The notes beneath the pieces were generated by a model that was not told where the DNA came from, did not search any database, and saw only the letters and a program-made list of their open reading frames with translations. DNA of 64,000 bases from Byssovorax sp. (GTDB lineage Bacteria > Myxococcota_A > Polyangia > Polyangiales > Polyangiaceae), in contig JANYGI010000011.1 of the NCBI GenBank assembly GCA_025362495.1, positions 22,830 through 86,829 on the forward strand. The letters are read 5' to 3'. Both the position numbers and the translations under genes were made by a program. Numbering within the stretch: position 1 is the first letter of the stretch; each line of letters starts with the position of its first letter. Below are positions 1-64,000 of this stretch, piece after piece.

Positions 1-293
1 CAGCCATCGACGGTGCACGGATTCCCATCGTCGACAGGTGTGCAGCCGGCTCCTCCCGTGCCGCCACCGGTGGACGAGGTCGCCGCCGTCGTTGCGCCGC
101 CGCTCCCGCTCGCGCTCGCGCTCGACGAGGCCGACTGGACCTCGCCGCCACCGGCCCCGCCGGAGCCCGCTGGTGGCGACGAGCCGCAGCCGAGCGCGCC
201 CCACCCGAGCAACATCAAGAGAATCGATGCGCTGCGGGCGCCGATTGGCGCGTGAAACCGAGGCGACCACCCGTCGTCCACAAGGCACTTCAT
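1..293 (-). CDS. Cys-rich surface lipoprotein (partial, runs off left edge)
   Basis: The 5' end of a minus-strand gene whose C-terminus lies outside the window. From the ATG at 293 the protein has a hydrophobic stretch ending in a lipobox (Leu-Gly-Cys, Cys about residue 36), then a linker made almost only of Gly, Ser, Ala and Thr. It then enters a Cys-rich segment (CTPVDDGNPCTVDGC). Lipobox plus flexible linker plus this Cys/Asp module is typical of exported myxobacterial surface lipoproteins of unknown function. A purine run (AAGGAG) almost touches the ATG, so a start further in, at the ATG/TTG just before the hydrophobic core, is possible. No enzymatic motif is visible in the part present. 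Confidence 0.6.
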   Translation of the reverse strand, partial: MKCLVDDGWSPRFHAPIGARSASILLMLLGWGALGCGSSPPAGSGGAGGGEVQSASSSASASGSGGATTAATSSTGGGTGGAGCTPVDDGNPCTVDG

Positions 294-368
294 GCTCCTT
301 GCTGGCCGCGCGGACGGTTATCTTCGCGACCGTTTCGAGCGCGCGTTCGTTTTCGAGAACGTTGCGGG

Positions 369-2663
<2,295 letters not shown>

Positions 2664-2713
2664 CGCGAGCTGATCACGATAGTCGGCGAAGGGGGGCGCT
2701 GTCGCATCTGCGC

Positions 2714-2754
2714 GGAGCATATACCCGCTCCCGCTGGGCGGCGGTACGCTCGCG
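2714..2754. promoter_or_regulatory. Divergent promoter/operator element, copy 1
   Basis: A 19-bp block (GGAGCATATACCCGCTCCC), ten variable bases and a 12-bp block (GGTACGCTCGCG). The same two blocks with the same ten-base spacing recur at 7530-7570, again between divergent genes. The first block contains the inverted repeat GGAGC-N8-GCTCC and, read on the minus strand, a -10-like TATGCT. The second contains a plus-strand -10-like TACGCT. It sits upstream of recD2 and of a truncated Rpn-family remnant. Confidence 0.5.
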
Positions 2755-2889
2755 GAGCCCTGGGCTCGACGCGGCGCGCGCCTGTTCGCCCGCTTGCGCC
2801 CTCGCTGCGATCGGCTCTTGCAGGCGGTACCACCGCACCCGGGAGTCGAGGTGCGGGAACCGGACGACTCGCCTTCTCAGGCCGCTTCG

Positions 2890-3501
2890 ATGAGGTGCCC
2901 GACAATCGTCCTCATCGTCGCGCCTGATGCCGCCGTGGCAGCTTGGGCGACGGAGCCAATCGACATCGGCCTGGGGTGTGGGTCCCTCTCGCCGCGAGTG
3001 CTGGGCCCGGCGATCGTGCCCGAAGTGACGGACATGGCCCTCGCCGAGCGTGAAACGGCGCTCGCGATACTCTCGGCCGTGGCGCATGGCAACGGACCGA
3101 ACGGGCTCGAGGTTGTTCAGGCCGTGCTGGGCGCGCTCGAGCGCTTCGACCGGGAACACGCAGCGGTGTACTTTCAGATCGTTTACAATGCGTTGCGCGA
3201 GCCCATGCGGAGGGCGTTGGAGGCACTGATCATGGAACGGCAGGCCGAAGCGAAGGCGACTTTTCCGGTGTTTGCGCAGCAGCTGATCGACCGCGGCAAG
3301 GTCGAAGGCCTTCGTGAAGGCGAGATCAAAGGTAAGCTGGAAGGCGCGCGCGGCGTGCTTCTTCGTCTCGTGGCGCGCGCTGGAATTGCGTTCAGCGACG
3401 ACGACCGGGCCCGCGTGCACGCCTGCACCGATCTGGCGACCCTCGATCGGTGGGTCGACAACGTGCTTGGCGCGAAAACCGCGGCTGACGTGCTCGCCTG
3501 A
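2890..3501 (+). pseudogene. Rpn/PD-(D/E)XK nuclease-family remnant, N-terminus lost
   Basis: About 203 residues matching the C-terminal two thirds of the myxobacterial Rpn-type (recombination-promoting nuclease/transposase-like) family. Recognisable parts are the strand RCPTIVLIVAPDAAVAAWA, the block GPAIVPEVTD, the AILSAVAHG helix, the basic GKVEGLREGEIKGKLEGA coiled segment and the terminal CTDLATLDRWVD. Family members normally begin about 100 residues earlier, with the catalytic D...ExK-type core. The 170 bp upstream here hold no sequence of that kind in any frame, so the nuclease core appears deleted. A short product could still be made from the ATG at 2890 but should lack nuclease activity. 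The family assignment is from recall of family pattern and was not searched. Confidence 0.65.
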
Positions 3502-3536
3502 TCTCCCCGGGCTCGACGTCGCCCGTCCGGTCGAGA

Positions 3537-3542
3537 TAGGGT
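3537..3542 (+). promoter_or_regulatory. -10-like TAGGGT, 7 nt before start
   Basis: TAGGGT ends 7 nt before the ATG at 3550, leaving room for essentially no leader. There is no Shine-Dalgarno sequence in between. Confidence 0.5.
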
Positions 3543-3549
3543 GTAGCCC

Positions 3550-4731
3550 ATGAACCCGATCTCCCGCGCTCGCGCGGCCCTCGCGCCCGCGGCTCTGGCG
3601 CTCCTCGCCGCCTGTGCCGACAGCCCCGCGCCGGTGTCGCGTCCGGCCGAGGTCGTCATCGCTCCTCCGCCGATGCCCGCGATCGCCGAGCCCACGCCGG
3701 CTCCTGCGCCGAGTGAGGTGGTCTCCGCGGTCGTCGCCGCGCCGCCTCTCGAGGCGCCCGCTCCGGAGCTCGACGCGGCGATCACGCCTGGATCGGCCGG
3801 CGCGTTCGGCGGCGCTGCCGGCAACGTGCCTCATGGCATCAGCAGCATCTGGGGAGCGGGCAATAGCGTCTTCGCCGTGGGATCCGGGATGATCCTGCGC
3901 TCCGAGGATCGCGGGCTCCACTTTCACATCGTCCCTGGCCCGGGCGGCTCACCCGCGGTGTGGGGACCCTCGGCAAACGAGGTGTACGTCGCCGGCGACA
4001 AGGTCGTGCGCTCGACCGACGGCGGCGCGACGTGGTCTGACATGGGCCGTTTGCCGGGCCACGCCTACGGTATCTGGGGTACCGGGCCCGGGGACATTTA
4101 CGCCGTCGGCGGCGGCGAGCGCCCCTTCGTCGCGCGCTCGATCGACCATGGCACGACCTGGATCGAGCTGACCACGCCCATCGCCGCGGGGTGGTTTTAC
4201 GGGGTCACCGGCACGGGCCCGCGCGAGCTCCTCGTGGTCGGCACCACGCCCTCCGGCGCACCGGCCACGACACCGGGCCTCCCGCCGAAATCGGCGGTCT
4301 TCCTGCGCTCGACCGATTCGGGGCGACACTGGACGCGCCTGCCAACGTTCCAGTCGACCACGACCGAGTTCGAGGAGAGCCGCGGAGCGTGCTTCACCCC
4401 GAAAGGGCTCTTCGCCGCCTCGAGCTACGCGCTTCATTTCACGTCGAACCTCGGCCGCACCTGGAAGCTCGTGAAGGCGGTGAACGCCGAGGTGCTGGCG
4501 CTCGGGTGTCGCGGCGACGAGGTCCTCGTCGGAGGCCGCAATCGCAAGCTCTTCGCGTCGCGCGACGGCGGCGCGACCTGGGTGGAAGATCCCGTTGGTC
4601 CCCTCTTCGCCGCGCCCTCGTTCAGCTCCGTGCAAGCCGCGTTCGTCAGCGAAGGAGGCGAGGCCTACGTCGGCTTCGAAGGCCTCTACGTGGGCCCGAG
4701 GCGAGGGAGCCTGTTTCGTCGATCGCCTTGA
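3550..4731 (+). CDS. BNR-repeat beta-propeller lipoprotein
   Basis: Exported lipoprotein of 393 residues. A hydrophobic signal ends in a lipobox (LLAAC, Cys about residue 22), followed by a Pro/Ala-rich linker to about residue 80. The rest is a repeated beta-propeller with sialidase/BNR signatures such as STDGGATW, SIDHGTTW, STDSGRHW and SRDGGATW, alternating with WGAG/WGTGPGDIYAVGG strands. Propellers of this kind resemble YCF48/sortilin-type binding scaffolds. The sialidase Arg triad is not evident, so a binding or structural role in the envelope is more likely than catalysis. It is transcribed alone, downstream of a truncated Rpn remnant. Confidence 0.75.
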   Translation: MNPISRARAALAPAALALLAACADSPAPVSRPAEVVIAPPPMPAIAEPTPAPAPSEVVSAVVAAPPLEAPAPELDAAITPGSAGAFGGAAGNVPHGISSIWGAGNSVFAVGSGMILRSEDRGLHFHIVPGPGGSPAVWGPSANEVYVAGDKVVRSTDGGATWSDMGRLPGHAYGIWGTGPGDIYAVGGGERPFVARSIDHGTTWIELTTPIAAGWFYGVTGTGPRELLVVGTTPSGAPATTPGLPPKSAVFLRSTDSGRHWTRLPTFQSTTTEFEESRGACFTPKGLFAASSYALHFTSNLGRTWKLVKAVNAEVLALGCRGDEVLVGGRNRKLFASRDGGATWVEDPVGPLFAAPSFSSVQAAFVSEGGEAYVGFEGLYVGPRRGSLFRRSP

Positions 4732-4921
4732 AATCGAGCCCAGAGCACGGCAGGCCGCACCGGCCGTACCACGAGATGGGCCGGGACTTTTGCTGTGACG
4801 GTGACGACCGTCAGCTCACCGGGCCTCGATGTTATCGATCTCGCTTTGATGCGGCGCCTACACGCTCAACTCGGGAGCTCAGGCCAAGGTCGGGGCCGCG
4901 GCCGAGCTCTTCGGTCGAGGC

Positions 4922-5953
4922 GTGAGCGGAGACAGCAAGAGCGACGTGAAGAACGCCGCTCACGGCGGTAACCCGAGCTCCCGCCACGACTCGAGCATGG
5001 ATGACGCCGCCGCGCTCAAGGACTGTCAGGTGCCGTTGACGCTGCACCTGCGGCCGATCGACGCCTCCGAGAACACGAGCCGGCCTCCGCCTCCCGGGCA
5101 CGGCTTCGCCACCAACGCCTGCGCGCCCGGCGAGGCCCTCGACGCCCACCAGTCGTGCATCAAGATCTCCAAGGGCCCCACCTACCAGTGCTCGGGCAAC
5201 GATGTCAACGAGTGCAGGGCCCAGTGCGACAAGGGCAGCCCCCAGAGCTGCGCCATCGCCGGGTACATCTTCGAGAAGGGCGAGGGCGTGAAGGACGACC
5301 TCGATCTCGCTCTCAAGTATTACACCAAGGCCTGCGATGGCCACGAGAACGAGGGCTGCGCGGGGATTGGCTACATCCTCAGCAAGCGCAAGGACCCGTC
5401 GAGCACCGACATCTTCAGGAAGTCGTGCGAGCGAGGGAGCGCGCGCGGGTGCAGCGGTATCGGCCAGCAGCTGCGCCTCAAGGGCGACTACGGACCCGCG
5501 GCGAAGATCTTCGGGCGCGCGTGCAGCCTCGGCTACAAGCGCGCCTGTTTCTACGCCGGAGCCATGCTGAGCAAGCTCCGCACGAACCCCGAGGATGGCT
5601 TCGAGTTCTACCAGATGGCCTGCTACGGCGGCGACGAGCGCGGCTGCCTCGCCGCGGGCGCGATGGAGCTCGACGGCGTCGGGACGCGGGCCAACCCCGC
5701 GGGCAAGGCGCTGATCGAGCGCGGCCGCATCGGCCTCGAGAAGGAGTGCGACGACAGGCACTACGAGTCGTGCGAGGTGCTGGGCGACTTCTGGATGGGC
5801 CAGTTCACCGGCAATACCCCCACGAAGGACAAGGCCCGATCGTACTACGACATCGCCTGCAAAGGCGGCTCGGAGAACGCCTGCGCCGAGCTCAGGGGCG
5901 GCTCGTCGCCCCCCGGATCGGGGCCGCCGCCGAAGCCCAAGGGCAGGCGCTGA
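4922..5953 (+). CDS. Sel1-like repeat protein, N-terminus uncertain
   Basis: 343 residues from a GTG at 4922. From about residue 80 the sequence is Cys-rich with Sel1/TPR-like helical repeats (ALKYYTKACDGHENEGCAGIGYIL, FEFYQMACYGGDERGCLAAG, SYYDIACKGGSENACAEL), a scaffold used for protein-protein contacts. The frame stays open upstream to 4850 and reads CGAYTLNSGAQAKVGAAAEL, which looks like a lipoprotein N-terminus. Directly before that Cys is an in-frame TGA, preceded by ATG and only six codons. The signal peptide therefore seems disrupted, or a base error is present. A functional product may need the upstream Cys. Confidence 0.65.
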   Translation: MSGDSKSDVKNAAHGGNPSSRHDSSMDDAAALKDCQVPLTLHLRPIDASENTSRPPPPGHGFATNACAPGEALDAHQSCIKISKGPTYQCSGNDVNECRAQCDKGSPQSCAIAGYIFEKGEGVKDDLDLALKYYTKACDGHENEGCAGIGYILSKRKDPSSTDIFRKSCERGSARGCSGIGQQLRLKGDYGPAAKIFGRACSLGYKRACFYAGAMLSKLRTNPEDGFEFYQMACYGGDERGCLAAGAMELDGVGTRANPAGKALIERGRIGLEKECDDRHYESCEVLGDFWMGQFTGNTPTKDKARSYYDIACKGGSENACAELRGGSSPPGSGPPPKPKGRR

Positions 5954-6047
5954 TTCGCGCGACGAGGGGCCGCGGAGCCTGGTCGTGATCCGGCCAGGCT
6001 CGCCCCGGTGACGACGGACGAGAGAGGCTCTCGCTCGCTCGTCCGGA

Positions 6048-7523
6048 TCAGGCCCCGGTGATCACGATGGTGTGCGAGCCCGGGCCGCCACAGGGCACCT
6101 CGACGATGCCAGTCGCCTGGTCGCGCTCCACGCTCTCGAGCCGCACGCCATCGCACGTCACGATCAGGAACTGGTCCGGCTGCCCGGCGGGGACCATGAT
6201 CCGCGAGGGCGCGGTGATCGCCGGATCACCCGTGAAATGCAGCTCGAACTGCTTCTTCGCCCGGTCGTGCGCGAAGCTCGTCGGCCAGCCGGCCACGGCC
6301 TCCGGCGCGACGCGGGAGACGGCCGTCAGCACCGCTTCTCGGACGTGCCAGCCGAAGTCGGTGCCATCGCCGCCAAAAAGCCCCCACGAGCCCTGGCTCA
6401 TCTCCTTCCACAGCCAGAAGAAGCCGCTGGCCTGGTACTGGTCTTCCAGCTCCATCTGCCAGCCGAGGTAGTTGCTGGCCTGGATCCCCTGCGGATCGTA
6501 GCCAAACTCGGTGATCGCCAGCGGAGCGTTCCAGCTCTTGGCCTCGGCGCGAGCTGCCTTGTTGGAGGGCTCGAGCGTGGCCCGCGTCATCGCCGTACGC
6601 TCCTCGTCGGTGCCGCTGAAGGCCAGCGTGTACACGTGGGGCGAGTACACCGTACCCGGCCAGGGATCGCGCGCGGCGAGCGGCGCGTGGTTGAAGAGGT
6701 TCCGCTGCGCGTCGGGCTCGAAGAAGGCGAGGCGGCCGGGATCTGCCGCGCGGATCGCGGTGATCACCTCGTCGTGCAGGCGATAGAGCTGCGCCGTCTC
6801 GTCCGCCAGGGGCTCGTTCATGATCTCGATGCCGATCACCGCGTCGTTGCCCGCGAAGCGCGCGGCCACGTGGCCGACGGCCGCGGCAAACCGGGTTCGA
6901 AGGGCGGCGCCGTCGTCGCTGAAGAACGTGGAGAAGGCCTGGAGCACCTGCGGTGAAGTGCGACGCTTGTCGAGATCGTTCAGCGGCCCTTCGAGGAGCT
7001 TGGTCGGAGCGGGCTTGATCGCCCATAGCGGCGCGCCGTCCTCGCCGATCTCCTTGGAATAGGCGTCCTGGTGAAAGTCGATCAGCACCCGGGAGTTCGC
7101 CGATGAGAGCAGCCCCACGACGGCCGCGACGCGGTCGAGGTAGGCCTCGTCGAAGCCCTTGCCATCGACGGGCTCGAGGCCGCTCCAGTTGATCGGCAGG
7201 CGCAGGGCGTTGAAGCCCATCGCGCGCATCTGCTTGGCGTCGCTCGCCGTGAACGCGGGGATCGGCTCCAGCTCCTTGCGACCGTCGGTGAAGCTGACGT
7301 CGAAGACGCCGTTCACCCGCGCGTTGACGCCGTGGAGGAAGATCACGCGGCCCTGCGCGTCGACGAGCTGCGCGCATTGTGTGCTCGCCCGACCCGCCGC
7401 GAAGCGGGCGTCGGCGCAGGGCGGGCCCGAAGGTCCCTGCGGCGCGGGCTGCGTTTCCGGCGTCGAAGAGCAAGCGAGGAGGCCAAGAGCGACGAGGCCC
7501 GGAGCGAGGTGACGAGGGTGCAT
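6048..7523 (-). CDS. GH5-family glycoside hydrolase lipoprotein (endoglycoceramidase-like)
   Basis: 491 residues with a lipoprotein signal (LGLLACSS, Cys18). The catalytic (beta/alpha)8 barrel has the GH5 acid/base Glu237 in IEIMNEP and the nucleophile Glu339 in ITEFGYD, plus the conserved RLPINWSGLEP and IDFHQDAYSK strands. The last ~90 residues form a beta-rich C-terminal domain, as in endoglycoceramidase-related GH5 members. Likely role: hydrolysis of a glycolipid or oligosaccharide at the cell surface. The exact substrate cannot be read from the sequence. It is transcribed divergently from the CoA-binding gene across a shared regulatory block. Confidence 0.85.
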   Translation of the reverse strand: MHPRHLAPGLVALGLLACSSTPETQPAPQGPSGPPCADARFAAGRASTQCAQLVDAQGRVIFLHGVNARVNGVFDVSFTDGRKELEPIPAFTASDAKQMRAMGFNALRLPINWSGLEPVDGKGFDEAYLDRVAAVVGLLSSANSRVLIDFHQDAYSKEIGEDGAPLWAIKPAPTKLLEGPLNDLDKRRTSPQVLQAFSTFFSDDGAALRTRFAAAVGHVAARFAGNDAVIGIEIMNEPLADETAQLYRLHDEVITAIRAADPGRLAFFEPDAQRNLFNHAPLAARDPWPGTVYSPHVYTLAFSGTDEERTAMTRATLEPSNKAARAEAKSWNAPLAITEFGYDPQGIQASNYLGWQMELEDQYQASGFFWLWKEMSQGSWGLFGGDGTDFGWHVREAVLTAVSRVAPEAVAGWPTSFAHDRAKKQFELHFTGDPAITAPSRIMVPAGQPDQFLIVTCDGVRLESVERDQATGIVEVPCGGPGSHTIVITGA

Positions 7524-7529
7524 CGGCGA

Positions 7530-7570
7530 GGAGCATATACCCGCTCCCTTCGAGCCGAGGTACGCTCGCG
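7530..7570. promoter_or_regulatory. Divergent promoter/operator element, copy 2
   Basis: Second copy of the two-block element seen at 2714-2754: 31 of 41 positions identical, all differences in the ten-base spacer. The minus-strand hexamer TATGCT ends 8 nt before the GH5 ATG at 7523. The plus-strand hexamer TACGCT (7561-7566) ends 5 nt before the ATG at 7572. One element thus appears to drive both genes with almost no leader. A degenerate relative (GGAGTATACCCGGTTCC) lies at 42283-42299, also between divergent genes. Confidence 0.6.
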
Positions 7571-7571
7571 C

Positions 7572-8012
7572 ATGCCTGAGATCGAGAGCTCGACGGGGAT
7601 CCGCGACGTCCTGTCACGCGCCCGGACCATCGCCGTGCTCGGCGCGCATCACCAGCCGAGCCGCCCCGCGTTCTACGTCCCCGACTACCTCCACGCGCAG
7701 GGCTACCGCGTCGTGCCCGTCAACCCGACCCTCGTCGGCACGACGCTGTGGGGCGAGCCCGTGCGGGCCACGCTGGCCGAGATCGGCGAGCCCATCGACA
7801 TCGTCGACGTCTTTCGCCTCGCCGAGCTGCTCCCCGGTCACCTCGCCGATCTCCTGCAAATGAAGCCCTCGCCGCGCGTCGTCTGGCTCCAGCTCGGCAT
7901 CCGCAACGACGCCTTCGCCAGGGCGCTGATCGCCGCCGGGATCGACGTGGTGCAGGACCGCTGCACGCTCGCCGATCACCGGGCGATGGGCCTCGGCGCG
8001 GTGCCGCGATGA
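7572..8012 (+). CDS. CoA-binding (Rossmann) domain protein
   Basis: 146 residues of the CoA_binding_2 family (YccU-like): a single Rossmann domain with TIAVLGAHHQPSRPAFYVPDYL at the N-terminus, the strand YRVVPVNPTL, the IDIVDVFRL block and the terminal VVWLQLGIRNDAFARALIAAGIDVVQDRC. These proteins bind CoA or acyl-CoA and have no established single role. The stop overlaps the start of the MacB-type permease gene by 4 nt (ATGA), so the two are co-translated. Confidence 0.88.
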   Translation: MPEIESSTGIRDVLSRARTIAVLGAHHQPSRPAFYVPDYLHAQGYRVVPVNPTLVGTTLWGEPVRATLAEIGEPIDIVDVFRLAELLPGHLADLLQMKPSPRVVWLQLGIRNDAFARALIAAGIDVVQDRCTLADHRAMGLGAVPR

Positions 8013-9238
8013 ACCCGCTGGAGACGCTGCGCATCGCCCTCCGCGCGCTCCTGCGCAACAAGACGCGGAGCGCGCTGACGGCGCTGGGGATCATCATCGG
8101 CGTGGCCGCCGTCATCGCCGTGATGGCGATCGGCGAGGGCGCGAAGCAGCAGATCGAGGCGCAGTTCGCGGCGATGGGCACCAACCTGCTCATCTTGCAG
8201 CCCGGATCGAGCACCGCGTCGGGCGTGCGCGGCGGCTCGGGCTCCTCGGCCTCGCTGACGTGGGACGACCTCAAGGCCATCCAGACGCAGATCCCTTCGG
8301 TGTCGGGCGCGGCGCCGTCGCTGCGCTCGAACGCGACGCTCGTGTCCGAAGAGCAGAACTGGACGACGTCGGTGATCGGGACGACGCCCGACTACTTCGT
8401 GATCCGCAACTGGCCGATCATCCGCGGTACCGGCCTCAGCCCCACCGACGTCGACTCGGGCACCAAGGTCGTCGTGCTCGGCACCACCGTCGCCGACAAG
8501 CTTTTCGGCCAAAACTCCGATCCGATCGGGCAGAGCGTCCGGATCAAGAACATCCCGTTCCAGGTCATCGGCGTGGCCGGACCGAAGGGGCAATCGGCGC
8601 AAGGGCAAGACTACGACGACACGTGCTTCGTCCCGTCGTCCACGTTCCAGGCCAAGATCCAGGGCGGCCTCGCGGCGTACATCTCGGGCTCGCTGGTGAT
8701 CGCGGCGACAAGCGGCGGCGCGACGACGGTGGCGCAGACGGCCATCACCGATCTGCTCCGCGAGCGCCATCACCTGCGCGCCGGCGCCGACGACGACTTC
8801 TCGATCCGCAACCTCGCCGAGCTCGCGAGCGCCCAGCAAGAGGGCACGAAGACGATGACCTCGCTCCTCGCGTCGGTCGCCGCGGTCTCGCTCCTCGTCG
8901 GCGGGATCGGGATCATGAACATCATGCTCGTGAGCGTGACGGAGCGGACGCGCGAGATCGGGATCCGCCTCGCGGTCGGCGCGCAATCGCGGCACATCCT
9001 CATGCAATTTCTGATGGAGGCGATGGCGCTCTCGATCGGCGGCGGGCTCCTCGGCGTCGGCATCGGCGCCTTCGCCTCGATGCGGATCGCCGACAGCTTC
9101 GGCTGGCCGGTGCTGATCCGGCCCGACATCGTCGCCATCGCCGTGGCATTCAGCGCTGCCGTCGGCATCGTCTTCGGCCTCTATCCGGCGCGCAAAGCGT
9201 CGCGGCTCGATCCGATCCAGGCGCTGCGCTTCGAGTAG
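8009..9238 (+). CDS. MacB/FtsX-type ABC transporter permease
   Basis: 409 residues of the MacB_PCD plus FtsX architecture. One TM helix near residues 20-42 (TRSALTALGIIIGVAAVIAVMA) is followed by a large periplasmic domain with a Ser/Gly-rich linker (about residues 70-80), then three C-terminal helices ending in YPARKASRLDPIQALRFE. No ATPase is fused and none lies next to it in this window, so a partner encoded elsewhere is required. Likely role: lipoprotein, peptide or toxin handling across the envelope. It is coupled to the CoA-binding gene by a 4-nt overlap. Confidence 0.88.
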   Translation: MNPLETLRIALRALLRNKTRSALTALGIIIGVAAVIAVMAIGEGAKQQIEAQFAAMGTNLLILQPGSSTASGVRGGSGSSASLTWDDLKAIQTQIPSVSGAAPSLRSNATLVSEEQNWTTSVIGTTPDYFVIRNWPIIRGTGLSPTDVDSGTKVVVLGTTVADKLFGQNSDPIGQSVRIKNIPFQVIGVAGPKGQSAQGQDYDDTCFVPSSTFQAKIQGGLAAYISGSLVIAATSGGATTVAQTAITDLLRERHHLRAGADDDFSIRNLAELASAQQEGTKTMTSLLASVAAVSLLVGGIGIMNIMLVSVTERTREIGIRLAVGAQSRHILMQFLMEAMALSIGGGLLGVGIGAFASMRIADSFGWPVLIRPDIVAIAVAFSAAVGIVFGLYPARKASRLDPIQALRFE

Positions 9239-9300
9239 CGGGCGCCCTCGGGTCGGCCCCTCGCGTTCCGACGTGGATCCACCGCGCGGCGGCTCTGGTA

Positions 9301-9306
9301 TAGGCT
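9301..9306 (+). promoter_or_regulatory. -10-like TAGGCT before kup
   Basis: TAGGCT ends 9 nt before the kup ATG at 9316. No Shine-Dalgarno sequence is present. A recognisable -35 is also missing. Confidence 0.5.
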
Positions 9307-9315
9307 CCCACCGCC

Positions 9316-11262
9316 ATGTCGACCCCTGCCCCTGCCGGCCTGCAAACGCCGGCTTCCGCGCCGAGCCCGAAGGCCGAAGCCGGTGGCCACGCTCACTCCG
9401 GCGGCCTCAAGCTCGCGGTCGCGGCCCTCGGCGTCGTCTACGGCGACATCGGCACGAGCCCGCTCTACGCCCTGAAAGAGTGTTTCCACGGCGACCACTC
9501 CGTCGCTGCCACGCAGGCCAACGTCTTCGGCGTGCTCTCCCTGGTGTTCTGGGCCCTGACGTTCGTCGTTTCCATCAAGTACCTGACGTTCATCCTCCGC
9601 GCCGACAACCACGGCGAGGGCGGCATCCTCGCGCTGCTGGCCCTCGTCCCCGACGCGAGCACGAAGTCGAAGCGACGCGGCGGCGGGCCTTCGTTCATCG
9701 TGCTCCTCGTGATCTTCGGCGCGGCGCTGCTCTACGGCGACGGGGTGATCACGCCGGCGATCTCGGTGCTCTCCGCGATGGAAGGCCTCGAGGTGGCGAC
9801 CAAGGCCTTCACGCCGGCGATCGTGCCCCTCACGGTGGTGATCCTCCTCGGCCTCTTCCTGGTCCAGCGGCGCGGCACGGCGGGCCTGGGCCGCGTCTTC
9901 GGGCCGCTCACGGTGCTCTGGTTCGCGACGATCGCCAGCTTCGGCATCGCCCAGATCGTCCGCGCGCCGGGCGTCCTCGCGGCGATCGATCCGCGCTGCG
10001 CCGTGCGCTTCTTCCTCGCCAACCGCGGCCACGGCTTTCTCGTGCTCGGCGCGGTCGTGCTCTCGATCACCGGCGCCGAGGCCCTGTACGCCGACATGGG
10101 GCACTTCGGTCGCACGCCGATCCGGCAGTCCTGGTACTTCGTCGTTTTCCCCGCGCTGCTGGCCAATTACTTCGGACAAGGCGCCTTCCTGCTCACCCAC
10201 CCCGAGCAGTCGTCGAGCCCCTTCTACGCCATCGTGCCGAGCTGGGCGCTCTATCCCACGGTCGCTATCGCCACCGGGGCCACCGTGGTCGCGTCGCAGG
10301 CGCTGATCTCCGGCGCCTACTCGCTCACGCAGCAGGCGGTGCAGCTCGGCTTCTTCCCGCGCGTCACGGTCATCCACACCTCGAAGGACACCGAGGGGCA
10401 GATCTACATCCCCGAGATCAACACGCTTCTCCTCGTGTCGTGCATCGGCCTCGTGTTCGCGTTCCGCAGCTCGTCGGCCCTGGCGGCCGCGTACGGCATC
10501 GCGGTGACGGGGACGATGAGCATCACTACCATCGTGTATTACGTGGTGGCGACGCGGACCTGGGGCTGGCCGGTGTGGAAGGCGTTGCCGCTCGCCGCAG
10601 CGTTCCTCGCGGTCGATCTCGCGTTCTTCGGCTCCACGGCGGTGAAGTTCCTCGAGGGTGGCTGGTTCCCCGTGTTGATGGCGGTCGGCATCTTCGTGGT
10701 GATGACGACGTGGAACACCGGCCGTCGCCACCTCGCGACGGTGCTCGCCGCGGCGATGCTGCCACTCGAGGTCTTCCTCGCCGACGTGAAGGAGACGAAG
10801 CCCTGGCGCGTGAAGGGCACCGCGATCTTCATGGCCTCGAACCCCAACGGCGTCCCGGCGATCTTGCTCCACCACTTCAAGCACAATCAGGTGCTCCACG
10901 AGCGGATGGTGCTCTTGACGGTGCTCGGCCTGCACGTCCCCGAGGTGCCCGCGGAAGACCGCGTGCGCGTCGAAGAGCTGGAGCACGGCTTCTACCGCGT
11001 GACCATCCGTTACGGCTTCATGCAGAGCCCCGAGGTCCCGCGCGCCCTGGCCGAATGCGCTCGCTTCGGCCTGGTGATGCTCCCGGGCAGCACCAGCTAT
11101 TTCCTCGGCCGCGAGACGCTCCTCCCGACCGGTCAGGCCCGGATGTCGCGCTGGCGAAAGACGCTGTTCGCGTTCGTGTCGCGCAACGCGCGCCCGGCGA
11201 CAGCCTATTTCGGGTTGCCCCCGAACCGCGTCGTCGAGCTCGGCATGCAGGTCGATCTGTAG
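9316..11262 (+). CDS. kup: Kup-family potassium uptake protein
   Basis: 648-residue K+/H+ symporter of the KUP/HAK family, at typical length. The signature YGDIGTSPLYALKECF (about residues 39-54) precedes twelve predicted TM helices, including GDGVITPAISVLSAMEG and the conserved GAEALYADMGHFG block. A soluble C-terminal domain starts near residue 490. The first ~30 residues are an Ala/Pro-rich cytoplasmic tail. It stands alone between unrelated genes. Confidence 0.95.
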   Translation: MSTPAPAGLQTPASAPSPKAEAGGHAHSGGLKLAVAALGVVYGDIGTSPLYALKECFHGDHSVAATQANVFGVLSLVFWALTFVVSIKYLTFILRADNHGEGGILALLALVPDASTKSKRRGGGPSFIVLLVIFGAALLYGDGVITPAISVLSAMEGLEVATKAFTPAIVPLTVVILLGLFLVQRRGTAGLGRVFGPLTVLWFATIASFGIAQIVRAPGVLAAIDPRCAVRFFLANRGHGFLVLGAVVLSITGAEALYADMGHFGRTPIRQSWYFVVFPALLANYFGQGAFLLTHPEQSSSPFYAIVPSWALYPTVAIATGATVVASQALISGAYSLTQQAVQLGFFPRVTVIHTSKDTEGQIYIPEINTLLLVSCIGLVFAFRSSSALAAAYGIAVTGTMSITTIVYYVVATRTWGWPVWKALPLAAAFLAVDLAFFGSTAVKFLEGGWFPVLMAVGIFVVMTTWNTGRRHLATVLAAAMLPLEVFLADVKETKPWRVKGTAIFMASNPNGVPAILLHHFKHNQVLHERMVLLTVLGLHVPEVPAEDRVRVEELEHGFYRVTIRYGFMQSPEVPRALAECARFGLVMLPGSTSYFLGRETLLPTGQARMSRWRKTLFAFVSRNARPATAYFGLPPNRVVELGMQVDL

Positions 11263-11350
11263 GAGCAGCTCAGGCGGTGGCTTCGCGACGCTGGTAGGAC
11301 TCGTGATGATGATACTGCTCCTCCGCGCCGTCAGCGAGTGAGTCCCCGGA

Positions 11351-11818
11351 TCAGAGCAGCGGCACCCCTGATCCCGGCCCGCGCGCCCGGAGGAGATGCA
11401 TGACACCGGATGCCACAAAAGCGCTCACGAGGCCGATCGCCGAGGTGACGGCGCTGGCGTAGGGGATCACGAAGATGAAGACCATGGCAATCCCACCATG
11501 GCCCGAGGCGCCTGGATCCGACGACTGCGAGACCGCCATCAGAATGGCTGGAACGATCGGTGCGAGTGCGTGAGCCGCCACCGAGCGACGGACGAGCATG
11601 CCGAGGCTCGACGATCTCCCGACCCAGGGTGAGCTGATGAGCACCAGCACCGGAACGAGCGCGAAGAACAGGACGCCCTTCTTCGTGTCTCGATCGGCGC
11701 CGGTGATCAGCCCCCAGAGGCCCGAGATCACCAGCGCCGTCACGCCGGTCGCGTAGGCGACGACGAAGGCGGGGAAGCTGGGCGCGGCGATGGCGGGGCG
11801 CGGCGGCTCGACGGTCAT
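11351..11818 (-). CDS. Small integral membrane protein, function unknown
   Basis: 155 residues with four predicted TM segments (around FVVAYATGVTALVISGLWG, GVLFFALVPVLVLIS, AAHALAPIVPAILMA and AMVFIFVIPYASAVTSAIGL) and a short Pro-rich N-terminus. No family is recognised. It lies convergent with kup and near the lipoprotein gene ending at 11876. Confidence 0.6.
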   Translation of the reverse strand: MTVEPPRPAIAAPSFPAFVVAYATGVTALVISGLWGLITGADRDTKKGVLFFALVPVLVLISSPWVGRSSSLGMLVRRSVAAHALAPIVPAILMAVSQSSDPGASGHGGIAMVFIFVIPYASAVTSAIGLVSAFVASGVMHLLRARGPGSGVPLL

Positions 11819-11875
11819 GATCTCACGTTATCCGGTGGCGTGGTAGCTCGTCGAGCCTTTGCTGCCGTCGCGCGG

Positions 11876-12811
11876 CTAGATCGAGCAGCCGATACGGGCC
11901 GTATCGATCGCGACGTCGTCGTACCAGATGTCGTAATGGTCGCTCGCCGTGTCGGTCGCGTAGGTGATCCACCCGAAATAGAAGCTGTTGAAATTCGGCG
12001 CCGTCCAGACCTTGCCGTTCACGCCGGCCGGGGGCACCGCGAGATCGGTGATCTCTTTATCGTCGATCCAGAACCGCATCTCGTTGGTGTCGCCGAGGAA
12101 GGCCCACTCGACGCACGACCACACGCCCACGGGGACGGCCGTCTTCGAGCTCTCGCCCGGATCGCCGGGGTTGTAGTTCGCGAAGAACTTCGCGCCGGCC
12201 GCGCCATAACGGTAGTTGCCGTCCTGACCGTTGACCTTGCCGCTCGCCTCGAAGAAGTTCGTGTGGTCCTTGGGCACGGTGAGGCCCGCGGCGATCATCA
12301 CGTTGGCTCGGCCGTAAAGCGAGTTCGTCCCGCCCGGGAGCGGGAACGTCTTCGTCTCGTGCATCAGCGCCTTGTTGGAGTCCGGCAAGGTGTGGAGGTG
12401 CAACGCGTGCTTGCCATGCCGGAACTGCGAATCGTCGACAGCCACCGTGGCGCCGACGCCCTTGTCGACCGTCCAGATCGTCGGATCGGGGGCGCCGCCG
12501 AGGGCTTCCGCCTCGAAGTCGTCGCAGATGAGCAGGTTCTTTCCCGTCGTCGCGCAGCTCGGCTCCCCGGCGGGGCCGCCGGTAGAGGTGGATGCTGCCG
12601 CCGAACCGGTCGCGCTGGTAGAGCCCGTCGTGCCGGCCGCGGTGGTCGTGCCGGCCGTGCCGCCAGCGCCGCCGGCCGAGCTCGTGCTCGTTTCGGAGCC
12701 CGTGCCGGTCGAGCCGCCGGAGCCCCGCAACGACAGATCGGCGCTATTGCAGCTGGCTCCGAGCGCGGTGAAAACCACGATGAGCGAGGTCGAGCGCAGG
12801 TGCGTATTCAT
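11876..12811 (-). CDS. Lipoprotein with C-terminal jelly-roll-like domain
   Basis: 311 residues from the ATG at 12809-12811, chosen because it gives a clean lipoprotein signal (TALGASC, Cys21) and has a purine-rich AGAAGG about 8 nt upstream. An in-frame upstream extension lacks a signal. Residues 25-85 are a Ser/Thr/Gly/Ala linker. The remainder (from about NLLICDDFE) looks like a concanavalin-type beta-sandwich with a Trp/Tyr-rich face (NSFYFGWITYATD, HYDIWYDDVAID), as found in carbohydrate-binding or polysaccharide-lyase-related proteins. No catalytic residues can be assigned. Confidence 0.7.
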   Translation of the reverse strand: MNTHLRSTSLIVVFTALGASCNSADLSLRGSGGSTGTGSETSTSSAGGAGGTAGTTTAAGTTGSTSATGSAAASTSTGGPAGEPSCATTGKNLLICDDFEAEALGGAPDPTIWTVDKGVGATVAVDDSQFRHGKHALHLHTLPDSNKALMHETKTFPLPGGTNSLYGRANVMIAAGLTVPKDHTNFFEASGKVNGQDGNYRYGAAGAKFFANYNPGDPGESSKTAVPVGVWSCVEWAFLGDTNEMRFWIDDKEITDLAVPPAGVNGKVWTAPNFNSFYFGWITYATDTASDHYDIWYDDVAIDTARIGCSI

Positions 12812-13141
12812 GGTAGGCCCTTCTCCGGGCGCACCCAGCAGAGGATTGCCGCTCGCCCGCCGTCCACGATAGTCGAATCGCACCTGCCCGAGAAGCCCCC
12901 ACGAGCGCATCGCCGCCGGCGCGGCCCTCAACGCAGCTCGCGACGTCGAATCCGGAGCGCGGATCCGGGCGGTCGTACGCACCCACGGTTCAACTGTGCA
13001 GTCGTGATGGGCAGTCTTTCCGGAATGCCTTCAAAGATCCTTCCCGCAAGGAATTCCTGCGTCGACGGTCACACACGACTGAAATTAATTTCTCTTTTTT
13101 CATCTTTCAGATCTTGTTAACGTGGCTTCCAGGAGCCACCC

Positions 13142-15211
13142 ATGCGCATCGATGTCCGACGATCGATTCTTGGATTCATCATGCCGCTGTCGCTCGCGGC
13201 GTGCGTCGGCCACGTCGGTGATGGGGGCACGGTGGACGACACCAATCCCCCGGTGCCGCCGCCGATCCCCGGCGCCGCCGACACAGGGCGCGTGACGGTG
13301 CACCGGCTGAACCACGCCGAGTACAACAACACCGTCCACGATCTCCTCGGAACGAAGCTCAATCCGGCCCTCAACTTCCCGGCCGACGACACCTCGTACG
13401 GCTTCGACAACATCGCCGACACACTGTCGCTCTCGCCCGTCCAGTTCGAGCTCTACGAGCTCACGGCGCAGACCCTCGTCAACGAGGCGATGAAGGCCGC
13501 GGTCCCCTCGAGCATCAACCGCTTCGAGGCCGAGAAGATCGGCAGCCCGGTCGGCGTCGCCGCGGGCAACGCCTGGAACCTCTATTCGAACGGCGCAATC
13601 ACCGTCACCGGCAAGACACCGGAGCCGGGAGACTACAAGATCCGCGTGCGCGCCTGGCAGACGCCCGATCCGCCCGATGCAGCGCACATGACGCTCAAGG
13701 TCGGCATGCAGAGCTTCGGCTTCGACGTCACCGCCGACTCGACCGCGCCGATGATCATCGAGCAGAAAGTCACCATCCCCGCCGGCGTGGGCTCCGTCTC
13801 GGTGAGCTTCGACAACGACGCTGTCGACCCGGTGACGATGGCGGACCGCAACCTCTTCGTCGATTACATCGAGATCGAAGGCCCGATCGGCGCCCCGAAG
13901 ACGAACCCGCTCCGCGACCGCATCATGACGTGCGATCCCGCGTCGGGCGGCGACACCTGCCTCCGCGAGATCCTGGAAGGCTTTGCGACCCGCGCCTGGC
14001 GCCGTCCGCTGGCGAAGGCCGACGTCGATGGCCTGATGAAGTTCGTCACCCTCGCGCGCGCCCAGGCCGACACCGACGAGGTCGGGCTCCGCCTCGCTCT
14101 GCGCGCGGTGCTGCTCTACCCGGCGTTTCTCTACCGGGTCGAGCTCGACGCCGATCCGATGAGCGAGGTCACCCACCCGCTCACCGACTACGAGATGGCC
14201 TCTCGCCTCTCGTATTTCCTCTGGAGCTCGATGCCCGATCAGGCCCTCTTCGACGCCGCGAGCGCCGGAAAGCTCCACGAGGACGCCGATCTCGACAAGC
14301 AGGTCGACCGGCTGCTCGCCGATCCGAAGAGCCTGGCGATGATCGACAACTTCGCCGGGCAGTGGCTCTACACGCGCGAGCTCGACCAGCACCAGGCCGA
14401 TCCGGTGCTCTACCCGACCTACGGCGCCGACCATCTCCTCGCCGATTCCATGAAGGCCGAGGCCGACCTCTTCTTCGAAGAGCTCTTGAAGAGTGACACT
14501 CTCGGCATCGACTCGCTCCTCAAGTCCGATTTCACCTACCTCGACGACAGGCTCGCCACGCACTACGGCCTGCCCGCGCCGGGCAGCACGACGCCGGTGC
14601 GGGTGACGCTCAAGAAGGGCAGTCAGCGCGGCGGTGTCCTGAGCCAGGGCAGCCTCCTCACCGTGACGAGCAACCCCGACCGCACGAGCCCCGTCAAGCG
14701 CGGCAAGTGGATCCTCACTAACCTGCTTTGCAGCCAACCGCCGGACCCGCCGAAGGACATTCCGCCGCTCCCGAAGATGGTCCCGAAGGGCCAGACGGCG
14801 CGCGACCTGCTCAACGCGCACGTCAGCAACCCGGTCTGCGCCTCGTGCCACAACGTGATGGATCCGCTCGGATTCGGCCTCGAAAACTTCGACGCTATCG
14901 GCGCCTGGCGCACGCTCGACAACGGACAGCCGATCGACGCGAGCGGCTCGCTCCCCGACAAGACGACGTTCAAGGACGGCGCTCAGATGGCCAGCATCAT
15001 CGCCAAGGACCCTCGTTTCCCGAAGTGCGTGGCGAAGAAGATGTCGACCTACGCGCTCGGCCGCGGCGTGACGACGATCGACGCGCCCTGGCTCGACAAG
15101 CTGACGACGGACTTCACCGCCAAGGGCTCCAGGCTTCACGAGCTGGTCAAGCTGATCGTCAAGAGCGAGCCTTTCCGCACGCGGCGCGGCGAGATTGGAG
15201 GTGGCAAGTGA
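13142..15211 (+). CDS. DUF1587/DUF1592/DUF1588/DUF1585 lipoprotein with CxxCH motif
   Basis: 689 residues. A lipobox (SLAACVGH) is followed by DUF1587 (VHRLNHAEYNNTVHDLLGT), a carbohydrate-binding-like insert (about 120-240), DUF1595 (FATRAWRRPLAKADVDGL), DUF1592 (DYEMASRLSYFLWSSMPD), DUF1588 and DUF1585 at the C-terminus. Within the DUF1588 region CASCHNVMDPLG supplies a CxxCH haem-attachment-type motif. This domain series is shared by Planctomycetes and myxobacteria and always lies next to a DUF1552 protein; its chemistry is unknown. AGGAG at 13130-13134 is one of the few good ribosome-binding sites in the window. The 60 bp before it are unusually AT-rich. Confidence 0.9.
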   Translation: MRIDVRRSILGFIMPLSLAACVGHVGDGGTVDDTNPPVPPPIPGAADTGRVTVHRLNHAEYNNTVHDLLGTKLNPALNFPADDTSYGFDNIADTLSLSPVQFELYELTAQTLVNEAMKAAVPSSINRFEAEKIGSPVGVAAGNAWNLYSNGAITVTGKTPEPGDYKIRVRAWQTPDPPDAAHMTLKVGMQSFGFDVTADSTAPMIIEQKVTIPAGVGSVSVSFDNDAVDPVTMADRNLFVDYIEIEGPIGAPKTNPLRDRIMTCDPASGGDTCLREILEGFATRAWRRPLAKADVDGLMKFVTLARAQADTDEVGLRLALRAVLLYPAFLYRVELDADPMSEVTHPLTDYEMASRLSYFLWSSMPDQALFDAASAGKLHEDADLDKQVDRLLADPKSLAMIDNFAGQWLYTRELDQHQADPVLYPTYGADHLLADSMKAEADLFFEELLKSDTLGIDSLLKSDFTYLDDRLATHYGLPAPGSTTPVRVTLKKGSQRGGVLSQGSLLTVTSNPDRTSPVKRGKWILTNLLCSQPPDPPKDIPPLPKMVPKGQTARDLLNAHVSNPVCASCHNVMDPLGFGLENFDAIGAWRTLDNGQPIDASGSLPDKTTFKDGAQMASIIAKDPRFPKCVAKKMSTYALGRGVTTIDAPWLDKLTTDFTAKGSRLHELVKLIVKSEPFRTRRGEIGGGK

Positions 15212-16581
15212 TCATCCGGACTCCTCGTGGCCTGAAGCAGGCCGATCTCTCGCGTGTTGGCCGCCGCCAGCTCCTCGGCGGCCTGGCGCTCGGCGGCGCC
15301 GGCGCTCTGCTCGGACTGCCCTTCTTCGAGTCGCTCTTCGGCGGCTCCGAGGCCCAGGCCGACGATCCGGCGCCGAAGCGCCTCATCGCCTTCTACGTGC
15401 CCTGCGGCATCAACATGGTCGACTTCACCCCGAAGAAGCAGGGGTTTGCCTACGATCTGCGGCCGATCCTCTCGCCCCTGGAGATGATTCGACCCAAGGT
15501 CAGCGTCATCACGGGCCTCGCCAACAACCCGGCCTTCCCTGACGGCGCGGGTGATCACGCCTCGGGCACCGGCGCATTCCTCACGGTCGCGCACCCGAAG
15601 AAGACCGAAGCGGCCGACATCCAGGATGGCATTTCGGTCGATCAGGTCGCGGCCAACGCCTTCAAATCCAAGACGGCGATCGAGTCGATGCAGCTCGGCA
15701 TCGACGGCGGCGGCGGCGTCGGCAACTGCGACTCGGGCTACAGCTGCGCTTACGCGCACAACATCAGCTGGTCGTCGCCGACTCAGCCGCTCCAGTGCCT
15801 CACGAGCCCGAGCCTGGTCTGGGATCAGCTCTTCTCGGGCGCCGATCCGACGCAAACCTCGAAAGAGAAAGCGCGTCAGTTGCTCTACCGCACGAGCATC
15901 CTCGACTACGTCAAGGACGACACGACGACGCTGAGGGGCAAGCTCGGGCAAACCGATCAGAAGAAGCTCGATCAGTATCTGGACGGCGTCGCCGATCTCG
16001 AGGCCAAGATCCAGAAGAGCACGCAAGGCCCGATGTGCGTCGCCATCCCCAAGCCGGTCGATGGCGGCACGGTGGAGCAGCACGTCGACATCATGACCGA
16101 TCTGATGACTCTGGCGTTCCAGTGCGACGCGACGCGCGTCATCTCGTTCATGCTGGCGAACGCCGGGTCGAACCGCGAATACCCGTTCCTGAACGGCGTC
16201 ACCGGCGGTCACCACGAGAACAGCCACCACGGCGGCGATCCGGTCAAGCTGGCCAATCTGACGAAGATTGGCACCTGGGAGATCATGCAGTTCGCCAGCC
16301 TCTGCGCGAAGCTCGACGCGGTCACCGACGTCAACGGCAAGACCATCCTCGACAACTCGCTCGTCTACCTCGGCAGCGAGATCGAGGACGGCAACACCCA
16401 CTATCACCGCAACATGCCCATCCTGCTCGCCGGCAGCGCGGGTGGCGCGATCACCCCCGGCCAGCACCTCGTCTACGACGAGTCGGTGTCGGTGGCGCAG
16501 CTCTACATCACGATGCTGAACGCGCTGGGCGTCCCTACCAAGAGCTTCGGCGACGCGACCTCGCCCCTCGCGAAGCTGTAA
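15208..16581 (+). CDS. DUF1552 protein with Tat signal
   Basis: 457 residues from a GTG that overlaps the preceding stop by 4 nt (GTGA), so both genes form one translational unit. The N-terminus carries a twin-arginine export signal (GRRQLLGGLALGGAG) and a processing region near SEAQADD. The body shows the DUF1552 pattern: RLIAFYVPCGINM, SVITGLANNPAFPDGAGDHA, CDATRVISFMLANAGSNR and the His-rich GGHHENSHHGGD. The fold is related to DUF1501/sulfatase-like proteins, and the His cluster may bind metal. Tat export together with a lipoprotein partner places the pair in the periplasm. Confidence 0.9.
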   Translation: MIIRTPRGLKQADLSRVGRRQLLGGLALGGAGALLGLPFFESLFGGSEAQADDPAPKRLIAFYVPCGINMVDFTPKKQGFAYDLRPILSPLEMIRPKVSVITGLANNPAFPDGAGDHASGTGAFLTVAHPKKTEAADIQDGISVDQVAANAFKSKTAIESMQLGIDGGGGVGNCDSGYSCAYAHNISWSSPTQPLQCLTSPSLVWDQLFSGADPTQTSKEKARQLLYRTSILDYVKDDTTTLRGKLGQTDQKKLDQYLDGVADLEAKIQKSTQGPMCVAIPKPVDGGTVEQHVDIMTDLMTLAFQCDATRVISFMLANAGSNREYPFLNGVTGGHHENSHHGGDPVKLANLTKIGTWEIMQFASLCAKLDAVTDVNGKTILDNSLVYLGSEIEDGNTHYHRNMPILLAGSAGGAITPGQHLVYDESVSVAQLYITMLNALGVPTKSFGDATSPLAKL

Positions 16582-16599
16582 AATCCCCCCAGATTCCCG

Positions 16600-16629
16600 C
16601 CTCGCCGTGAGCATCTGCTCGCGGCGAGG
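16600..16629 (+). terminator. Strong hairpin downstream of DUF1552 gene
   Basis: CCTCGCCG pairs with CGGCGAGG, and inside it GAGCA pairs with TGCTC, giving about 13 bp of stem. It starts 18 nt after the stop codon. There is no U-tract, so it may act as an RNA-end stabiliser or a Rho-assisted terminator. Confidence 0.5.
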
Positions 16630-16715
16630 TGCGTTTGTGGCCGCCACAGTCTGCGCGACCTCGGTCTCGCGCGGGGCTCCGAGCCCTGGTCGGTGGTACG
16701 CTCGCCCGCACCGCG

Positions 16716-17975
16716 ATGTTGACCCGACGAAAAGCCCTGATCTCCGGCGCTGCCGCGCTCGCCGGCTCCGCCGCGCTCCTCCGTCATGGCGAGGCCCAGG
16801 CCGCCAGGCCGGGCCGCGTTGCCGGTGGTAACCATGCGTTCACGCCGGTGACGATGCCCAACGGCGCGACCCTCCCGTGGACGATGGTGGACGGAGCGAA
16901 GGAGTTTCACCTCGTCGCCGAGCCGGTGAAGCGCGAGTTCGCCCCGGGGATGATCGTCAATTGCTGGGGCTACAACGGGATGACGCCCGGCCCCACGATC
17001 GAGGCGGTGGAGGGTGATCGCGTGCGCCTCATCGTCACCAATCGCCTGCCGGAGCGCACCAGCGTTCACTGGCACGGGATGCTGCTGCCGAACGGGATGG
17101 ACGGCGTCTCGGGGTTGACCCAACCGCACATGGAGCCGGGCGAGACCTACGTTTACGAGTTCACCCTGCGGCAGCACGGCACGCTGATGTACCACCCGCA
17201 CTCGGACGAGATGACCCAGATGGCGATGGGGATGATGGGCTTCTTCATCATCCACCCGAAGGAGGGCGAGAACCCGCGCATCGACCGCGATTTCGCGATC
17301 ATGCTCCACGAGTGGTTCGTGCCGCCGGGGGCCTTCACGCCCAACCCGAACGTGATGCTCGACTTCAACCTGTTCACGTTCAACAGCCGCGTTTGGCCCG
17401 GGACGGCGCCGCTGGTGGCGAAGACGGGTGATCGCGTGCGGGTCCGGCTCGGCAACCTGAGCATGGATAACCACCCGATTCACTTGCACGGGTATCGCTT
17501 CGAGATGACTGGCACCGACGGCGGGAAGATCCCCGCCGCCGCGCGCTGGCCCGCGACGACGGTCGATGTGCCGCCGGGGACGACGCGCGACGTGGAGCTC
17601 GTCGCCGACGCGCCCGGCGACTGGATCTTCCACTGCCACAAGTCCCACCACACGATGAACGCGATGAGCCACGACGTGCCCAACATGATCGGCGTCAAGC
17701 AGGCCGGCGTGGAGTCGAAGGTCCGCGCCGTGCTGCCCGGCTACATGGCCATGGGCGAGAACGGGATGGGCAACATGATGAACATGGGCCAGCCGAAGAA
17801 CACCTTGCCGATGATGTCGGGGCAGGGGCCCTTCGGCCCGATCGAGATGGGCGGCATGTTCACGATGCTCAAGGTCCGCGACGGGCTCGCGAGCTACGAC
17901 GATCCGGGCTGGTACAAGCACCCTGACGGCACGCAGGCGAGGAAGATCCCGACGCCGCCGCTCCCGAAGCCGTGA
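16716..17975 (+). CDS. Tat-exported multicopper oxidase
   Basis: 419 residues. The start at 16716 gives a Tat signal (MLTRRKALISGAAALAGSAA). Copper ligands follow the laccase/CopA pattern: HWH at 118-120, HPH at 160-162, HPIHLHG around residue 253, and FHCHKSHH near 305. After the last ligand block comes a Met-rich tail (MAMGENGMGNMMNMG), which suggests Cu(I) handling. At ~420 residues it is a compact three-domain oxidase. TACGCT lies 13 nt before the start. The stop overlaps the cysteine synthase start by 4 nt. Confidence 0.9.
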   Translation: MLTRRKALISGAAALAGSAALLRHGEAQAARPGRVAGGNHAFTPVTMPNGATLPWTMVDGAKEFHLVAEPVKREFAPGMIVNCWGYNGMTPGPTIEAVEGDRVRLIVTNRLPERTSVHWHGMLLPNGMDGVSGLTQPHMEPGETYVYEFTLRQHGTLMYHPHSDEMTQMAMGMMGFFIIHPKEGENPRIDRDFAIMLHEWFVPPGAFTPNPNVMLDFNLFTFNSRVWPGTAPLVAKTGDRVRVRLGNLSMDNHPIHLHGYRFEMTGTDGGKIPAAARWPATTVDVPPGTTRDVELVADAPGDWIFHCHKSHHTMNAMSHDVPNMIGVKQAGVESKVRAVLPGYMAMGENGMGNMMNMGQPKNTLPMMSGQGPFGPIEMGGMFTMLKVRDGLASYDDPGWYKHPDGTQARKIPTPPLPKP

Positions 17976-18910
17976 CGTCGATCCTCGATTGCATCGGGCG
18001 CACGCCGCTCGTGCCGCTCGGGCGCATCGCCGCGGGGCTGCCCGTGCCGGTGCTGGTGAAGTGCGAGCACCTGAACCCGGGCGGCAGCGTCAAGGATCGG
18101 ATCGCTCTCGCGATCGTCGACGACGCCGAGCGCCGCGGGCTGCTGCGGCCGGGGATGACGCTGATCGAGGCCACCGCGGGCAACACGGGGATCGGCCTCG
18201 CGCTCGTCGCGGCCGTGCGCGGCTACCGGCTCGCGTGCGTGATGCCCGAGAAGATGTCGATCGACAAGCGCCAGGCCCTCGCCGCGCTCGGCGCCGAGGT
18301 GATCATCACGCCCAATGCGCCGCCCGCGCACCCCGACAATTTCCAGAACGTCGCGCGCCGGATCGCCCTGGAAAAATGCTGGTTTCTCACCGATCAGTTC
18401 AACAGCGAGGCCAACGTGCGTGTCCACGAGGAGACGACGGGGCCGGAGATCTTAGCGCAGTGCGGCGGCGTCGTCGGCGCATTCATCGCCGGCGTCGGCA
18501 CCGGCGGCACGATCACCGGCGTGGGCCGCGCGCTGAAATCGCGGCTGCCCGCGGTGCGGATCGTCCTCGCCGATCCGGTCGGATCCGGCCTCGCGCACTG
18601 GGCGCTGCACGGCGTGGTCGGGCCCGACGCGGGCTACCAGATCGAAGGGATCGGCACGAGCCAGCCGCCGTCGATCCTCGATCGAAGCGTGATCGACGCG
18701 GTGGAGAGCGTGTCCGACGCGGAGAGCTTCGCGATGGTGCAGCGCCTGCTTCGTGAAGAGGGGCTGCTCGTCGGCGGGTCGGCGGGCACCGCCGTGGTCG
18801 CCGCGATGCGCGTCGCGGCGAGCGGCATCACGCGTGATCCCGTCGTCGCGCTGCTGCCCGACGGGTGGGATCGCTACCGATCGAAACCGTGGATGATGGC
18901 CTTTTCGTAG
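17972..18910 (+). CDS. cysK: PLP-dependent cysteine synthase family protein
   Basis: 312 residues from a GTG overlapping the oxidase stop (GTGA). The PLP Schiff-base Lys41 lies in NPGGSVKDR, the substrate loop is EATAGNTGIGLAL, and the phosphate-binding Gly-rich loop is GVGTGGTITGVGR. The fold and length fit O-acetylserine sulfhydrylase or cystathionine beta-synthase without a regulatory domain. The two cannot be separated by sequence alone. Translational coupling to a copper oxidase is unusual and may link thiol supply to copper handling. Confidence 0.9.
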   Translation: MTSILDCIGRTPLVPLGRIAAGLPVPVLVKCEHLNPGGSVKDRIALAIVDDAERRGLLRPGMTLIEATAGNTGIGLALVAAVRGYRLACVMPEKMSIDKRQALAALGAEVIITPNAPPAHPDNFQNVARRIALEKCWFLTDQFNSEANVRVHEETTGPEILAQCGGVVGAFIAGVGTGGTITGVGRALKSRLPAVRIVLADPVGSGLAHWALHGVVGPDAGYQIEGIGTSQPPSILDRSVIDAVESVSDAESFAMVQRLLREEGLLVGGSAGTAVVAAMRVAASGITRDPVVALLPDGWDRYRSKPWMMAFS

Positions 18911-18915
18911 GCGAT

Positions 18916-19515
18916 TTACTCGATTTTCACGCGGTAGCTCTGCCAGCCAACGCCGCCGCGATCGTCGCGCACGACGAGCCAGAGCCTGGCCTCGCCGGGC
19001 GCGTCGGGCGCGGTCCAGGTGTCGTCCGCGTCGCTGCGCGCGGCCTCGTCGCCGGCGCGCCCGCTGCTGTCGGCCGCGAGCGCGCCGGCGGTGGTGAACC
19101 ACGAAACGCGGATCGCCTCGCGACGAAGGGAGACGACGCGCCTCGGGATCGAACCACACGTACTGCTCGGCGCCCGTGCAGCTCGCTGGCGCGGATCCGG
19201 TCGCGCAGGCAGTCCACGACGCGCGCAGCGGCACGCTCTCGCCGCGCGCGACGGTCGCTCCCGGCGCGGGGCCGGGCGCATCGGGCGTGATGACCGTGCG
19301 CTCACGCGCAGGCGCACGGGCTGATAAAAGCCGCCGGTGGGATCGGGATCGACCGCGCGCCCGACAGGCTCGCCGGCCTCGGCCGGTGACGCCGCGATCG
19401 CGAGCAGCCGTGGGCCGGCGATCTGGAACCCGCGATCGTCGAGCTCCGGCGTGCAGGCGGGGAGGAGAATCGTTGCAGCAGCAACGATCGCGGCGCGTCG
19501 AGCCGCGGTCACCAC
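18916..19515 (-). pseudogene. Lipoprotein gene with two compensating frameshifts
   Basis: The frame from the ATG at 19515 begins with a good lipoprotein signal (TILLPACTPELDD) and ends with a sensible beta-rich tail (DAPGEARLWLVVRDDRGGVGW). The middle (about 19150-19305) is Arg/Pro/Ala-rich nonsense in that frame. In another frame the same stretch reads TVITPDAPGPAPGATVARGE...CTGAEQYVWFDPE, which fits a secreted protein. Two single-base shifts, near 19306 and 19148, would restore one continuous product. This is either an eroding gene or consensus error. It lies immediately beside the broken TonB-receptor gene, likely its former partner. Confidence 0.6.
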
Positions 19516-20968
19516 GCGAAGCGCGCCCCGAGCGAAGGCAGGATGGGCAGGCCGGTGATTGCGCTCTCTCGGGTGTAATCGCGGGTGTACACGAGCTCCT
19601 CCGGGTTCTGTCGGTTGGTGGCGTTCTGCACGTCGAGGTAGTTCTCGAGCTCGCTCGCGCCGATCACGAAACGCTTGGAAACACGGACACCCAGCGCGAA
19701 GAAGGCCGGGATGCGGATCGAGCTTTGCGGGCCGAGCACCGGCTCGAAGGTGTCGTTGCGCGCGTCGTAGTAGGCGCCGCGGACGGGCGTGCGCGGGCGC
19801 CGATGCGGTACGACGCGAGCGCCGTCAGCACGTGCGTCTGATCGAAATCGAAGAGCCGCCACGCCGCGCCGTCGCGCGAGCGGCGCTCGCTGCGGAGGAT
19901 GCTGTACGAGATCCACCCGAAGAGGCCGGCTCGGCGTGGCGCCCTCGACCGGCGTGCGACGGCTGCCGCTGATCACGTACGGATCGAAGCGCAGCCCCGG
20001 GAGCAGGTGCAGGCGATCGTTCACGAGCGAAACATCGGCCTCGGCGAAGGGCGCGACGCCGGCGACGACCGCGCTCCAGGTGTCGGCGTTGACGCGATCC
20101 GAGGGCGCCTGGCCGAAGACGCGCGCGTCGCCTTCGCGCGGCGGCGACGTCACCGATCCGGCGCGATGGATCGACGCGCTCACGGCCTCGGCGTCGACGC
20201 CGGTGGTGACGACGACGCCGGCGATCGGCTTGCCGCGCCAGCTCGCGCGCAGGCCGAAGAGCGTGGCGTCGTTCGTCAGCGAGGCCGGCGTCCCGCCGAA
20301 GCGGCTCACCAGCGTCGAGGCGTCGGCGCCCACCCACGGCGTGACGGTGACGACGCTCCCGTCCTGGTTTTCCCGACGAACGCGCGCATACACGCGCCCC
20401 CAGCGCAGCGTCGTCGACTCGGTCTTGCGCTGCGCGGGATCGGCGCTCGGCGTCGAGCGATCGGTGGCGTCGGACGAGGCGAGCCCGCCGACCTCGAACG
20501 TCGTGCGCGCGTCGGGCCGGTAGATCAAGCGCGCCTGCCCGTCGGCGTAGCGCGGGATCGGGAAGAGCGAGCTGACGTCGCGCGAGGTGAACACCGGCAA
20601 GAGCGCGTCGAGGTAGCTCTTGCGCGCGGCGACCTCGACGTGGAATCTGTCGCCGATCGACGCGCGGACCGAGCCCGCGGCGTCGAGCACGTCGGCGCCC
20701 ACGGATCCATGAAACCCCTTGTCTTACAGGGGATCGAGCGCGACCGTCACCAGGCCACCGAGGCCGCGGCCGTAGCTCGCGCCGTAGCCGCCGGGAGCGA
20801 CCTCGACCGACTTCACGAGGTCGGAGTGCACGACCGAGCGCAGCCCGCCGTCGTGGTACAGGCGCGGCACCCGCACCCCGTCGACGTAGACGCGCGTGTC
20901 CTCGGGCGACGCGCCCCACACCACGAGCGCGCCCGATCCCACCGTCGATCGCGCCACGCCGGCCACGG
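19509..20968 (-). pseudogene. TonB-dependent receptor, multiply disrupted
   Basis: Pieces of one outer-membrane receptor. The plug (SPEDTRVYVDGVRVPRLYHD, GGYGASYGRGLGGLVTV) is followed by an in-frame TAA near 20729. Translation beyond it continues the same family sequence (DKGFHGSVGADVLDAAGSV). The barrel then shifts frame near 19930 (the LFGWISYSILRSERRSRDGA segment lies in another frame) and again near 19790, and ends in IGASELENYLDVQNATNR and GARFAW. No signal peptide or TonB box is present: the plug is joined directly to an ExbD remnant. With one stop, two frameshifts and a missing N-terminus it should be non-functional unless the assembly is wrong here. Confidence 0.75.
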
Positions 20969-21095
20969 GGTGATCGCGAGCTTCGAGATGCCCTCGATCT
21001 TCGCGAGATCGATCACGTGAACGACCTGCCCGTGGAGCGCGTGCTCGTCGGCGCTGATCGCCAGGTTCACGTCGGGAATCGCGGCAATTCAGGCG
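20966..21095 (-). pseudogene. ExbD/TolR C-terminal remnant fused to receptor plug
   Basis: About 40 codons reading IPDVNLAISADEHALHG and QVVHVIDLAKIEGISKLAI. This matches the periplasmic C-terminal domain of ExbD/TolR biopolymer-transport proteins (the ADE..HG.VV.VIDL...G..K.AI pattern). Upstream is a stop codon, and no ExbD membrane helix is present. Downstream the reading runs straight into the TonB-receptor plug out of frame, so a deletion appears to have removed everything between the two genes. Confidence 0.6.
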
Positions 21096-21238
21096 ATCTG
21101 TGGCCAAGCGACGTCCGCTCCAGCAGCGGGGCCGGTCCGGGGGCGCGGCGTCGGGGGAACCGCGGCGGCGCGACCTCGTCACGAGGCTCCGGGAGGGGAG
21201 GGGAGCGAGCGTGTCAGTCGACGGCGATGCGAGAGGAC

Positions 21239-21268
21239 AAAAAGCAAAAACCCGGAGTTACCCGGGTT
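21239..21268 (-). terminator. Intrinsic terminator of the tRNA operon
   Basis: On the minus strand AACCCGG pairs with CCGGGTT across a six-base loop and is followed by a T-rich run (TTT-GC-TTTTT). It starts 11 nt after the tRNA-Lys 3' end. Confidence 0.85.
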
Positions 21269-21278
21269 CTACTTTCAA

Positions 21279-21351
21279 TGGGCCATGAAGGACTTGAACC
21301 TTCAGCCAAAGGATTAAGAGTCCTCTGCTCTACCAATTGAGCTAATGGCCC
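21279..21351 (-). tRNA. tRNA-Lys (CTT anticodon)
   Basis: A 73-nt cloverleaf. The acceptor arm GGGCCAT pairs with ATGGCCC, the D-arm is AGCTCAATTGGTAGAGC, the anticodon loop CTCTTAA is closed by GGA/TCC, and the T-arm is GAAGG-TTCAAGT-CCTTC. The anticodon CTT reads AAG (Lys). CCA is not encoded. It is co-transcribed with tRNA-Arg upstream. Confidence 0.96.
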
Positions 21352-21417
21352 GAACGTATGATTTCAAAAGTTAGTCAGGACAACCGCTGGAAAGCGCGAC
21401 CGAATCGTTCGGCCCGG

Positions 21418-21491
21418 TGCGCCCGGCCCGATTCGAACGGGCGACCACCGGATTCGAAGTCCGAGGCTCTATCCAGCTGAGCTACGGGCGC
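21418..21491 (-). tRNA. tRNA-Arg (TCG anticodon)
   Basis: A 74-nt cloverleaf. The acceptor arm GCGCCCG pairs with CGGGCGC, the D-arm is AGCTCAGCTGGATAGAGC, the anticodon loop CTTCGAA is closed by CGGA/TCCG, and the T-arm is CCCG-TTCGAAT-CGGG. The anticodon TCG reads CGA (Arg). CCA is not encoded. It is the first gene of the two-tRNA operon. Confidence 0.96.
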
Positions 21492-21531
21492 TCACGCCTC
21501 GTCGCCGTTTCGGGCGGCGAAGAGAGACCCG

Positions 21532-21560
21532 CTTCTAATCGGCGCCCTGCTTCATGTCAA
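21532..21560 (-). promoter_or_regulatory. Sigma-70 promoter of the tRNA-Arg/tRNA-Lys operon
   Basis: On the minus strand a perfect TTGACA (-35), a 17-nt spacer and TAGAAG (-10), placing the start about 33 nt before the tRNA-Arg 5' end. It is one of the few sites in the window with both boxes. Confidence 0.8.
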
Positions 21561-21585
21561 GGAATGCCGTGTCGGTTTTTGCAGC

Positions 21586-21591
21586 TATCCT
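21586..21591 (+). promoter_or_regulatory. -10-like TATCCT, 7 nt before start
   Basis: TATCCT ends 7 nt before the ATG at 21599. This supports that start over the ATG at 21554, which lies inside the tRNA promoter region. Confidence 0.5.
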
Positions 21592-21598
21592 CCCGCGC

Positions 21599-22204
21599 AT
21601 GACCGCCACCGCTGCCGCCACCGGATCTGCCCGCTCTCTCTCGGCTCTTCTTCGCGCCGGCGCCTCGTCGCGGGAGATGGCCGAGCACCTCGACGGACTC
21701 TCGTCCGCGGCGCGGCTCGAGCAGGTCCTGGCGATCACCGGGGGCGGGGTCGGCAAGCTCTACGCGGCCGTGGCCGACGCGCCCACGGTCACGCCGGAAG
21801 AGTTCCTCCCCCCGTCGACGAAGGGCACGCGGATTTTCGAGGGCCGCAACTCGCTCGCCGCGTTCAGCCGCTTTCAGAAGCGTTTCCTGCGACTCGAGAG
21901 CGGGATCATCGTCGGGTACAACCACCAGTCGATGTCGTTCGTGACCGGGCCCGGCTACTTCGTCGTCAAGGCGGCGAACGGCGAGGGCGAGCACGGCAAG
22001 GAGCTGTTCTTCGACTACACCGTGCCCCCGCCGGAGACGCCCGCGGGCTGGCCCGACTTCAAGCCCAACGATCGTGGTCTCTCGAAGCTCGTCTACAGCG
22101 ACATGCTCGACTACTGCCGGCGGGTCGCGCGCGGGGTCGTGGTCGGCAAGGCGTACCGCAAGGGCGTCGACCAGAACGCGTACTTCACGCTGACGCTGCC
22201 CTAG
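21599..22204 (+). CDS. Conserved hypothetical protein
   Basis: 201 residues, no recognised domain. An Ala/Ser-rich helical N-terminus (RSLSALLRAGASSREMAEHL) is followed by a beta-rich body with KGTRIFEGRNSLAAFSRFQK, IIVGYNHQSMSFVTGPGYF and FFDYTVPP. The C-terminus is Tyr-rich. It has no signal peptide or TM helix, so it should be cytoplasmic. The GC-rich codon use fits a real gene. It is monocistronic, divergent from the tRNA operon. Confidence 0.7.
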   Translation: MTATAAATGSARSLSALLRAGASSREMAEHLDGLSSAARLEQVLAITGGGVGKLYAAVADAPTVTPEEFLPPSTKGTRIFEGRNSLAAFSRFQKRFLRLESGIIVGYNHQSMSFVTGPGYFVVKAANGEGEHGKELFFDYTVPPPETPAGWPDFKPNDRGLSKLVYSDMLDYCRRVARGVVVGKAYRKGVDQNAYFTLTLP

Positions 22205-22205
22205 C

Positions 22206-22233
22206 CGCGAGCAGGTTCGCGCGAGCAGGTTCG
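22206..22233 (+). repeat. Tandem direct repeat, 2 x 14 bp
   Basis: CGCGAGCAGGTTCG occurs twice back to back, starting two bases after the upstream stop codon and ending 40 bp before the next promoter hexamer. It could be replication slippage or a paired binding site. Confidence 0.6.
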
Positions 22234-22273
22234 CGGCGACGATCCTGCGGTATCCGGCGAGGCGAAGGCGCGC

Positions 22274-22279
22274 TAGCGT
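22274..22279 (+). promoter_or_regulatory. -10-like TAGCGT, 9 nt before start
   Basis: TAGCGT ends 9 nt before the ATG of the MepA-like gene at 22289; no Shine-Dalgarno sequence lies between. Confidence 0.5.
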
Positions 22280-22288
22280 GCGCGCGTC

Positions 22289-23182
22289 ATGCTGTACCGG
22301 CGCCTGCTTTCGCTTGCTGCGTTCGCCATCGCTCTCACTGGCCTCGGCGCCGCTGAAGCGAAGCCCGCGAAGAAGAAGCCGACCACCGTCGCCTCGACCA
22401 CGCACGTGACGAAGGGCTCGCACAAGGGCGCGCAGTCGATCGGCGCGCCCAACGCCGGGCACCTCGAAGGGGCGATGCTGCTGCGCGGATCGCACACGCT
22501 CAAGCAGAAGGAGGGCTCGCACTCGTGGGGCCTGCCCGAGCTGGTGCACGCGCTGCAACGCGCCTCGATCAAGGTCGCGAAGAAGCATCGCAACTCGGTG
22601 ATGCTGGTGGGCGATCTCTCGGGGCGCACCGGCGGGTTCCTCGAGCGGCACGGATCGCATCAGACGGGGCGCGACGCCGACGTCGGCCTCTACGTGATGA
22701 ACTCGAAGGGAAAGCCCGTCAACGTGCGGCACTTCGTCGCCTTCGATGCGACGGGCAAGGGCCGCGAGCTGCCGTGGGCCATGTTCGACGAAGCGCGCAA
22801 CTGGGACCTCGTCGAGGCGCTGCTCACCGACGACAAGGCCAGCGTTCGCTACCTGTTCATCTCCAACCCGCTGCGGGCGAAGCTGCTGGCGCAGGCCGCG
22901 AAGAAGCACGCGACCAGGGAGATGATCGCCCGCGCCGCCGCCGCGATGATGAGCCCGCCCGAGGCCGACGTGCACGACGACCACATCCACGTGCGGATCG
23001 CCTGCCCCGAGTCGATGCGCGGGGTGTGCATCGAGGAGGCCATGCAGCGCGTGGGCAGCGGCGACGGCGGCGCGGTGAAGGCCGCCCGCGGCGCCGACGT
23101 CGATGGAGCGGAAGAGAAGACAAGCGAAGGCAAGCCGATGGCGGAGCCGCCGCCGAGCGACGCGTCGAACGAAGCAAAATAA
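22289..23182 (+). CDS. MepA-like penicillin-insensitive murein endopeptidase
   Basis: 297 residues: a signal peptide (to about GAAEA), a Lys-rich linker, then a peptidase M74 domain. Zn-ligand motifs are SHQTGRDADVGLY (about residues 129-141) and HDDHIHVRIACP (about 231-242), the HxH of LAS-type metallopeptidases. The predicted activity is cleavage of D-Ala-meso-DAP cross-links in the periplasm. The last ~45 residues are an acidic, low-complexity tail not seen in E. coli MepA. Confidence 0.88.
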   Translation: MLYRRLLSLAAFAIALTGLGAAEAKPAKKKPTTVASTTHVTKGSHKGAQSIGAPNAGHLEGAMLLRGSHTLKQKEGSHSWGLPELVHALQRASIKVAKKHRNSVMLVGDLSGRTGGFLERHGSHQTGRDADVGLYVMNSKGKPVNVRHFVAFDATGKGRELPWAMFDEARNWDLVEALLTDDKASVRYLFISNPLRAKLLAQAAKKHATREMIARAAAAMMSPPEADVHDDHIHVRIACPESMRGVCIEEAMQRVGSGDGGAVKAARGADVDGAEEKTSEGKPMAEPPPSDASNEAK

Positions 23183-23197
23183 GAGGAAAAAAAAGCT

Positions 23198-23644
23198 CTA
23201 AGCGAAGCGAAGAGAGGCCATGAGGGCCTCGCGCGGAGCCCGCTCGTCTTCCCGGGCGTCCCACTCGCACACGTAGCTCGCGTGCACGAACGAGGCGCCG
23301 TTCGAGAAGAACCAGAGCTGCACGAACTGGCCGCGCAGGGCGTAGACGGCCGTCGCCATCGTCCACTCGCGCCGGGTCTGCGTGGACGCTGAAGACGGCT
23401 CGGCGAGGCCGCGGCGGGCGCCCCAGTCGTGCGCGTGCGCGAGGAGCTCGGCCGGATCATTGCCGGGCTGCTCCTCGGGATGGAACAGCGGAGCCGTCAC
23501 GAGGACGGTGCCCGCGCCGCCGCCGACGGCGGCGAAGCGGACGGGCAGATCGCCGTCCGATTCGGCGAAGGTGGCGTCGTCTTCGCGCTCGGTCCAGCCG
23601 TCGGGGACGACGACGGAAAAGCCTTCGTAAACCTGTCGTTCCAC
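23198..23644 (-). CDS. Small conserved protein, function unknown
   Basis: 148 residues from a GTG. There is no signal peptide. The pattern GFSVVVPDGWTEREDDATFAE, GTVLVTAPLF, FVQLWFFSNGASFVHASYVCEW resembles small beta-sheet proteins related to DUF1795/PsbP-like folds, often linked to secretion immunity or envelope roles. That comparison is weak. TAGAGT ends 7 nt before the GTG. Confidence 0.6.
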   Translation of the reverse strand: MERQVYEGFSVVVPDGWTEREDDATFAESDGDLPVRFAAVGGGAGTVLVTAPLFHPEEQPGNDPAELLAHAHDWGARRGLAEPSSASTQTRREWTMATAVYALRGQFVQLWFFSNGASFVHASYVCEWDAREDERAPREALMASLRFA

Positions 23645-23651
23645 GCCGGGA

Positions 23652-23657
23652 ACTCTA
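23652..23657 (-). promoter_or_regulatory. -10-like TAGAGT, 7 nt before GTG start
   Basis: Minus-strand TAGAGT ends 7 nt before the GTG at 23644, which supports that start codon. Confidence 0.45.
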
Positions 23658-23708
23658 TCAAATCACACCCGATTTGCCCGTGTGAACGACAGGCCGAGCG
23701 GACATTGT

Positions 23709-24482
23709 CTAGCCGATGTCGACCACCATCGGCGCGTGGTCCGAGGGGCGATCGAGCTCGCGCGGGCGGCGATCGATCGAGGCCGCCGTGCAGCGCGCCG
23801 CGAGGGACTTCGTCACCAGCGTGAGGTCGATGCGGACGCCGTGGTTCTTGCGGAACGCGCCCGTGCGGTAGTCCCACCACGAGTAGAGGCCGGCGCCGTC
23901 GTGGTGCGCGCGGAAGGTGTCGACGAGGCCGAAGTCCATCACGTTGCGGAGGGCGGCGCGCTCCTGCGGCGTGACGAGGATCCCGCCCTCCCACTTCGGC
24001 GGATCGTGGACGTCGATGTTCTCGGGCGCGACGTTGAAGTCGCCGCAGAGCAGGAGGTCTTGCGTGTTCGTGTGGTGCGCGTCGAGCTCCTGGCGTAGCC
24101 GCGCGAGCCACTCGAGCTTGTAGGTGAACGCCGGCGCCTCGGGCGTCTGGCCGTTGGGCACGTAGACGTTGATGATGCGAATGCCCTCGATCGTCGCGGC
24201 GATCATCCGCTTCTGCGACTCGGCGTCGTCACCGTCGAGGTTCCGCTTCACGTCGTCGATGGCCAGGCCGAAGCGCGCGCCGATCGCCACGCCGTTGTAC
24301 GTCTTCTGGCCGAGCGTGACGAAGCGGTAGCCCACCTCTTCGAGCTCGCGCATCGGGAATTTCTCGTCCTCGCACTTCGTCTCTTGCAGGCAGATGACGT
24401 CGGGCGCCGAGCGCGCGAGCCAGGCGCCGAGCTGGTCGAGCCGCGACCTGACCGAGTTCACGTTCCACGAGGCGATGCGCAT
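23709..24482 (-). CDS. xthA: Exodeoxyribonuclease III
   Basis: 257 residues, the normal length for XthA-type AP endonuclease/3'-5' exonuclease. Motifs: MRIASWNVNSVRSRL, the metal-binding Glu in ICLQETKCED, the catalytic LLLCGDFNVAP, YSWWDYR and the final SDHAPMVVD with the active-site His. It acts in base-excision repair. It lies 10 bp downstream of the esterase gene (24493), so the two may be co-transcribed, although TAACGT 7 nt before its ATG offers its own promoter. Confidence 0.95.
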   Translation of the reverse strand: MRIASWNVNSVRSRLDQLGAWLARSAPDVICLQETKCEDEKFPMRELEEVGYRFVTLGQKTYNGVAIGARFGLAIDDVKRNLDGDDAESQKRMIAATIEGIRIINVYVPNGQTPEAPAFTYKLEWLARLRQELDAHHTNTQDLLLCGDFNVAPENIDVHDPPKWEGGILVTPQERAALRNVMDFGLVDTFRAHHDGAGLYSWWDYRTGAFRKNHGVRIDLTLVTKSLAARCTAASIDRRPRELDRPSDHAPMVVDIG

Positions 24483-24489
24483 GCGCGGG

Positions 24490-24495
24490 ACGTTA
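24490..24495 (-). promoter_or_regulatory. -10-like TAACGT before xthA
   Basis: Minus-strand TAACGT ends 7 nt before the ATG at 24482. It overlaps the stop of the upstream esterase gene. Confidence 0.45.
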
Positions 24496-25335
24496 CCTCG
24501 CGTCGCGGGAGGGCGCGAGCGCTCCGGCGACGAGGGCGAACAAGGCCTCCGGAGCGTCGACGTGGACCCAGTGGCCCGCCCCTTCGAGGACGTGCGTTAG
24601 GACCGTGGATCCGAGGCCGGCGAGGCGCGCGCGATCGGCGGGATCGAGGGCGTCCGAGGCCCCGCCGACGACCATGTGGAGCTCGCGCGCGAGGCGGCCT
24701 TCTTCGAGGACGGGCCAGAGATCGACGGCGAAATAATCGTCGAGGAGGGCCTGGATGGCGTCGAGATCGAGCCGGAGGCGGAAGGCGTCGCCCTCGCGGC
24801 GCAGGTTCATCGCCAGCCACTCGGCGGTCCCGCGCGAGAGGCCGTGCTCGGCCGTGATAGCGAAGAAGGCCTCGCGCGAGGGCAGCGTCTGCGGCATGGC
24901 CCGGAGCATCGCCACGATCTGCGCGGTCGCGCCCGCGCGTTGGCCTCGCGGCCGCGCGCTCGGCGACGCGTCGAGGATCCAGGCTTGATCGAGGCGATCG
25001 CCGCGGCGATCGAGGTAGCGGAGCGCGACCTTGCCGCCGAACGAGTGGCCGAGCACGCCCGCGATCGGCAGGCCGAGGTGGTCGCCGAGGCGCACGAGAT
25101 CGTCGGCCGCGGCGGCGAGGGTGTGCGGCGGCGGCGCGCCTTGCGAGAGCCCGTGCATGCGCAGATCAGGCAAAATGAAGCCCCATTCGGGGGCCGCCGC
25201 CGCGAGCCGCTTCGCCAGCGAGCGGAGGTTCGTCCCCGATCCGAGGATGCCATGGAGCACGAACATCCACCGCGACGGCTCCGCGTTCGGAGCCGTGAGG
25301 AGGGCGTGCTGGAGGAGGAACGGCGCGTCGCTCAT
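24493..25335 (-). CDS. Alpha/beta-hydrolase fold esterase
   Basis: 280 residues, YbfF/acyl-esterase-like. The oxyanion strand is FVLHGILGSGTN, the nucleophile elbow GHSFGG (Ser about residue 97), the acid Asp is likely in VVGGASDALD and the His in GAGHWVHVDAPE. It is cytoplasmic, with no signal. The substrate is unknown; relatives hydrolyse short acyl or thioester substrates. TAGGCT ends 10 nt before the ATG. Confidence 0.85.
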   Translation of the reverse strand: MSDAPFLLQHALLTAPNAEPSRWMFVLHGILGSGTNLRSLAKRLAAAAPEWGFILPDLRMHGLSQGAPPPHTLAAAADDLVRLGDHLGLPIAGVLGHSFGGKVALRYLDRRGDRLDQAWILDASPSARPRGQRAGATAQIVAMLRAMPQTLPSREAFFAITAEHGLSRGTAEWLAMNLRREGDAFRLRLDLDAIQALLDDYFAVDLWPVLEEGRLARELHMVVGGASDALDPADRARLAGLGSTVLTHVLEGAGHWVHVDAPEALFALVAGALAPSRDAR

Positions 25336-25345
25336 GAGGGCGCGG

Positions 25346-25351
25346 AGCCTA
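25346..25351 (-). promoter_or_regulatory. -10-like TAGGCT, 10 nt before start
   Basis: Minus-strand TAGGCT lies 10 nt before the esterase ATG at 25335. There is no other start signal. Confidence 0.45.
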
Positions 25352-25378
25352 GTCGAGCCGGGGCCTGGAGCGGAGCCG

Positions 25379-26044
25379 TTACGCTTCGATCAGGCCGGTG
25401 CGCACCGCGATGCGGGTGAGCTCGACCGCGCTCTTGCAGCCGAGCTTGGCGTAGATGCGGACGCGGTGTGTCTCCACCGTCTTCGGGCTGATGGTGAGGC
25501 GAGCCGCGGTGTCGCGCGTCGACATGCCGCCCGCGAGCAGGCGCAGGACCTGGCGCTCGCGCTGGGTGAGCGAATCGAGCCCGCTGCTGCCCTCGGCGCC
25601 GACGGGCTTGCGCATCGCGCGCACCACCGCGCTGGCGATGTTGGCGCTGAGCGGCGCCCCGCCGACGGCGACGTTGCGGATGCCCTCGATCACCTCTTCG
25701 AGGCGCGATGTCTTCACGAGATAGCCGTGCGCGCCGGCCCGGAGCGCCTCGGCCACGCGGAACTCGTCGTCGTAGCCGCTGAGCACGAGCAGCTTGGTGG
25801 TGGGCAGCTGAATGCGGAGCGCGCAGAGCAGCTCGATCCCGTCGCGATCGGGGATGTTGAGGTCGACCAGGGCCACGTCCGGCGTCATCACCGCGGCGTC
25901 CTTCAAGGCCTCTCCGGCGGTGCCCGCTTGCCCGATGACCTCCATGTCGAGCTCGTCCTCGATGGCGCGCGCGAACCCTTCACGGACGATGGGATGATCG
26001 TCGATCAGGTAGATTTTGATCCGGTGCGAAGAGCTCTCCAGCAT
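25379..26044 (-). CDS. NarL/LuxR-type response regulator (orphan)
   Basis: 221 residues from the ATG at 26044; a GTG two codons earlier is an alternative. The receiver domain has the acidic pair in YLIDDHP and the phospho-acceptor Asp in ALVDLNIPD (about residue 61). The LuxR helix-turn-helix at the C-terminus reads LTQRERQVLRLLAGGMSTR and KTVETHRVRIYAKL. No histidine kinase is nearby, so its partner is encoded elsewhere. The non-coding region upstream contains an inverted repeat that could be its operator. Confidence 0.93.
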   Translation of the reverse strand: MLESSSHRIKIYLIDDHPIVREGFARAIEDELDMEVIGQAGTAGEALKDAAVMTPDVALVDLNIPDRDGIELLCALRIQLPTTKLLVLSGYDDEFRVAEALRAGAHGYLVKTSRLEEVIEGIRNVAVGGAPLSANIASAVVRAMRKPVGAEGSSGLDSLTQRERQVLRLLAGGMSTRDTAARLTISPKTVETHRVRIYAKLGCKSAVELTRIAVRTGLIEA

Positions 26045-26426
26045 GGTCACCCTGGGGGCTGACCGTACACGACGGCCTTATCGATCTGATTCAGACGCAG
26101 AGGCCTGCCTGCGTCAAGCATCGGGGCGGGTATCACCAGGAATCAGGACACTCCTGGTGCGGTGTTCTGGAAAAGCATGGTTGAAGCGATGTGGGCACGT
26201 GCTCGCGCTGGAAACGAAGGCGCATCCTGGGCTCGATCGTGCGCATCGAGCGCGCGCGAGGAAAAGCGAATCAATTCCGGGAATATACAGTCTGTCGCTC
26301 TGTCCAGTAATCGGTCTTCGCTCTGCCTCCACCCGGTTGCAGCACCGCTATGACCCCTGTGAAAGCACCCGGGTCGCAACAATAGATTGACAGCCTCGGG
26401 AAAACCCGCTTGGCGGCTCGGCGCGT
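26045..26426. other. Non-coding divergent region with inverted repeat
   Basis: 382 bp between the response regulator and the HAD-GH65 gene with no credible ORF and lower GC than its surroundings. It holds a perfect 8-bp inverted repeat at 26134-26159, a small GGTCA/TGACC hairpin at the regulator side, and a plus-strand TTGACA at 26387-26392 followed by CGGG-AAAA-CCCG. No convincing -10 follows at the right distance. Confidence 0.6.
26134..26159. repeat. Inverted repeat CACCAGGA-N10-TCCTGGTG
   Basis: A perfect 8-bp inverted repeat with a 10-nt spacer, so the half-sites are about 1.7 helical turns apart. It lies about 90 bp upstream of the orphan response-regulator gene and could be an operator or a hairpin. 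Confidence 0.55.
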
Positions 26427-29400
26427 GTGCTGACAGCGATCCCTCTCCACCAACTGGACCCGACCGGGCGAGCGCCGTCTCGTGAGGTGGTGCTGCCTGT
26501 CGAGCTCGAGCGCGCCTTCCGGCTCATCGTCTTCGACTGGGATGGAACGGCGGTGACCTCGCGCTCGGCCGACGCCACAGCGGTGACAGGCGCCCTCGAT
26601 CGGGTCCTCGCGGCGGGATCGCGGGCGGTGATCGTGACCGGGACGAGCCTCGCCAACGTGACGCGGCAGCTCGGCGGCGGCATTGCGCCCGAGCACGCGC
26701 GGCGGCTCCATGTGAGCACCAACCGCGGCTCCGAGATCTACGGCTTCGATCGGCGCTGCGAGCCGGTGCTGCTGTGGCGGCGAGTCGCGACGTCGGCGGA
26801 GGAGCAGGGCCTCGACCGCATCGCCGCCGAGGTGAAGGCGCGGCTCGAGCGGTTGACGGGGCTCACGATCGAGGTCGTCAGCAATCGCCTCAACCGTCGC
26901 AAGATCGATCTCATCCCCGAGCCGGCCTGGAAGGATCCCCCGAAGAGCGCGATCACCGAGCTCCTCGCGGCGACCGAGGCCCGCCTCCGCGGCGCGGGGC
27001 TCCGCCACGGCCTGCGGGAAGCGTTCGAGCTCACGCGGCAGATCGCGCGCGACAGCGGCCTGGAGTCGGCGCGCGTCACCAGCGACGTGAAGCACATCGA
27101 GGTCGGCCTCACCGACAAGGCCGACGCCATGGCCTACGTGATGCGCGAGATCGCCGGGCCGCTGCGCATCGCCGTGGAAGACGTCCTGGTGATCGGCGAC
27201 GAGCTCGGCTCGATCGGCGGCTACCCCGGGAGCGACAGCCTGATGCTCAGCATCCCGGAGATCGTCGGCGCGACGGTGGTGTCGGTGGGGCCCGAGCCCG
27301 GCGGGGCGCCGCCGAGCGTCTTCCACGTCGGCGGCGGGCCCGAGCGGTTCGTGGCGATCCTGGAGCACCAGCTGGCGATCACCGCGCTCGGCGGCTCGTT
27401 CGCCATCCCGCGCGACGCGGCGTGGCTGATCGACGAGCCAGGCTTCGACGTGGCGCGCGAGCACGAGATCGAGTCGTGCCTCTCGATCGCCAGCGGCTAC
27501 GTCGGCTCGCGCGGATCGATCGCCGAGGGCACCAGCGTGTCGCGGCCGGCCACGTTCCTCGCGGGCGCGTTCGAGCTCTCCAGCGATCCGTCGCCCGTGC
27601 CCGAGCTGTTGATCATGCCTGACTGGGGTCGTCTTCGCTTCGTGATCGAGGGCGAGCCGTTCTCGGTCGAGACCAGCGTGACGCGGCACCACCGGCGCGT
27701 GCTCGATCTGCGGCGCGGCGTGCTCCTCCGCGACTGCACGGCGCAGGGCGCGCAAGGGCACCTGACGCGCCTGCGCACGCTGCAGGCGGCCTCGCTCGCC
27801 GATCGTCACGTGTTCATCGAGGGCGTCGAGCTGTCGCCGCTGAACTTCACGGGATCGATCCGCGTCGACGCGATCCTGAGCGGCGACGTGAAGAGCGCGA
27901 GCGGGGCGCGGCACTGGGAGAGCTTCGACACGACGGCGTGGCCGCGCGGCGCGGTGCTCTCGGGGCGCACGCGGAGCGGGCTCGTCGCGGCCCTGGCGTC
28001 GCACATCGAGGTCGACGAGCGCCCCGGCGCGGCGCCCGTGGAGCGCGAGATCGGCGACGGCTGGGCGGCAGAGCGCTGTCTCCTCCCGGTGCGCGTGGCC
28101 GAGACGCGGTCGCTCCACCGCCTCGTCGCGCTGTTCTCGTCGCGTGACGTCGACGCGCCAGCGAAGGCCGCCGAGGCGCGCTGCGCCGAGCTCGCGCGCT
28201 GGCCGATCGGCGAGCACCTCGGTCGCCACGCCGCGTCCTGGGACGAGCGCTGGCGTCACGCCGACGTGACCATCGACGGCGCGCCGGGGCTGGAGCGCGC
28301 GCTGCGCTTCGGCCTCTATCACCTGCTCGCGGCGGTCAACCCCGACGATCCACGCTGCTCGGTCGGAGCGCGCGCGCTGTCGGGCGAGGCGTACCGCGGG
28401 CACGTCTTCTGGGACACCGAGATCTTCATGCTGCCGTTCTACGTGCACGCGTTCCCCGAGGCCGCGCGCGCGCTGATCGGCTACCGCCACCACACGCTCC
28501 CGGGGGCGCGACGCAAGGCCGCGGCGCTCGGCTACGAGGGCGCGCTCTATGCGTGGGAGTCGGCCGACACCGGCGACGAGACGACGCCCGCCGTGGTGGT
28601 GACGCCCTTCGGCGAGATGATCCGCGTGCTCTCCGGCGAGCTCGAGCATCACATCAGCGCCGACGTGGCGTACGCCGTGGAGGCCTGCGTGCGCGCCACC
28701 GGAGACGACGAGCTGCGGTGCGGACCGGGGCTCGAGATCTTGCTCGAGACCGCGCGCTTCTGGGCGAGCCGGGTGCGCCGCGGCGCTGACGGGCTCTTCC
28801 ACATCGACAGGGTGATCGGCCCTGACGAGTACCACGAGGACATCGACGACAACGCCTTCACCAACTGGATGGCGCGCCGCAACCTGCGCGCGGCCGTCGC
28901 CGTCGCGACGCGGCTCGGCCCCGACGCGACCGGCGCGACCCCCGAGGAAATCGCTCGATTTCGTGTGATCGCCGAGCGGATGTACACGGGCTACGACGCC
29001 TCGACGCAGCTCATCGAGCAGTTCCGGGGCTTCAACAAACTCGAGTACATCGACCTCGCGAGCCTCGGTCCGCGCCACGCGCCGCTCGACGTCATCCTCG
29101 GTCGCGCGCGCACCCAGGGTTCGCAGGTCGTGAAGCAGGCCGACGTGGTCCAGCTCCTCGCGCTGCTCTGGGACGAGGTCCCCGAGGCCGCGCGGCGGGT
29201 GAATTTCCTCCACTACGACGTGCGCACCGGGCACGGGAGCTCGCTCAGCCCGGGCGTCCACGCGCTCGTCGCGGCGCGGCTCGGCCTCGACGCGGTGACC
29301 GAGCGCTACCTCGATCAGACGGCGGAGATCGACCTCGGCAACGCCATGGGAAACGCGTCGGGCGGCGTCCACGCGGCGGCGATGGGTGGCCTCTGGCAGG

Positions 29401-29705
29401 CGGTGATCTCCGGCGTCGGCGGCGTGCGGCCGGCCCCGGATCACGACGAGGCGCTCCTGATCGAGCCCAGGCTCCTCCCGACCTGGAGACACCTGGGTTT
29501 CCCGCTGTCGTGGCGAGGCCGTCAGCTCGACGTGCACCTCGAAACCGGAGGCGTCGAGGTCGCCGTCGAAGGACGAGCGCCGTTGCCTGTCCGCGTCGTC
29601 GGCGCCGCGGGACCGCCCCGGGAAGTGCTGGCCGAGCCGGGCCGTCGCTACGCCGCTCGCCGCGTCGAGGCCGGCTTCGCACCGTGGGAGGAGATCGGAT
29701 CGTGA
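26427..29705 (+). CDS. HAD phosphatase-GH65 glycoside phosphorylase/hydrolase fusion
   Basis: 1092 residues from a GTG. Residues ~30-290 are a type II HAD domain (IVFDWDGTAVTS; VLVIGDELGSIGG) resembling trehalose-6-phosphate phosphatase. From ~330 a GH65 protein follows: N-terminal beta-sandwich, GHVFWDTEIFMLPFY, the general acid Glu in GPDEYHEDIDDNAF (about residue 801), KQADVVQLLALL, and GHGSSLSP near 935. The last matches the Ser-Ser phosphate-binding loop of maltose, trehalose or kojibiose phosphorylases rather than the hydrolases. The domain order recalls mycobacterial OtsB1. The final TGA overlaps the next ATG (TGATG). Confidence 0.88.
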   Translation: MLTAIPLHQLDPTGRAPSREVVLPVELERAFRLIVFDWDGTAVTSRSADATAVTGALDRVLAAGSRAVIVTGTSLANVTRQLGGGIAPEHARRLHVSTNRGSEIYGFDRRCEPVLLWRRVATSAEEQGLDRIAAEVKARLERLTGLTIEVVSNRLNRRKIDLIPEPAWKDPPKSAITELLAATEARLRGAGLRHGLREAFELTRQIARDSGLESARVTSDVKHIEVGLTDKADAMAYVMREIAGPLRIAVEDVLVIGDELGSIGGYPGSDSLMLSIPEIVGATVVSVGPEPGGAPPSVFHVGGGPERFVAILEHQLAITALGGSFAIPRDAAWLIDEPGFDVAREHEIESCLSIASGYVGSRGSIAEGTSVSRPATFLAGAFELSSDPSPVPELLIMPDWGRLRFVIEGEPFSVETSVTRHHRRVLDLRRGVLLRDCTAQGAQGHLTRLRTLQAASLADRHVFIEGVELSPLNFTGSIRVDAILSGDVKSASGARHWESFDTTAWPRGAVLSGRTRSGLVAALASHIEVDERPGAAPVEREIGDGWAAERCLLPVRVAETRSLHRLVALFSSRDVDAPAKAAEARCAELARWPIGEHLGRHAASWDERWRHADVTIDGAPGLERALRFGLYHLLAAVNPDDPRCSVGARALSGEAYRGHVFWDTEIFMLPFYVHAFPEAARALIGYRHHTLPGARRKAAALGYEGALYAWESADTGDETTPAVVVTPFGEMIRVLSGELEHHISADVAYAVEACVRATGDDELRCGPGLEILLETARFWASRVRRGADGLFHIDRVIGPDEYHEDIDDNAFTNWMARRNLRAAVAVATRLGPDATGATPEEIARFRVIAERMYTGYDASTQLIEQFRGFNKLEYIDLASLGPRHAPLDVILGRARTQGSQVVKQADVVQLLALLWDEVPEAARRVNFLHYDVRTGHGSSLSPGVHALVAARLGLDAVTERYLDQTAEIDLGNAMGNASGGVHAAAMGGLWQAVISGVGGVRPAPDHDEALLIEPRLLPTWRHLGFPLSWRGRQLDVHLETGGVEVAVEGRAPLPVRVVGAAGPPREVLAEPGRRYAARRVEAGFAPWEEIGS

Positions 29706-30589
29706 TGGCGCGCGTGGGGGCGAAGCTCAACGAAATGGCTTCATTTCATATCGATCCAGGGACTCACCGCAGCTGCATCCTCGTCGCCCTCGGTGGGCGC
29801 AGGGCGCCGATCGAGGCCATCGATCTCGGCCGCCGCATCGCCGCGACGATCCAGGCGACGCTGCACGGCGTGTTCGTGTGGCCGTGGAGCATCTCGCCGT
29901 GCGAGGTCCCGCGGCTGCTCGAGATCGATCCCGAGGTGCTCACCGGCATGGTGCTCGACGTCGCGGTGGGCGACGCGGTGGAGCAGATCGCCGAGTCTTC
30001 ACGGGCGAGCTCGGTCGCGTTCCTGGTGTTGCCCGCCGAGAGCGCCGGCGCTGATCCTTGCGGCCTCGGCCCGCTCGCCGCGCGCGTGCTCCGTCACGTC
30101 GGCGTCGGGGTGATCATCGTGCGCCCCGGCGTCGCGCCGCGCCGCTTGCAGCGCATCCTGGTTCCGCTCGACGGGACGCCGAGCACGGCCTCCGCGCTCG
30201 CCCCGGCCGGGGAGCTCGCGCGCCTCGCCGGAGCGTCGCTCGACATCATGATGGTGGGCGAGCTCGAGCGGCCGACGCCCGTGCCCGTCGAGCTCGGCAC
30301 GATGGTGACGCCGCAGTACGTCGACCAGCCGCAGCACGAGTGGCCGGCGTTTTCCAGGGAGTTCCTCGAGCGGTTCGTCGGCGCGATCGGCCGCTGCTCG
30401 CGCGGCGTCACGTCGCGGTTCTTCCTGCGCGCGGGCGATCCGGCGCGCGAGATCTTGCGCGCGGCGAACGAGCTCGACTCGGATCTGATCGCGCTCGTCT
30501 GGCACGGAGGCTGTGAGGGCGAGCGCGGGCGCGTGTTCCGCCGCGTTCTCCACGACGCGTGCGTCCCGGTCCTCGTGCTGCGTGGCTGA
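29705..30589 (+). CDS. Tandem universal stress protein
   Basis: 294 residues with two UspA-like halves. The second is clear: RILVPLDGTPSTASALAPAGELA and the ending ELDSDLIALVWHG...RVFRRVLHDACVPVLVL, with a weak G-2x-G-9x-G(S/T) ATP site. The first is more divergent. A GTG 3 nt upstream is an equally good start. It is coupled to the HAD-GH65 gene by a one-base overlap, which links a sugar-phosphate enzyme to a stress-signal protein. Confidence 0.82.
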   Translation: MARVGAKLNEMASFHIDPGTHRSCILVALGGRRAPIEAIDLGRRIAATIQATLHGVFVWPWSISPCEVPRLLEIDPEVLTGMVLDVAVGDAVEQIAESSRASSVAFLVLPAESAGADPCGLGPLAARVLRHVGVGVIIVRPGVAPRRLQRILVPLDGTPSTASALAPAGELARLAGASLDIMMVGELERPTPVPVELGTMVTPQYVDQPQHEWPAFSREFLERFVGAIGRCSRGVTSRFFLRAGDPAREILRAANELDSDLIALVWHGGCEGERGRVFRRVLHDACVPVLVLRG

Positions 30590-30635
30590 TCGGCCCGGCC
30601 CTGCGCCAAGATCCTGTACTCGCGCGCGGCGGTGA

Positions 30636-30641
30636 TATGGT
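30636..30641 (+). promoter_or_regulatory. -10-like TATGGT, 9 nt before start
   Basis: TATGGT ends 9 nt before the Lon-like protease ATG at 30651; no Shine-Dalgarno sequence is visible. Confidence 0.5.
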
Positions 30642-30650
30642 GCGCTCACC

Positions 30651-32978
30651 ATGCCTGCCCGGGAGCTATCCGCGCTCGAATGCCGTAGAAACGTCGACCC
30701 CAGCGTCTTCCGTTTCGTCACGACCGACGACGTCGCGCCGTTATCCGGGATCGCCTCGCAAGAGCGCGCGCTCACGGCGCTCGGCTTCGGCCTCGACATT
30801 CGCCAACCTCGCTTTCACGTCGTCGTCGTCGGCGCGTCGGGGACGGGTCGAACGTTCTGCGCCCGCTCGGTCGCGAAGCGCATCGCCGCGGGGAGGCCCA
30901 CGCCGGACGACGTGCTCTTGCTGCCGAACCCGCGCCGCCCGAGCGAGCCCACCGTGCTGGCGTTGCCCGCGGGTGACGGGAAGCCGTTCGTCGACGCGAT
31001 GGACGAGATGCACACCAAGATCGTCGACGGCGTCCGCGCCGTCACCGAAGGTGAGCGCTACAAGCAAGCTCGCGCGAAGATCCGTCGCCGCGTCGCGACC
31101 GAGGAGAGCCGCCTCGAAGAGACGCTGAAATCAGCCGCCCGCGCCCTCGGCCTCGACCTCACGCGCGGTGACGACGAGGTGCAGATCGTCGCCCTCGACG
31201 AGACGGCCGGCCCGCCGAGCAGCGACGCGCTCGCGCAGATCGCCGGCTCGGTCGAAGAGTTCGAGACCACGCTCGCCACCGTGCAAGACGAGGCCGACGC
31301 CGAGCTGCGCAACGTCGTGCAGCACCTCCTCGCCGAGACCGTGAAGACGTGCTTCGCCCCGGTGCGCGCGCTCTACGAAGGGCGCGAGGCGATCACGCTG
31401 TTCCTCGCCGATGTCGAGGTCGTGGTCGCGCGCGAGCTGCGCCGCGCCGTCGACGATCCGCGCGGCGAAGAGTCGCCCACGCTCCCGCGCGGCGTGGTGA
31501 TCCCGACGCTGCTCACCGAGCACAAGCCCGGGTCGGGCGCCCCCGTGGTCGAGGTCCCGTACCCGACGCTCGCCGCGCTCTTCGGTCGCACCCACGCGCC
31601 GCCCGACTCCGACTTCCCACCCGAGCCCGGCTTCGCCGTCGCGGGCGCGCTGCACGAGGCCAACGGTGGCTTCTTGCTGCTGCCGGCGAGCTCGCTCCTG
31701 AAGAACGAGCCGCTCTACGAGCAGCTCAAGGCCTGCTTGCTCGCCGGGAAGTTCATCGTCCCCGAGCACAACCCCTCGTACTACCGCGGCACCTCGGAAG
31801 AGCTTCTTTTCCCGCCGATCCCGATCGATCTCAAGGTCGTGCTCATCGCCAACCCGAGCCTCTATCAAGATCTCCACGAGGCCGATCCCGAGTTCTCGCA
31901 GCTCTTCAAGGTGCAGGCGCGCTTCGAGCCGACGCTCTCGATTGAAGAGGCGATCCTCACGTACCCCGCGTTCCTCGCGAGCCTCGCGCGCGACCGCGGC
32001 CTGCCGCAGCTCACGCCCGACGCCGTGGCCGAATTGCTCTTCCACGGTGGTCGCCTCGCCGAGAGCCAGACCAAGGTGACGGCGCAGCTCGGGATGATCG
32101 CCGAGGTCACGATCGAGGCCGGCTACCGCGCCGTCTCGCGCGGCCAGGATCGCATCGACGGCGCCCAGGTGATCGAGGCGCTCAACGCTGCGCGCCGCCG
32201 TGGCAGCCATTTTCGCGATCACATCCACGAGCTGCTCTCCGACGGGACCATCCGCATCGACGTCACCGGCGAGCGCGTCGGCCAGGTCAACGCCATCTCG
32301 GTCCTCACCGATGGGCCGCAGATGTTCGGGCGCCCGTGCCGCGTGACGGCCGTCGTTTACCCGGGATCCGAAGGCCCGGTGAACATCGCGCGCGAGGTCG
32401 AGATGTCGGGCCCGCTCCACAGCAAGGGCGTGCTCGTGCTCGGCGGCTTCCTCGCGGCGCGCTTCGCGCAGAGCCGCCCGCCGCTCTTCGGCGCGTCGCT
32501 GGTCTTCGAGCAAACGTACGAGGCGATCGACGGCGACAGTGCCTCGTCGAGCGAGCTCTACGCGCTGCTGTCGGCGCTCTCGGGCTTCCCTTTGCGGCAA
32601 GAGCTCGCCGTCACCGGCAGCGTCGATCAGCAGGGCGGCATCCAGCCCGTCGGCGGCCTCAACGAGAAGATCGAGGCCTTCTTCGACATCTGCGCGGCGA
32701 AGGGCATCACCGGCCGCCAGGGCGTGCTCATCCCCGTCACCAACCGCGACGCGCTCATGCTGCGGAGCGACGTCGTCGAGGCCATCGCCGCGGGCCGCTT
32801 CCACGTCTACGTGGTCTCGACCGTGGAAGAAGGCATCGAGCTGCTCACCGGCGTCCCCGCGGGCGTCGCCGACGCCGACGGTCACTACCCCGAGTCGACG
32901 GTGTTTCGCGCCGCGGAGATGCGCCTCAAGCGCTTCCACCAGGCAATGATCGAGCTCGGTCGCGGCGGCCCGCGCTAG
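30651..32978 (+). CDS. Lon-family ATP-dependent protease (AAA_32/Lon_C, LonB-like)
   Basis: 775 residues with an N-terminal ATPase-like part and a C-terminal Lon S16 protease. The catalytic dyad is Ser in DGDSASSSELYALL (about 631) and Lys in GGLNEKIEAFF (about 673), with GSVDQQGGIQPVGG between. A central helical insert spans about 130-260. The P-loop reads GASGTGRT (61-68), with Arg where the Walker Lys is expected. This occurs in LonH/YcbZ-type relatives and raises doubt about strong ATP hydrolysis. It lies 60 bp after the stress-protein gene. Confidence 0.88.
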   Translation: MPARELSALECRRNVDPSVFRFVTTDDVAPLSGIASQERALTALGFGLDIRQPRFHVVVVGASGTGRTFCARSVAKRIAAGRPTPDDVLLLPNPRRPSEPTVLALPAGDGKPFVDAMDEMHTKIVDGVRAVTEGERYKQARAKIRRRVATEESRLEETLKSAARALGLDLTRGDDEVQIVALDETAGPPSSDALAQIAGSVEEFETTLATVQDEADAELRNVVQHLLAETVKTCFAPVRALYEGREAITLFLADVEVVVARELRRAVDDPRGEESPTLPRGVVIPTLLTEHKPGSGAPVVEVPYPTLAALFGRTHAPPDSDFPPEPGFAVAGALHEANGGFLLLPASSLLKNEPLYEQLKACLLAGKFIVPEHNPSYYRGTSEELLFPPIPIDLKVVLIANPSLYQDLHEADPEFSQLFKVQARFEPTLSIEEAILTYPAFLASLARDRGLPQLTPDAVAELLFHGGRLAESQTKVTAQLGMIAEVTIEAGYRAVSRGQDRIDGAQVIEALNAARRRGSHFRDHIHELLSDGTIRIDVTGERVGQVNAISVLTDGPQMFGRPCRVTAVVYPGSEGPVNIAREVEMSGPLHSKGVLVLGGFLAARFAQSRPPLFGASLVFEQTYEAIDGDSASSSELYALLSALSGFPLRQELAVTGSVDQQGGIQPVGGLNEKIEAFFDICAAKGITGRQGVLIPVTNRDALMLRSDVVEAIAAGRFHVYVVSTVEEGIELLTGVPAGVADADGHYPESTVFRAAEMRLKRFHQAMIELGRGGPR

Positions 32979-33068
32979 CAGGATCGCGCCGCTCTCGGGC
33001 GTGCCCGGGAGCGTTGGAGCCAAGCGTCTCGTGTCGTCAACGATGGTGCACGACGCGGGACGACGTTG

Positions 33069-33899
33069 TCAGCCCCAGGCTTTCCTGATGGCTTCGGCGA
33101 CGCCGCCGCCCTGATGGCCGTCGGCGTCGAGGTGATCGGTCGCGTGCGACTTCACCTCGGCGGGGGCCTGGCCCATCGCGAAGGATCGCCCCGCGGTGTC
33201 GAACATCGGCACGTCGTTGAGCCAGTCGCCGACGACGACGACCTCGGCCGCGGTGCAGCCATGGTGCGCGGCCAGCCACTCCACCGCGGTGCCCTTCGTG
33301 GGGCCCTTGGCGCGCACGATCATCGCGTGGACGCCTGGCAGGCGCGTGATCGGGAACGAGGCCACGAACGCCGCGTCGGCGAGCTTCTCGCCGAGCTCGG
33401 CCACAGCGGAGAGGATCTGCTCCTCCATCCCGATGGATACGACGGCCATCAAGCCCAGCTCGTGATCCCAGTGGGAATGCGTGATCACGCGCTCCACCAC
33501 CTCGATCTTGTTCGACCACGTGCGCACGTACGGTGCGAAGGCTTCTCCCGCGGCATCGTGGACGATGCTGTCGTGCGCGAAGAGGAAGCTCGCCGACTCG
33601 TAGCGCTCGAGCACGCCGCGGAGAACCGCTGCGTCCGCGCCGGTCAGCGATCGATAGAAGCGCGCAGCGTCGCTCGCCACATCCACGATGTGGCTGCCGT
33701 CGACGCAGGCGATAGGCCCGACGATCCCGACCTCGCGCGCGATCACGCACGAGCCCGAGTAGAGCCGCCCCGTGATGATCGTGACGGGGACGCCGCTCGC
33801 CTGGAGATCACGGATGGCTGCGGCGTCGTCGGGGTGGATCGTCCCGTCACGACGCAGCAGCGTCCCGTCGATGTCCGAGGCGAGGAGCTTGTATTTCAA
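33069..33899 (-). CDS. HAD superfamily (Cof-type) hydrolase coupled to rpmA
   Basis: 276 residues from a TTG that overlaps the rpmA stop (TTGA). The longer in-frame ATG start at 33944 would lie well inside rpmA. Motif I is [15 protein letters not shown], motif II VTIITGR, motif III Lys in [12 protein letters not shown] and motif [17 protein letters not shown], the full catalytic set of Cof-type sugar-phosphate phosphatases. Dependence on translation of L27 suggests its level follows ribosome synthesis. Confidence 0.88.
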
Positions 33900-34153
33900 G
33901 CCGCGGGATAAACCGAGACTTGCTTCTTCGTGTTCGACTTCCACTCGTACTTCACGACGCCCGGGATGAGCGAGAACAGCGTGAAGTCGCGGCCGGTGCC
34001 GACGTTCTTGCCCGCGTGGATCGTCGAGCCGACCTGGCGAACGATGATGTTGCCCGCGAGCACCGTCGCGCCGGCGTAGATCTTCACGCCGCGCTTTTGC
34101 GCCTTGGAGTCGCGGCCGTTACGAGAGGAGCCGCCGCCTTTTTTATGAGCCAT
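33896..34153 (-). CDS. rpmA: 50S ribosomal protein L27
   Basis: 85 residues, begins [16 protein letters not shown], the classical L27 N-terminus that reaches the peptidyl-transferase centre. There is no Firmicute-type cleavable extension. It lies 21 bp after rplU in the usual rplU-rpmA order. Its stop overlaps the HAD gene start. Confidence 0.98.
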
Positions 34154-34174
34154 GGGATTGTCTCCTCTTTCTGA

Positions 34175-34483
34175 CTACGCGCTGATGCCGGTGATCTTCA
34201 GCTCGGTGTAGAGCTGACGATGGCCGTTCTTGCGGCGGAAGTTCTTCCGGCGCTTGAACTTGAAGACGATGAGCTTCTCGCCCCGGGCCTGGGCCGTGAT
34301 CTCGGCCGCCACGGAGGCGCCCTTCACCAGCGGTTGCCCGATCTTGGGGGAGTCGCCGCTGACGAGGAGGACCTCGCCAAACGTGATCTTGTCGCCAGCG
34401 CTGCCGGGGAGTTTCTCCACCCGCAGCTTCTGACCTTCGGATACCCGGTACTGCTTGCCGCCCGTCTTGATGACCGCGTACAT
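34175..34483 (-). CDS. rplU: 50S ribosomal protein L21
   Basis: 102 residues, [20 protein letters not shown] through [16 protein letters not shown], full-length L21. The start at 34483 is fixed by family alignment and by GAGG about 7 nt upstream. It is the first gene of rplU-rpmA-HAD. The usual downstream partner obgE is absent here. Confidence 0.98.
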
Positions 34484-34540
34484 GATTCGCCTCGCGCTAC
34501 GCACAACCCTGCCGGAGCTCCCGGAACCAAGGGGACGCGC

Positions 34541-34568
34541 AGTATACAGATCGAAATCCGTTTGACAA
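34541..34568 (-). promoter_or_regulatory. Sigma-70 promoter of rplU-rpmA
   Basis: On the minus strand TTGTCA, a 16-nt spacer, then TATACT, 57 nt before the rplU ATG. It is a near-consensus promoter with a normal leader and a Shine-Dalgarno sequence, in contrast to most genes in this window. Confidence 0.75.
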
Positions 34569-34583
34569 CCCCGGAGCGTTTGC

Positions 34584-35348
34584 TCAGCCGAGCACCGGAA
34601 GCGAGGTCTTCCGTACAGTGGGCGGCGCCTTCTCCGCCACCGGCTCGATCTCGCCGATTCCCGCGAAAATGCTGCCTGTTTCGCGCGCCCCGACGACGAC
34701 GTCGAGCCCCAGGCGCTGCGCTTCGGAGGCGGCGCGCGTGAGGTACGGGAGGACCATTTCGCGCGCGGGGACCACGCGATCACGGGCGATCGCGGCGCGA
34801 CCGAATGGCTCGGCCTTCGCGAAATGAATCGCCTCGGCCCCCGCCGCGTGGGCGAGGCGGGCGATCTCGCCGAGGTGCCGGAAGTTGGATCGCGTGACCA
34901 CGGTGGTGACGCCGACGGGGATGCGCTCTGCGCGCGCGGTACGCGCCCCACGCAGTGTTTGCTCGAAGCTTCCCGGCGTCCCCGTGTGGTAGTCGTGCAT
35001 CGCCGCCGAGGCGCCTTGCAGCGCGACGTCGAGCGCGAGCTTCGTCGAGGCCTCGCGCAGCGCGCGCGTGAAGGCCCGGTAGGCGAGCCGCCGGCCGTTG
35101 GTCTGCACGAGGACGCGCGCGGCGCCCCTGGCGTCGGCCGCGGCGATCCACGCCGGCAGCTCGTCGTGGACCGTGGGCTCGCCGCCCATGAACGCCACCG
35201 TCTCGCCCGGCGTGATCGTGGCGATCTGCGCCGCCACGTCGGGCGGGCCCTCTTCCCTGTCGCGCATCGCGCCCTGCGCGCAGAACACGCAGGCGTTGTT
35301 GCAGGCGAAGCCGAGGAAAATTTGATGCACCCTCGGCCTCCGGATCAC
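34584..35348 (-). CDS. Radical SAM protein
   Basis: 254 residues. The [4Fe-4S]/SAM motif CNNACVFC (Cys16, Cys20, Cys23) is followed by the SAM-binding GGEPT (GGEP motif) and the strand [14 protein letters not shown]. There is no C-terminal SPASM-type Cys cluster. The reaction is unknown. The start overlaps the clpB stop by 4 nt (ATGA), so it is co-translated with the disaggregase. Confidence 0.85.
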
Positions 35349-37963
35349 GCCTTGGTGAAGGTGAAATCTTCACCGCTGATGTCGACCTTGATCACCTGCC
35401 CGGCGGTGTAGCCGCCGGCGAGGATGGCCTCGGCCAGCGGGTTCTGCAGCTCGCGCAGGATGGCGCGCTTCAGCGGCCGCGCGCCGAGGCTGGGCTCGTA
35501 CCCGAGATCGACGAGCCGGAGCTTCGCCGCGTCGGTGAGCACGACCTTGATCTCCTTGTCGGAGAGCAGCCGATCGAGGCGCTTCAACTGGATGTCGACG
35601 ACGCCGCGCAGATCGTTCTTCGAGAGCGCCTTGAAGACGACGACGTCGTCGACGCGGTTCAGGAACTCGGGGCGGAAGAAGCCTTTGAGCTCTTCCATCA
35701 GCACGTCGCGGATCGCCTCGCGGCCGTCTTCCGAGGCCCAGAGGTTGGCGTCGGCGTCGAGGATGCGCTTGCTCCCGATGTTCGACGTCATGATCACGAC
35801 GGTGTTGGAGAAGTCGGCGAGGCGGCCGCGTCCATCGGTGAGGCGACCGTCGTCGAGCACCTGCAAGAGCAGGTTGAACACGTCGGCGTGCGCCTTCTCG
35901 ACCTCGTCGAAGAGGAGGACGCTGTACGGCCGGCGGCGCGCGGCCTCCGTCAACATGCCGCCCTGCTCGCTGTCGGCGTAGCCGGGCGGGGCGCCGATGA
36001 GGCGCTGCGCCATGTGGCGCTCCATGTACTCGCTCATGTCCATGCGCGTGAGCGCCGCTTCGTCGTCGAAGAGGAACTCGGCGAGGGCCTTCGCGAGCTC
36101 GGTCTTGCCGCAGCCGCTCGGGCCGAGGAACAGGAACGATCCGATGGGCTTGCCCGGATCGCGGAGGCCGACGCGGCCGCGGCGCACGGCCTTGGCGATC
36201 GCGCGCACCGCCTCGTCCTGGCCGACGACGCGGCGAGCGAGCCGCTCTTCCATCTTGAGGAGCTTCTCGGCCTCGCCTTCGAGCATCTTCGAGACGGGGA
36301 TGCCGGTCCAGTCGCCGAGCGTCTCGGCGACGTCGCTCTCGCCGACGCCGTTCGACGTGGCGGAGATCCCCTCGCGCTCGGCCGCGTGCTCCGCCGCTTC
36401 GAGGCGACGGCGAATGTCGGGGAGCGTGACGTGCTCGAGCTCGCCCAGCTTGGCGAAGACGTTGTCGCGGCGGGCGATCTCGAGGGCGCGCGTGGCGTCG
36501 GTCAGCTCCTTGCGGATGGCCGACATCGCGGCGACGACGCCCTTCCTCGACTTCATCTTCTCGAGCGACTCCTTCGCGCGCGGCTCGCTCTCGGCGAGCT
36601 CTTTTTCGAGGCGCGTTCGCGTCATCACGCTCTGACGATCCTCGTCGTCGGCGAGCGCCGCGATCTGCGCCTTGAGCGACTCGACGCGGCGCTGCAGTGT
36701 GTCGAGCTCGGGCGAGACGCCGTCGACCTCGACCCGCTTGCGCGCCGACGTCTCGTCGAGGAGATCGACCGCGGTGTCGGGCAGCGCGCGATCGGAGAGG
36801 TAGCGCTTGGCCAGCACCACCGCCGAGACGATGGCGCCCTCGGCGATGCGGACGCGGTGGTGCTCTTCGTATTTGGTGGCGATGCCGCGGAGGATCTCGG
36901 TCGCCTGATCGATACTCGGCGGATCGAGGTTCACCACCGAGAAGCGGCGGAGGATGCCCGCGTCGCGATCGTTGATCTTGCGGATGCCCTCGGGCGTCGT
37001 CGTCGCGAGCAAGCGGATCTCGCCGCGCTGGAGCAGCGGCTTGAGCAGCTCGCCCACGCCCGAGCCCTGCGCGCCTTGACCGAAGAGGGCGTCGAGATCT
37101 TCGACGACGAGGATCGTCTCGGCGTCCGGCTTCAAGCGCAGCTTGTCGACGAGCGACTTCAACCGCTGCTCGATCTCGCCGCGCAGCTTGGCCCCGGCGA
37201 CGAGCGCGCCCGTATCGAGCTCGAGGAGCTGCGCCGTCGCGAGGTTGCCCGGCACGTCGCCGTGCGAGATCCGATCGGCGAGCCCGCGGATCAGCGCCGT
37301 CTTGCCGACGCCCGGCTCGCCCACGATCAGCGGGTGATTCTTGAAGCGCCGCTCGAGGATTTGCAGCAGCCGCCGCGACTCGGTCACGCGGCCGATCACC
37401 GGATCGAAGCGGCCTTCTTTGGCGTCGGCGACGAGATCGCGCGTGAAGGGCGCCGGGCCCTCGCCGCTGCTGGTGCCGCTGGTGCTCACGGTCGAGGCGG
37501 GCTCGCGCGCGGCCTCGGTCAGCGCCGCGAGATGCGGACGAAACGCGCCGGGCCCGATGCCGAACGAGGAGAGGATCTCCCCCGCAGGGCCCTTGATTTC
37601 CTGCGCGAGCGCGTGGAGCAGGTGCTCGACGCCGACCGACTCGGACTTCTCGCGCGTGGCCTCGCGCTCGGCGCGGGCGAGCAAGTCGAGCAGGCGCGGG
37701 CTGACGTACGCGACGCCGCCGGCGGCCTTCGTCTGCCGCTTGAGCGCGGCCTCGGCGAGCTGCAGGACCTCGTTCGGATCAGCGCCGGTGCGACGAAAGA
37801 CTTCGCCGACGCCGCGATCACGCTCGAGCACCCTCGTCAGCAGGTGCAGCGGAGTCACCTCCGTGTGCTGCCGCTCGTCGGCAATTTGCTGCGCCCCGGC
37901 CACGACCTGCTTCGCGTCGGTCGTGTAGCGGTCGAGGTGAATCGTTCCCTCTTTGTCGGCCAT
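35345..37963 (-). CDS. clpB: ClpB-type AAA+ disaggregase
   Basis: 872 residues: an N-terminal Clp_N double repeat (to about 150), a first AAA module with GEPGVGKTALI, a coiled-coil middle domain (about 400-530), a second AAA module with GPSGCGKTELAKAL, and the D2-small domain at the end. The length and middle domain mark ClpB rather than ClpA/ClpC. It should rescue aggregated proteins together with DnaK. The minus-strand hexamer TAGGCT ends 8 nt before the ATG. No HrcA/CIRCE-like site is visible. Confidence 0.95.
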   Translation of the reverse strand: MADKEGTIHLDRYTTDAKQVVAGAQQIADERQHTEVTPLHLLTRVLERDRGVGEVFRRTGADPNEVLQLAEAALKRQTKAAGGVAYVSPRLLDLLARAEREATREKSESVGVEHLLHALAQEIKGPAGEILSSFGIGPGAFRPHLAALTEAAREPASTVSTSGTSSGEGPAPFTRDLVADAKEGRFDPVIGRVTESRRLLQILERRFKNHPLIVGEPGVGKTALIRGLADRISHGDVPGNLATAQLLELDTGALVAGAKLRGEIEQRLKSLVDKLRLKPDAETILVVEDLDALFGQGAQGSGVGELLKPLLQRGEIRLLATTTPEGIRKINDRDAGILRRFSVVNLDPPSIDQATEILRGIATKYEEHHRVRIAEGAIVSAVVLAKRYLSDRALPDTAVDLLDETSARKRVEVDGVSPELDTLQRRVESLKAQIAALADDEDRQSVMTRTRLEKELAESEPRAKESLEKMKSRKGVVAAMSAIRKELTDATRALEIARRDNVFAKLGELEHVTLPDIRRRLEAAEHAAEREGISATSNGVGESDVAETLGDWTGIPVSKMLEGEAEKLLKMEERLARRVVGQDEAVRAIAKAVRRGRVGLRDPGKPIGSFLFLGPSGCGKTELAKALAEFLFDDEAALTRMDMSEYMERHMAQRLIGAPPGYADSEQGGMLTEAARRRPYSVLLFDEVEKAHADVFNLLLQVLDDGRLTDGRGRLADFSNTVVIMTSNIGSKRILDADANLWASEDGREAIRDVLMEELKGFFRPEFLNRVDDVVVFKALSKNDLRGVVDIQLKRLDRLLSDKEIKVVLTDAAKLRLVDLGYEPSLGARPLKRAILRELQNPLAEAILAGGYTAGQVIKVDISGEDFTFTKA

Positions 37964-37971
37964 GGCGCGGG

Positions 37972-37977
37972 AGCCTA
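37972..37977 (-). promoter_or_regulatory. -10-like TAGGCT before clpB
   Basis: Minus-strand TAGGCT ends 8 nt before the ATG at 37963. There is no ribosome-binding site. Confidence 0.5.
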
Positions 37978-38044
37978 CCTCAGGAAACCTCCGTAGTGGA
38001 GCGCACCGCTTGCATCTGCCCGCGGACGTGAAAAGAGTAGCCCC

Positions 38045-38335
38045 GTGTCAGCCTCAGTCCTCATCTACCTCACCGATTGGTGCCCGTACTGCCAGCGCGC
38101 GAAGGCGCTGTTGACGAAGAAGAAGGCTGCCTTCACCGAGGTCGACGTCGATGATCGCGCCGACCTGCGGAGCTGGCTCGTCTCGGCTTCAGGCCAGCGG
38201 ACGGTGCCGCAGATCTTCATCAACGGGCAGCCCATGGGCGGCTCGAGCGAGCTCGACGCGCTCGATCGGCAAGGCAAGCTCGACCGCCTCCTCGCCGTGG
38301 CTCCGCCGCCGGACGCTCCCAAACTGCCTGTTTGA
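38045..38335 (+). CDS. Glutaredoxin
   Basis: 96 residues from a GTG. The redox motif CPYC (residues 13-16) lies in YLTDWCPYCQRAKALL, with the cis-Pro TVPQIFING and the glutathione-binding GGSSELDALD. This is the dithiol Grx3-like class. It stands alone, divergent from clpB. Confidence 0.93.
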   Translation: MSASVLIYLTDWCPYCQRAKALLTKKKAAFTEVDVDDRADLRSWLVSASGQRTVPQIFINGQPMGGSSELDALDRQGKLDRLLAVAPPPDAPKLPV

Positions 38336-38468
38336 AAGGCGATCCGTGCGCTCCTCCACGCGGGGAGCGCTCGGTCACATCGGCTTCCCGCCGGGGAGGT
38401 GCGGACCTTCTCTCCTTTCTTTGATAGCGTGCGAAAGAAACGACGCGGTCGCACGTCCCATCCTCCTC

Positions 38469-40094
38469 ATGACCTCTCGACCTGAACTCGTCCCCTCGCC
38501 AGGCTCGGCGGCCGGGGTGGCCTCTGCCCTCGTGTCCGACGCGCTCGTGGGCAAGCGGGTCGACAAGTACGAGATCGTTCGCGTCATCGGCCGCGGCGGC
38601 ATGGGCACCGTCTACGAGGCGCTCAACACCACCATCGGCAAGCGCGTCGCGATGAAGTTCGTCGACGCCGAGACGGCCCAGAGCAAGGACTCGATCGCTC
38701 GCTTCCAGCGCGAGGCCGAGGCCGCGAGCGCCGTCGAGAGCGCCCACATCGTCGAGATCTTCGACTCCGGCGTGGCCGACGACGGCATCCCGTACATCGT
38801 GATGGAGCTCCTCCGCGGCGAGGATCTCGGCCACCGGATCAAGCGCTGCGGCCGCCTCGAGATCGGCGAGGCCGTGCACGTCGTCGCGCAGATCCTCCGC
38901 GGCCTGCACCGCGCCCACGAGGCCGGGATCGTTCATCGCGATCTCAAGCCCGACAACATCTTCCTCGTCGATCGCGACGACGATCAGAGCTTCGCCAAGA
39001 TCCTCGATTTCGGGATCTCCAAGGTGCAGCGCCAGGGCGGCGTCCCGGTGCACACGCTCACGCGGCAAGGCACCGTGCTCGGCACCCCGTTCTACATGTC
39101 GCCCGAGCAAGCGCAGGCGCTGCCCGACATCGATGGGCGCACCGATCTGTGGTCGGTCGGCGCCATCCTCTACGAGTGCCTCACGGGGCGGCCGCCCTAC
39201 AGCGGCACGTCGTACGAGCAGGTGATCGTCAACATTTGCATGCACGACGCCGAGGACGTGCGCGCTCACAATCCAGGCGTCTCCGAGGCGATCGCGCGGG
39301 TGATCAGCAAGCTGCTCGCGCGCGATCGCGTCGAGCGCTTCGCCACCGCGCGCGAGGTGCTCGAGGCGCTGAAGCTCGCGACGGGCGGGGCCATCTCCAC
39401 GCGCTCCGGGGCGATCCCGGCCGAGGAGCGCGATCCGAGCCACGCGTCGTCGCCGGACTTTCGCCTCACGCCGCGCGGCGAGAACAAGCCCGCGCCCGGG
39501 ACCACGCCCGGATCGCGAGCCGACGCCGCGCCGATCGAGGTGCGCTCCGCGAGCCCCTCGAAGGCCGGCTGGTCGACGAGCCGCCGCGCGAGCAACCGCG
39601 AGAAGCGAGCGTTCGCGCTGATCGCGATCTCGGCGCTGCTCGCGGGCAGCCTCGGCGCGTTCCTCTTCGTGAAATCCCGCGCGCCGCTGCCGACGCCTCC
39701 GCCGGCTCACAGCGACGAGATCCACGTGCAGCTCCAGGCCAACGTGGCCGGGGCGCGCTTCGTCGTCGACGGCGCCCCGGTGCAGAGCGGCGTCCTCAAG
39801 GGGCAAAAAGGCGAGGTGAAGCGCGTGCGCGTCGAGGCCGAGGGCTACGCGCCGAGCGAGCTCGACGTGACGCTCGCCTCGGACGCCGAGCCGGTGCACA
39901 TCGTCCTCGCGGCGACGACGTTGACGGCGTCAACCGCGTTGCCCGTCGTGTCCCCCGGCGCCGAGGTCGCGTCGGCGCGCGCGGCCGACCCGAAGCGGCC
40001 ACACGACGGCGCGAAGCCCACGGTCAGCGCGGCGGCGCGGCCCACGGCGACGCCCGGAGTCGGCGGCGGCCAGCTCAAGTTGAAGACGGATTGA
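38469..40094 (+). CDS. Membrane Ser/Thr protein kinase with PEGA-like tail
   Basis: 541 residues. The Hanks-type kinase has Gly-loop IGRGGMGTVYEA (40-51), Lys63 in VAMKF, the catalytic loop HRDLKPDNIF, DFG in ILDFGISKV and the APE-like SPEQAQ. A Pro/Ser-rich juxtamembrane region leads to one TM helix (about 378-398, FALIAISALLAGSLGAFLF). An extracytoplasmic PEGA-like domain follows (HVQLQANVAGARFVVDGAPV to VHIVLA) and a low-complexity tail. This is a typical myxobacterial sensor kinase. TAGCGT lies 37 nt upstream. The following gene also has PEGA-like and TPR parts. Confidence 0.92.
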   Translation: MTSRPELVPSPGSAAGVASALVSDALVGKRVDKYEIVRVIGRGGMGTVYEALNTTIGKRVAMKFVDAETAQSKDSIARFQREAEAASAVESAHIVEIFDSGVADDGIPYIVMELLRGEDLGHRIKRCGRLEIGEAVHVVAQILRGLHRAHEAGIVHRDLKPDNIFLVDRDDDQSFAKILDFGISKVQRQGGVPVHTLTRQGTVLGTPFYMSPEQAQALPDIDGRTDLWSVGAILYECLTGRPPYSGTSYEQVIVNICMHDAEDVRAHNPGVSEAIARVISKLLARDRVERFATAREVLEALKLATGGAISTRSGAIPAEERDPSHASSPDFRLTPRGENKPAPGTTPGSRADAAPIEVRSASPSKAGWSTSRRASNREKRAFALIAISALLAGSLGAFLFVKSRAPLPTPPPAHSDEIHVQLQANVAGARFVVDGAPVQSGVLKGQKGEVKRVRVEAEGYAPSELDVTLASDAEPVHIVLAATTLTASTALPVVSPGAEVASARAADPKRPHDGAKPTVSAAARPTATPGVGGGQLKLKTD

Positions 40095-40137
40095 AAACCG
40101 TTCCCATCCGGCGGGGAAAGCGCCAATCTTCGCGCCG

Positions 40138-41559
40138 ATGACGCTGGGGCGAGAGCACGTGGGCCCTCTCCGGGCTGCGATGGCTGCCCTGTGCTGCGCG
40201 CTCACGCTCGCTCCCATCGTGGCGCGCGCGCAGCCCGCCGCGGCGCCGTCGCCCGCTTCGTCCGCGGCCGCCGACACGTACAAGCTCCACATGGAGAACG
40301 GCGTGAAGCTGTTCGAGGATCGCAACTACGACGCCGCGCGCGCCGAGTTCCGCGCCGCCTACGACGCTCGGCCGCGGGCCAACCCGCTGATCAACATCGC
40401 CCTCGCGCACAAGGCCGAGTTCAACTATCCGGCGGCGATCGGCGCGCTCGAGACGGCGCTCGCGAAGCATCGGGACACGATGGGCGCGGGCGACATCAAG
40501 GCCGCCGAGGGCGAGCTCAAGGACATGCGCGCCCTGCTCGCGCGGGTGAAGCTCGTCGTCACGCCGGCGAGCGCGAAGGTCACCATCGACGGCGAGGCGC
40601 TGACGTCGTCGGCCCTCGATCAGCCGATCCCGCTCGGCCCGGGGACGCACCGGATCGCGGCCTCCGCCGAGGGGTTCGCCACGATCGAGCAGCGCTTCAC
40701 CGTGGCCAGCGGCGAGTCGACGGAGGTGGCGCTGAACCTCGTCGCCGACCAGGGGACGATCGCCATCGAGGCGCCCGATCCGCGGATGACGATCGCGGTC
40801 GATCAGCATGTGATGAGCACGGGCACGTGGACGGGGATGCTCGCGCCCGGCTCGCACCTCGTGCAGATCTCGGGGACGGGCGGGCAGCCGTTCACCGCCG
40901 ACATCCTCGTCGTCGCGGGGAAATCGCTGACCGTGCGCCCCGGTACCGATCTCTTCCCGCCGCTGCCGCCGCTCCCGTTGCCGCGCAAAGATCTGCCGGT
41001 CTTGCCGCCGAAACATGGCCTTTACGTGATCGCGATGGCCTCGCTGCTGTTCCCGACGCGCTACCCGACGGGGTTCCCGCGGCCCGAGATCAACAGCGGC
41101 GGCGCGGGCGGCGCGCGCGTCGGCTATCAGGTCAACGGCGTCGCGGGCTTCGATGGTTTCTTCGAGCACTCGAGCCTCTTCACGCCGACGAAGACCGACG
41201 CGACGAGCGGCTACACGCTGGTCTCGAACCGCATCGGCGCCGATCTCCGGCTGATGACGCCGGGCAAGGTGGTGCGCGCCGTCGGCGTAATCGGCGGCGG
41301 CGTGGTGCTCGACTCGCTCTCGTTCGAGAAGAGCAACCCCGGCTGCATGCCGGTCGAGTGTGAGAAGGGCTCGGGCGCCGATCCATTCTTGCTCCTCGAA
41401 GCGGGCCTCGAGCTCGAGTTCAGCGGCGTGCTGGTGGGCGTCGCGCTCGAGAGCGAGTTCCAGTCGTCACGCGGGATCTCGGGCGCGACGCCGCCGTTCA
41501 GCAACGATCCGCTGATCCACTTGGGCCCCGGCTTGCGTATCGGATACGCCTTCTGGTGA
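40138..41559 (+). CDS. TPR/PEGA-domain outer-membrane protein
   Basis: 473 residues. The signal peptide ends near ARAQ. TPR-like helices follow (YKLHMENGVKLFEDRNYDAARAEF, NPLINIALAHKAEFNYPAAI), then a PEGA-like beta-domain (KLVVTPASAKVTIDGEALTSS), a Pro-rich turn (LPPLPPLPLPRKDLP), and a C-terminal beta-strand region with alternating hydrophobics that resembles a small outer-membrane barrel. It is likely an envelope scaffold. Only 43 bp separate it from the kinase gene, so the two are probably co-transcribed. Confidence 0.75.
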   Translation: MTLGREHVGPLRAAMAALCCALTLAPIVARAQPAAAPSPASSAAADTYKLHMENGVKLFEDRNYDAARAEFRAAYDARPRANPLINIALAHKAEFNYPAAIGALETALAKHRDTMGAGDIKAAEGELKDMRALLARVKLVVTPASAKVTIDGEALTSSALDQPIPLGPGTHRIAASAEGFATIEQRFTVASGESTEVALNLVADQGTIAIEAPDPRMTIAVDQHVMSTGTWTGMLAPGSHLVQISGTGGQPFTADILVVAGKSLTVRPGTDLFPPLPPLPLPRKDLPVLPPKHGLYVIAMASLLFPTRYPTGFPRPEINSGGAGGARVGYQVNGVAGFDGFFEHSSLFTPTKTDATSGYTLVSNRIGADLRLMTPGKVVRAVGVIGGGVVLDSLSFEKSNPGCMPVECEKGSGADPFLLLEAGLELEFSGVLVGVALESEFQSSRGISGATPPFSNDPLIHLGPGLRIGYAFW

Positions 41560-41570
41560 AGGGGATTTGA

Positions 41571-42266
41571 TCAGGACGCGGCTTCGTCGGTCCCGGGCTC
41601 GGTCGCGCGATCGCGGACGCGAGCGAGGACGCGGGCGACGCTGGCGATGTTCCACGCGGTGAAGCCGAGGAACAGCAGCGCGAGCGCCACGGCCCAGCGC
41701 GACGCGCGCGGTGAGCCGCCGTCGATGATCAGCCAAGCGTCGTCGGGCACGGTCACGTCGGTCTGATCGTGCACCGTCTTGATGAGGCCGACGTGGCGCA
41801 CGCCCGAGCGGCTGAACGGTACGAGGCGCCCGGCGAACGACGTCGGCGGCACGAAGCGCGGGCCCTCGAAGCCTTCGGGGACGCGGAGCTCGACCCACAC
41901 TTTGGGGTTGCCCGCGACCGGCGCGAGGCGGAACGAATCGCCCTCGGCGGCGCGCCCGTAACGAATCGCGCCCGTCGTGCCCATGAGGCCGGTCGCGCGC
42001 GCGTAGCGGTTCGCCAGGTCTGCGCCGGGATGGATTGTCGCGAGATCGCCGACTTCTTGCGGATGCCCCGAGGTCAGCGCGTAGCGGGCCTCGCCCAGGA
42101 GCGAAATCGCCATCCAGGCGGCCGCGAGCGCCGTTACCAGCATCAGCGCCACCGTGACCGTGCGCTCGCGCTTCGGCGGAGCGGGCAGCGAAATCAGCTC
42201 CGGATCCGGCTCGGTCGTCGAGGCTTCCGTCGCGCGCAGGGTGGTGGAGGAGTGGTTCGAAGGCAC
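41571..42266 (-). CDS. Membrane protein with two TM helices, function unknown
   Basis: 231 residues. The cytoplasmic N-terminal tail is about 30 residues. TM1 lies near 38-58 (VALMLVTALAAAWMAISLLG), a beta-rich extracytoplasmic domain of about 130 residues follows (RLAPVAGNPKVWVELRVPEGF), TM2 is near 195-212 and a short acidic tail ends the protein. The minus-strand -10 TATACT (42285-42290) is 18 nt before the ATG, within a degenerate copy of the divergent element at 2714 and 7530. Confidence 0.65.
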   Translation of the reverse strand: MPSNHSSTTLRATEASTTEPDPELISLPAPPKRERTVTVALMLVTALAAAWMAISLLGEARYALTSGHPQEVGDLATIHPGADLANRYARATGLMGTTGAIRYGRAAEGDSFRLAPVAGNPKVWVELRVPEGFEGPRFVPPTSFAGRLVPFSRSGVRHVGLIKTVHDQTDVTVPDDAWLIIDGGSPRASRWAVALALLFLGFTAWNIASVARVLARVRDRATEPGTDEAAS

Positions 42267-42425
42267 TGGCGTCGTCGGACTGGGAGTATACCCGGTTCCA
42301 GCCTACGACAATCGAGGCAGGCGTCGGTTTCCGGTTTAGTGATTTCGCTGCCCCGCGCAGCCGACCTCGTACATTGCCTTGCCCCGCAGGGTCGGGTTGC
42401 CTAGCATCGCCGACGGATCCAACCC

Positions 42426-42974
42426 ATGGCCGCCGCCACCAAATCCCCCAACACCATGACGTGCCCCTCCTGCGGGGCGAAGAATTCACCGGTGCCGGCG
42501 AACGGTCGCTGCGTGTCCTGCGGCGCGACGATGGAGGCGATCAAGCCTTCGCGTAGCCCGGAGGCCGATCGCGCCCGCCGCTATCAGCAGGACGGCTTCA
42601 GCGTCGTCTGGCTGCTGATCGCGCTGCTCGTGCAGGCGGTGCTCACCGCCGCGCTCGTCATCGGCTTGCCGATGGTCGTCGGCGCGCTCGACTTCGAAGG
42701 ATCGAACGGGATGACGGTCGCCGTGCCCGTCTGGTTCATCGGCGGGATGCTGCTGGGGATGATCTCGCCCGGCAAGACGTTCATCGAGCCCGTCGTCGCC
42801 TCGTTCATGGTGGCGATCCCGACGGTATTCTACCTGGCGCGCGGGCAGACGGTGCGGACGATGCCCCTCTTCATGTACGTGATCATGGCGGCCATCGGCG
42901 TGCTGTTCACGCTCATCGGCGCGTACATCGGCGAGCGGATCCAGATGGGTCCCCCGCCGAAGCCTGCCGAGTGA
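42426..42974 (+). CDS. Zinc-ribbon membrane protein
   Basis: 182 residues. An N-terminal double CxxC ribbon (CPSCGAKNSPVPANGRCVSC, about residues 15-34) probably binds zinc. Four TM helices follow (VVWLLIALLVQAVLTAALVI; VWFIGGMLLGMI; VVASFMVAIPTVFYL; MYVIMAAIGVLFTLIGAYI). The function is unknown. The stop overlaps the next start (GTGA). Confidence 0.7.
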   Translation: MAAATKSPNTMTCPSCGAKNSPVPANGRCVSCGATMEAIKPSRSPEADRARRYQQDGFSVVWLLIALLVQAVLTAALVIGLPMVVGALDFEGSNGMTVAVPVWFIGGMLLGMISPGKTFIEPVVASFMVAIPTVFYLARGQTVRTMPLFMYVIMAAIGVLFTLIGAYIGERIQMGPPPKPAE

Positions 42975-43399
42975 AACCAGCGCGAGCGGGGGCCGCGGCG
43001 GCGCTCGCTCTCTACGCGCTCGGCGCCGCGTCGACGGCGTGCGCGCCCTCGAAGGAGAGCGTCGAGCGGGGTCGCGTCCTCGTGGCGATCGATCGCGTGC
43101 GTGACGCGCCTGCGGGCGAGATCCCGGTCCGCCGTCGGCTCATTGCCGATCTCGAGCACACTTCCGCCGTCGTCCCCGACATCGTCCGCGCCCGCGATAC
43201 GTGCGTCGCTGCCTACCGATCACTCGTCGACGGGACCGAGCTCCAGAACGGTGTCCGCGCCGAGCTGGAAAAGGGCGACCCCTCGCCCACCCTCGTCGCG
43301 CGCCTCCTCGAGGCCGAGTCGCTGATCAAGCAGAGTGACATCGTGATGCCCGACTGCGAGCGGGCGATCGCCGGCCTGCGTCTCCCGGGGCATCATTGA
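42971..43399 (+). CDS. Small helical lipoprotein
   Basis: 142 residues from a GTG overlapping the previous stop. The signal ends in a lipobox-like AASTAC (Cys about 24). The mature part is all-helical with heptad character (IADLEHTSAVVPDIVRARDT; ARLLEAESLIKQSD) and two further Cys residues. It is co-translated with the zinc-ribbon membrane protein and may be its periplasmic partner. No family is recognised. Confidence 0.65.
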   Translation: MKPARAGAAAALALYALGAASTACAPSKESVERGRVLVAIDRVRDAPAGEIPVRRRLIADLEHTSAVVPDIVRARDTCVAAYRSLVDGTELQNGVRAELEKGDPSPTLVARLLEAESLIKQSDIVMPDCERAIAGLRLPGHH

Positions 43400-43453
43400 C
43401 ATTGAGCGTGGCAGCGCGGCATTGAGGTAAAAAACGTCGCGGACCCGTGCTAC

Positions 43454-43459
43454 TACGGT
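43454..43459 (+). promoter_or_regulatory. -10-like TACGGT, 5 nt before ffh start
   Basis: TACGGT ends 5 nt before the ffh ATG at 43465. The GTG at 43447 lies upstream of this hexamer and would not be transcribed from it, which supports the ATG. Confidence 0.5.
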
Positions 43460-43464
43460 GCGCC

Positions 43465-45123
43465 ATGTTCGACACGCTCGCCAAAGGCTTTCGCCAGGCC
43501 CGCAATCGCCTCGCCGGGCTCACCGAGCTCACCGACGGCAACATCGACTCCGCCCTGCGCGAGGTCCGCTTGAGCTTGCTCGAAGCGGACGTCGAGATCG
43601 GCGTCGTCAAAGCCTTCCTTGCCCGCGTGAAGGAGAAGGCGATCGGGCAGACGCTGCAGAGCCGGGTCAAGCAAGCCGGCGACACGAGCCACGTCTCGGC
43701 GAGCGATCTCTTCATCAAGATCTGCCACGACCAGCTCGAAGAGATGATGGACTACGAGGGTGAGCCCATCACCTTCGCGGCGAGCGGCGCGACCGGGATC
43801 ATGATGGTCGGCCTTCAAGGCTCCGGCAAAACGACGACGTGCGCCAAGCTCGCGCGCTACCTCGAAAAAGACAAGAAGAAGCCGCTGCTCGTCGCCGCCG
43901 ACATGCAGCGTCCCGCCGCCGTCGAGCAGCTCAACATCCTCGGCGCGCAGCTGAAGATCCCGGTCTTCAGCATCCCCGGCGAGAGCCCGGTGAACATCTG
44001 CGCTGCGGCCCGCGCCGAGGCGAAGAGGCTCGGTCGCGACGTCATCATCTACGACACCGCCGGCCGCCTCGCGATCGACGAGCCGCTCATGCAAGAGCTC
44101 TCCGACATCAAGGAGAAGACCTCGCCGGAGAACATCTTCCTCGTCGTCGATTCAATGATTGGCCAGGACGCCGTCAAGGTCTCGCGCTCGTTCAACGATC
44201 GCCTGAAGGTCAGCGGCGTCATCATCACCAAGCTCGACGGCGACGCCCGCGGCGGCGCGGCGATCAGCATCAAAGAGGTCACCGGCGCGCCGATCGTCTT
44301 CGCCGGCATGGGCGAGACGACGGACAAGCTCGAGCCCTTCCGCGCCGACGGCATGGCGAGCCGCATCCTCGGCATGGGCGACGTCGTCGGCCTGATGCAG
44401 GACTTCGAAGACGTCATCGATCAGAAGAAGGCCGAGGCCGACGCCGAGCGCCTGATGTCCGGCGAGTTCACCCTCGAGGACTTTCTGGATCAGGTGAAGA
44501 TGATCCAGAAGATGGGCTCCTTGAAGGACCTCGTCGACAAGCTGCCTCTCGGCGGCATGTTCCCCGGCGGGCTCCCCGAGGGCGTGAACCTCGATGATCG
44601 CGAGCTGGTGCGGATCGAGGCGATCATCTCGTCGATGACGCGCTTCGAGAAGAAGGACCCGTACGCGCTCGTGCGCGAGCCCGGTCGCGTCAAGCGCATC
44701 TCGAAGGGCTCGGGCACCAAGCCGGAGGCCGTGAACGAGCTGGTGCAGAAGTTTCTCTTCATGCGCCAGATGATGGGCGGCCTCGGCCAGAACCTCGGCA
44801 TGATGGGGAAGATCCCCGGCATGAAGACGGCGGCGATGGCCCGCAACATGAAAAAGATGATGTCCGGTGGCGGCATGCCTGGAATGCCCGGTATGGGCGG
44901 CTTCCCGGGCATGGGCGGCATGGGCGGGATGCCCGGCATGGGCGGCTTCCCCGGCATGGGAATGCCTGGTATGGGCGGCTTCCCTGGAATGGGAATGCCT
45001 GGTATGGGCGGCCCTGAAGCGCCCAGCATGACGAAGATGAAGACGCTCACGCCGGCCGAGCGCAACGCGAAGAAGGGCCAGCGCAAGCGCGAGCGCGACG
45101 CCCGCAAGAAGGGTCGGAAGTAA
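43465..45123 (+). CDS. ffh: Signal recognition particle protein Ffh with extended Met/Gly/Pro tail
   Basis: 552 residues, about 100 longer than E. coli Ffh. The N domain spans 1-95. The SRP GTPase has G1 GLQGSGKTT (116-124), G3 DTAGR, G4 TKLDGDARGG. The M domain starts near 320 and includes the SRP-RNA-binding SKGSGTKPEAVNELV block. Residues ~469-522 are a low-complexity repeat of GMPGMGGFPGMG units with about one Met every three residues. The protein ends in a very basic tail (AERNAKKGQRKRERDARKKG). It targets membrane proteins co-translationally together with FtsY. Confidence 0.96.
   Translation: MFDTLAKGFRQARNRLAGLTELTDGNIDSALREVRLSLLEADVEIGVVKAFLARVKEKAIGQTLQSRVKQAGDTSHVSASDLFIKICHDQLEEMMDYEGEPITFAASGATGIMMVGLQGSGKTTTCAKLARYLEKDKKKPLLVAADMQRPAAVEQLNILGAQLKIPVFSIPGESPVNICAAARAEAKRLGRDVIIYDTAGRLAIDEPLMQELSDIKEKTSPENIFLVVDSMIGQDAVKVSRSFNDRLKVSGVIITKLDGDARGGAAISIKEVTGAPIVFAGMGETTDKLEPFRADGMASRILGMGDVVGLMQDFEDVIDQKKAEADAERLMSGEFTLEDFLDQVKMIQKMGSLKDLVDKLPLGGMFPGGLPEGVNLDDRELVRIEAIISSMTRFEKKDPYALVREPGRVKRISKGSGTKPEAVNELVQKFLFMRQMMGGLGQNLGMMGKIPGMKTAAMARNMKKMMSGGGMPGMPGMGGFPGMGGMGGMPGMGGFPGMGMPGMGGFPGMGMPGMGGPEAPSMTKMKTLTPAERNAKKGQRKRERDARKKGRK
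44868..45030 (+). repeat. In-frame Gly-Met-Pro repeat of ffh
   Basis: Degenerate 9- to 33-nt repeats coding GMPGM/GGFPGMG. A 33-nt unit (GGCTTCCC...GGTATGGGC) occurs twice in tandem with only synonymous differences, so amino-acid composition rather than DNA appears conserved. Confidence 0.85.
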
Positions 45124-45128
45124 ATCCG

Positions 45129-46403
45129 ATGCGTCGCTCGAGCGCCGTCGCGCTCGCAGCGCTCCTGATCTCCCTCGCGCCGGGCTGCAAGACGGGCGCG
45201 AGCGGCAGCGCCGATCTCTCCTCGTACGTGAGCGCCTCGGCGCCCGCGGGGATCGCTCCGCTCGACTTCGATTTCGACGGCAAGGTTCACCTCGTCGGAC
45301 TCGTTGTCTCGCCAAAACAGCCTGAATACCCGCCTGGAACGCGCGTCACCGTCGCCCTCGTGTGGCGCTGCGATCAGAAGCTCGACGACGGCTGGCTGCT
45401 CTTCACGCACCTGCTCGGGCCGCTCGGGCAGACGGTGCAGAACCTCGACGCGAGCGGGCCGCTCCGCCACAGAGACGGTGTCGCCGGACAGCCGCTGTCG
45501 CCGTCGCGCTGGGAGCCGGGCAAGTTTTATCGCGACGAGCTCACGTTCACCGTGCCCGCGAACGCGCCGCCGTCGCTCACCGTCGAGGCCGGCATTTACC
45601 GCGCAGGCGCGCGTCTCCCGATCATCGGCGCCGGCGCTGACAAGGACGGTCGCGCCCCGGCCGCGCGGCTCGCCACCGGAGCGAAAGACGTCACCGCCGA
45701 GGTGAAGGAGCTCGCCGCCCTGCACCTGCCTGCGGGCGCGGTCATCACCATCGATGGCAAGCTCGACGAGCCCGCGTGGACCGTCGCGGCGGGCACGGGG
45801 CCATTTGTCGACGTGGGCTCTGGCCGCCCCAACGCCGGCATCCCCGTGCAGGGCGACGCTCGCTTGATGTGGGACGACACCGCGCTCTACGTGGGCTTCG
45901 AGGTCCTCGAAGCGAAGCTGCGCGGCGGCTGGCCCGCGGGCGCAAAAGACGCTCATCTGTGGGAGAAAGACACCGTCGAGATCATGGTCGATCCCGACGG
46001 CGACGGAGACAACAAGGACTACTACGAGCTCCAGGTCAGCCCGCAGAACCTGGTCTTCGACACCCAGTACGACGGCTACAACTCTCCCAACGGGGGCGGC
46101 CGTGGCCCCTTCGGTCACGAGGAGTGGAGCGCCAACCTCGAGAGCGCGATCGGCCTACACGGCACCCTCGATGACGACTCCGACACCGACCGCGGCTACA
46201 CCGTCGAAGTGAAGATCCCCTGGGCCTCCTTCACGAAGGCCCATCGCTCGCCGCCCGCCGTGGGCGATGCGTGGCGGATGAACCTCTATGCGATGAAGAA
46301 CAACGGCGGCGTCGCGTGGTCGCCGATCCTCGGTATGGGGAACTTTCATCGCGCCAGTCGCTTCGGCCGCGTGCGCTGGAGCGCGGCGCCTCCGCCTCAT
46401 TAG
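45129..46403 (+). CDS. CBM9-like lipoprotein
   Basis: 424 residues with a lipobox-type signal (LISLAPGCK, Cys about 20). Residues 45-165 form a beta-sandwich (HLVGLVVSPKQPEYPPGTRVTV...). The second half is a CBM9/DOMON-type carbohydrate-binding domain: TIDGKLDEPAWTVA, ARLMWDDTALYVGFEV, WEKDTVEIMVDPDGDGDNKD, YYELQVSPQNLVFD and YTVEVKIPWASF, with the Asp-rich loop likely binding calcium. It should sit at the cell surface and bind sugar or haem. It lies 5 bp after ffh, which may only reflect gene packing. Confidence 0.85.
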   Translation: MRRSSAVALAALLISLAPGCKTGASGSADLSSYVSASAPAGIAPLDFDFDGKVHLVGLVVSPKQPEYPPGTRVTVALVWRCDQKLDDGWLLFTHLLGPLGQTVQNLDASGPLRHRDGVAGQPLSPSRWEPGKFYRDELTFTVPANAPPSLTVEAGIYRAGARLPIIGAGADKDGRAPAARLATGAKDVTAEVKELAALHLPAGAVITIDGKLDEPAWTVAAGTGPFVDVGSGRPNAGIPVQGDARLMWDDTALYVGFEVLEAKLRGGWPAGAKDAHLWEKDTVEIMVDPDGDGDNKDYYELQVSPQNLVFDTQYDGYNSPNGGGRGPFGHEEWSANLESAIGLHGTLDDDSDTDRGYTVEVKIPWASFTKAHRSPPAVGDAWRMNLYAMKNNGGVAWSPILGMGNFHRASRFGRVRWSAAPPPH

Positions 46404-47384
46404 AAGTCGATCGACCCGGGAAAACAAGGCTCGGGCAGCATCGGTGGGCGGACTCGCGAGGTGGCGTCACCGGGAGACGGGGCCGCGCCGGGGGAGCGTG
46501 AGCCGGACGAGGCCGAGAGGCTCATCCGTGCACCGAGCCCTCCTCGCCTCGGGGCGAGGCTGCTCGATCTGGCCGTCGTGGCGGCGATGATCGCGTGGGG
46601 CGTTCATGCCCACGGACGGTTGCAGGAGAGAGCGGGTGGCGCGCAAGCCTCTGCTCGTCCGCGTCTCGGCTGGAATGTTCCACCGCGGGAGCCGGCTTCG
46701 GTCCAGCGGCGGAGAGGCCAGTGCACGACGTGCACCTCTCCTCCTCCTCATCGACCTCACGGAGGTGATCGTCGCGGCCTAGCCGATCTGCGTCGACGCC
46801 GGGCGCTTGTACGCCTTCCATCAAGTCCGGCCGCGCAACCCGCGCAGGGGAGGGCGCGACGATCACCCGATCACCTGCGTGGATGGGCCCAGGCGGAGGG
46901 CTTCTGTGCGTGGGCCAGCGAACGATGGCCGATCGAGTGGGGTTTGGGAGTACGCGGTGCGGGGCCAGGACAGTCCTCGGGTCCCGTGGGGCGATTCCCT
47001 GCGCGGGCCGCCGCTCGTCAATGCCTCCGACAGAGGGTGAGGTCTGGTTCGTCAGCGCGCTGGAGGCCCCGACGGACCGCTGCTGGCCCCGGGAGCGGTG
47101 ACCTCCCCATCGAGCGAGGGTGAGCGCGACGTCGCCTGATCGCCGCTCCGAGACTCGCGGAGTTACGCGGGCTGGCGGCGCGGGTGGCTCCGCGCCGGGT
47201 AGCCTGGAGTCGACCACCCGCGCCGGAGAAGACCTCACGGCCTCGGCCCACAACCGCGGCTTCGGCGGCGCCAGCCGGCCGTCGGCGCGCTCAGGCTACC
47301 AGGCCCGTGGAGCGGTGACCGGCAGCCGCCGGACGATCACCGCTGCTCCTGGAGAGGAGCCCTCGCGCCCGACCGGGAGAGTCG

Positions 47385-47440
47385 AAACCCCACCACATCT
47401 TGTGCTCGGCTGATGACGACCCCCGAGATCTAGTGGGTTT
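47385..47440. repeat. Imperfect inverted repeat, hairpin 1 of 4
   Basis: AAACCCCACCACATCT faces AGATCTAGTGGGTTT with a few mismatches and a spacer of about 25 nt. It is the outermost of a series of hairpins in a gene-free stretch. Confidence 0.5.
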
Positions 47441-47528
47441 GAAGGCGCGCGCGACCGCGATTCTGGCGGGCTTGGCGAGGGTGGATGGGCCGCGAACGGC
47501 GCTCGTTTGGCCGCTGGAAGACAAAACG

Positions 47529-47593
47529 GTGAAGCCCGGGAGGATGCTCCTTCGTCGCGTCAGCGACAGAAAGGACATCCTTCCGGGCTTCAC
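47529..47593. repeat. Long near-perfect hairpin, hairpin 2 of 4
   Basis: GTGAAGCCCGGGAGGATG pairs with CATCCTTCCGGGCTTCAC (17 of 18). Directly inside, TCCTT pairs with AAGGA and GTCGC with GCGAC around a GTCA loop. The stem is about 28 bp with only a bulged C and a small internal loop. It is the strongest secondary structure in the window and has no coding explanation. Confidence 0.8.
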
Positions 47594-47639
47594 CGGCAGG
47601 AAGAGAGAGCACGTCTCGGGCGCCGTCGCGGGAGACGCG

Positions 47640-47658
47640 GAGGGCAGGATTTGCCCTC
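47640..47658. repeat. Short perfect hairpin, hairpin 3 of 4
   Basis: GAGGGCA-GGATT-TGCCCTC: a 7-bp stem with a five-base loop, 15 bp from the next hairpin. Confidence 0.55.
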
Positions 47659-47673
47659 TTCAGGAGCCGACAG

Positions 47674-47703
47674 CAGCAGGGTTGCTCGTCGAGCGCCCTG
47701 CTG
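47674..47703 (-). terminator. Hairpin just after the AT-hook gene
   Basis: CAGCAGGG pairs with CCCTGCTG, with an inner GCTCGACGAGC self-complementary part. It begins 6 nt past the TGA at 47710-47712 on the minus strand. It has no U-tract but is well placed to end the AT-hook transcript. Confidence 0.5.
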
Positions 47704-47709
47704 ATCGCC

Positions 47710-48186
47710 TCACTTGGGGAAGTAGCGCGTGGCGCGCTTCTGGCCCTTGGAGGTGATCTTCTTGTCACCGAGGAGCTTGCGGATCGGGAGCGTGAGCTCC
47801 TTCGTGGTGGTGGAGAGCGCCTTGGCGATCTGCTCCACGCCCTGGCCGGGGTTCGACTTGATGTGGTTGCCGACCTGGTCCGTGACCTGCGCGAGCAGGA
47901 CGGGCGAGCGCTTCTCACCGGCGCGGCGCTTCGCAGCGGCGGCCGACGAAGCCGAAGAGGCAGCCTTGGCCGGGCGACCCACCTTGGCGGCGGGCTTGGC
48001 GGCGACGGGCGCCTCCACGACCTTGGCCGGGCGGCCGGGGCGACGCGCCACGGGGGCCGCCGGGGCGACTCCACCCTTCTTGAGCGCGTCCGAGACCGCC
48101 TCGAGGGCGGACTGGCGAATCAGGTCGCTCAGGTCGTTAACGAAGGCATCGACACGGAGTTTGATGGTGTGTTCGGCGTTGTTCAT
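47710..48186 (-). CDS. AT-hook DNA-binding protein with C-terminal helical domain
   Basis: 158 residues: an N-terminal helix (KLRVDAFVNDLSDLIRQ), two AT-hook cores (RRPGRPAK at 48-55 and VGRPAK at 69-74) in an Ala/Lys/Pro linker, then a compact C-terminal domain (QIAKALSTTTKELTLPIRKLLGDKKI) that reads like a winged helix: helix, recognition helix, then the wing KGQKRATRYF. It probably binds AT-rich DNA as a nucleoid or regulatory protein. Its upstream region is one of the few AT-rich islands in the window, so autoregulation is plausible. It is not CarD, which is larger and has a different N-terminal domain. Confidence 0.8.
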   Translation of the reverse strand: MNNAEHTIKLRVDAFVNDLSDLIRQSALEAVSDALKKGGVAPAAPVARRPGRPAKVVEAPVAAKPAAKVGRPAKAASSASSAAAAKRRAGEKRSPVLLAQVTDQVGNHIKSNPGQGVEQIAKALSTTTKELTLPIRKLLGDKKITSKGQKRATRYFPK

Positions 48187-48399
48187 AAGACATCGAGTCT
48201 CATGGATTGTGAGTCATTGTCAACTCCCGATCTTCAACAAATCGTATTTTTATCTGACCCGGGGTGGCGAGCTCCTCGGGTCGGGAGGGTAGGAGACCAT
48301 GAGCGCGTGGAGGCCCTTCGGGTCTCGGCGAGGGAGCGGTTCAGGATTCGCCCTACCCCCGCGCGAGGCCTTTGCGCCCAACCATTGCGGGGGCGCGAG

Positions 48400-48418
48400 A
48401 TCAATTCAGTGAATTGAT
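48400..48418. promoter_or_regulatory. Palindrome ATCAATTC-AGT-GAATTGAT
   Basis: A perfect 8-bp inverted repeat around a three-base centre, AT-rich against a GC-rich background. The shape is that of a dimeric repressor site. Confidence 0.5.
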
Positions 48419-48440
48419 TCGGCCGGTTAGAGATCCGGGA

Positions 48441-48456
48441 GTTTCAAGTTTGAAAC
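48441..48456. promoter_or_regulatory. Palindrome GTTTCAA-GT-TTGAAAC
   Basis: A perfect 7-bp inverted repeat with a two-base centre, 22 bp from the first palindrome, so the pair could be bound together. Confidence 0.5.
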
Positions 48457-48552
48457 TGGGTGATCGCGCGGCTTTCTTGCTGCTGACGAGCGAGATCAGG
48501 AGGGCGTCCCGAACGGCGGATCCTCGATAGGAGATCGGCCGGTCGCGCCGGA

Positions 48553-49743
48553 TCATGAGGCTGAAGGCAAACCCACCGTCACGGAGGGAGCCTCGGCGCG
48601 GCGCAGGCGCAGCACGGTGATCTCCGGAGGTGCTCCGAGGCGCACGGGCGGTCCGGTGGTGCCGAGGCCAGGGTGTACGTAGAGCGTCGACGCGCCGGAG
48701 AAGTAGAGCCCTGCGTGATACCGATACGAGAGCCGCGAGACGTTGACGCGCTCGGCGACGAACGGGAGCGCGAGCTGTCCCCAATGCGTGTGGCCGCTGA
48801 GCACGAGCGCGGCGCCTCTCCGCGCGAGCTCACGAAAGAGCTGCGGATCGTGCGCGAGCGCGACGAGAGGCAATCGCTCGTCGCGGCCGCCCAGAGCACG
48901 CTCGATGTCGGCGCGGCGCGTGTACGTATCATCGACGCCGGCGATCACCAGGCGATCGTCGCCGCGGGTGATGGTGCGATGCTCGTTGCAGAGCACCGTC
49001 ACTCCGCCTCCGCGCAAGAGCGACATCATCGGCTCGCCGTCGCCGAAGTAATCATGGTTTCCCATCACCGCGACGACTCCGTCGCGCGCGCGCAGCGCCG
49101 TCAACACTCCGGCGATGTCGTGATGGAACGCGACGCCGCTCGTCACGTAATCACCCGTGAGCGCCACGAGGTCGACGTCGAGTGCGTTGGCGCGCGCGAC
49201 CCAGCGCTCGGCGTGGCGGCGCGGCGCGAGGCCTCCGATATGGAGATCGGAGAGCTGCGCGATTCGATAGCCGTCGAACGCAGCGCCGAGTCCCGGCACG
49301 GAGATGTCGAGCGTGCGCACGCGGACCCAGCGCCGTCGCACCACCACTCCATAGAAGGAGAGGGCGAGCCCGGCGACGTGGGTCGTGAGCGCGAGGTCGC
49401 CCAGCGCCGAGAAGATGGAGCCGCTCGCGCCGAGGAGGTGACGCGCGATGATCACGAGAGCGCCGAGGGCAAAGAGCGGCGCGCTCACCACCGTCGCGCA
49501 CCAGTGCACGTAGAATGGTTCTTCGACGAGATGGAGCTTCCACCGCGCGAGCGGCACATCCATTCGCGCGTTCGCGACGCGGCCGCGCAGCAGCGCCAGC
49601 GCAGCGACGGAGATGGAGACGAGAGCTGCGAGGAGCGCGGGCAGCGGGACCGAAGCGCGGGTGAGCGCGCGGGCGACCCCGAGTGCGAACGGCGCGTGCG
49701 CTATCGCAGTGAACGTGTAGAGAGCAATCCAGAAGCGCCGCAT
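48553..49743 (-). CDS. Membrane-anchored metallophosphoesterase (YaeI-like)
   Basis: 396 residues. Three to four TM helices lie in the first ~145 residues. The calcineurin-like phosphoesterase follows: metal-binding AQLSDLHIGG, LTGDYVTSG, VMGNHDYFGDG and the closing VLSGHTHWGQ. Relatives (YaeI, UDP-diacylglucosamine pyrophosphatase-like or phosphodiesterases) act on lipid or nucleotide substrates at the membrane. The exact substrate is unknown. It is divergent from the DUF971-EngB pair. Confidence 0.9.
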   Translation of the reverse strand: MRRFWIALYTFTAIAHAPFALGVARALTRASVPLPALLAALVSISVAALALLRGRVANARMDVPLARWKLHLVEEPFYVHWCATVVSAPLFALGALVIIARHLLGASGSIFSALGDLALTTHVAGLALSFYGVVVRRRWVRVRTLDISVPGLGAAFDGYRIAQLSDLHIGGLAPRRHAERWVARANALDVDLVALTGDYVTSGVAFHHDIAGVLTALRARDGVVAVMGNHDYFGDGEPMMSLLRGGGVTVLCNEHRTITRGDDRLVIAGVDDTYTRRADIERALGGRDERLPLVALAHDPQLFRELARRGAALVLSGHTHWGQLALPFVAERVNVSRLSYRYHAGLYFSGASTLYVHPGLGTTGPPVRLGAPPEITVLRLRRAEAPSVTVGLPSAS

Positions 49744-49873
49744 CGTCTCCCGTCAGCGCGCCCACGTGACGTGCCGCTCGGGCCGAGCGTCGCGCGCATC
49801 GTCCTTCGCGGCAAGGCCGTCGGCTTTCCGGCGCCGGAGGATCGTGCTACTCGCCGCGCCCTGGAGAGCTGCC

Positions 49874-50212
49874 ATGGCCGATGATCCGAAGACAGAGCCC
49901 ACCAACGTCAAGGCGCCCCACGGCGCTCGCGTGATGGAGATCGACTGGGCAGACGGCCACAAGGCGATCCTCCCGCACGAGATCCTGCGCGGGTATTGCC
50001 CGTGCGCTCACTGCCAGGGTCACGGCGGCACCATCAAATTCGTTCCCGGAGGCGATCTCGATTTGCGCGACATCCAGCAGGTAGGCAACTACGCGCTCCA
50101 GTTCACCTGGGGCGACCGCCACGACTCCGGGCTCTACACGTACCGCTACCTTCGCTCTCTCTGTCAGTGCGACGAGTGCAAACCTTCGTTCGATCCGATG
50201 CGCGCACCATGA
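49874..50212 (+). CDS. DUF971 protein
   Basis: 112 residues, DUF971 (the N-terminal domain of gamma-butyrobetaine hydroxylase-like proteins). Four Cys in CPCAHCQGHGG and CQCDEC probably bind a metal, with the conserved EILRGYCPC and YRYLRSLCQC. Stand-alone DUF971 proteins are often linked to Fe-S cluster maintenance. GGAGAG stands about 8 nt before the ATG. The stop overlaps engB by 4 nt (ATGA). Confidence 0.85.
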   Translation: MADDPKTEPTNVKAPHGARVMEIDWADGHKAILPHEILRGYCPCAHCQGHGGTIKFVPGGDLDLRDIQQVGNYALQFTWGDRHDSGLYTYRYLRSLCQCDECKPSFDPMRAP

Positions 50213-51000
50213 GCAGCCCCGTGAAGAAGTCGCATGTGAAGACGAATCGCGCGCCCGCGAAGGCCACACTCGCGCCCGTGAAGGTCGCTCGTCCTCCGCA
50301 GGATCCGAACCGCATCATCAGCGCCGAGTTCCTCGCCGGCGCCGCGCCGGGCTCGTTTCTCCCCGCGCCCATCTGCGTAGAAATAGCGTTTGGCGGTCGC
50401 TCCAACGTGGGGAAATCGAGCCTCATCAACTCCCTCGTCGAGCGCAAGAACCTGGTGCGCGTGAGCTCGAAGCCCGGCTCGACGCGGCAGATCAATCAGT
50501 ACGAGGCGCGCGCCGCCGACGGCATGCGGCTCCACCTCATCGATCTCCCCGGCTACGGCTTCACGCGTCGATCGAAGACAGAGCAGTCGGCGTGGGCTGG
50601 ACTCATCGAGGGCTACTTGCAGTCGCGCGTCACGCTCGCTGCGGTGGTGGTGCTCGTCGACATCCGTCGTGGACTCGAGCCCGATGATCAAGAGCTGATC
50701 GATTTCGTCGAGACGGCGAAGGAGGTGACGCGCCGTCCGGTCGAGGTGCTCGTCGTCGCAACCAAGCTCGACAAGGTCGCGCGCAGCGCGCGCAAGACGG
50801 CGCTGTCTGCTCTCGTCAAGGCGACGGGTCGTCGCGTCCTCGGCTTCTCTTCCGAGACGGGCGAGGGTAGGACCGAGCTGTGGCGTGCTCTGCGCAAAGC
50901 AGCGTTCGGTGGCGAGATCGAGGTGAAGCCCGATCTCGACGCCCCTTCCATTCCCGAGGCAGAGGCCAGGACCGACCTGCCCGCCGATCAAAACGGTTGA
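50209..51000 (+). CDS. engB: Ribosome-biogenesis GTPase EngB/YihA
   Basis: 263 residues, longer than E. coli YihA because of a Lys/Ala/Pro-rich N-terminal extension of about 35 residues and an acidic C-terminal tail. G1 is GGRSNVGKSS (62-71), G2 SKPGSTRQINQY, G3 DLPGYGFTRR and G4 ATKLDK. It acts in 50S subunit assembly. It is co-translated with DUF971. The stop codon forms part of the terminator stem. Confidence 0.93.
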   Translation: MSSPVKKSHVKTNRAPAKATLAPVKVARPPQDPNRIISAEFLAGAAPGSFLPAPICVEIAFGGRSNVGKSSLINSLVERKNLVRVSSKPGSTRQINQYEARAADGMRLHLIDLPGYGFTRRSKTEQSAWAGLIEGYLQSRVTLAAVVVLVDIRRGLEPDDQELIDFVETAKEVTRRPVEVLVVATKLDKVARSARKTALSALVKATGRRVLGFSSETGEGRTELWRALRKAAFGGEIEVKPDLDAPSIPEAEARTDLPADQNG

Positions 51001-51022
51001 CGTTGACGGCTCAACCTTTTTT
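50995..51022 (+). terminator. Intrinsic terminator overlapping the engB stop
   Basis: GGTTGA pairs with TCAACC across a ten-base loop and is followed by six T. The stop codon TGA lies in the 5' stem. It ends 12 nt before the ECF sigma ATG. Confidence 0.75.
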
Positions 51023-51034
51023 GCTTGCCGGTTC

Positions 51035-51643
51035 ATGAGCGACGACGAGCCCCCGAACCGAGCGCAGCGCGACGCGGAGGACGCGAGCGTGATGGCGCGC
51101 ATCCGCGCGGGCGACGACTCGGCGCTCGCCGTGCTCTACGATCGCTACGCGTCGCTCGCCCTCGGCATGGCCCTGAAGATCGTCCGCGATCAGAACGAGG
51201 CGGAGGACGTCGTCCACGACGCGTTCATCGCCGTGGTCGAGCGCGTCGATCAGTTCCGCGCCGATCGCGGCAGCCTCGTCGCGTGGCTCGTCACCATGGT
51301 CCGCAACCTCGCGCTCGATCGCGCGCGACGCCGGACGCGACGCGCGCAGATCCTCGACGACGAGCTGCGCCACGAGCCGCCGCAGCCGGTGCTCGATCCG
51401 GAGCAGATCTCGTGGCTCGAGCGCGAGCGCGTCGCGGTGCGCGAGGCGATGGGCAAGCTCTCGGCGTCGCAGCGCGAGACGCTGGAGATCGCGTTCTTCG
51501 AGGGGCTCAGCTACCCGGAGATCGCCGCCCGCGAGAACGTGGCCCTCGGCACAGTGAAGTCGCGCGCAGCCCGGGCCCTCTGCGCCCTCCGCGCGGCCCT
51601 CGACGGGACGATCTCCCCCGATCCAGGCCCGCCGAGCGAGTAG
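51035..51643 (+). CDS. ECF-type RNA polymerase sigma factor
   Basis: 202 residues. Region 2 carries the core- and -10-binding helix (QNEAEDVVHDAFIAVVERVDQF; WLVTMVRNLALDRARR). Region 4 carries the -35-binding HTH (LEIAFFEGLSYPEIAAREN, LGTVKSRAARAL). Region 3 is absent, as in all ECF sigmas. No anti-sigma gene follows. The terminator of engB lies 12 nt upstream, so expression depends on read-through or on a promoter inside the terminator (TTGACG occurs in its loop). Confidence 0.9.
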   Translation: MSDDEPPNRAQRDAEDASVMARIRAGDDSALAVLYDRYASLALGMALKIVRDQNEAEDVVHDAFIAVVERVDQFRADRGSLVAWLVTMVRNLALDRARRRTRRAQILDDELRHEPPQPVLDPEQISWLERERVAVREAMGKLSASQRETLEIAFFEGLSYPEIAARENVALGTVKSRAARALCALRAALDGTISPDPGPPSE

Positions 51644-51724
51644 ATCGCTGAACGTTCGCTCCCGGACTTACGCTTGCGGAATCGATCAGCGCGAAAACTG
51701 CGCACGCTCGGCTTGGTCGGGGCC

Positions 51725-51754
51725 TTGACCCGCCGTCGCCCGCTCCGCTAACGT
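51725..51754 (+). promoter_or_regulatory. Sigma-70 promoter of nuoLMN
   Basis: TTGACC (51725-51730), 18-nt spacer, TAACGT (51749-51754). The hexamer ends 10 nt before a six-codon ORF and 172 nt before nuoL. Confidence 0.75.
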
Positions 51755-51764
51755 TCGCGCCGCC

Positions 51765-51801
51765 ATGGGCACCCCCTCTCCTTAGAAGAGAGGGCGGGTG
51801 C
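51765..51801 (+). promoter_or_regulatory. nuo leader: six-codon ORF overlapping a hairpin
   Basis: An ATG 10 nt after the -10 opens MGTPSP-stop (51765-51785). The same bases form a hairpin in which GCACCC and CCTCTC pair with GAGAGG and GGGTGC. A translated mini-ORF overlapping a stem is the layout of an attenuator or translation-sensing leader. The mini-ORF is in frame with nuoL but separated by TAG. Confidence 0.5.
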
Positions 51802-51926
51802 GGCCCAAAGCAGCACGATCCACCGGGATCCACGGGCTTCGTCGAGGTTCCTCGAGCCCTCTCACCTCTCAGGCGGGCTCACAAGCGAGCCCTGGACCAC
51901 CACCTTCGCGGCCAAGTAGCACGACG

Positions 51927-54686
51927 ATGTCCGAGTTCTCCGGCCAGGTTACGCACGTCGAGTGGTCTCTGACGCCCCTCTGGTTGATCCCGCTGCTGCC
52001 TTTTCTGGGCGCAGTGATCAACGCGATCTTCGGGCGCTATCTTCAGAAGTCCGACTTCGGACGCGAGACGAGCAAGCGCCTCCACATCGGCAGCTTCGGC
52101 GTCAGCGCCGTCGCGCTCGGGGCGATGCTCGGGGCCTTCGCGATCGTGGTGGCGAACTTCGCCAAGCTCATCTCGCTCGAGCCCGGGCATCGTTACCTCT
52201 ACACGCACGCCTGGCAGCTGCTCCGCATCGGCTCGCTCGACGTGAATTTCTCGTTCGCGATGGATCCGCTCTCGGCGCTGATGACGCTGATCATCACCGG
52301 CGTCGGCTCGCTGATCCACATCTACGCCTTCTCGTACATGGAGACGGAGCCGGCCTACTGGCGCTTCTTCACGTACCTGAACCTCTTCGTCTTCTCGATG
52401 TTGCTGCTGGTCCTCGGCGACAACTTCATCGTGATGTTCTTCGGCTGGGAGGGCGTCGGGCTCTGCAGCTACCTGCTGATCGGCTTCTGGTACAAGGACT
52501 ACAAGAAGGCCTCGGCGGGGATGAAGGCCTTCGTGGTCAACCGCGTCGGCGACTGGGGCTTCATCTGCGGCCTCGGCCTGCTGTTCTGGGGCCTCGGCGG
52601 CGCGTGGGTCGAGAACGGTCGCTACAGCCCGTCGTACGACGCGCGCTTCATCGCGGTCCAGGCCGAGGCGCTCGGCGAGAGCGAAGGAGAGGCCGAAGAG
52701 AAGGGCGAGCACGCGAAGTCGGTCGGCGTCTTCGAGAGCGCCGCGTTCGCCGACGAGCACGGCGACAAGGACGACCACGATCACGCCGTCAACGGCAACG
52801 ACAAGCCCAACTCGCGGCCCATCCACGGCGGCCCGAAGGTCGACAAGGACGGCGGCCTCCACAAGGTCGAGAAGCGCGCCGGCGACAAGGGCATGCTCAC
52901 CTTCACGAGCCACCCGAACGCGCGCGTCTACATCGATCGCGCCGTGCAAGATCCCGGTCAGCTCACCGGGCTGAACCCGCCGAAGGCGGATGCGATTTCG
53001 CCCTTCCTCCGCTTCTCGCTCTCGGCTGGCCCGCACAACATCATCATCGTCCCCGGCGACGGCGCCATCGTCGCGGGCGACACCCGCGACGATCCCGCGT
53101 CGCTCGCGTCGAACCAGGTCGCGACGATCGACCACGTGATGATCGAGGGCGGCGAAGAGACCGTCATCGCCACCGTCGGCTCGACGCTCACCTTCCGCGA
53201 GCTCCACGATCAGCTCGTGATCAAGGACGGCTCGGGGAAGGCTTTCCTCAAGGAGGCGCTCAAGCAGAAGACGACGTGGGGCGGCATCTCGCTGATCACG
53301 TTCGCGTGCCTGCTCTTCTTCGTCGGCGCCACGGGCAAGAGCGCGCAGATCCCGCTCTACGTCTGGCTGCCGGACGCCATGGCCGGGCCGACGCCCGTGT
53401 CCGCGCTCATCCACGCCGCGACCATGGTCACCGCCGGCGTCTACATGATCGCGCGGCTGAGCTTCCTGTTCTCGCTCAGCCCCACGGCGGGCGGGATCAT
53501 CGCGCTCACCGGCGCGTCGACGGCGCTCTTCGCCGCGACGATCGGCTTCTTCCAGTACGACATCAAGAAGGTCCTCGCCTACAGCACGGTGAGCCAGCTC
53601 GGCTTCATGTTCATCGGCGTCGGCGTCGGCGCGTACTGGGCGGCCGTCTTCCACCTGATGACGCACGCCTTCTTCAAGGCCTGCTTGTTCCTCGGATCGG
53701 GCTCCGTCATCCACGGCATGCACGCCGTCGAGCACGACGAGGTCGCGGTCCAGGATATGCGCAACATGGGCGGCCTGCGCCGCGTGATGCCGACGACGGC
53801 GCTCACGTACCGCATCGCTTGCCTGGCGATCACCGCGGCGCCGATCCCGTTCTTCGCCGGTTTCTGGTCGAAGGACGAGATCTTGTGGAAGGCCTTCACC
53901 ACCACGAGCACCGGCGTCGTGCCCGGCGCGGTCGTGTACCTGATGGGCCTCGCCGCCGCGCTCGGCACCTCGTTCTACATGTGGCGCAGCTACTACCTCA
54001 CGTTCGAGGGGCCGCACGCTCGCAAGGAGATCGCGAAGAAGGTCCACGAGTCTCCCGGCGCGATCATCTACGTGCTGGCGATCCTCGCGGTGCTCTCCAC
54101 CGTGGCCGGCTTCGTGTTCGGCTTCTCCAAGCACATCATCGGCGGCAGCGGCGAGCCGCTCCTCGAGGACTGGCTGCACCCCGTCCTCGCGCACGCCGAG
54201 TCCACCTTCGCGAAGGAGAGCCTCGGGCTCGAGCTCGCGCTGATGGCGCTCTCGGTCGGCGGCGCGATCGGCGCCTGGTTCATCGCCAAGCGCCGCTACG
54301 GGGCCGATCGCCCGGCCGACTGGGCCGCGCAGGAGCGCAAGCTCCCCGGCTTCCTCACGATGCAGAACAAGTACTACGTCGACGAGATCTACGCGGCGAC
54401 GATCGTGCGCGGCTTCATGGCGCTCCGCCTCGTCTTCGCCGAGATGGATCGCTGGATCGTCGACGGCCTCGTCAACGGCCTCGCCGTCGTCGCCATCAGC
54501 GTCTCGTGGGTCAACAACGCCATCGACACGTACATCGTCGACGGCGCGGTGAACTTCGTCGCCGAGGGCACGCTCAACGCGGGCAAGAAGCTCGGCCAGC
54601 TCCAGACGGGCCGCATCCAGAACTACGTCTACGGCCTCCTCGGCGGCGTCGCGTTCTTCGCCATCGTCCAGTACTTCCTCAAGTGA
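51927..54686 (+). CDS. nuoL: Complex I subunit NuoL with large extracytoplasmic insert
   Basis: 919 residues against about 610-660 in most bacteria. The antiporter-like core is intact: Glu175 in FFGWEGVGLCSYLLIGFW, Lys471 in GATGKSAQIPLYVWLPDAM, HAATMVTAGVYMIAR, and the long C-terminal amphipathic helix region. Between the Glu and Lys helices, residues ~240-445 are extra: an acidic/His-rich stretch (DEHGDKDDHDHAVNGNDK, ~276-293), then a PEGA-like beta-domain (MLTFTSHPNARVYIDRAV...SAGPHNIIIVPGDGAIVAG, ~323-384) and a further beta segment. The start at 51927 is set by family alignment. It heads nuoLMN, detached from nuoA-K. Confidence 0.95.
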   Translation: MSEFSGQVTHVEWSLTPLWLIPLLPFLGAVINAIFGRYLQKSDFGRETSKRLHIGSFGVSAVALGAMLGAFAIVVANFAKLISLEPGHRYLYTHAWQLLRIGSLDVNFSFAMDPLSALMTLIITGVGSLIHIYAFSYMETEPAYWRFFTYLNLFVFSMLLLVLGDNFIVMFFGWEGVGLCSYLLIGFWYKDYKKASAGMKAFVVNRVGDWGFICGLGLLFWGLGGAWVENGRYSPSYDARFIAVQAEALGESEGEAEEKGEHAKSVGVFESAAFADEHGDKDDHDHAVNGNDKPNSRPIHGGPKVDKDGGLHKVEKRAGDKGMLTFTSHPNARVYIDRAVQDPGQLTGLNPPKADAISPFLRFSLSAGPHNIIIVPGDGAIVAGDTRDDPASLASNQVATIDHVMIEGGEETVIATVGSTLTFRELHDQLVIKDGSGKAFLKEALKQKTTWGGISLITFACLLFFVGATGKSAQIPLYVWLPDAMAGPTPVSALIHAATMVTAGVYMIARLSFLFSLSPTAGGIIALTGASTALFAATIGFFQYDIKKVLAYSTVSQLGFMFIGVGVGAYWAAVFHLMTHAFFKACLFLGSGSVIHGMHAVEHDEVAVQDMRNMGGLRRVMPTTALTYRIACLAITAAPIPFFAGFWSKDEILWKAFTTTSTGVVPGAVVYLMGLAAALGTSFYMWRSYYLTFEGPHARKEIAKKVHESPGAIIYVLAILAVLSTVAGFVFGFSKHIIGGSGEPLLEDWLHPVLAHAESTFAKESLGLELALMALSVGGAIGAWFIAKRRYGADRPADWAAQERKLPGFLTMQNKYYVDEIYAATIVRGFMALRLVFAEMDRWIVDGLVNGLAVVAISVSWVNNAIDTYIVDGAVNFVAEGTLNAGKKLGQLQTGRIQNYVYGLLGGVAFFAIVQYFLK

Positions 54687-54781
54687 AGACGCGTCACCGC
54701 CAGCCCGCGCGCGACGCCTCGGCTCAGCTTTTCCGATCTCCTTCCAGCGGGATCATCAAGCCTCTCCAAACCGGATCCAGC

Positions 54782-56935
54782 ATGTCCAACGTTCGCCAGT
54801 CCAAGATGCTCAAGCTCATCGGACCTCTGTTGCTCGCGCTCGGCCTCGTGCTCGGCCTCGGCGGGCGCGCCCGGGCCGAAGGCGCCGCAGACGCCGACCC
54901 GCGAGCCCGCGGCCGGATCGACGTTCACGTGGCCGACGCGCACTCGTCGCAGCGGGTCGAGCTCACCGGCACCGAAGCCGAGCTGAGCGGCCAGTTCGTG
55001 ATCGAGAACGACGGCACGGGCCCGCTCAACGTGACGCGGGTCGCGGTGCGGACCTCGGCGACGGATCCGCGCACGCCCCCGGGCGTGACGGCCGAGCTCG
55101 AGGGCGGCGCGACGGCGCAGCTCGCGCCCGGCCAGTCGAAGAACGTCATCGTGAAGTGGCACGCCGGCGCCGCCCGCGCGCGCGAGCTCTACGGCCACGT
55201 GATCGTCGAGTCGGACTCGGTCGGCCACGGCGACGAGCCGGCGCGCCCCGCGGCCATCGGCATCCACGCCGAGCGCGGCTACGGCCTCGGCTTCATCGGC
55301 CAGCACATCCTCTCGATCCTGACGTTCCTGCCGCTCCTCGGCGTGGTCGCGATCTTCATCGCCCACCTGATGAACTACAAGGACGACAAGAACCTCCGCT
55401 TCATGGTCGTCGTCCTGATGGCCATCAACCTCGTCCTCGCGACCTGGCTCTACGTCCGCTTCGACAACGGCTTCACCAAGGTCGACGGCAACGAGGGCTA
55501 CCAGTTCATCGAGCACGGCGTGTGGATCCGCTCGCTCGGGGTCGAGTACTTCGCCGGCGTCGACGGCATCTCGATCACGATGGTGTTCCTCACCGCGCTG
55601 ATCTCCTTCGTCGGCGTCCTCGCCAGCTACAGCGTGAAGGATCAGCTCAAGGGCTACTTCGCCATGTACTGCCTGCTCGTGACGGGCATGTTCGGCGTCT
55701 TCATCAGCCTCGACCTCTTCCTCTTCTACGTGTTCTGGGAGGTGATGCTCCTGCCGATGTACTTCCTCATCGGCATCTGGGGCGGGCCGAAGCGCCAGTA
55801 CGCGGCGATCAAGTTCTTCATCTACACCCTCGCCGGCAGCGTGTTCATGCTGCTCGGGTTCATCTGGTTCTACCTGAACTGCGACCCGTCCTATCTCTCC
55901 GACGGGCACGCGACGCTGCGCACCTTCTCGATGCCCGAGCTCGCGCGCGTCGCCTGGGCCTCGAAGGGCCTGACCATCCTCGGCCTCAGCGCCGTCAAGC
56001 TCGTGTGGGTGTGGTTGTTCGTGGGGTTCGCGATCAAGATCCCGATGTTCCCCTTCCACACCTGGCTGCCTGACGCGCACGTCGAGGCGCCGACGGCGAT
56101 CAGCGTCATCCTCGCCGGCGTGCTCCTGAAGATGGGCACCTACGGCATCCTGCGGATCAACTTTTCACTGCTGCCCGAGGCGACGCAGTGGGGCGCGGGG
56201 GCGATGGCCGTGTTCGGCGTCGTCAACATCCTCTACGGCGCCTTCTGCGCGATGGCGCAGAAGGACCTGAAGAAGCTCGTCGCGTACTCGTCGGTCAGCC
56301 ACATGGGCTTCTGCCTCCTGGCGATGGCCGCGCTCACGCCGCAGGGCATCCAGGCCTGCCTCGTGCAGATGTTCAACCACGGTCTCATCACCGGGATGCT
56401 CTTCTCGCTCGTCGGCGTGATCTACGACCGCGCTCACACGCGTGACATCGACAAGTTCGGCGGCCTCGCCAGTGAGATGCCGCTCTACACGGCCTTCATC
56501 GGCTTCGCCTTCATGGCGTCGCTCGGCCTCCCCGGCCTCTCCGGCTTCTGGGGCGAGGCGATGACGTTCATCGGCGCGTTCCCCCGCTACCGCGCGCTGA
56601 CGATGCTCGCCGCGACGGGCGTGATCATCACCGCCGCGTACCACCTCTGGGCGCTGCAGCGGATGTTCCTCGGCAAGTTCCGCGAGGAGTGGCGCCAGAG
56701 CAAATACCTCGAGCCCACGGGCGGGAAGTTCCCCGAAATCAACGGCCGCGAGCTCCTCACCATCGCGCCGCTCGCGGTGCTGGTGCTGATGCTCGGCTTC
56801 TGGCCGCGCCCGCTCCTCAACGCGACGGACAAGGGCGCCCTCGAGGCCCACCGCGCGGTCGACAAGCCCGGTCAGGCGCAGATCGCCGAGACCCCTCCGA
56901 AGCCGGCCGACAGCGTCTTCGCCTCGGGGAAGTGA
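54782..56935 (+). CDS. nuoM: Complex I subunit NuoM with signal peptide and Ig-like domain
   Basis: 717 residues against about 500 in E. coli. Residues 1-32 are a cleavable-type signal (LIGPLLLALGLVLGLGGRARA). Residues ~45-163 form a beta-sandwich (RVELTGTEAELSGQFVIEND, NVTRVAVRTS, LAPGQSKNVIVKWHAG, ELYGHVIVESD) resembling Ig/ASH-type adhesion folds. The NuoM core starts near 170 with the key Glu in FYVFWEVMLLPMYFLIGIWGG and Lys in FVGFAIKIPMFPFHTWLPDAH. If the N-terminus of the core faces the periplasm, as in the family, the extra domain is periplasmic. The gap to nuoL is 95 bp. Confidence 0.93.
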   Translation: MSNVRQSKMLKLIGPLLLALGLVLGLGGRARAEGAADADPRARGRIDVHVADAHSSQRVELTGTEAELSGQFVIENDGTGPLNVTRVAVRTSATDPRTPPGVTAELEGGATAQLAPGQSKNVIVKWHAGAARARELYGHVIVESDSVGHGDEPARPAAIGIHAERGYGLGFIGQHILSILTFLPLLGVVAIFIAHLMNYKDDKNLRFMVVVLMAINLVLATWLYVRFDNGFTKVDGNEGYQFIEHGVWIRSLGVEYFAGVDGISITMVFLTALISFVGVLASYSVKDQLKGYFAMYCLLVTGMFGVFISLDLFLFYVFWEVMLLPMYFLIGIWGGPKRQYAAIKFFIYTLAGSVFMLLGFIWFYLNCDPSYLSDGHATLRTFSMPELARVAWASKGLTILGLSAVKLVWVWLFVGFAIKIPMFPFHTWLPDAHVEAPTAISVILAGVLLKMGTYGILRINFSLLPEATQWGAGAMAVFGVVNILYGAFCAMAQKDLKKLVAYSSVSHMGFCLLAMAALTPQGIQACLVQMFNHGLITGMLFSLVGVIYDRAHTRDIDKFGGLASEMPLYTAFIGFAFMASLGLPGLSGFWGEAMTFIGAFPRYRALTMLAATGVIITAAYHLWALQRMFLGKFREEWRQSKYLEPTGGKFPEINGRELLTIAPLAVLVLMLGFWPRPLLNATDKGALEAHRAVDKPGQAQIAETPPKPADSVFASGK

Positions 56936-56938
56936 CCC

Positions 56939-58492
56939 GTGGAATCCACACCCCTCAACAACGTCGAGAGCCTCCGGTACTTCACGCCGGAGCTCGTGCT
57001 GATCGCGGCGGTCTTGCTGCTGATCATCTGGGACCTCGTCGCTCGCGACAAGAAGACGAAGCTCGTCGGCCTCGTCGCGATCTCGCTGGCCGCGGTCGCG
57101 GTCTCGGGCGGGATGAGCGCCTTCCTGCTCTCGCGTGAGCTCGAGCCGAAGAACCTGTTCTACGGCCTGCTGGCCTTCGATCGGTTCTCGAACATGTTCC
57201 GGATCCTGTTCGCCGCCGTCACCGGCACGATCGTGATCTTCTCCATCCCCGCGATCCCCGAGGGCCACACGCTCCCCGACCGCGGCGTGCGCGACGACAA
57301 GCGCGACCAGGGCGAGTTCTTCACGCTCCTGATGGTCCTCACCCTCGGGATGAACCTGATGGCCGAGAGCCGCAGCCTCCTGATGATCTACCTCTCGCTC
57401 GAGATCGTCAGCGTCATCAGCTTCGTGATGGCGGGCTTCAAGATCAACGACGCGAAGTCGAGCGAGGCCGCGCTGAAGTACGTGATCTTCGGCGGCGTCG
57501 CCTCGGGGATCATGCTCTACGGCATGAGCTGGATCTTCGGCGTCACCCAGTCGCTGTACCTGGGCGAGTGCGCGGTGAAGATCCACCAGATGACGGTCGC
57601 GCAGGGCAAGGTCCCCGAGGTCGTCTTCGTCGGCACGATCTGCATGCTCGCGGGCTTCGGCTACAAGATCAGCGCGGCGCCGTTCCACATGTGGACGCCC
57701 GACGTCTACGAGGGCGCGCCCACGCCGGTGACGGCCTTCCTTTCGGTCGGCCCCAAGGCGGCTGGCTTCGCGGTGCTCGTGCGCTTCTTCGCCGACGCCC
57801 TCGGCGCGCAGGACGTGCAGATGATCGGCACCACGGTGATCGACTCGCCGTGGCCCGTCGTCGCCGGCTGCCTCGCGATGGCGACGATGACCATCGGCAA
57901 CCTCTCGGCGCTCAGCCAGGACAACGTGAAGCGCATGCTCGCGTACTCGAGCGTCGCCCACGCCGGCTACATGCTGCTGGGCTTCTCGGTCTTCAGCCAC
58001 CTCGGCGTGGCGTCGATCGTCTTCTACATCGTGACGTACTGCTTCATGAACCTCGGGGCCTTCCTCGTCGTCATGATGGTCGCCGAGAAGAGCAACGGCG
58101 ACGAGTCGATCGCGGCCTTCCGCGGCCTCGGTCGTCGCGCCCCGATCACCGCGGGCGTGATGGCGCTGTTCCTGTTCTCGCTCACCGGCCTGCCGCCCTT
58201 CGCCGGCTTCATCGGCAAGTTCTACCTGTTCTGGGCCCTGCTGAAGTCGGGCGGCGCGTGGAACTGGACGATCGCCGTCGTGGGCATGCTCAACAGCGTC
58301 GTGTCGCTCTTCTATTACTCGCGCGTCGTGCGAGCGATGTTCCTCGAGAAGAGCGAGAACACGACCCCCGTCGACGTGCGCAAGCTCTTCGGCACGCTGA
58401 GCGTCGTGCTCGCCGTCCCGACGCTGGTGCTCGGCATCTACTGGGCCCCCGTCTACGACTTCGTCGAGCGCTCCATCTCCATGGTCCGCTGA
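56939..58492 (+). CDS. nuoN: Complex I subunit NuoN
   Basis: 517 residues from a GTG 3 nt after the nuoM stop. The antiporter-like core is normal: Glu in LLMIYLSLEIVSVISFVMAG, Lys in ALKYVIFGGVASGI and GYKISAAPFHMWTPDVYEGAPTP, and ending helices with FIGKFYLFWALLKSG. Unlike NuoL and NuoM it has no extra domain, apart from slightly long loops (PEGHTLPDRGVRDDKRDQGE). It completes the distal proton-pumping arm encoded here. Confidence 0.95.
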   Translation: MESTPLNNVESLRYFTPELVLIAAVLLLIIWDLVARDKKTKLVGLVAISLAAVAVSGGMSAFLLSRELEPKNLFYGLLAFDRFSNMFRILFAAVTGTIVIFSIPAIPEGHTLPDRGVRDDKRDQGEFFTLLMVLTLGMNLMAESRSLLMIYLSLEIVSVISFVMAGFKINDAKSSEAALKYVIFGGVASGIMLYGMSWIFGVTQSLYLGECAVKIHQMTVAQGKVPEVVFVGTICMLAGFGYKISAAPFHMWTPDVYEGAPTPVTAFLSVGPKAAGFAVLVRFFADALGAQDVQMIGTTVIDSPWPVVAGCLAMATMTIGNLSALSQDNVKRMLAYSSVAHAGYMLLGFSVFSHLGVASIVFYIVTYCFMNLGAFLVVMMVAEKSNGDESIAAFRGLGRRAPITAGVMALFLFSLTGLPPFAGFIGKFYLFWALLKSGGAWNWTIAVVGMLNSVVSLFYYSRVVRAMFLEKSENTTPVDVRKLFGTLSVVLAVPTLVLGIYWAPVYDFVERSISMVR

Positions 58493-58575
58493 GTCTCGAT
58501 GGGGCCGCAAGCTGCCCCAAACCCCGGCGCGCGGGCGCGCGCCTTTGTCGCCACGGCGCGCCTCACGGCGCAGCG

Positions 58576-59472
58576 CTACCGCCCTCGCGCGAGAGCGCTC
58601 GCCTCCTCCACGATCCTCCGCAACAATACCGCCACCGCGCCGCTGAGATCGCCTCGCGAGCTCAGCTTCAGCTCGGCGCCCATCACCTCGAGGTAGCTCC
58701 CGCTCGCGGAGATCGTCTCCGCGTCGATGCCGCCCCAGGGGAGCTGCGTCGCGGGCTCGCCGAGCGTCTTCCAGCACAGGCGCCGGCTCGTCAGCACGAG
58801 GCCCTCCTCGGCGTTCCCGAAGAACGTGGCGTCGTGGAGCATCGCCACGGGCTCGTCGTCGCCGAGGTGCGCTGCGTGCGCCGCGCGGGCCCGCTCGAGC
58901 TTCGCCTCGGGGATCGCCGGCGCGTAGAACACCCGCGGCACCTCGCCCACGATCGAGCGCGCGAGCGTGATCACCCGCTCCACCGGCAGCGTCACCGCGT
59001 CGATGGCGTCGCTCTCGTGCTTCATGTCGCGGTACGGCCCGCGCTCGCGCCCCCGCTCGCCGCCCGTCATCGCCAGCAGGAAGCGCGACACGCCCAGCAC
59101 CAGCTCGCCGCTCAGCGCCACGTCGCGCCCGGCGATCATCACCTTGCCGACGTCGCGCGCGATCGTCTCTGGATCGACGTCGCACCAGGCGATCTGCCGC
59201 GGCGACTCCCACGGGTTCTTCCAGCACAGCCGCTGCCGCGTGACGACGAAGCCCTCCTCGGCGCTGCCGAACACCGTGCCGTCGTGCACCACCAGGATCG
59301 CCTCGTCGTCCGGCAAATGCAGATCGTGAGCGAAGCGCGCGCTCTGCTCGATCTCGCGCGGGATCGACGGCGCGTAGAACACGCGGCTGCCCATCCCGAT
59401 GTGCCGGCGCGCGAGGACGACGACGTCGCGCTGATCGTCCTCGCGCGCCTGCTCGCTACTTCGGGCCATCAT
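58576..59472 (-). CDS. Protein with two homologous ~105-residue modules (PH-like)
   Basis: 298 residues built from an internal duplication. The module VFYAPSIP...DDEAILVVHDGTVFGSAEEGFVVTRQRLCWKN...ARDVGKVMIAG is repeated as VFYAPAIP...DDEPVAMLHDATFFGNAEEGLVLTSRRLCWKT...ASGSYLEVMG. The pattern resembles bacterial PH-like (bPH/YokE) domains with a zinc-less N-terminal helical part. There is no TM helix. The gene overlaps the upstream TlpA-like gene by 17 nt and is last in a four-gene minus-strand chain. The function is unknown; a binding or sensing role is likely. Confidence 0.7.
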   Translation of the reverse strand: MMARSSEQAREDDQRDVVVLARRHIGMGSRVFYAPSIPREIEQSARFAHDLHLPDDEAILVVHDGTVFGSAEEGFVVTRQRLCWKNPWESPRQIAWCDVDPETIARDVGKVMIAGRDVALSGELVLGVSRFLLAMTGGERGRERGPYRDMKHESDAIDAVTLPVERVITLARSIVGEVPRVFYAPAIPEAKLERARAAHAAHLGDDEPVAMLHDATFFGNAEEGLVLTSRRLCWKTLGEPATQLPWGGIDAETISASGSYLEVMGAELKLSSRGDLSGAVAVLLRRIVEEASALARGR

Positions 59473-60046
59473 GCGTTCCCGACCCCGCGAGCGCGCGCTC
59501 GATCACCGCGGTGAGGCGCTCGAAGCTCGGCGCGCCCTGTTGCAGCAAACCCTTCTCCTGGGCCGTGAAACGCCCCTGGCGATCGACGAGGAGCACCATC
59601 GGGATCACGCCGCTCGTGCCCGCCGCGTGCTGCCACACCGATCCGAGATCGAGGAAGCATGGGTACGTCATGTGCTCTTCGCGCGCGAGGTTGGCGAGGA
59701 TCTCCCGCTCTCCCGGCGCGTCGTCGAAGGCCGCGACGCTGATGATCTGGAGACCACGCGCGCCGTAGCGGCTCTGGAGCGCGAGGATCGCCGGGACCGA
59801 CTGGCGACAGGGAATGCAGTAGCGATCCCAGGCTTCGATGAGGACGACGCTGCCGCGCGCGGCGGAGAGCGGCGCGGGAGGGCCGTTGATCCAGCGGGAA
59901 GGGTCGGCGGTGGTGTCGGGGGCGAGCAGAGCCGCGGGAGCAGCGGCGCTCGCGGTGGAGGCCGGAGCGGTGCTGTCCGCAGGCTTGTGGCAGGCCGTGA
60001 GCAGGAGAGCCGCAGTAACCGTGACGGCGGCGCGACCGCGGCTCAT
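59456..60046 (-). CDS. TlpA-like thiol-disulfide lipoprotein
   Basis: 196 residues from the ATG at 60046. A lipoprotein signal (TAALLLTACHK, Cys about 18) and an Ala/Ser/Thr linker precede a thioredoxin fold with the redox motif CIPC in WDRYCIPCRQSVPA, the helix ILALQSRYGARGLQIISVAAFDD, and the cis-Pro GVIPMVLLVDRQGRF. Predicted to be anchored in the periplasm as a disulfide reductase. The start overlaps the TOPRIM-like gene stop by 4 nt; the 3' end overlaps the next gene by 17 nt. Confidence 0.85.
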   Translation of the reverse strand: MSRGRAAVTVTAALLLTACHKPADSTAPASTASAAAPAALLAPDTTADPSRWINGPPAPLSAARGSVVLIEAWDRYCIPCRQSVPAILALQSRYGARGLQIISVAAFDDAPGEREILANLAREEHMTYPCFLDLGSVWQHAAGTSGVIPMVLLVDRQGRFTAQEKGLLQQGAPSFERLTAVIERALAGSGTHDGPK

Positions 60047-60642
60047 ACCGGGGCGAGTGCGTCCACGAAGTTGTAGAGGCTCGCGAACGCAGCGCACTTC
60101 TTCTTGCACTCCGCAAGCTCGAGAACCTCCGCGAGCTTGTCGTTCTCGTTCTCGGAGTACCGCGGCGTCTTGTTGGCGCCGCGGGACATCCGGATGAGCC
60201 TCTCCTTCGACTGCTTGATCAAGTGAGGTGATGGCTCTGCTTTTTGAGGTTTTCCGCAGGCTTTCGTCAGAGCCTTCTCGCTCGCGAAGAACCAGGCTTC
60301 GATCTCTTCGACCGGGATGCAGATCAGCCGTTCGAGCCCGCGCGGGACAGGGATGGCGGTGAGCTTGCTCCTGAGGAGTGTCTCGTCGTTCAAGTCTCCG
60401 TTGCGTGGGTCGAGATCGAGGTCGTGAACGAGCACGACGGCCTTGCAACCGATCGCAGCTAGCTCGACGAGCCACGGCTCGGCCTTGCGCTTCAAGTTGG
60501 CGCAGCCTTTCCCGGCGCGCCTTTTCAGGCACCACGCACCAGGCTTCACGCCGCGCGCCTCGAAGATGCGCCGGACGAGCACGCTGATGACCTCGCAGTC
60601 GTTGTCGTCCTTGGCGAGCACACCGAGCATCAGCTCAGCCAT
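60043..60642 (-). CDS. TOPRIM-like protein (DUF4276/OLD-associated)
   Basis: 199 residues from the ATG at 60642; a GTG at 60651 is an alternative. It overlaps the ATPase stop by 8 nt. The acidic strand VVLVHDLDLDPRN (DxD) and IPVEEIEAWFFASE fit a TOPRIM-type metal-dependent nuclease fold, as in proteins paired with OLD-like ATPases (Gabija, PARIS and retron/DUF4276 pairs). The C-terminal half is Lys-rich and helical. It is likely the effector of the ATPase upstream. The DUF4276 label is my pattern judgement. Confidence 0.6.
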   Translation of the reverse strand: MAELMLGVLAKDDNDCEVISVLVRRIFEARGVKPGAWCLKRRAGKGCANLKRKAEPWLVELAAIGCKAVVLVHDLDLDPRNGDLNDETLLRSKLTAIPVPRGLERLICIPVEEIEAWFFASEKALTKACGKPQKAEPSPHLIKQSKERLIRMSRGANKTPRYSENENDKLAEVLELAECKKKCAAFASLYNFVDALAPV

Positions 60643-61879
60643 CGAGCGCACCGGAGTACACGAAGTCGCCGAGCGTGCCTTCGTCGTTCAGGTACGCCGA
60701 CACGCGACCGATCTCGTCCTCACGAAGGCTGCGCACCGAGGTCTTGCCGGCGTGTCGCTCGACGAGCCGGATCGCGCGCGGATCGGCCCAGCTCACCACT
60801 TGCGGTGATTGCGTGGTGAGGACGATCTGGCGATCGATCGAGTAGGCGTCGATCTCGGCGAGCAGCTTGGAGAGCAGGCCGGGGTGAACTGCGGTCTCGG
60901 GCTCTTCGATGAGGAGTAGCTTCACATCGGGGAAGAGCAGCCAAAGCAGAAGCTCAGCGACCCGGAGCGTACCATCGGAGAGCAGCCCCAAGTTCGTCCC
61001 ATCAACCACCACACTCGCGAGGTCTCGGCTCGGTGCGGTGCGGTCCGCGTCGAGGTCGCGGTACAGCTTCACGTTCACTTGTTCGAACAACCCGATGCGG
61101 CGCCCCAGCGCGACGAACTCGTCGAAGCGCTCTCGGTGCTCTTGGTGCCAGAAAACGAGGATGTAGGCTAGACGATGGATCTTGCGGGGCTCCCGCGTGT
61201 CGCGGGTGCGGTTGGTTTCAGGATAGGGGAAGGTCAGCTGTTCGCGTTCCCCGTCGCCTCTTGGCATTCCTGACGGCGAAAGCGACACTTCAATGAACAA
61301 CTTACGGAGAGGGGCCGTCATCGCGGGGAACGAGAGTGCTGCGCGACCGCGAACCCCGATCGTCCATCTGAGCAGCGTCCAGCCTGTCGGAATCTCTCGT
61401 TCCTCAGTTTTGTCGTAGGTAACTATCCCGTCATCAACGTTCCAGAGCAGCCGGTCGCTGTCGCCTCGAACCCAGCACGATTCACGTACGACAAGGTCCG
61501 CCCCGGCACCGGCCGTCAGTGCTGTGAATTGAGCGTTCTCGCGCTTCTCATTCCTTGCACGCCAGTGGCATTCGTAGCGGAGCTTGAACGAGGTCTCTGC
61601 TGAACGCAGAGGCGTCACTTCGACGTCGCACGCGAAATGGGCCGGGTCAGGCACGGCAGCTTGAATGCCGCCGGCTGCCGCCAAGGTCCCTGCGCCGATT
61701 CCCTCAAATAAGAGGGACTTTCCCGCCCCGTTTTTCCCAACGAGGACAGTTGTACGCGGAGCAATCTCGACGCGCACGTCGCCTCCAAGCGACGCCGATT
61801 CTTTCAACTCCACGGCCGAGAAAGAGAGATCCCAGCTCGGCTCGCCTGCCTCGTCCGTCGTCTTCTCCGCAGCGCTCAT
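60635..61879 (-). CDS. OLD/AAA_21-like ATPase
   Basis: 414 residues from the ATG at 61879. Walker A GKNGAGKS (48-55) follows a RecF/SMC-like start (VELKESASLGGDVRVEIAPRTTVLVG). The ABC-type signature region is LGLLSDGTLRVAELLLWLL. Walker B is VKLLLIEEPETAVHPGLL and the switch QIVLTTQSPQVV, where Gln replaces the usual His of THS. There is no fused nuclease, so it is a stand-alone ATPase needing the downstream TOPRIM-like partner. Such pairs are mostly anti-phage or toxin systems. TAGCTT ends 7 nt before the ATG. Confidence 0.82.
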   Translation of the reverse strand: MSAAEKTTDEAGEPSWDLSFSAVELKESASLGGDVRVEIAPRTTVLVGKNGAGKSLLFEGIGAGTLAAAGGIQAAVPDPAHFACDVEVTPLRSAETSFKLRYECHWRARNEKRENAQFTALTAGAGADLVVRESCWVRGDSDRLLWNVDDGIVTYDKTEEREIPTGWTLLRWTIGVRGRAALSFPAMTAPLRKLFIEVSLSPSGMPRGDGEREQLTFPYPETNRTRDTREPRKIHRLAYILVFWHQEHRERFDEFVALGRRIGLFEQVNVKLYRDLDADRTAPSRDLASVVVDGTNLGLLSDGTLRVAELLLWLLFPDVKLLLIEEPETAVHPGLLSKLLAEIDAYSIDRQIVLTTQSPQVVSWADPRAIRLVERHAGKTSVRSLREDEIGRVSAYLNDEGTLGDFVYSGALDG

Positions 61880-61886
61880 CGAGCGC

Positions 61887-61892
61887 AAGCTA
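61887..61892 (-). promoter_or_regulatory. -10-like TAGCTT, 7 nt before ATPase start
   Basis: Minus-strand TAGCTT ends 7 nt before the ATG at 61879, within the 79-bp gap to the divergent Schlafen-type gene. Confidence 0.45.
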
Positions 61893-61958
61893 GCACGACG
61901 TCACGCAGGCTCCGTGCGAACGAAGACAGCCTCCACGGCGCGCAGTAAGGTGGCGACG

Positions 61959-63149
61959 ATGCTCACGCTGGAAGAAGCTCGCAAGCTCGTCGCGACGCCG
62001 GAGTCCGAACGGATCGAGCGCAAGCGCGCCTTCAGCGACGCAGAGGCGGTCCGCTCGGCGATCTGCGCGTTCTCGAACGACATGCCCGGCTCCAACAAGC
62101 CCGGCTTCGTGCTCATCGGCGTCGAGGACGACGGACAGCTCGCTCGTCTGGCGATCACCGACGATCTCCTCCTGCGCCTGAGCGCGCTGCGCGACGAGGG
62201 CAACATCCTCCCGCTGCCACGGATGGAGGTGTACCGGATCGAGATCGAGCCGGGCGTCGAGATCGCGGTGGTCGAGGTGGCCGCGTCGTCAGCAGGCCCG
62301 GTGCGCTTGCGCGGGCGAACATGCATTCGCGTCGGCCCGCGAAACGCGATCGCGAGCCTGGAAGAAGAGCGCCTCCTCGCCGAGCGCCAGCGCTTGAACA
62401 TGATCGACAGGTTCGATCAGAAGCCCTACCTGGGCCGGATCACTATCGACGATCTGCGGGTCGACTTCTTTCGCGACGAGTACCTGCCACGCATGGTCGC
62501 GAAGGAGGTGCTGGAGCACGACACGCGTCCGGTCGAGCAGCAGCTCGCGGCCGTGCGCCTCTGGGCGAGCTGGGTCGACAAGCCGACGAACGCCAGCGTC
62601 CTGTTGATAGCGAAGGATCCGCGTGAGTGGATCGATGGGTTGTGGATGCAGTTCGTCCGCTTCGACGGACCGGACCGCTCGTACAAGGTGATCTCCGACG
62701 CGAAGTACGAGGGCAGCGTCTTCGATCAGATCAAAGCGCTGGAGCAGATCCCGAAGAACATCCGCACCGTGCGTACGGCCTCCGGCGAGGAGGTCCCCGA
62801 CTATCCCGAGGAGGCGATCCGCGAGCTGGTGATCAACGCGATCCTGCACCGCGCGTACGACGTCGGGAACTCGCCGAGCCTGTTCTACTGGTACTCGGAT
62901 CATGTCGAGGTGCTGAACCCTGGTGGGCTCTTCGGAGATCTGACCGCCGACCTGTTCGGCACGAAGACGACGTACCGGAATGAAGTCCTCGCGGAGGCGA
63001 TGAGGGCTTTCGGCTACGTGCACAAGTTCGGAACGGGGGTCCCGACGGTGCGGCGGACGCTGGCGGCGAACGGCAATCCACCGGCGAACTTCGACCTCAC
63101 GCACACGAGCTTCTGGGTCAACGTGTTCCCGCGCAAGGACGAGGCGTAG
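61959..63149 (+). CDS. Schlafen/AlbA_2 domain protein with HATPase_c_4
   Basis: 396 residues. The N-terminal AlbA_2/Schlafen-like domain has the acidic-basic core ESERIERKRAF, SAICAFSNDMPGSNKPGFVLIG and VEVAASSAGPVRLRGRTCIRVG. The C-terminal half matches HATPase_c_4: YPEEAIRELVINAILHRAYD, YWYSDHVEVLNPGGLFGDL and FGTGVPTVRRTLAANG. Such proteins are ATP-dependent helicase-like or transcription-linked factors frequently found in defence islands. AAGGTGG about 8 nt before the ATG is a usable ribosome-binding site. It is divergent from the OLD-like operon. Confidence 0.85.
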   Translation: MLTLEEARKLVATPESERIERKRAFSDAEAVRSAICAFSNDMPGSNKPGFVLIGVEDDGQLARLAITDDLLLRLSALRDEGNILPLPRMEVYRIEIEPGVEIAVVEVAASSAGPVRLRGRTCIRVGPRNAIASLEEERLLAERQRLNMIDRFDQKPYLGRITIDDLRVDFFRDEYLPRMVAKEVLEHDTRPVEQQLAAVRLWASWVDKPTNASVLLIAKDPREWIDGLWMQFVRFDGPDRSYKVISDAKYEGSVFDQIKALEQIPKNIRTVRTASGEEVPDYPEEAIRELVINAILHRAYDVGNSPSLFYWYSDHVEVLNPGGLFGDLTADLFGTKTTYRNEVLAEAMRAFGYVHKFGTGVPTVRRTLAANGNPPANFDLTHTSFWVNVFPRKDEA

Positions 63150-63314
63150 CGCCTCGGAGATCAAGACTGGAGCGATGAGCTGCGAATGGGCGTCTCGGGA
63201 GCTCCAGCAGCTTCCATCGACGCGCCGATGAGCGTCTTCGGTGCTCCGGCGCCGCTCGCTGGCCTGGATCGAGGGCTCCACGGACCGCGCCTCGCGTGGC
63301 GCAAATCAACGGGG

Positions 63315-63320
63315 TAGGCT
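63315..63320 (+). promoter_or_regulatory. -10-like TAGGCT, 6 nt before GTG
   Basis: TAGGCT ends 6 nt before the GTG at 63327. The hexamer favours this GTG over the ATG at 63345. Confidence 0.5.
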
Positions 63321-63326
63321 CGCGGC

Positions 63327-64000
63327 GTGAGCACCAAACCCGTCATGCCGGCGGCGTCACCCGGCGCGCTGCCGATTGGCCCCACGGAAGAAGTGTGGCG
63401 GGCGATGACGCCGGACGAGCGCGAGCGGTTCCTGGTGAACGTCAACGAGTCGCTCTCGGATCCACAGAACACGAGGGGCGAGGGGCGGACTCACAAGAAG
63501 GCGAAGACCCGCGCTCTCGACATGCTCGGCCTTCACTTTCGCGCGCTGGGGCGCGTCGTCTATCTCGCCGAAGAGATGTCGGTCGTGTACCCGGGGGAAG
63601 AGGTCTTCACCCCGGATCTCCTCGCTGTCGTCGGCGTGGAGGAGCCCGAGGACGACGAGCGCGTGGCGTGGGTGGTGCTCGACGAGGGCAGGGGACTCGA
63701 TCTCGCGATCGAGGTCCTTCACATGGGCAATCGCGAGAAAGATCTCGTGGCCAACGTCGAGCGCTATGCGCGCCTCGGCATCCCGGAATATTTCGTGTAC
63801 GACCGGGGCCGCCAGCAGATCTTCGGCTACCGGCTCACCGGCGTCGGCTCCACGCGTTACCAGCGGATCGTGCCGCAGTCAGGCCGGTACACGTCGAACG
63901 TGCTCGGGCTCGATCTGGCGCTGCAGGGCGGGAAGCTGCGCTTCTTTCAAGGGATGGCGGAGCTGTTCGGCACGAGCGATCTGATCGGCCGGCTCACCGG
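63327..64000 (+). CDS. Uma2-family (PD-(D/E)XK) nuclease-like protein (partial)
   Basis: At least 224 residues, continuing past the window. The Uma2/DUF820 pattern is clear: VVYPGEEVFTPDLLAVVG (catalytic Asp), LDLAIEVLHMGNREKDLVANV (Glu in EVL, Lys nearby) and YARLGIPEYFVYDRGRQQIFGYRL. Uma2 proteins are expanded in myxobacteria and cyanobacteria as endonuclease-like proteins of unknown target. An N-terminal segment (EEVWRAMTPDERERFLVNV) precedes the nuclease core. It is transcribed in line with the Schlafen-type gene, 177 bp away. Confidence 0.85.
   Translation, partial: MSTKPVMPAASPGALPIGPTEEVWRAMTPDERERFLVNVNESLSDPQNTRGEGRTHKKAKTRALDMLGLHFRALGRVVYLAEEMSVVYPGEEVFTPDLLAVVGVEEPEDDERVAWVVLDEGRGLDLAIEVLHMGNREKDLVANVERYARLGIPEYFVYDRGRQQIFGYRLTGVGSTRYQRIVPQSGRYTSNVLGLDLALQGGKLRFFQGMAELFGTSDLIGRLT

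What the first reader, a model, noticed from the sequence alone, without database searches (positions are those of the whole stretch)
52644..53261. NuoL carries a ~210-residue extra domain between its key Glu and Lys helices
Seen: NuoL is 919 residues. The conserved TM5-type Glu (residue 175) and the Lys of GATGKSAQ (471) are 296 residues apart, against about 85 in E. coli NuoL (E144 to K229). The extra ~240-445 segment is hydrophilic, with a His/Asp-rich run and a PEGA-like beta-domain. Family knowledge: the loop after the sixth helix faces the periplasm. Inference: a periplasmic domain sits on the distal end of complex I and could bind metal, cell wall or a partner. Combined with the NuoM extension this looks like a decorated respiratory complex that I do not know to have been described.
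Basis: partly seen in the sequence, partly recalled or inferred. Interest (0 to 1): 0.85.

Follow-up and report, generated by a model that had tools for sequence, protein, structure and literature searches.

The report
Complex I with a periplasmic coat
A myxobacterial genome encodes a second respiratory complex I with extra domains on three membrane subunits (NuoH, NuoM and NuoL) that are predicted to face the periplasm; of 49 genomes of its class found to carry the NuoL domain, 33 lack the proton-pump lysine motif but still carry the domain, so it likely has a job of its own.

Summary
Observation confirmed. NuoL (51927-54686, 919 aa) has 296 residues between TM5 Glu175 and TM7 Lys471, against 85 in E. 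coli. A 190-residue insert (residues 228-417; 52608-53177) splits the TM6-TM7 loop before the conserved TLTFRE motif; helix counting puts it in the periplasm. It holds a strand, a variable disordered linker and a PEGA-like beta domain. It is part of something larger. NuoM next door has a signal-like helix plus an Ig-like domain. The matching NuoH, on another contig, has a lipobox, a TIG-like domain and an HtrA-type PDZ domain. The insert was found only in the window's family and one sister family (49 of 289 class genomes; 22 of 377 phylum genomes). Of the 49, 16 keep the NuoL GKSAQ motif, and 14 of these have the matching NuoD. The other 33 lack the motif and none shows that NuoD, yet insert and NuoM domain stay (48 of 49), as does the NuoH extension (48 of 49). 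In degenerate pairs, insert and NuoH extension evolve under stronger constraint than their membrane cores. Best reading: a periplasmic docking or anchoring platform whose role is separable from proton pumping. The partner is unknown. Metal binding is not supported: linker His runs from 0 to 23.

The parts
51927..54686 (+). nuoL, 919 aa; ordinary complex I L-subunit core with all seven proton-path residues checked
52449..52451 (+). codon of the TM5 Glu (residue 175)
   Evidence: sequence
52608..53177 (+). the insert, residues 228-417, between TM6 and the conserved TLTFRE loop motif; predicted periplasmic
52644..52664 (+). DARFIAV strand (residues 240-246), first conserved piece of the insert
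52677..52880 (+). disordered His/Asp/Glu-rich linker (residues 251-318), pLDDT under 50; about 32-137 aa long in the 30 of 43 relatives measured
52887..53177 (+). PEGA-like beta domain (strands at residues 321-326, 333-336, 360-366, 368-375, 399-406, 411-417)
53178..53213 (+). ancestral loop motif GSTLTFRELHDQ after the insert
53337..53339 (+). codon of the TM7 Lys (residue 471) of GATGKSAQ
   Evidence: sequence
54782..56935 (+). nuoM, 717 aa, with the key residues checked
54782..55297 (+). N-terminal extension of NuoM (residues 1-172): signal-like helix 9-25 and Ig-like domain 46-164 (pLDDT mostly 69-92)
   Evidence: the 50 listed solved chains align from residue 162 or later
56939..58492 (+). 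nuoN, 517 aa, ordinary length, the four key residues checked are present
51035..51643 (+). ECF sigma factor gene upstream of nuoL; a 65-72% identical gene lies near nuoL in nine other genomes

Best explanation
The insert in NuoL is predicted to lie in the periplasm and, with the extensions on NuoM and NuoH, likely forms a docking or anchoring platform on the outer face of a second complex I, with a role separable from proton pumping. Shown by sequence: the three extensions; a second set of complex I genes dispersed over four contigs (A-D, H, I-K, L-N); presence of the decorated subunits in relatives in which the matching NuoD was not found and the proton-path residues are absent; stronger constraint on the NuoL insert and the NuoH extension than on their membrane cores in degenerate pairs. 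Predicted: periplasmic side (helix count, signal-like helix, lipobox) and beta folds. Inferred: that the four gene clusters make one complex, that the three extensions touch each other, and that they hold the complex to an envelope partner, most likely through the HtrA-type PDZ domain of NuoH, with the NuoM and NuoL beta domains extending the binding surface along the arm. Untested: the partner, and that the window's own complex pumps.
For: Topology: by my count of the helices in the model (broken TM12 counted once) 15 transmembrane helices precede the long lateral helix. That helix lies on the N-side between TM15 and TM16 (PMC3274701, passages seen), so the TM6-TM7 loop is on the P-side. NuoM has a signal-like helix before its domain. 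The NuoH extension has a lipobox Cys in 10 of 10 aligned rows (a further one, L105, was left out and lacks it) and a PDZ domain over the Pfam cut-off (PF13180, 5.5e-8) that matches DegP-like chains (2e-14). Linkage: of the 49 class genomes with the NuoL insert, 48 have the NuoM domain, against 12 of the other 240 (Fisher 3.8e-42), and 48 have a NuoH-extension match at E 1e-50 or better, against 32 of the other 240 (counted from its table). In degenerate loci the genes stand as H'-L'-M'. Separability: 33 of 49 lack GKSAQ; matching NuoD (70% identity or more) in 14 of the 16 with the motif and 0 of the 33 without (Fisher 1.8e-10). Constraint: the insert has lower dN/dS than the rest in 19 of 20 degenerate pairs; in g9 and g4, insert 0.09-0.26 against core 0.28-0.46 and NuoH extension 0.04-0.19 against core 0.09-0.34, 6 of 6 pairs each.
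Against: The NuoM domain is not more constrained than its core (lower dN/dS in 2 of 5 pairs). The contrast with intact genera is not clean: the insert is less constrained than the rest in g13 (6 of 6 pairs) and g22 (1 of 1) but more so in g31 (3 of 3). Some degenerate pairs have high overall dN/dS (0.85 for L115/L129, 0.65 for L105/L131), so not every lineage shows strong selection. The NuoH extension is found in 32 genomes where the insert was not, so the three need not act as one unit. No complex was modelled. The insert model is only moderate (beta domain pLDDT 67-88 but 42-56 at residues 381-400; 49-67 around TM7; mean 68.6). Absence of NuoD rests partly on fragmented assemblies (G277 gave no NuoD of any kind, G192 only a fragment). 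No partner is identified.
Confidence: 0.55

Rival explanations
1. Supercomplex dock: the domains hold complex I next to a periplasm-facing redox partner (complex III, alternative complex III or a cytochrome c) so that electrons or substrates pass quickly.
For: The decorations are on NuoH, NuoM and NuoL of an enzyme that in 16 of 49 genomes still has the TM7 lysine motif.
Against: In 33 of 49 genomes the domain stays although the motif is absent and the matching NuoD was not found. A redox dock should then have no client, unless it serves the ordinary complex I; 27 of 28 genomes searched had at least 3 PF00361 matches, which fits such a set being present.
Confidence: 0.15
2. Ratchet-like accretion: the domains are neutral or stabilising add-ons like supernumerary subunits, and the degenerate copies are on their way to loss.
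For: Linker length and His content vary widely; membrane cores decay by degrees in relatives; two degenerate pairs have dN/dS of 0.65 and 0.85.
Against: Long open frames persist in 33 genomes of many genera, dN/dS is 0.24-0.59 in the other 18 degenerate pairs and lower in the insert in 19 of 20, and a lipobox-TIG-PDZ protein with a barely recognisable NuoH core is kept in other families of the class.
Confidence: 0.15
3. Metal-binding loop: the His/Asp-rich linker buffers or senses periplasmic metal at the tip of the complex.
For: Up to 23 His in the linker of some relatives and His-rich repeats in L013, L014, L025, L027.
Against: 0-2 His in the five Sorangium-type linkers (P0017, P0018, P0020, P0022, P0023); the linker is disordered in the model and the most variable part.
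Confidence: 0.06
4. Envelope-stress link: the HtrA-type PDZ domain of NuoH senses unfolded or mislocated envelope proteins, and the neighbouring ECF sigma factor adjusts complex I to envelope state.
For: DegP-like PDZ; an ECF gene 65-72% identical to the window's lies near nuoL in Minicystis (L009), both g38 genomes and all six g18 genomes examined, which are degenerate.
Against: At 45% identity or more the ECF gene was found in 10 genomes only, the window's included, and not in the Sorangium loci (79 sequences searched; weaker hits were dropped by the script). No anti-sigma factor was looked for.
Confidence: 0.12

Closest known systems
NuoL of E. coli complex I
   Different: E. coli has 85 residues between the two key residues and no insert. 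E. coli NuoM (509 aa) and NuoH (325 aa) are far shorter than the window's NuoM (717 aa) and the matching NuoH (668 aa from its likely start).
[quoted passage not shown] Desulfitobacterium hafniense; PMC11238625, passages seen)
   Same: No nuoE, F or G was detected beside the decorated set's genes on C87, C156 and the window.
   Different: D. hafniense has one 11-gene operon (same paper). Here the genes are dispersed and H, M and L carry extra domains. A second nuoE-nuoF pair on contig C17 might serve it, so the 11-subunit label is unproven.
Insertions in other complex I subunits, such as the 94-residue G-loop of E. coli NuoG (PMC8357420, passages seen)
   Same: A lineage-specific insert in a conserved core subunit.
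   Different: The G-loop is in the peripheral arm; here membrane subunits carry domains predicted on the P-side.
PEGA domain (PF08308)
   Same: Similar motif order (TFTSHPGARVY...SPF...AG.H..VIVPG), beta-rich model, one relative hits Pfam PEGA at 2.3e-6.
   Different: 17 of 18 members, the window's included, do not hit it; several carry an extra Cys-bounded loop inside the domain.

Membership tests
Complex I subunit NuoL | PF00361 and PF00662 above cut-off | tested here: met
   237.7 and 69.4 bits
Complex I subunit NuoL | Key residues E144, K229, H254, H334, H338, K342, K399 (E. coli numbering; the list is recalled) | tested here: met
   all seven present in the window
Complex I subunit NuoL | NuoL fold with lateral helix and TM16 | tested here: met
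   (predicted model; lateral helix and TM16 at low confidence)
Complex I (holoenzyme) | Matching A, B, C, D, H, I, J, K, M, N in the genome | tested here: met
   C156, C46, C87 and the window. That they form one complex is inferred: I and J-K are 59-71% identical to L017, whose I, J and K lie upstream of a decorated NuoL; H is 51% identical to L028; D co-occurs with the intact decorated NuoL
11-subunit complex I | No NuoE, F, G partners | tested here: inconclusive
   none detected beside the decorated set's clusters on C87, C156 and the window, but a second nuoE-nuoF pair on C17
PEGA domain PF08308 (NuoL insert) | Pfam match above the gathering score in the window's domain | tested here: not met
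   no match; 1 of 18 relatives at 2.3e-6. It resembles PEGA and is not filed as a member
Ig-like domain (NuoM extension) | Pfam match above the cut-off in the window's domain | tested here: not met
   window best DUF1573 at 0.05; among 12 members DUF1573 in 6 and HYDIN-like Ig in 4 at E up to 1, best 2.1e-4. The Ig-like label rests on the model's strands and these weak hits
TIG/IPT domain (NuoH extension, first part) | Pfam match | tested here: not met
   no TIG match in own NuoH or L135; the label is my reading by eye from recalled motifs
PDZ domain (NuoH extension, contig C46) | Pfam match above the cut-off | tested here: met
   PF13180, 33.4 bits against 27
Lipoprotein (NuoH extension) | Lipobox Cys at the end of a signal-like stretch | tested here: met
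   present in own NuoH and 10 of 10 aligned rows; L105 lacks it. Lipidation itself is not testable here

The most novel reading that the evidence does not exclude
In the Polyangiaceae a respiratory complex I was turned into an envelope machine: its H, M and L subunits acquired a periplasmic coat (lipid anchor, TIG-like, HtrA-type PDZ, Ig-like and PEGA-like domains), the coat became the function under selection, and in many lineages the redox arm and the proton channels were then shed, leaving a proton-dead H-L-M membrane scaffold that still displays the coat. The window shows the stage at which coat and pump coexist.
Probability: 0.4. Interest if true: 0.92.

Novelty: new variant of a known kind. 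Interest (0 to 1): 0.82.

Why it matters
Complex I is among the best studied enzymes of bioenergetics, and I found no report of a bacterial form with folded P-side domains on NuoH, NuoM and NuoL (searches, in a library that lacks most subscription papers). A series of living genomes seems to run from an ordinary pump, through a pump with a periplasmic coat, to a coat on a dead pump. That would be a rare visible case of a respiratory complex being put to another use. It offers natural NuoL, NuoM and NuoH variants without the proton-path residues, and it gives a concrete question that can be tested in cultured Sorangium or Minicystis: what does the coat bind?

Tried and rejected
Metal binding as the conserved role: rejected on linker variability. 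Artefact or frameshift: rejected; the frame is open and 42 proteins share the region. Widespread insert: rejected within the phylum. Single or several origins of the degenerate state: not settled. The NuoM tree allows one loss (71/73 support; 27 motif-less, 18 intact and 3 outgroup rows). The insert tree (32 motif-less and 19 intact rows) needs 4 changes, at least 2 forced by starred branches, but one clade is not rejected (AU p 0.0997). Literature on PEGA function (listing only) gave nothing usable. Sequence profiles of the NuoL insert and the NuoM domain found no convincing solved relative. I first took the weak hits for ordinary decorated NuoL; reading them showed the motif-less copies. The 285 of 289 hits of the NuoH-extension profile at 1e-3 are not a count of extensions: many hits near 1e-7 are probably other PDZ proteins, so I counted E 1e-50 or better; G281, an insert genome, has only 4.1e-8. 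Seven weaker or insert-less loci were checked: a degenerate NuoH core is detected in L153 (3e-61), L157 (2e-43), L159 (5e-12), L158 (2e-10), L156 (3e-10), barely in L155 (3e-4), not in L154; no NuoL or NuoM relative was detected in any of the seven.
Full report

Where the insert sits. The loop after TM6 reads LGGAW, then 190 extra residues (228-417), then GSTLTFRELHDQ, which matches LGTLNFREM in the E. coli loop. Relatives without the insert mostly have a Glu-Lys gap of 117-150; L044 has 167 and three loci 82-85. The 19 loci L008-L025 and L027 have 217-364. L028 has 186, and L036 has 213 from a repeat-rich linker without the beta domain. By my count the model has 15 transmembrane helices before the long lateral helix, the broken TM12 counted once. 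In E. coli that helix lies on the N-side between TM15 and TM16 (PMC3274701, passages). By parity the TM6-TM7 loop is on the P-side, the periplasm.

Anatomy of the insert. A conserved strand (residues 240-246), a linker of about 32-137 residues with 0-23 His in the 30 of 43 proteins measured, pLDDT under 50 at 251-318, and a beta domain with six strands at pLDDT 67-88, except 42-56 at residues 381-400. The region around TM7 is itself modelled at only 49-67. The beta domain looks like PEGA, but Pfam PEGA is met by 1 of 18 relatives (2.3e-6) and not by the window.

Two more decorated subunits. NuoM begins with a signal-like helix (9-25) and an Ig-like beta domain (46-164, pLDDT mostly 69-92); solved NuoM chains align from residue 162 or later. 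A second set of complex I genes lies on three other contigs of this draft genome: nuoA-B-C-D on C156, nuoH on C46, and nuoI-J-K on C87. The last are 59-71% identical to L017, whose I, J and K lie upstream of a decorated NuoL. That NuoH starts with a lipobox signal, a domain that I read as TIG-like (by eye; no Pfam TIG match) and a PDZ domain (PF13180, 5.5e-8; DegP-like chains 2e-14) before its first transmembrane helix. NuoI has an extra C-terminal Fe-S motif (PF04060, 2.7e-8). In the single-contig genome G270 the parts are dispersed too: nuoL near 12.39 Mb, the NuoH extension near 12.33 Mb, nuoD near 14.43 Mb. An ordinary second complex I is encoded on C46 and C96, with a NuoL gap of 113. L028 carries NuoH and NuoM with N-terminal extensions and I, K, L and N on one contig. 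In L015, L018 and L024 I, K, L, M and N are clustered.

Distribution. The insert profile (A1) hits 49 of 289 class genomes, 46 in the window's family and 3 in a sister family, one match each, and 22 of 377 phylum genomes, all in the same two families (the two samples overlap). A protein search with the insert region found 42 proteins, all with PF00361; with the NuoM extension 107, all with PF00361. The NuoM domain profile hits 60 of 289: 48 of the 49 insert genomes (not G275, whose contig ends there) and 12 of the other 240. The NuoH-extension profile matches at 1e-50 or better in 48 of the 49 (not G281) and in 32 of the other 240, with weaker full-length matches in more families. This suggests that NuoH was decorated first and NuoL last, but the order was not tested on a tree.

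The decorated subunits outlive the enzyme. Of the 49 genomes, 16 keep GKSAQ in the insert-bearing frame (window, L083-L092, L099, L101, L102, L120, L123) and 33 do not (a few of the 33 frames are cut by contig ends after TM7). In a residue table of 16 motif-less NuoL none keeps the full set (L106 keeps the Glu, L111 the Lys, and some keep a His; alignment of such divergent rows is uncertain). Of 14 degenerate NuoM none keeps K234 (L103, L104, L106, L107 keep E407, L104 keeps K265, L107 keeps E144). Of 13 degenerate NuoH none keeps the full acidic set (L104 keeps E157, several keep E216). Yet the 14 NuoM shown keep a hydrophobic start and the Ig-like domain (by eye; profile hits). In the 13 degenerate genomes whose NuoH was read the N-terminal extension is present, with the lipobox Cys in 12 (L105 lacks it). 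The genes stand as H'-L'-M' (L135, L138), as H', K', L', M', N' in L139, or with L' and M' as one frame (six g18 genomes, L107, L108). The matching NuoD at 70% identity or more is found in 14 genomes, all among the 16; it was not found in G181 and G211 of the 16, nor in any of the 33 (Fisher 1.8e-10). G277 gave no NuoD at all and G192 a fragment, so assembly gaps play a part. Of 28 of the 49 searched, 27 have at least three PF00361 matches; G263 has one.

Selection. In 20 degenerate pairs (for g18 only the first 6 of 15) the whole-frame dN/dS is 0.24-0.85, and the insert is lower than the rest in 19 of 20. In g9 and g4, the NuoL insert is lower than the core in 6 of 6 pairs and the NuoH extension in 6 of 6, one of them almost equal. 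The NuoM domain is lower in only 2 of 5. Among intact genera the insert is higher than the rest in g13 (6 of 6) and g22 (1 of 1), and lower in g31 (3 of 3). Synonymous sites are near saturation in distant pairs, so the close ones carry most weight.

Origins of the decay. The NuoM tree allows a single origin. The insert tree nests the six g18 rows and G238 with four intact Sorangium rows at 98/98 and needs 4 changes, but the AU test does not reject one clade (p 0.10). So one loss is not excluded.

Mechanism. The best-supported reading is a periplasmic platform on the P-side of H, M and L that docks or anchors an envelope partner. It does not seem to depend on pumping: relatives keep it where pumping residues are absent and the redox subunit was not found, and within degenerate genes constraint is strongest on the added domains of L and H. 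The HtrA-type PDZ domain points to binding of a protein C-terminus in the envelope; this step is inference. In the window's organism the enzyme part looks intact, so coat and pump would coexist. Rivals are listed with their tests.

Literature. Searches for periplasmic insertions, NuoH with PDZ, Polyangia or Myxococcota complex I, supernumerary extensions and loss of key residues listed no paper that by title or abstract describes this. I saw listings only, plus passages of PMC8357420, PMC3274701, PMC12361115 and PMC11238625; neither of the last two holds a word beginning with Myxococc. The library lacks most subscription papers.

Noticed in passing
L103, L125, L130, L131, L138, L153, L157: The degenerate module (or H' alone in L153 and L157) lies within a few kb of the ATP synthase genes atpG-atpA, which face it on the other strand, in seven loci of six genera.
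   Followed up: partly
window 51035-51643; L009, L097, L098, L118, L119, L121, L122, L124, L134, L142: An ECF sigma factor gene 65-72% identical to the window's lies near the decorated nuoL in these loci, in intact and degenerate genomes alike (L121 and L142 are the same genome).
   Followed up: partly
L107, L108, L118, L119, L121, L122, L124, L134: Degenerate NuoL and NuoM are one open frame of 1258-1341 codons.
   Followed up: partly
L095:10298-11320 (own contig C87): NuoI of the decorated set has an extra C-terminal Fe-S cluster motif (PF04060), so electron input may differ.
   Followed up: no
L160 (own contig C17): A second nuoE-nuoF pair without a detected nuoG; possible input module of the decorated complex or part of another enzyme.
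   Followed up: no
window 38151-41559: A Ser/Thr kinase gene followed by a protein with a real Pfam PEGA domain (PF08308, 5.9e-8).
   Followed up: no
G082:C43, G101:C1 and C9, G124:C21, G278:C196, G170:C14: PF00361 clusters and NuoD hits (40-44% identity) that seem to fit neither the ordinary nor the decorated set, perhaps a third complex I type.
   Followed up: no
L036:9587-12577: An Anaeromyxobacter-type NuoL with a tandem HAAPAEH repeat in the same loop but no beta domain (gap 213), apparently an independent growth of the loop.
   Followed up: no
G263 (L100): Only one PF00361 match in the whole genome although it keeps a motif-less decorated NuoL; may be an incomplete assembly.
   Followed up: no
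L048:5939-8107: A NuoH with a signal-like N-terminus and a TIG-like stretch but no PDZ seen by eye, in a genome whose NuoL gap is 148; the NuoH-extension profile did not match it. Possibly an early stage of decoration.
   Followed up: no
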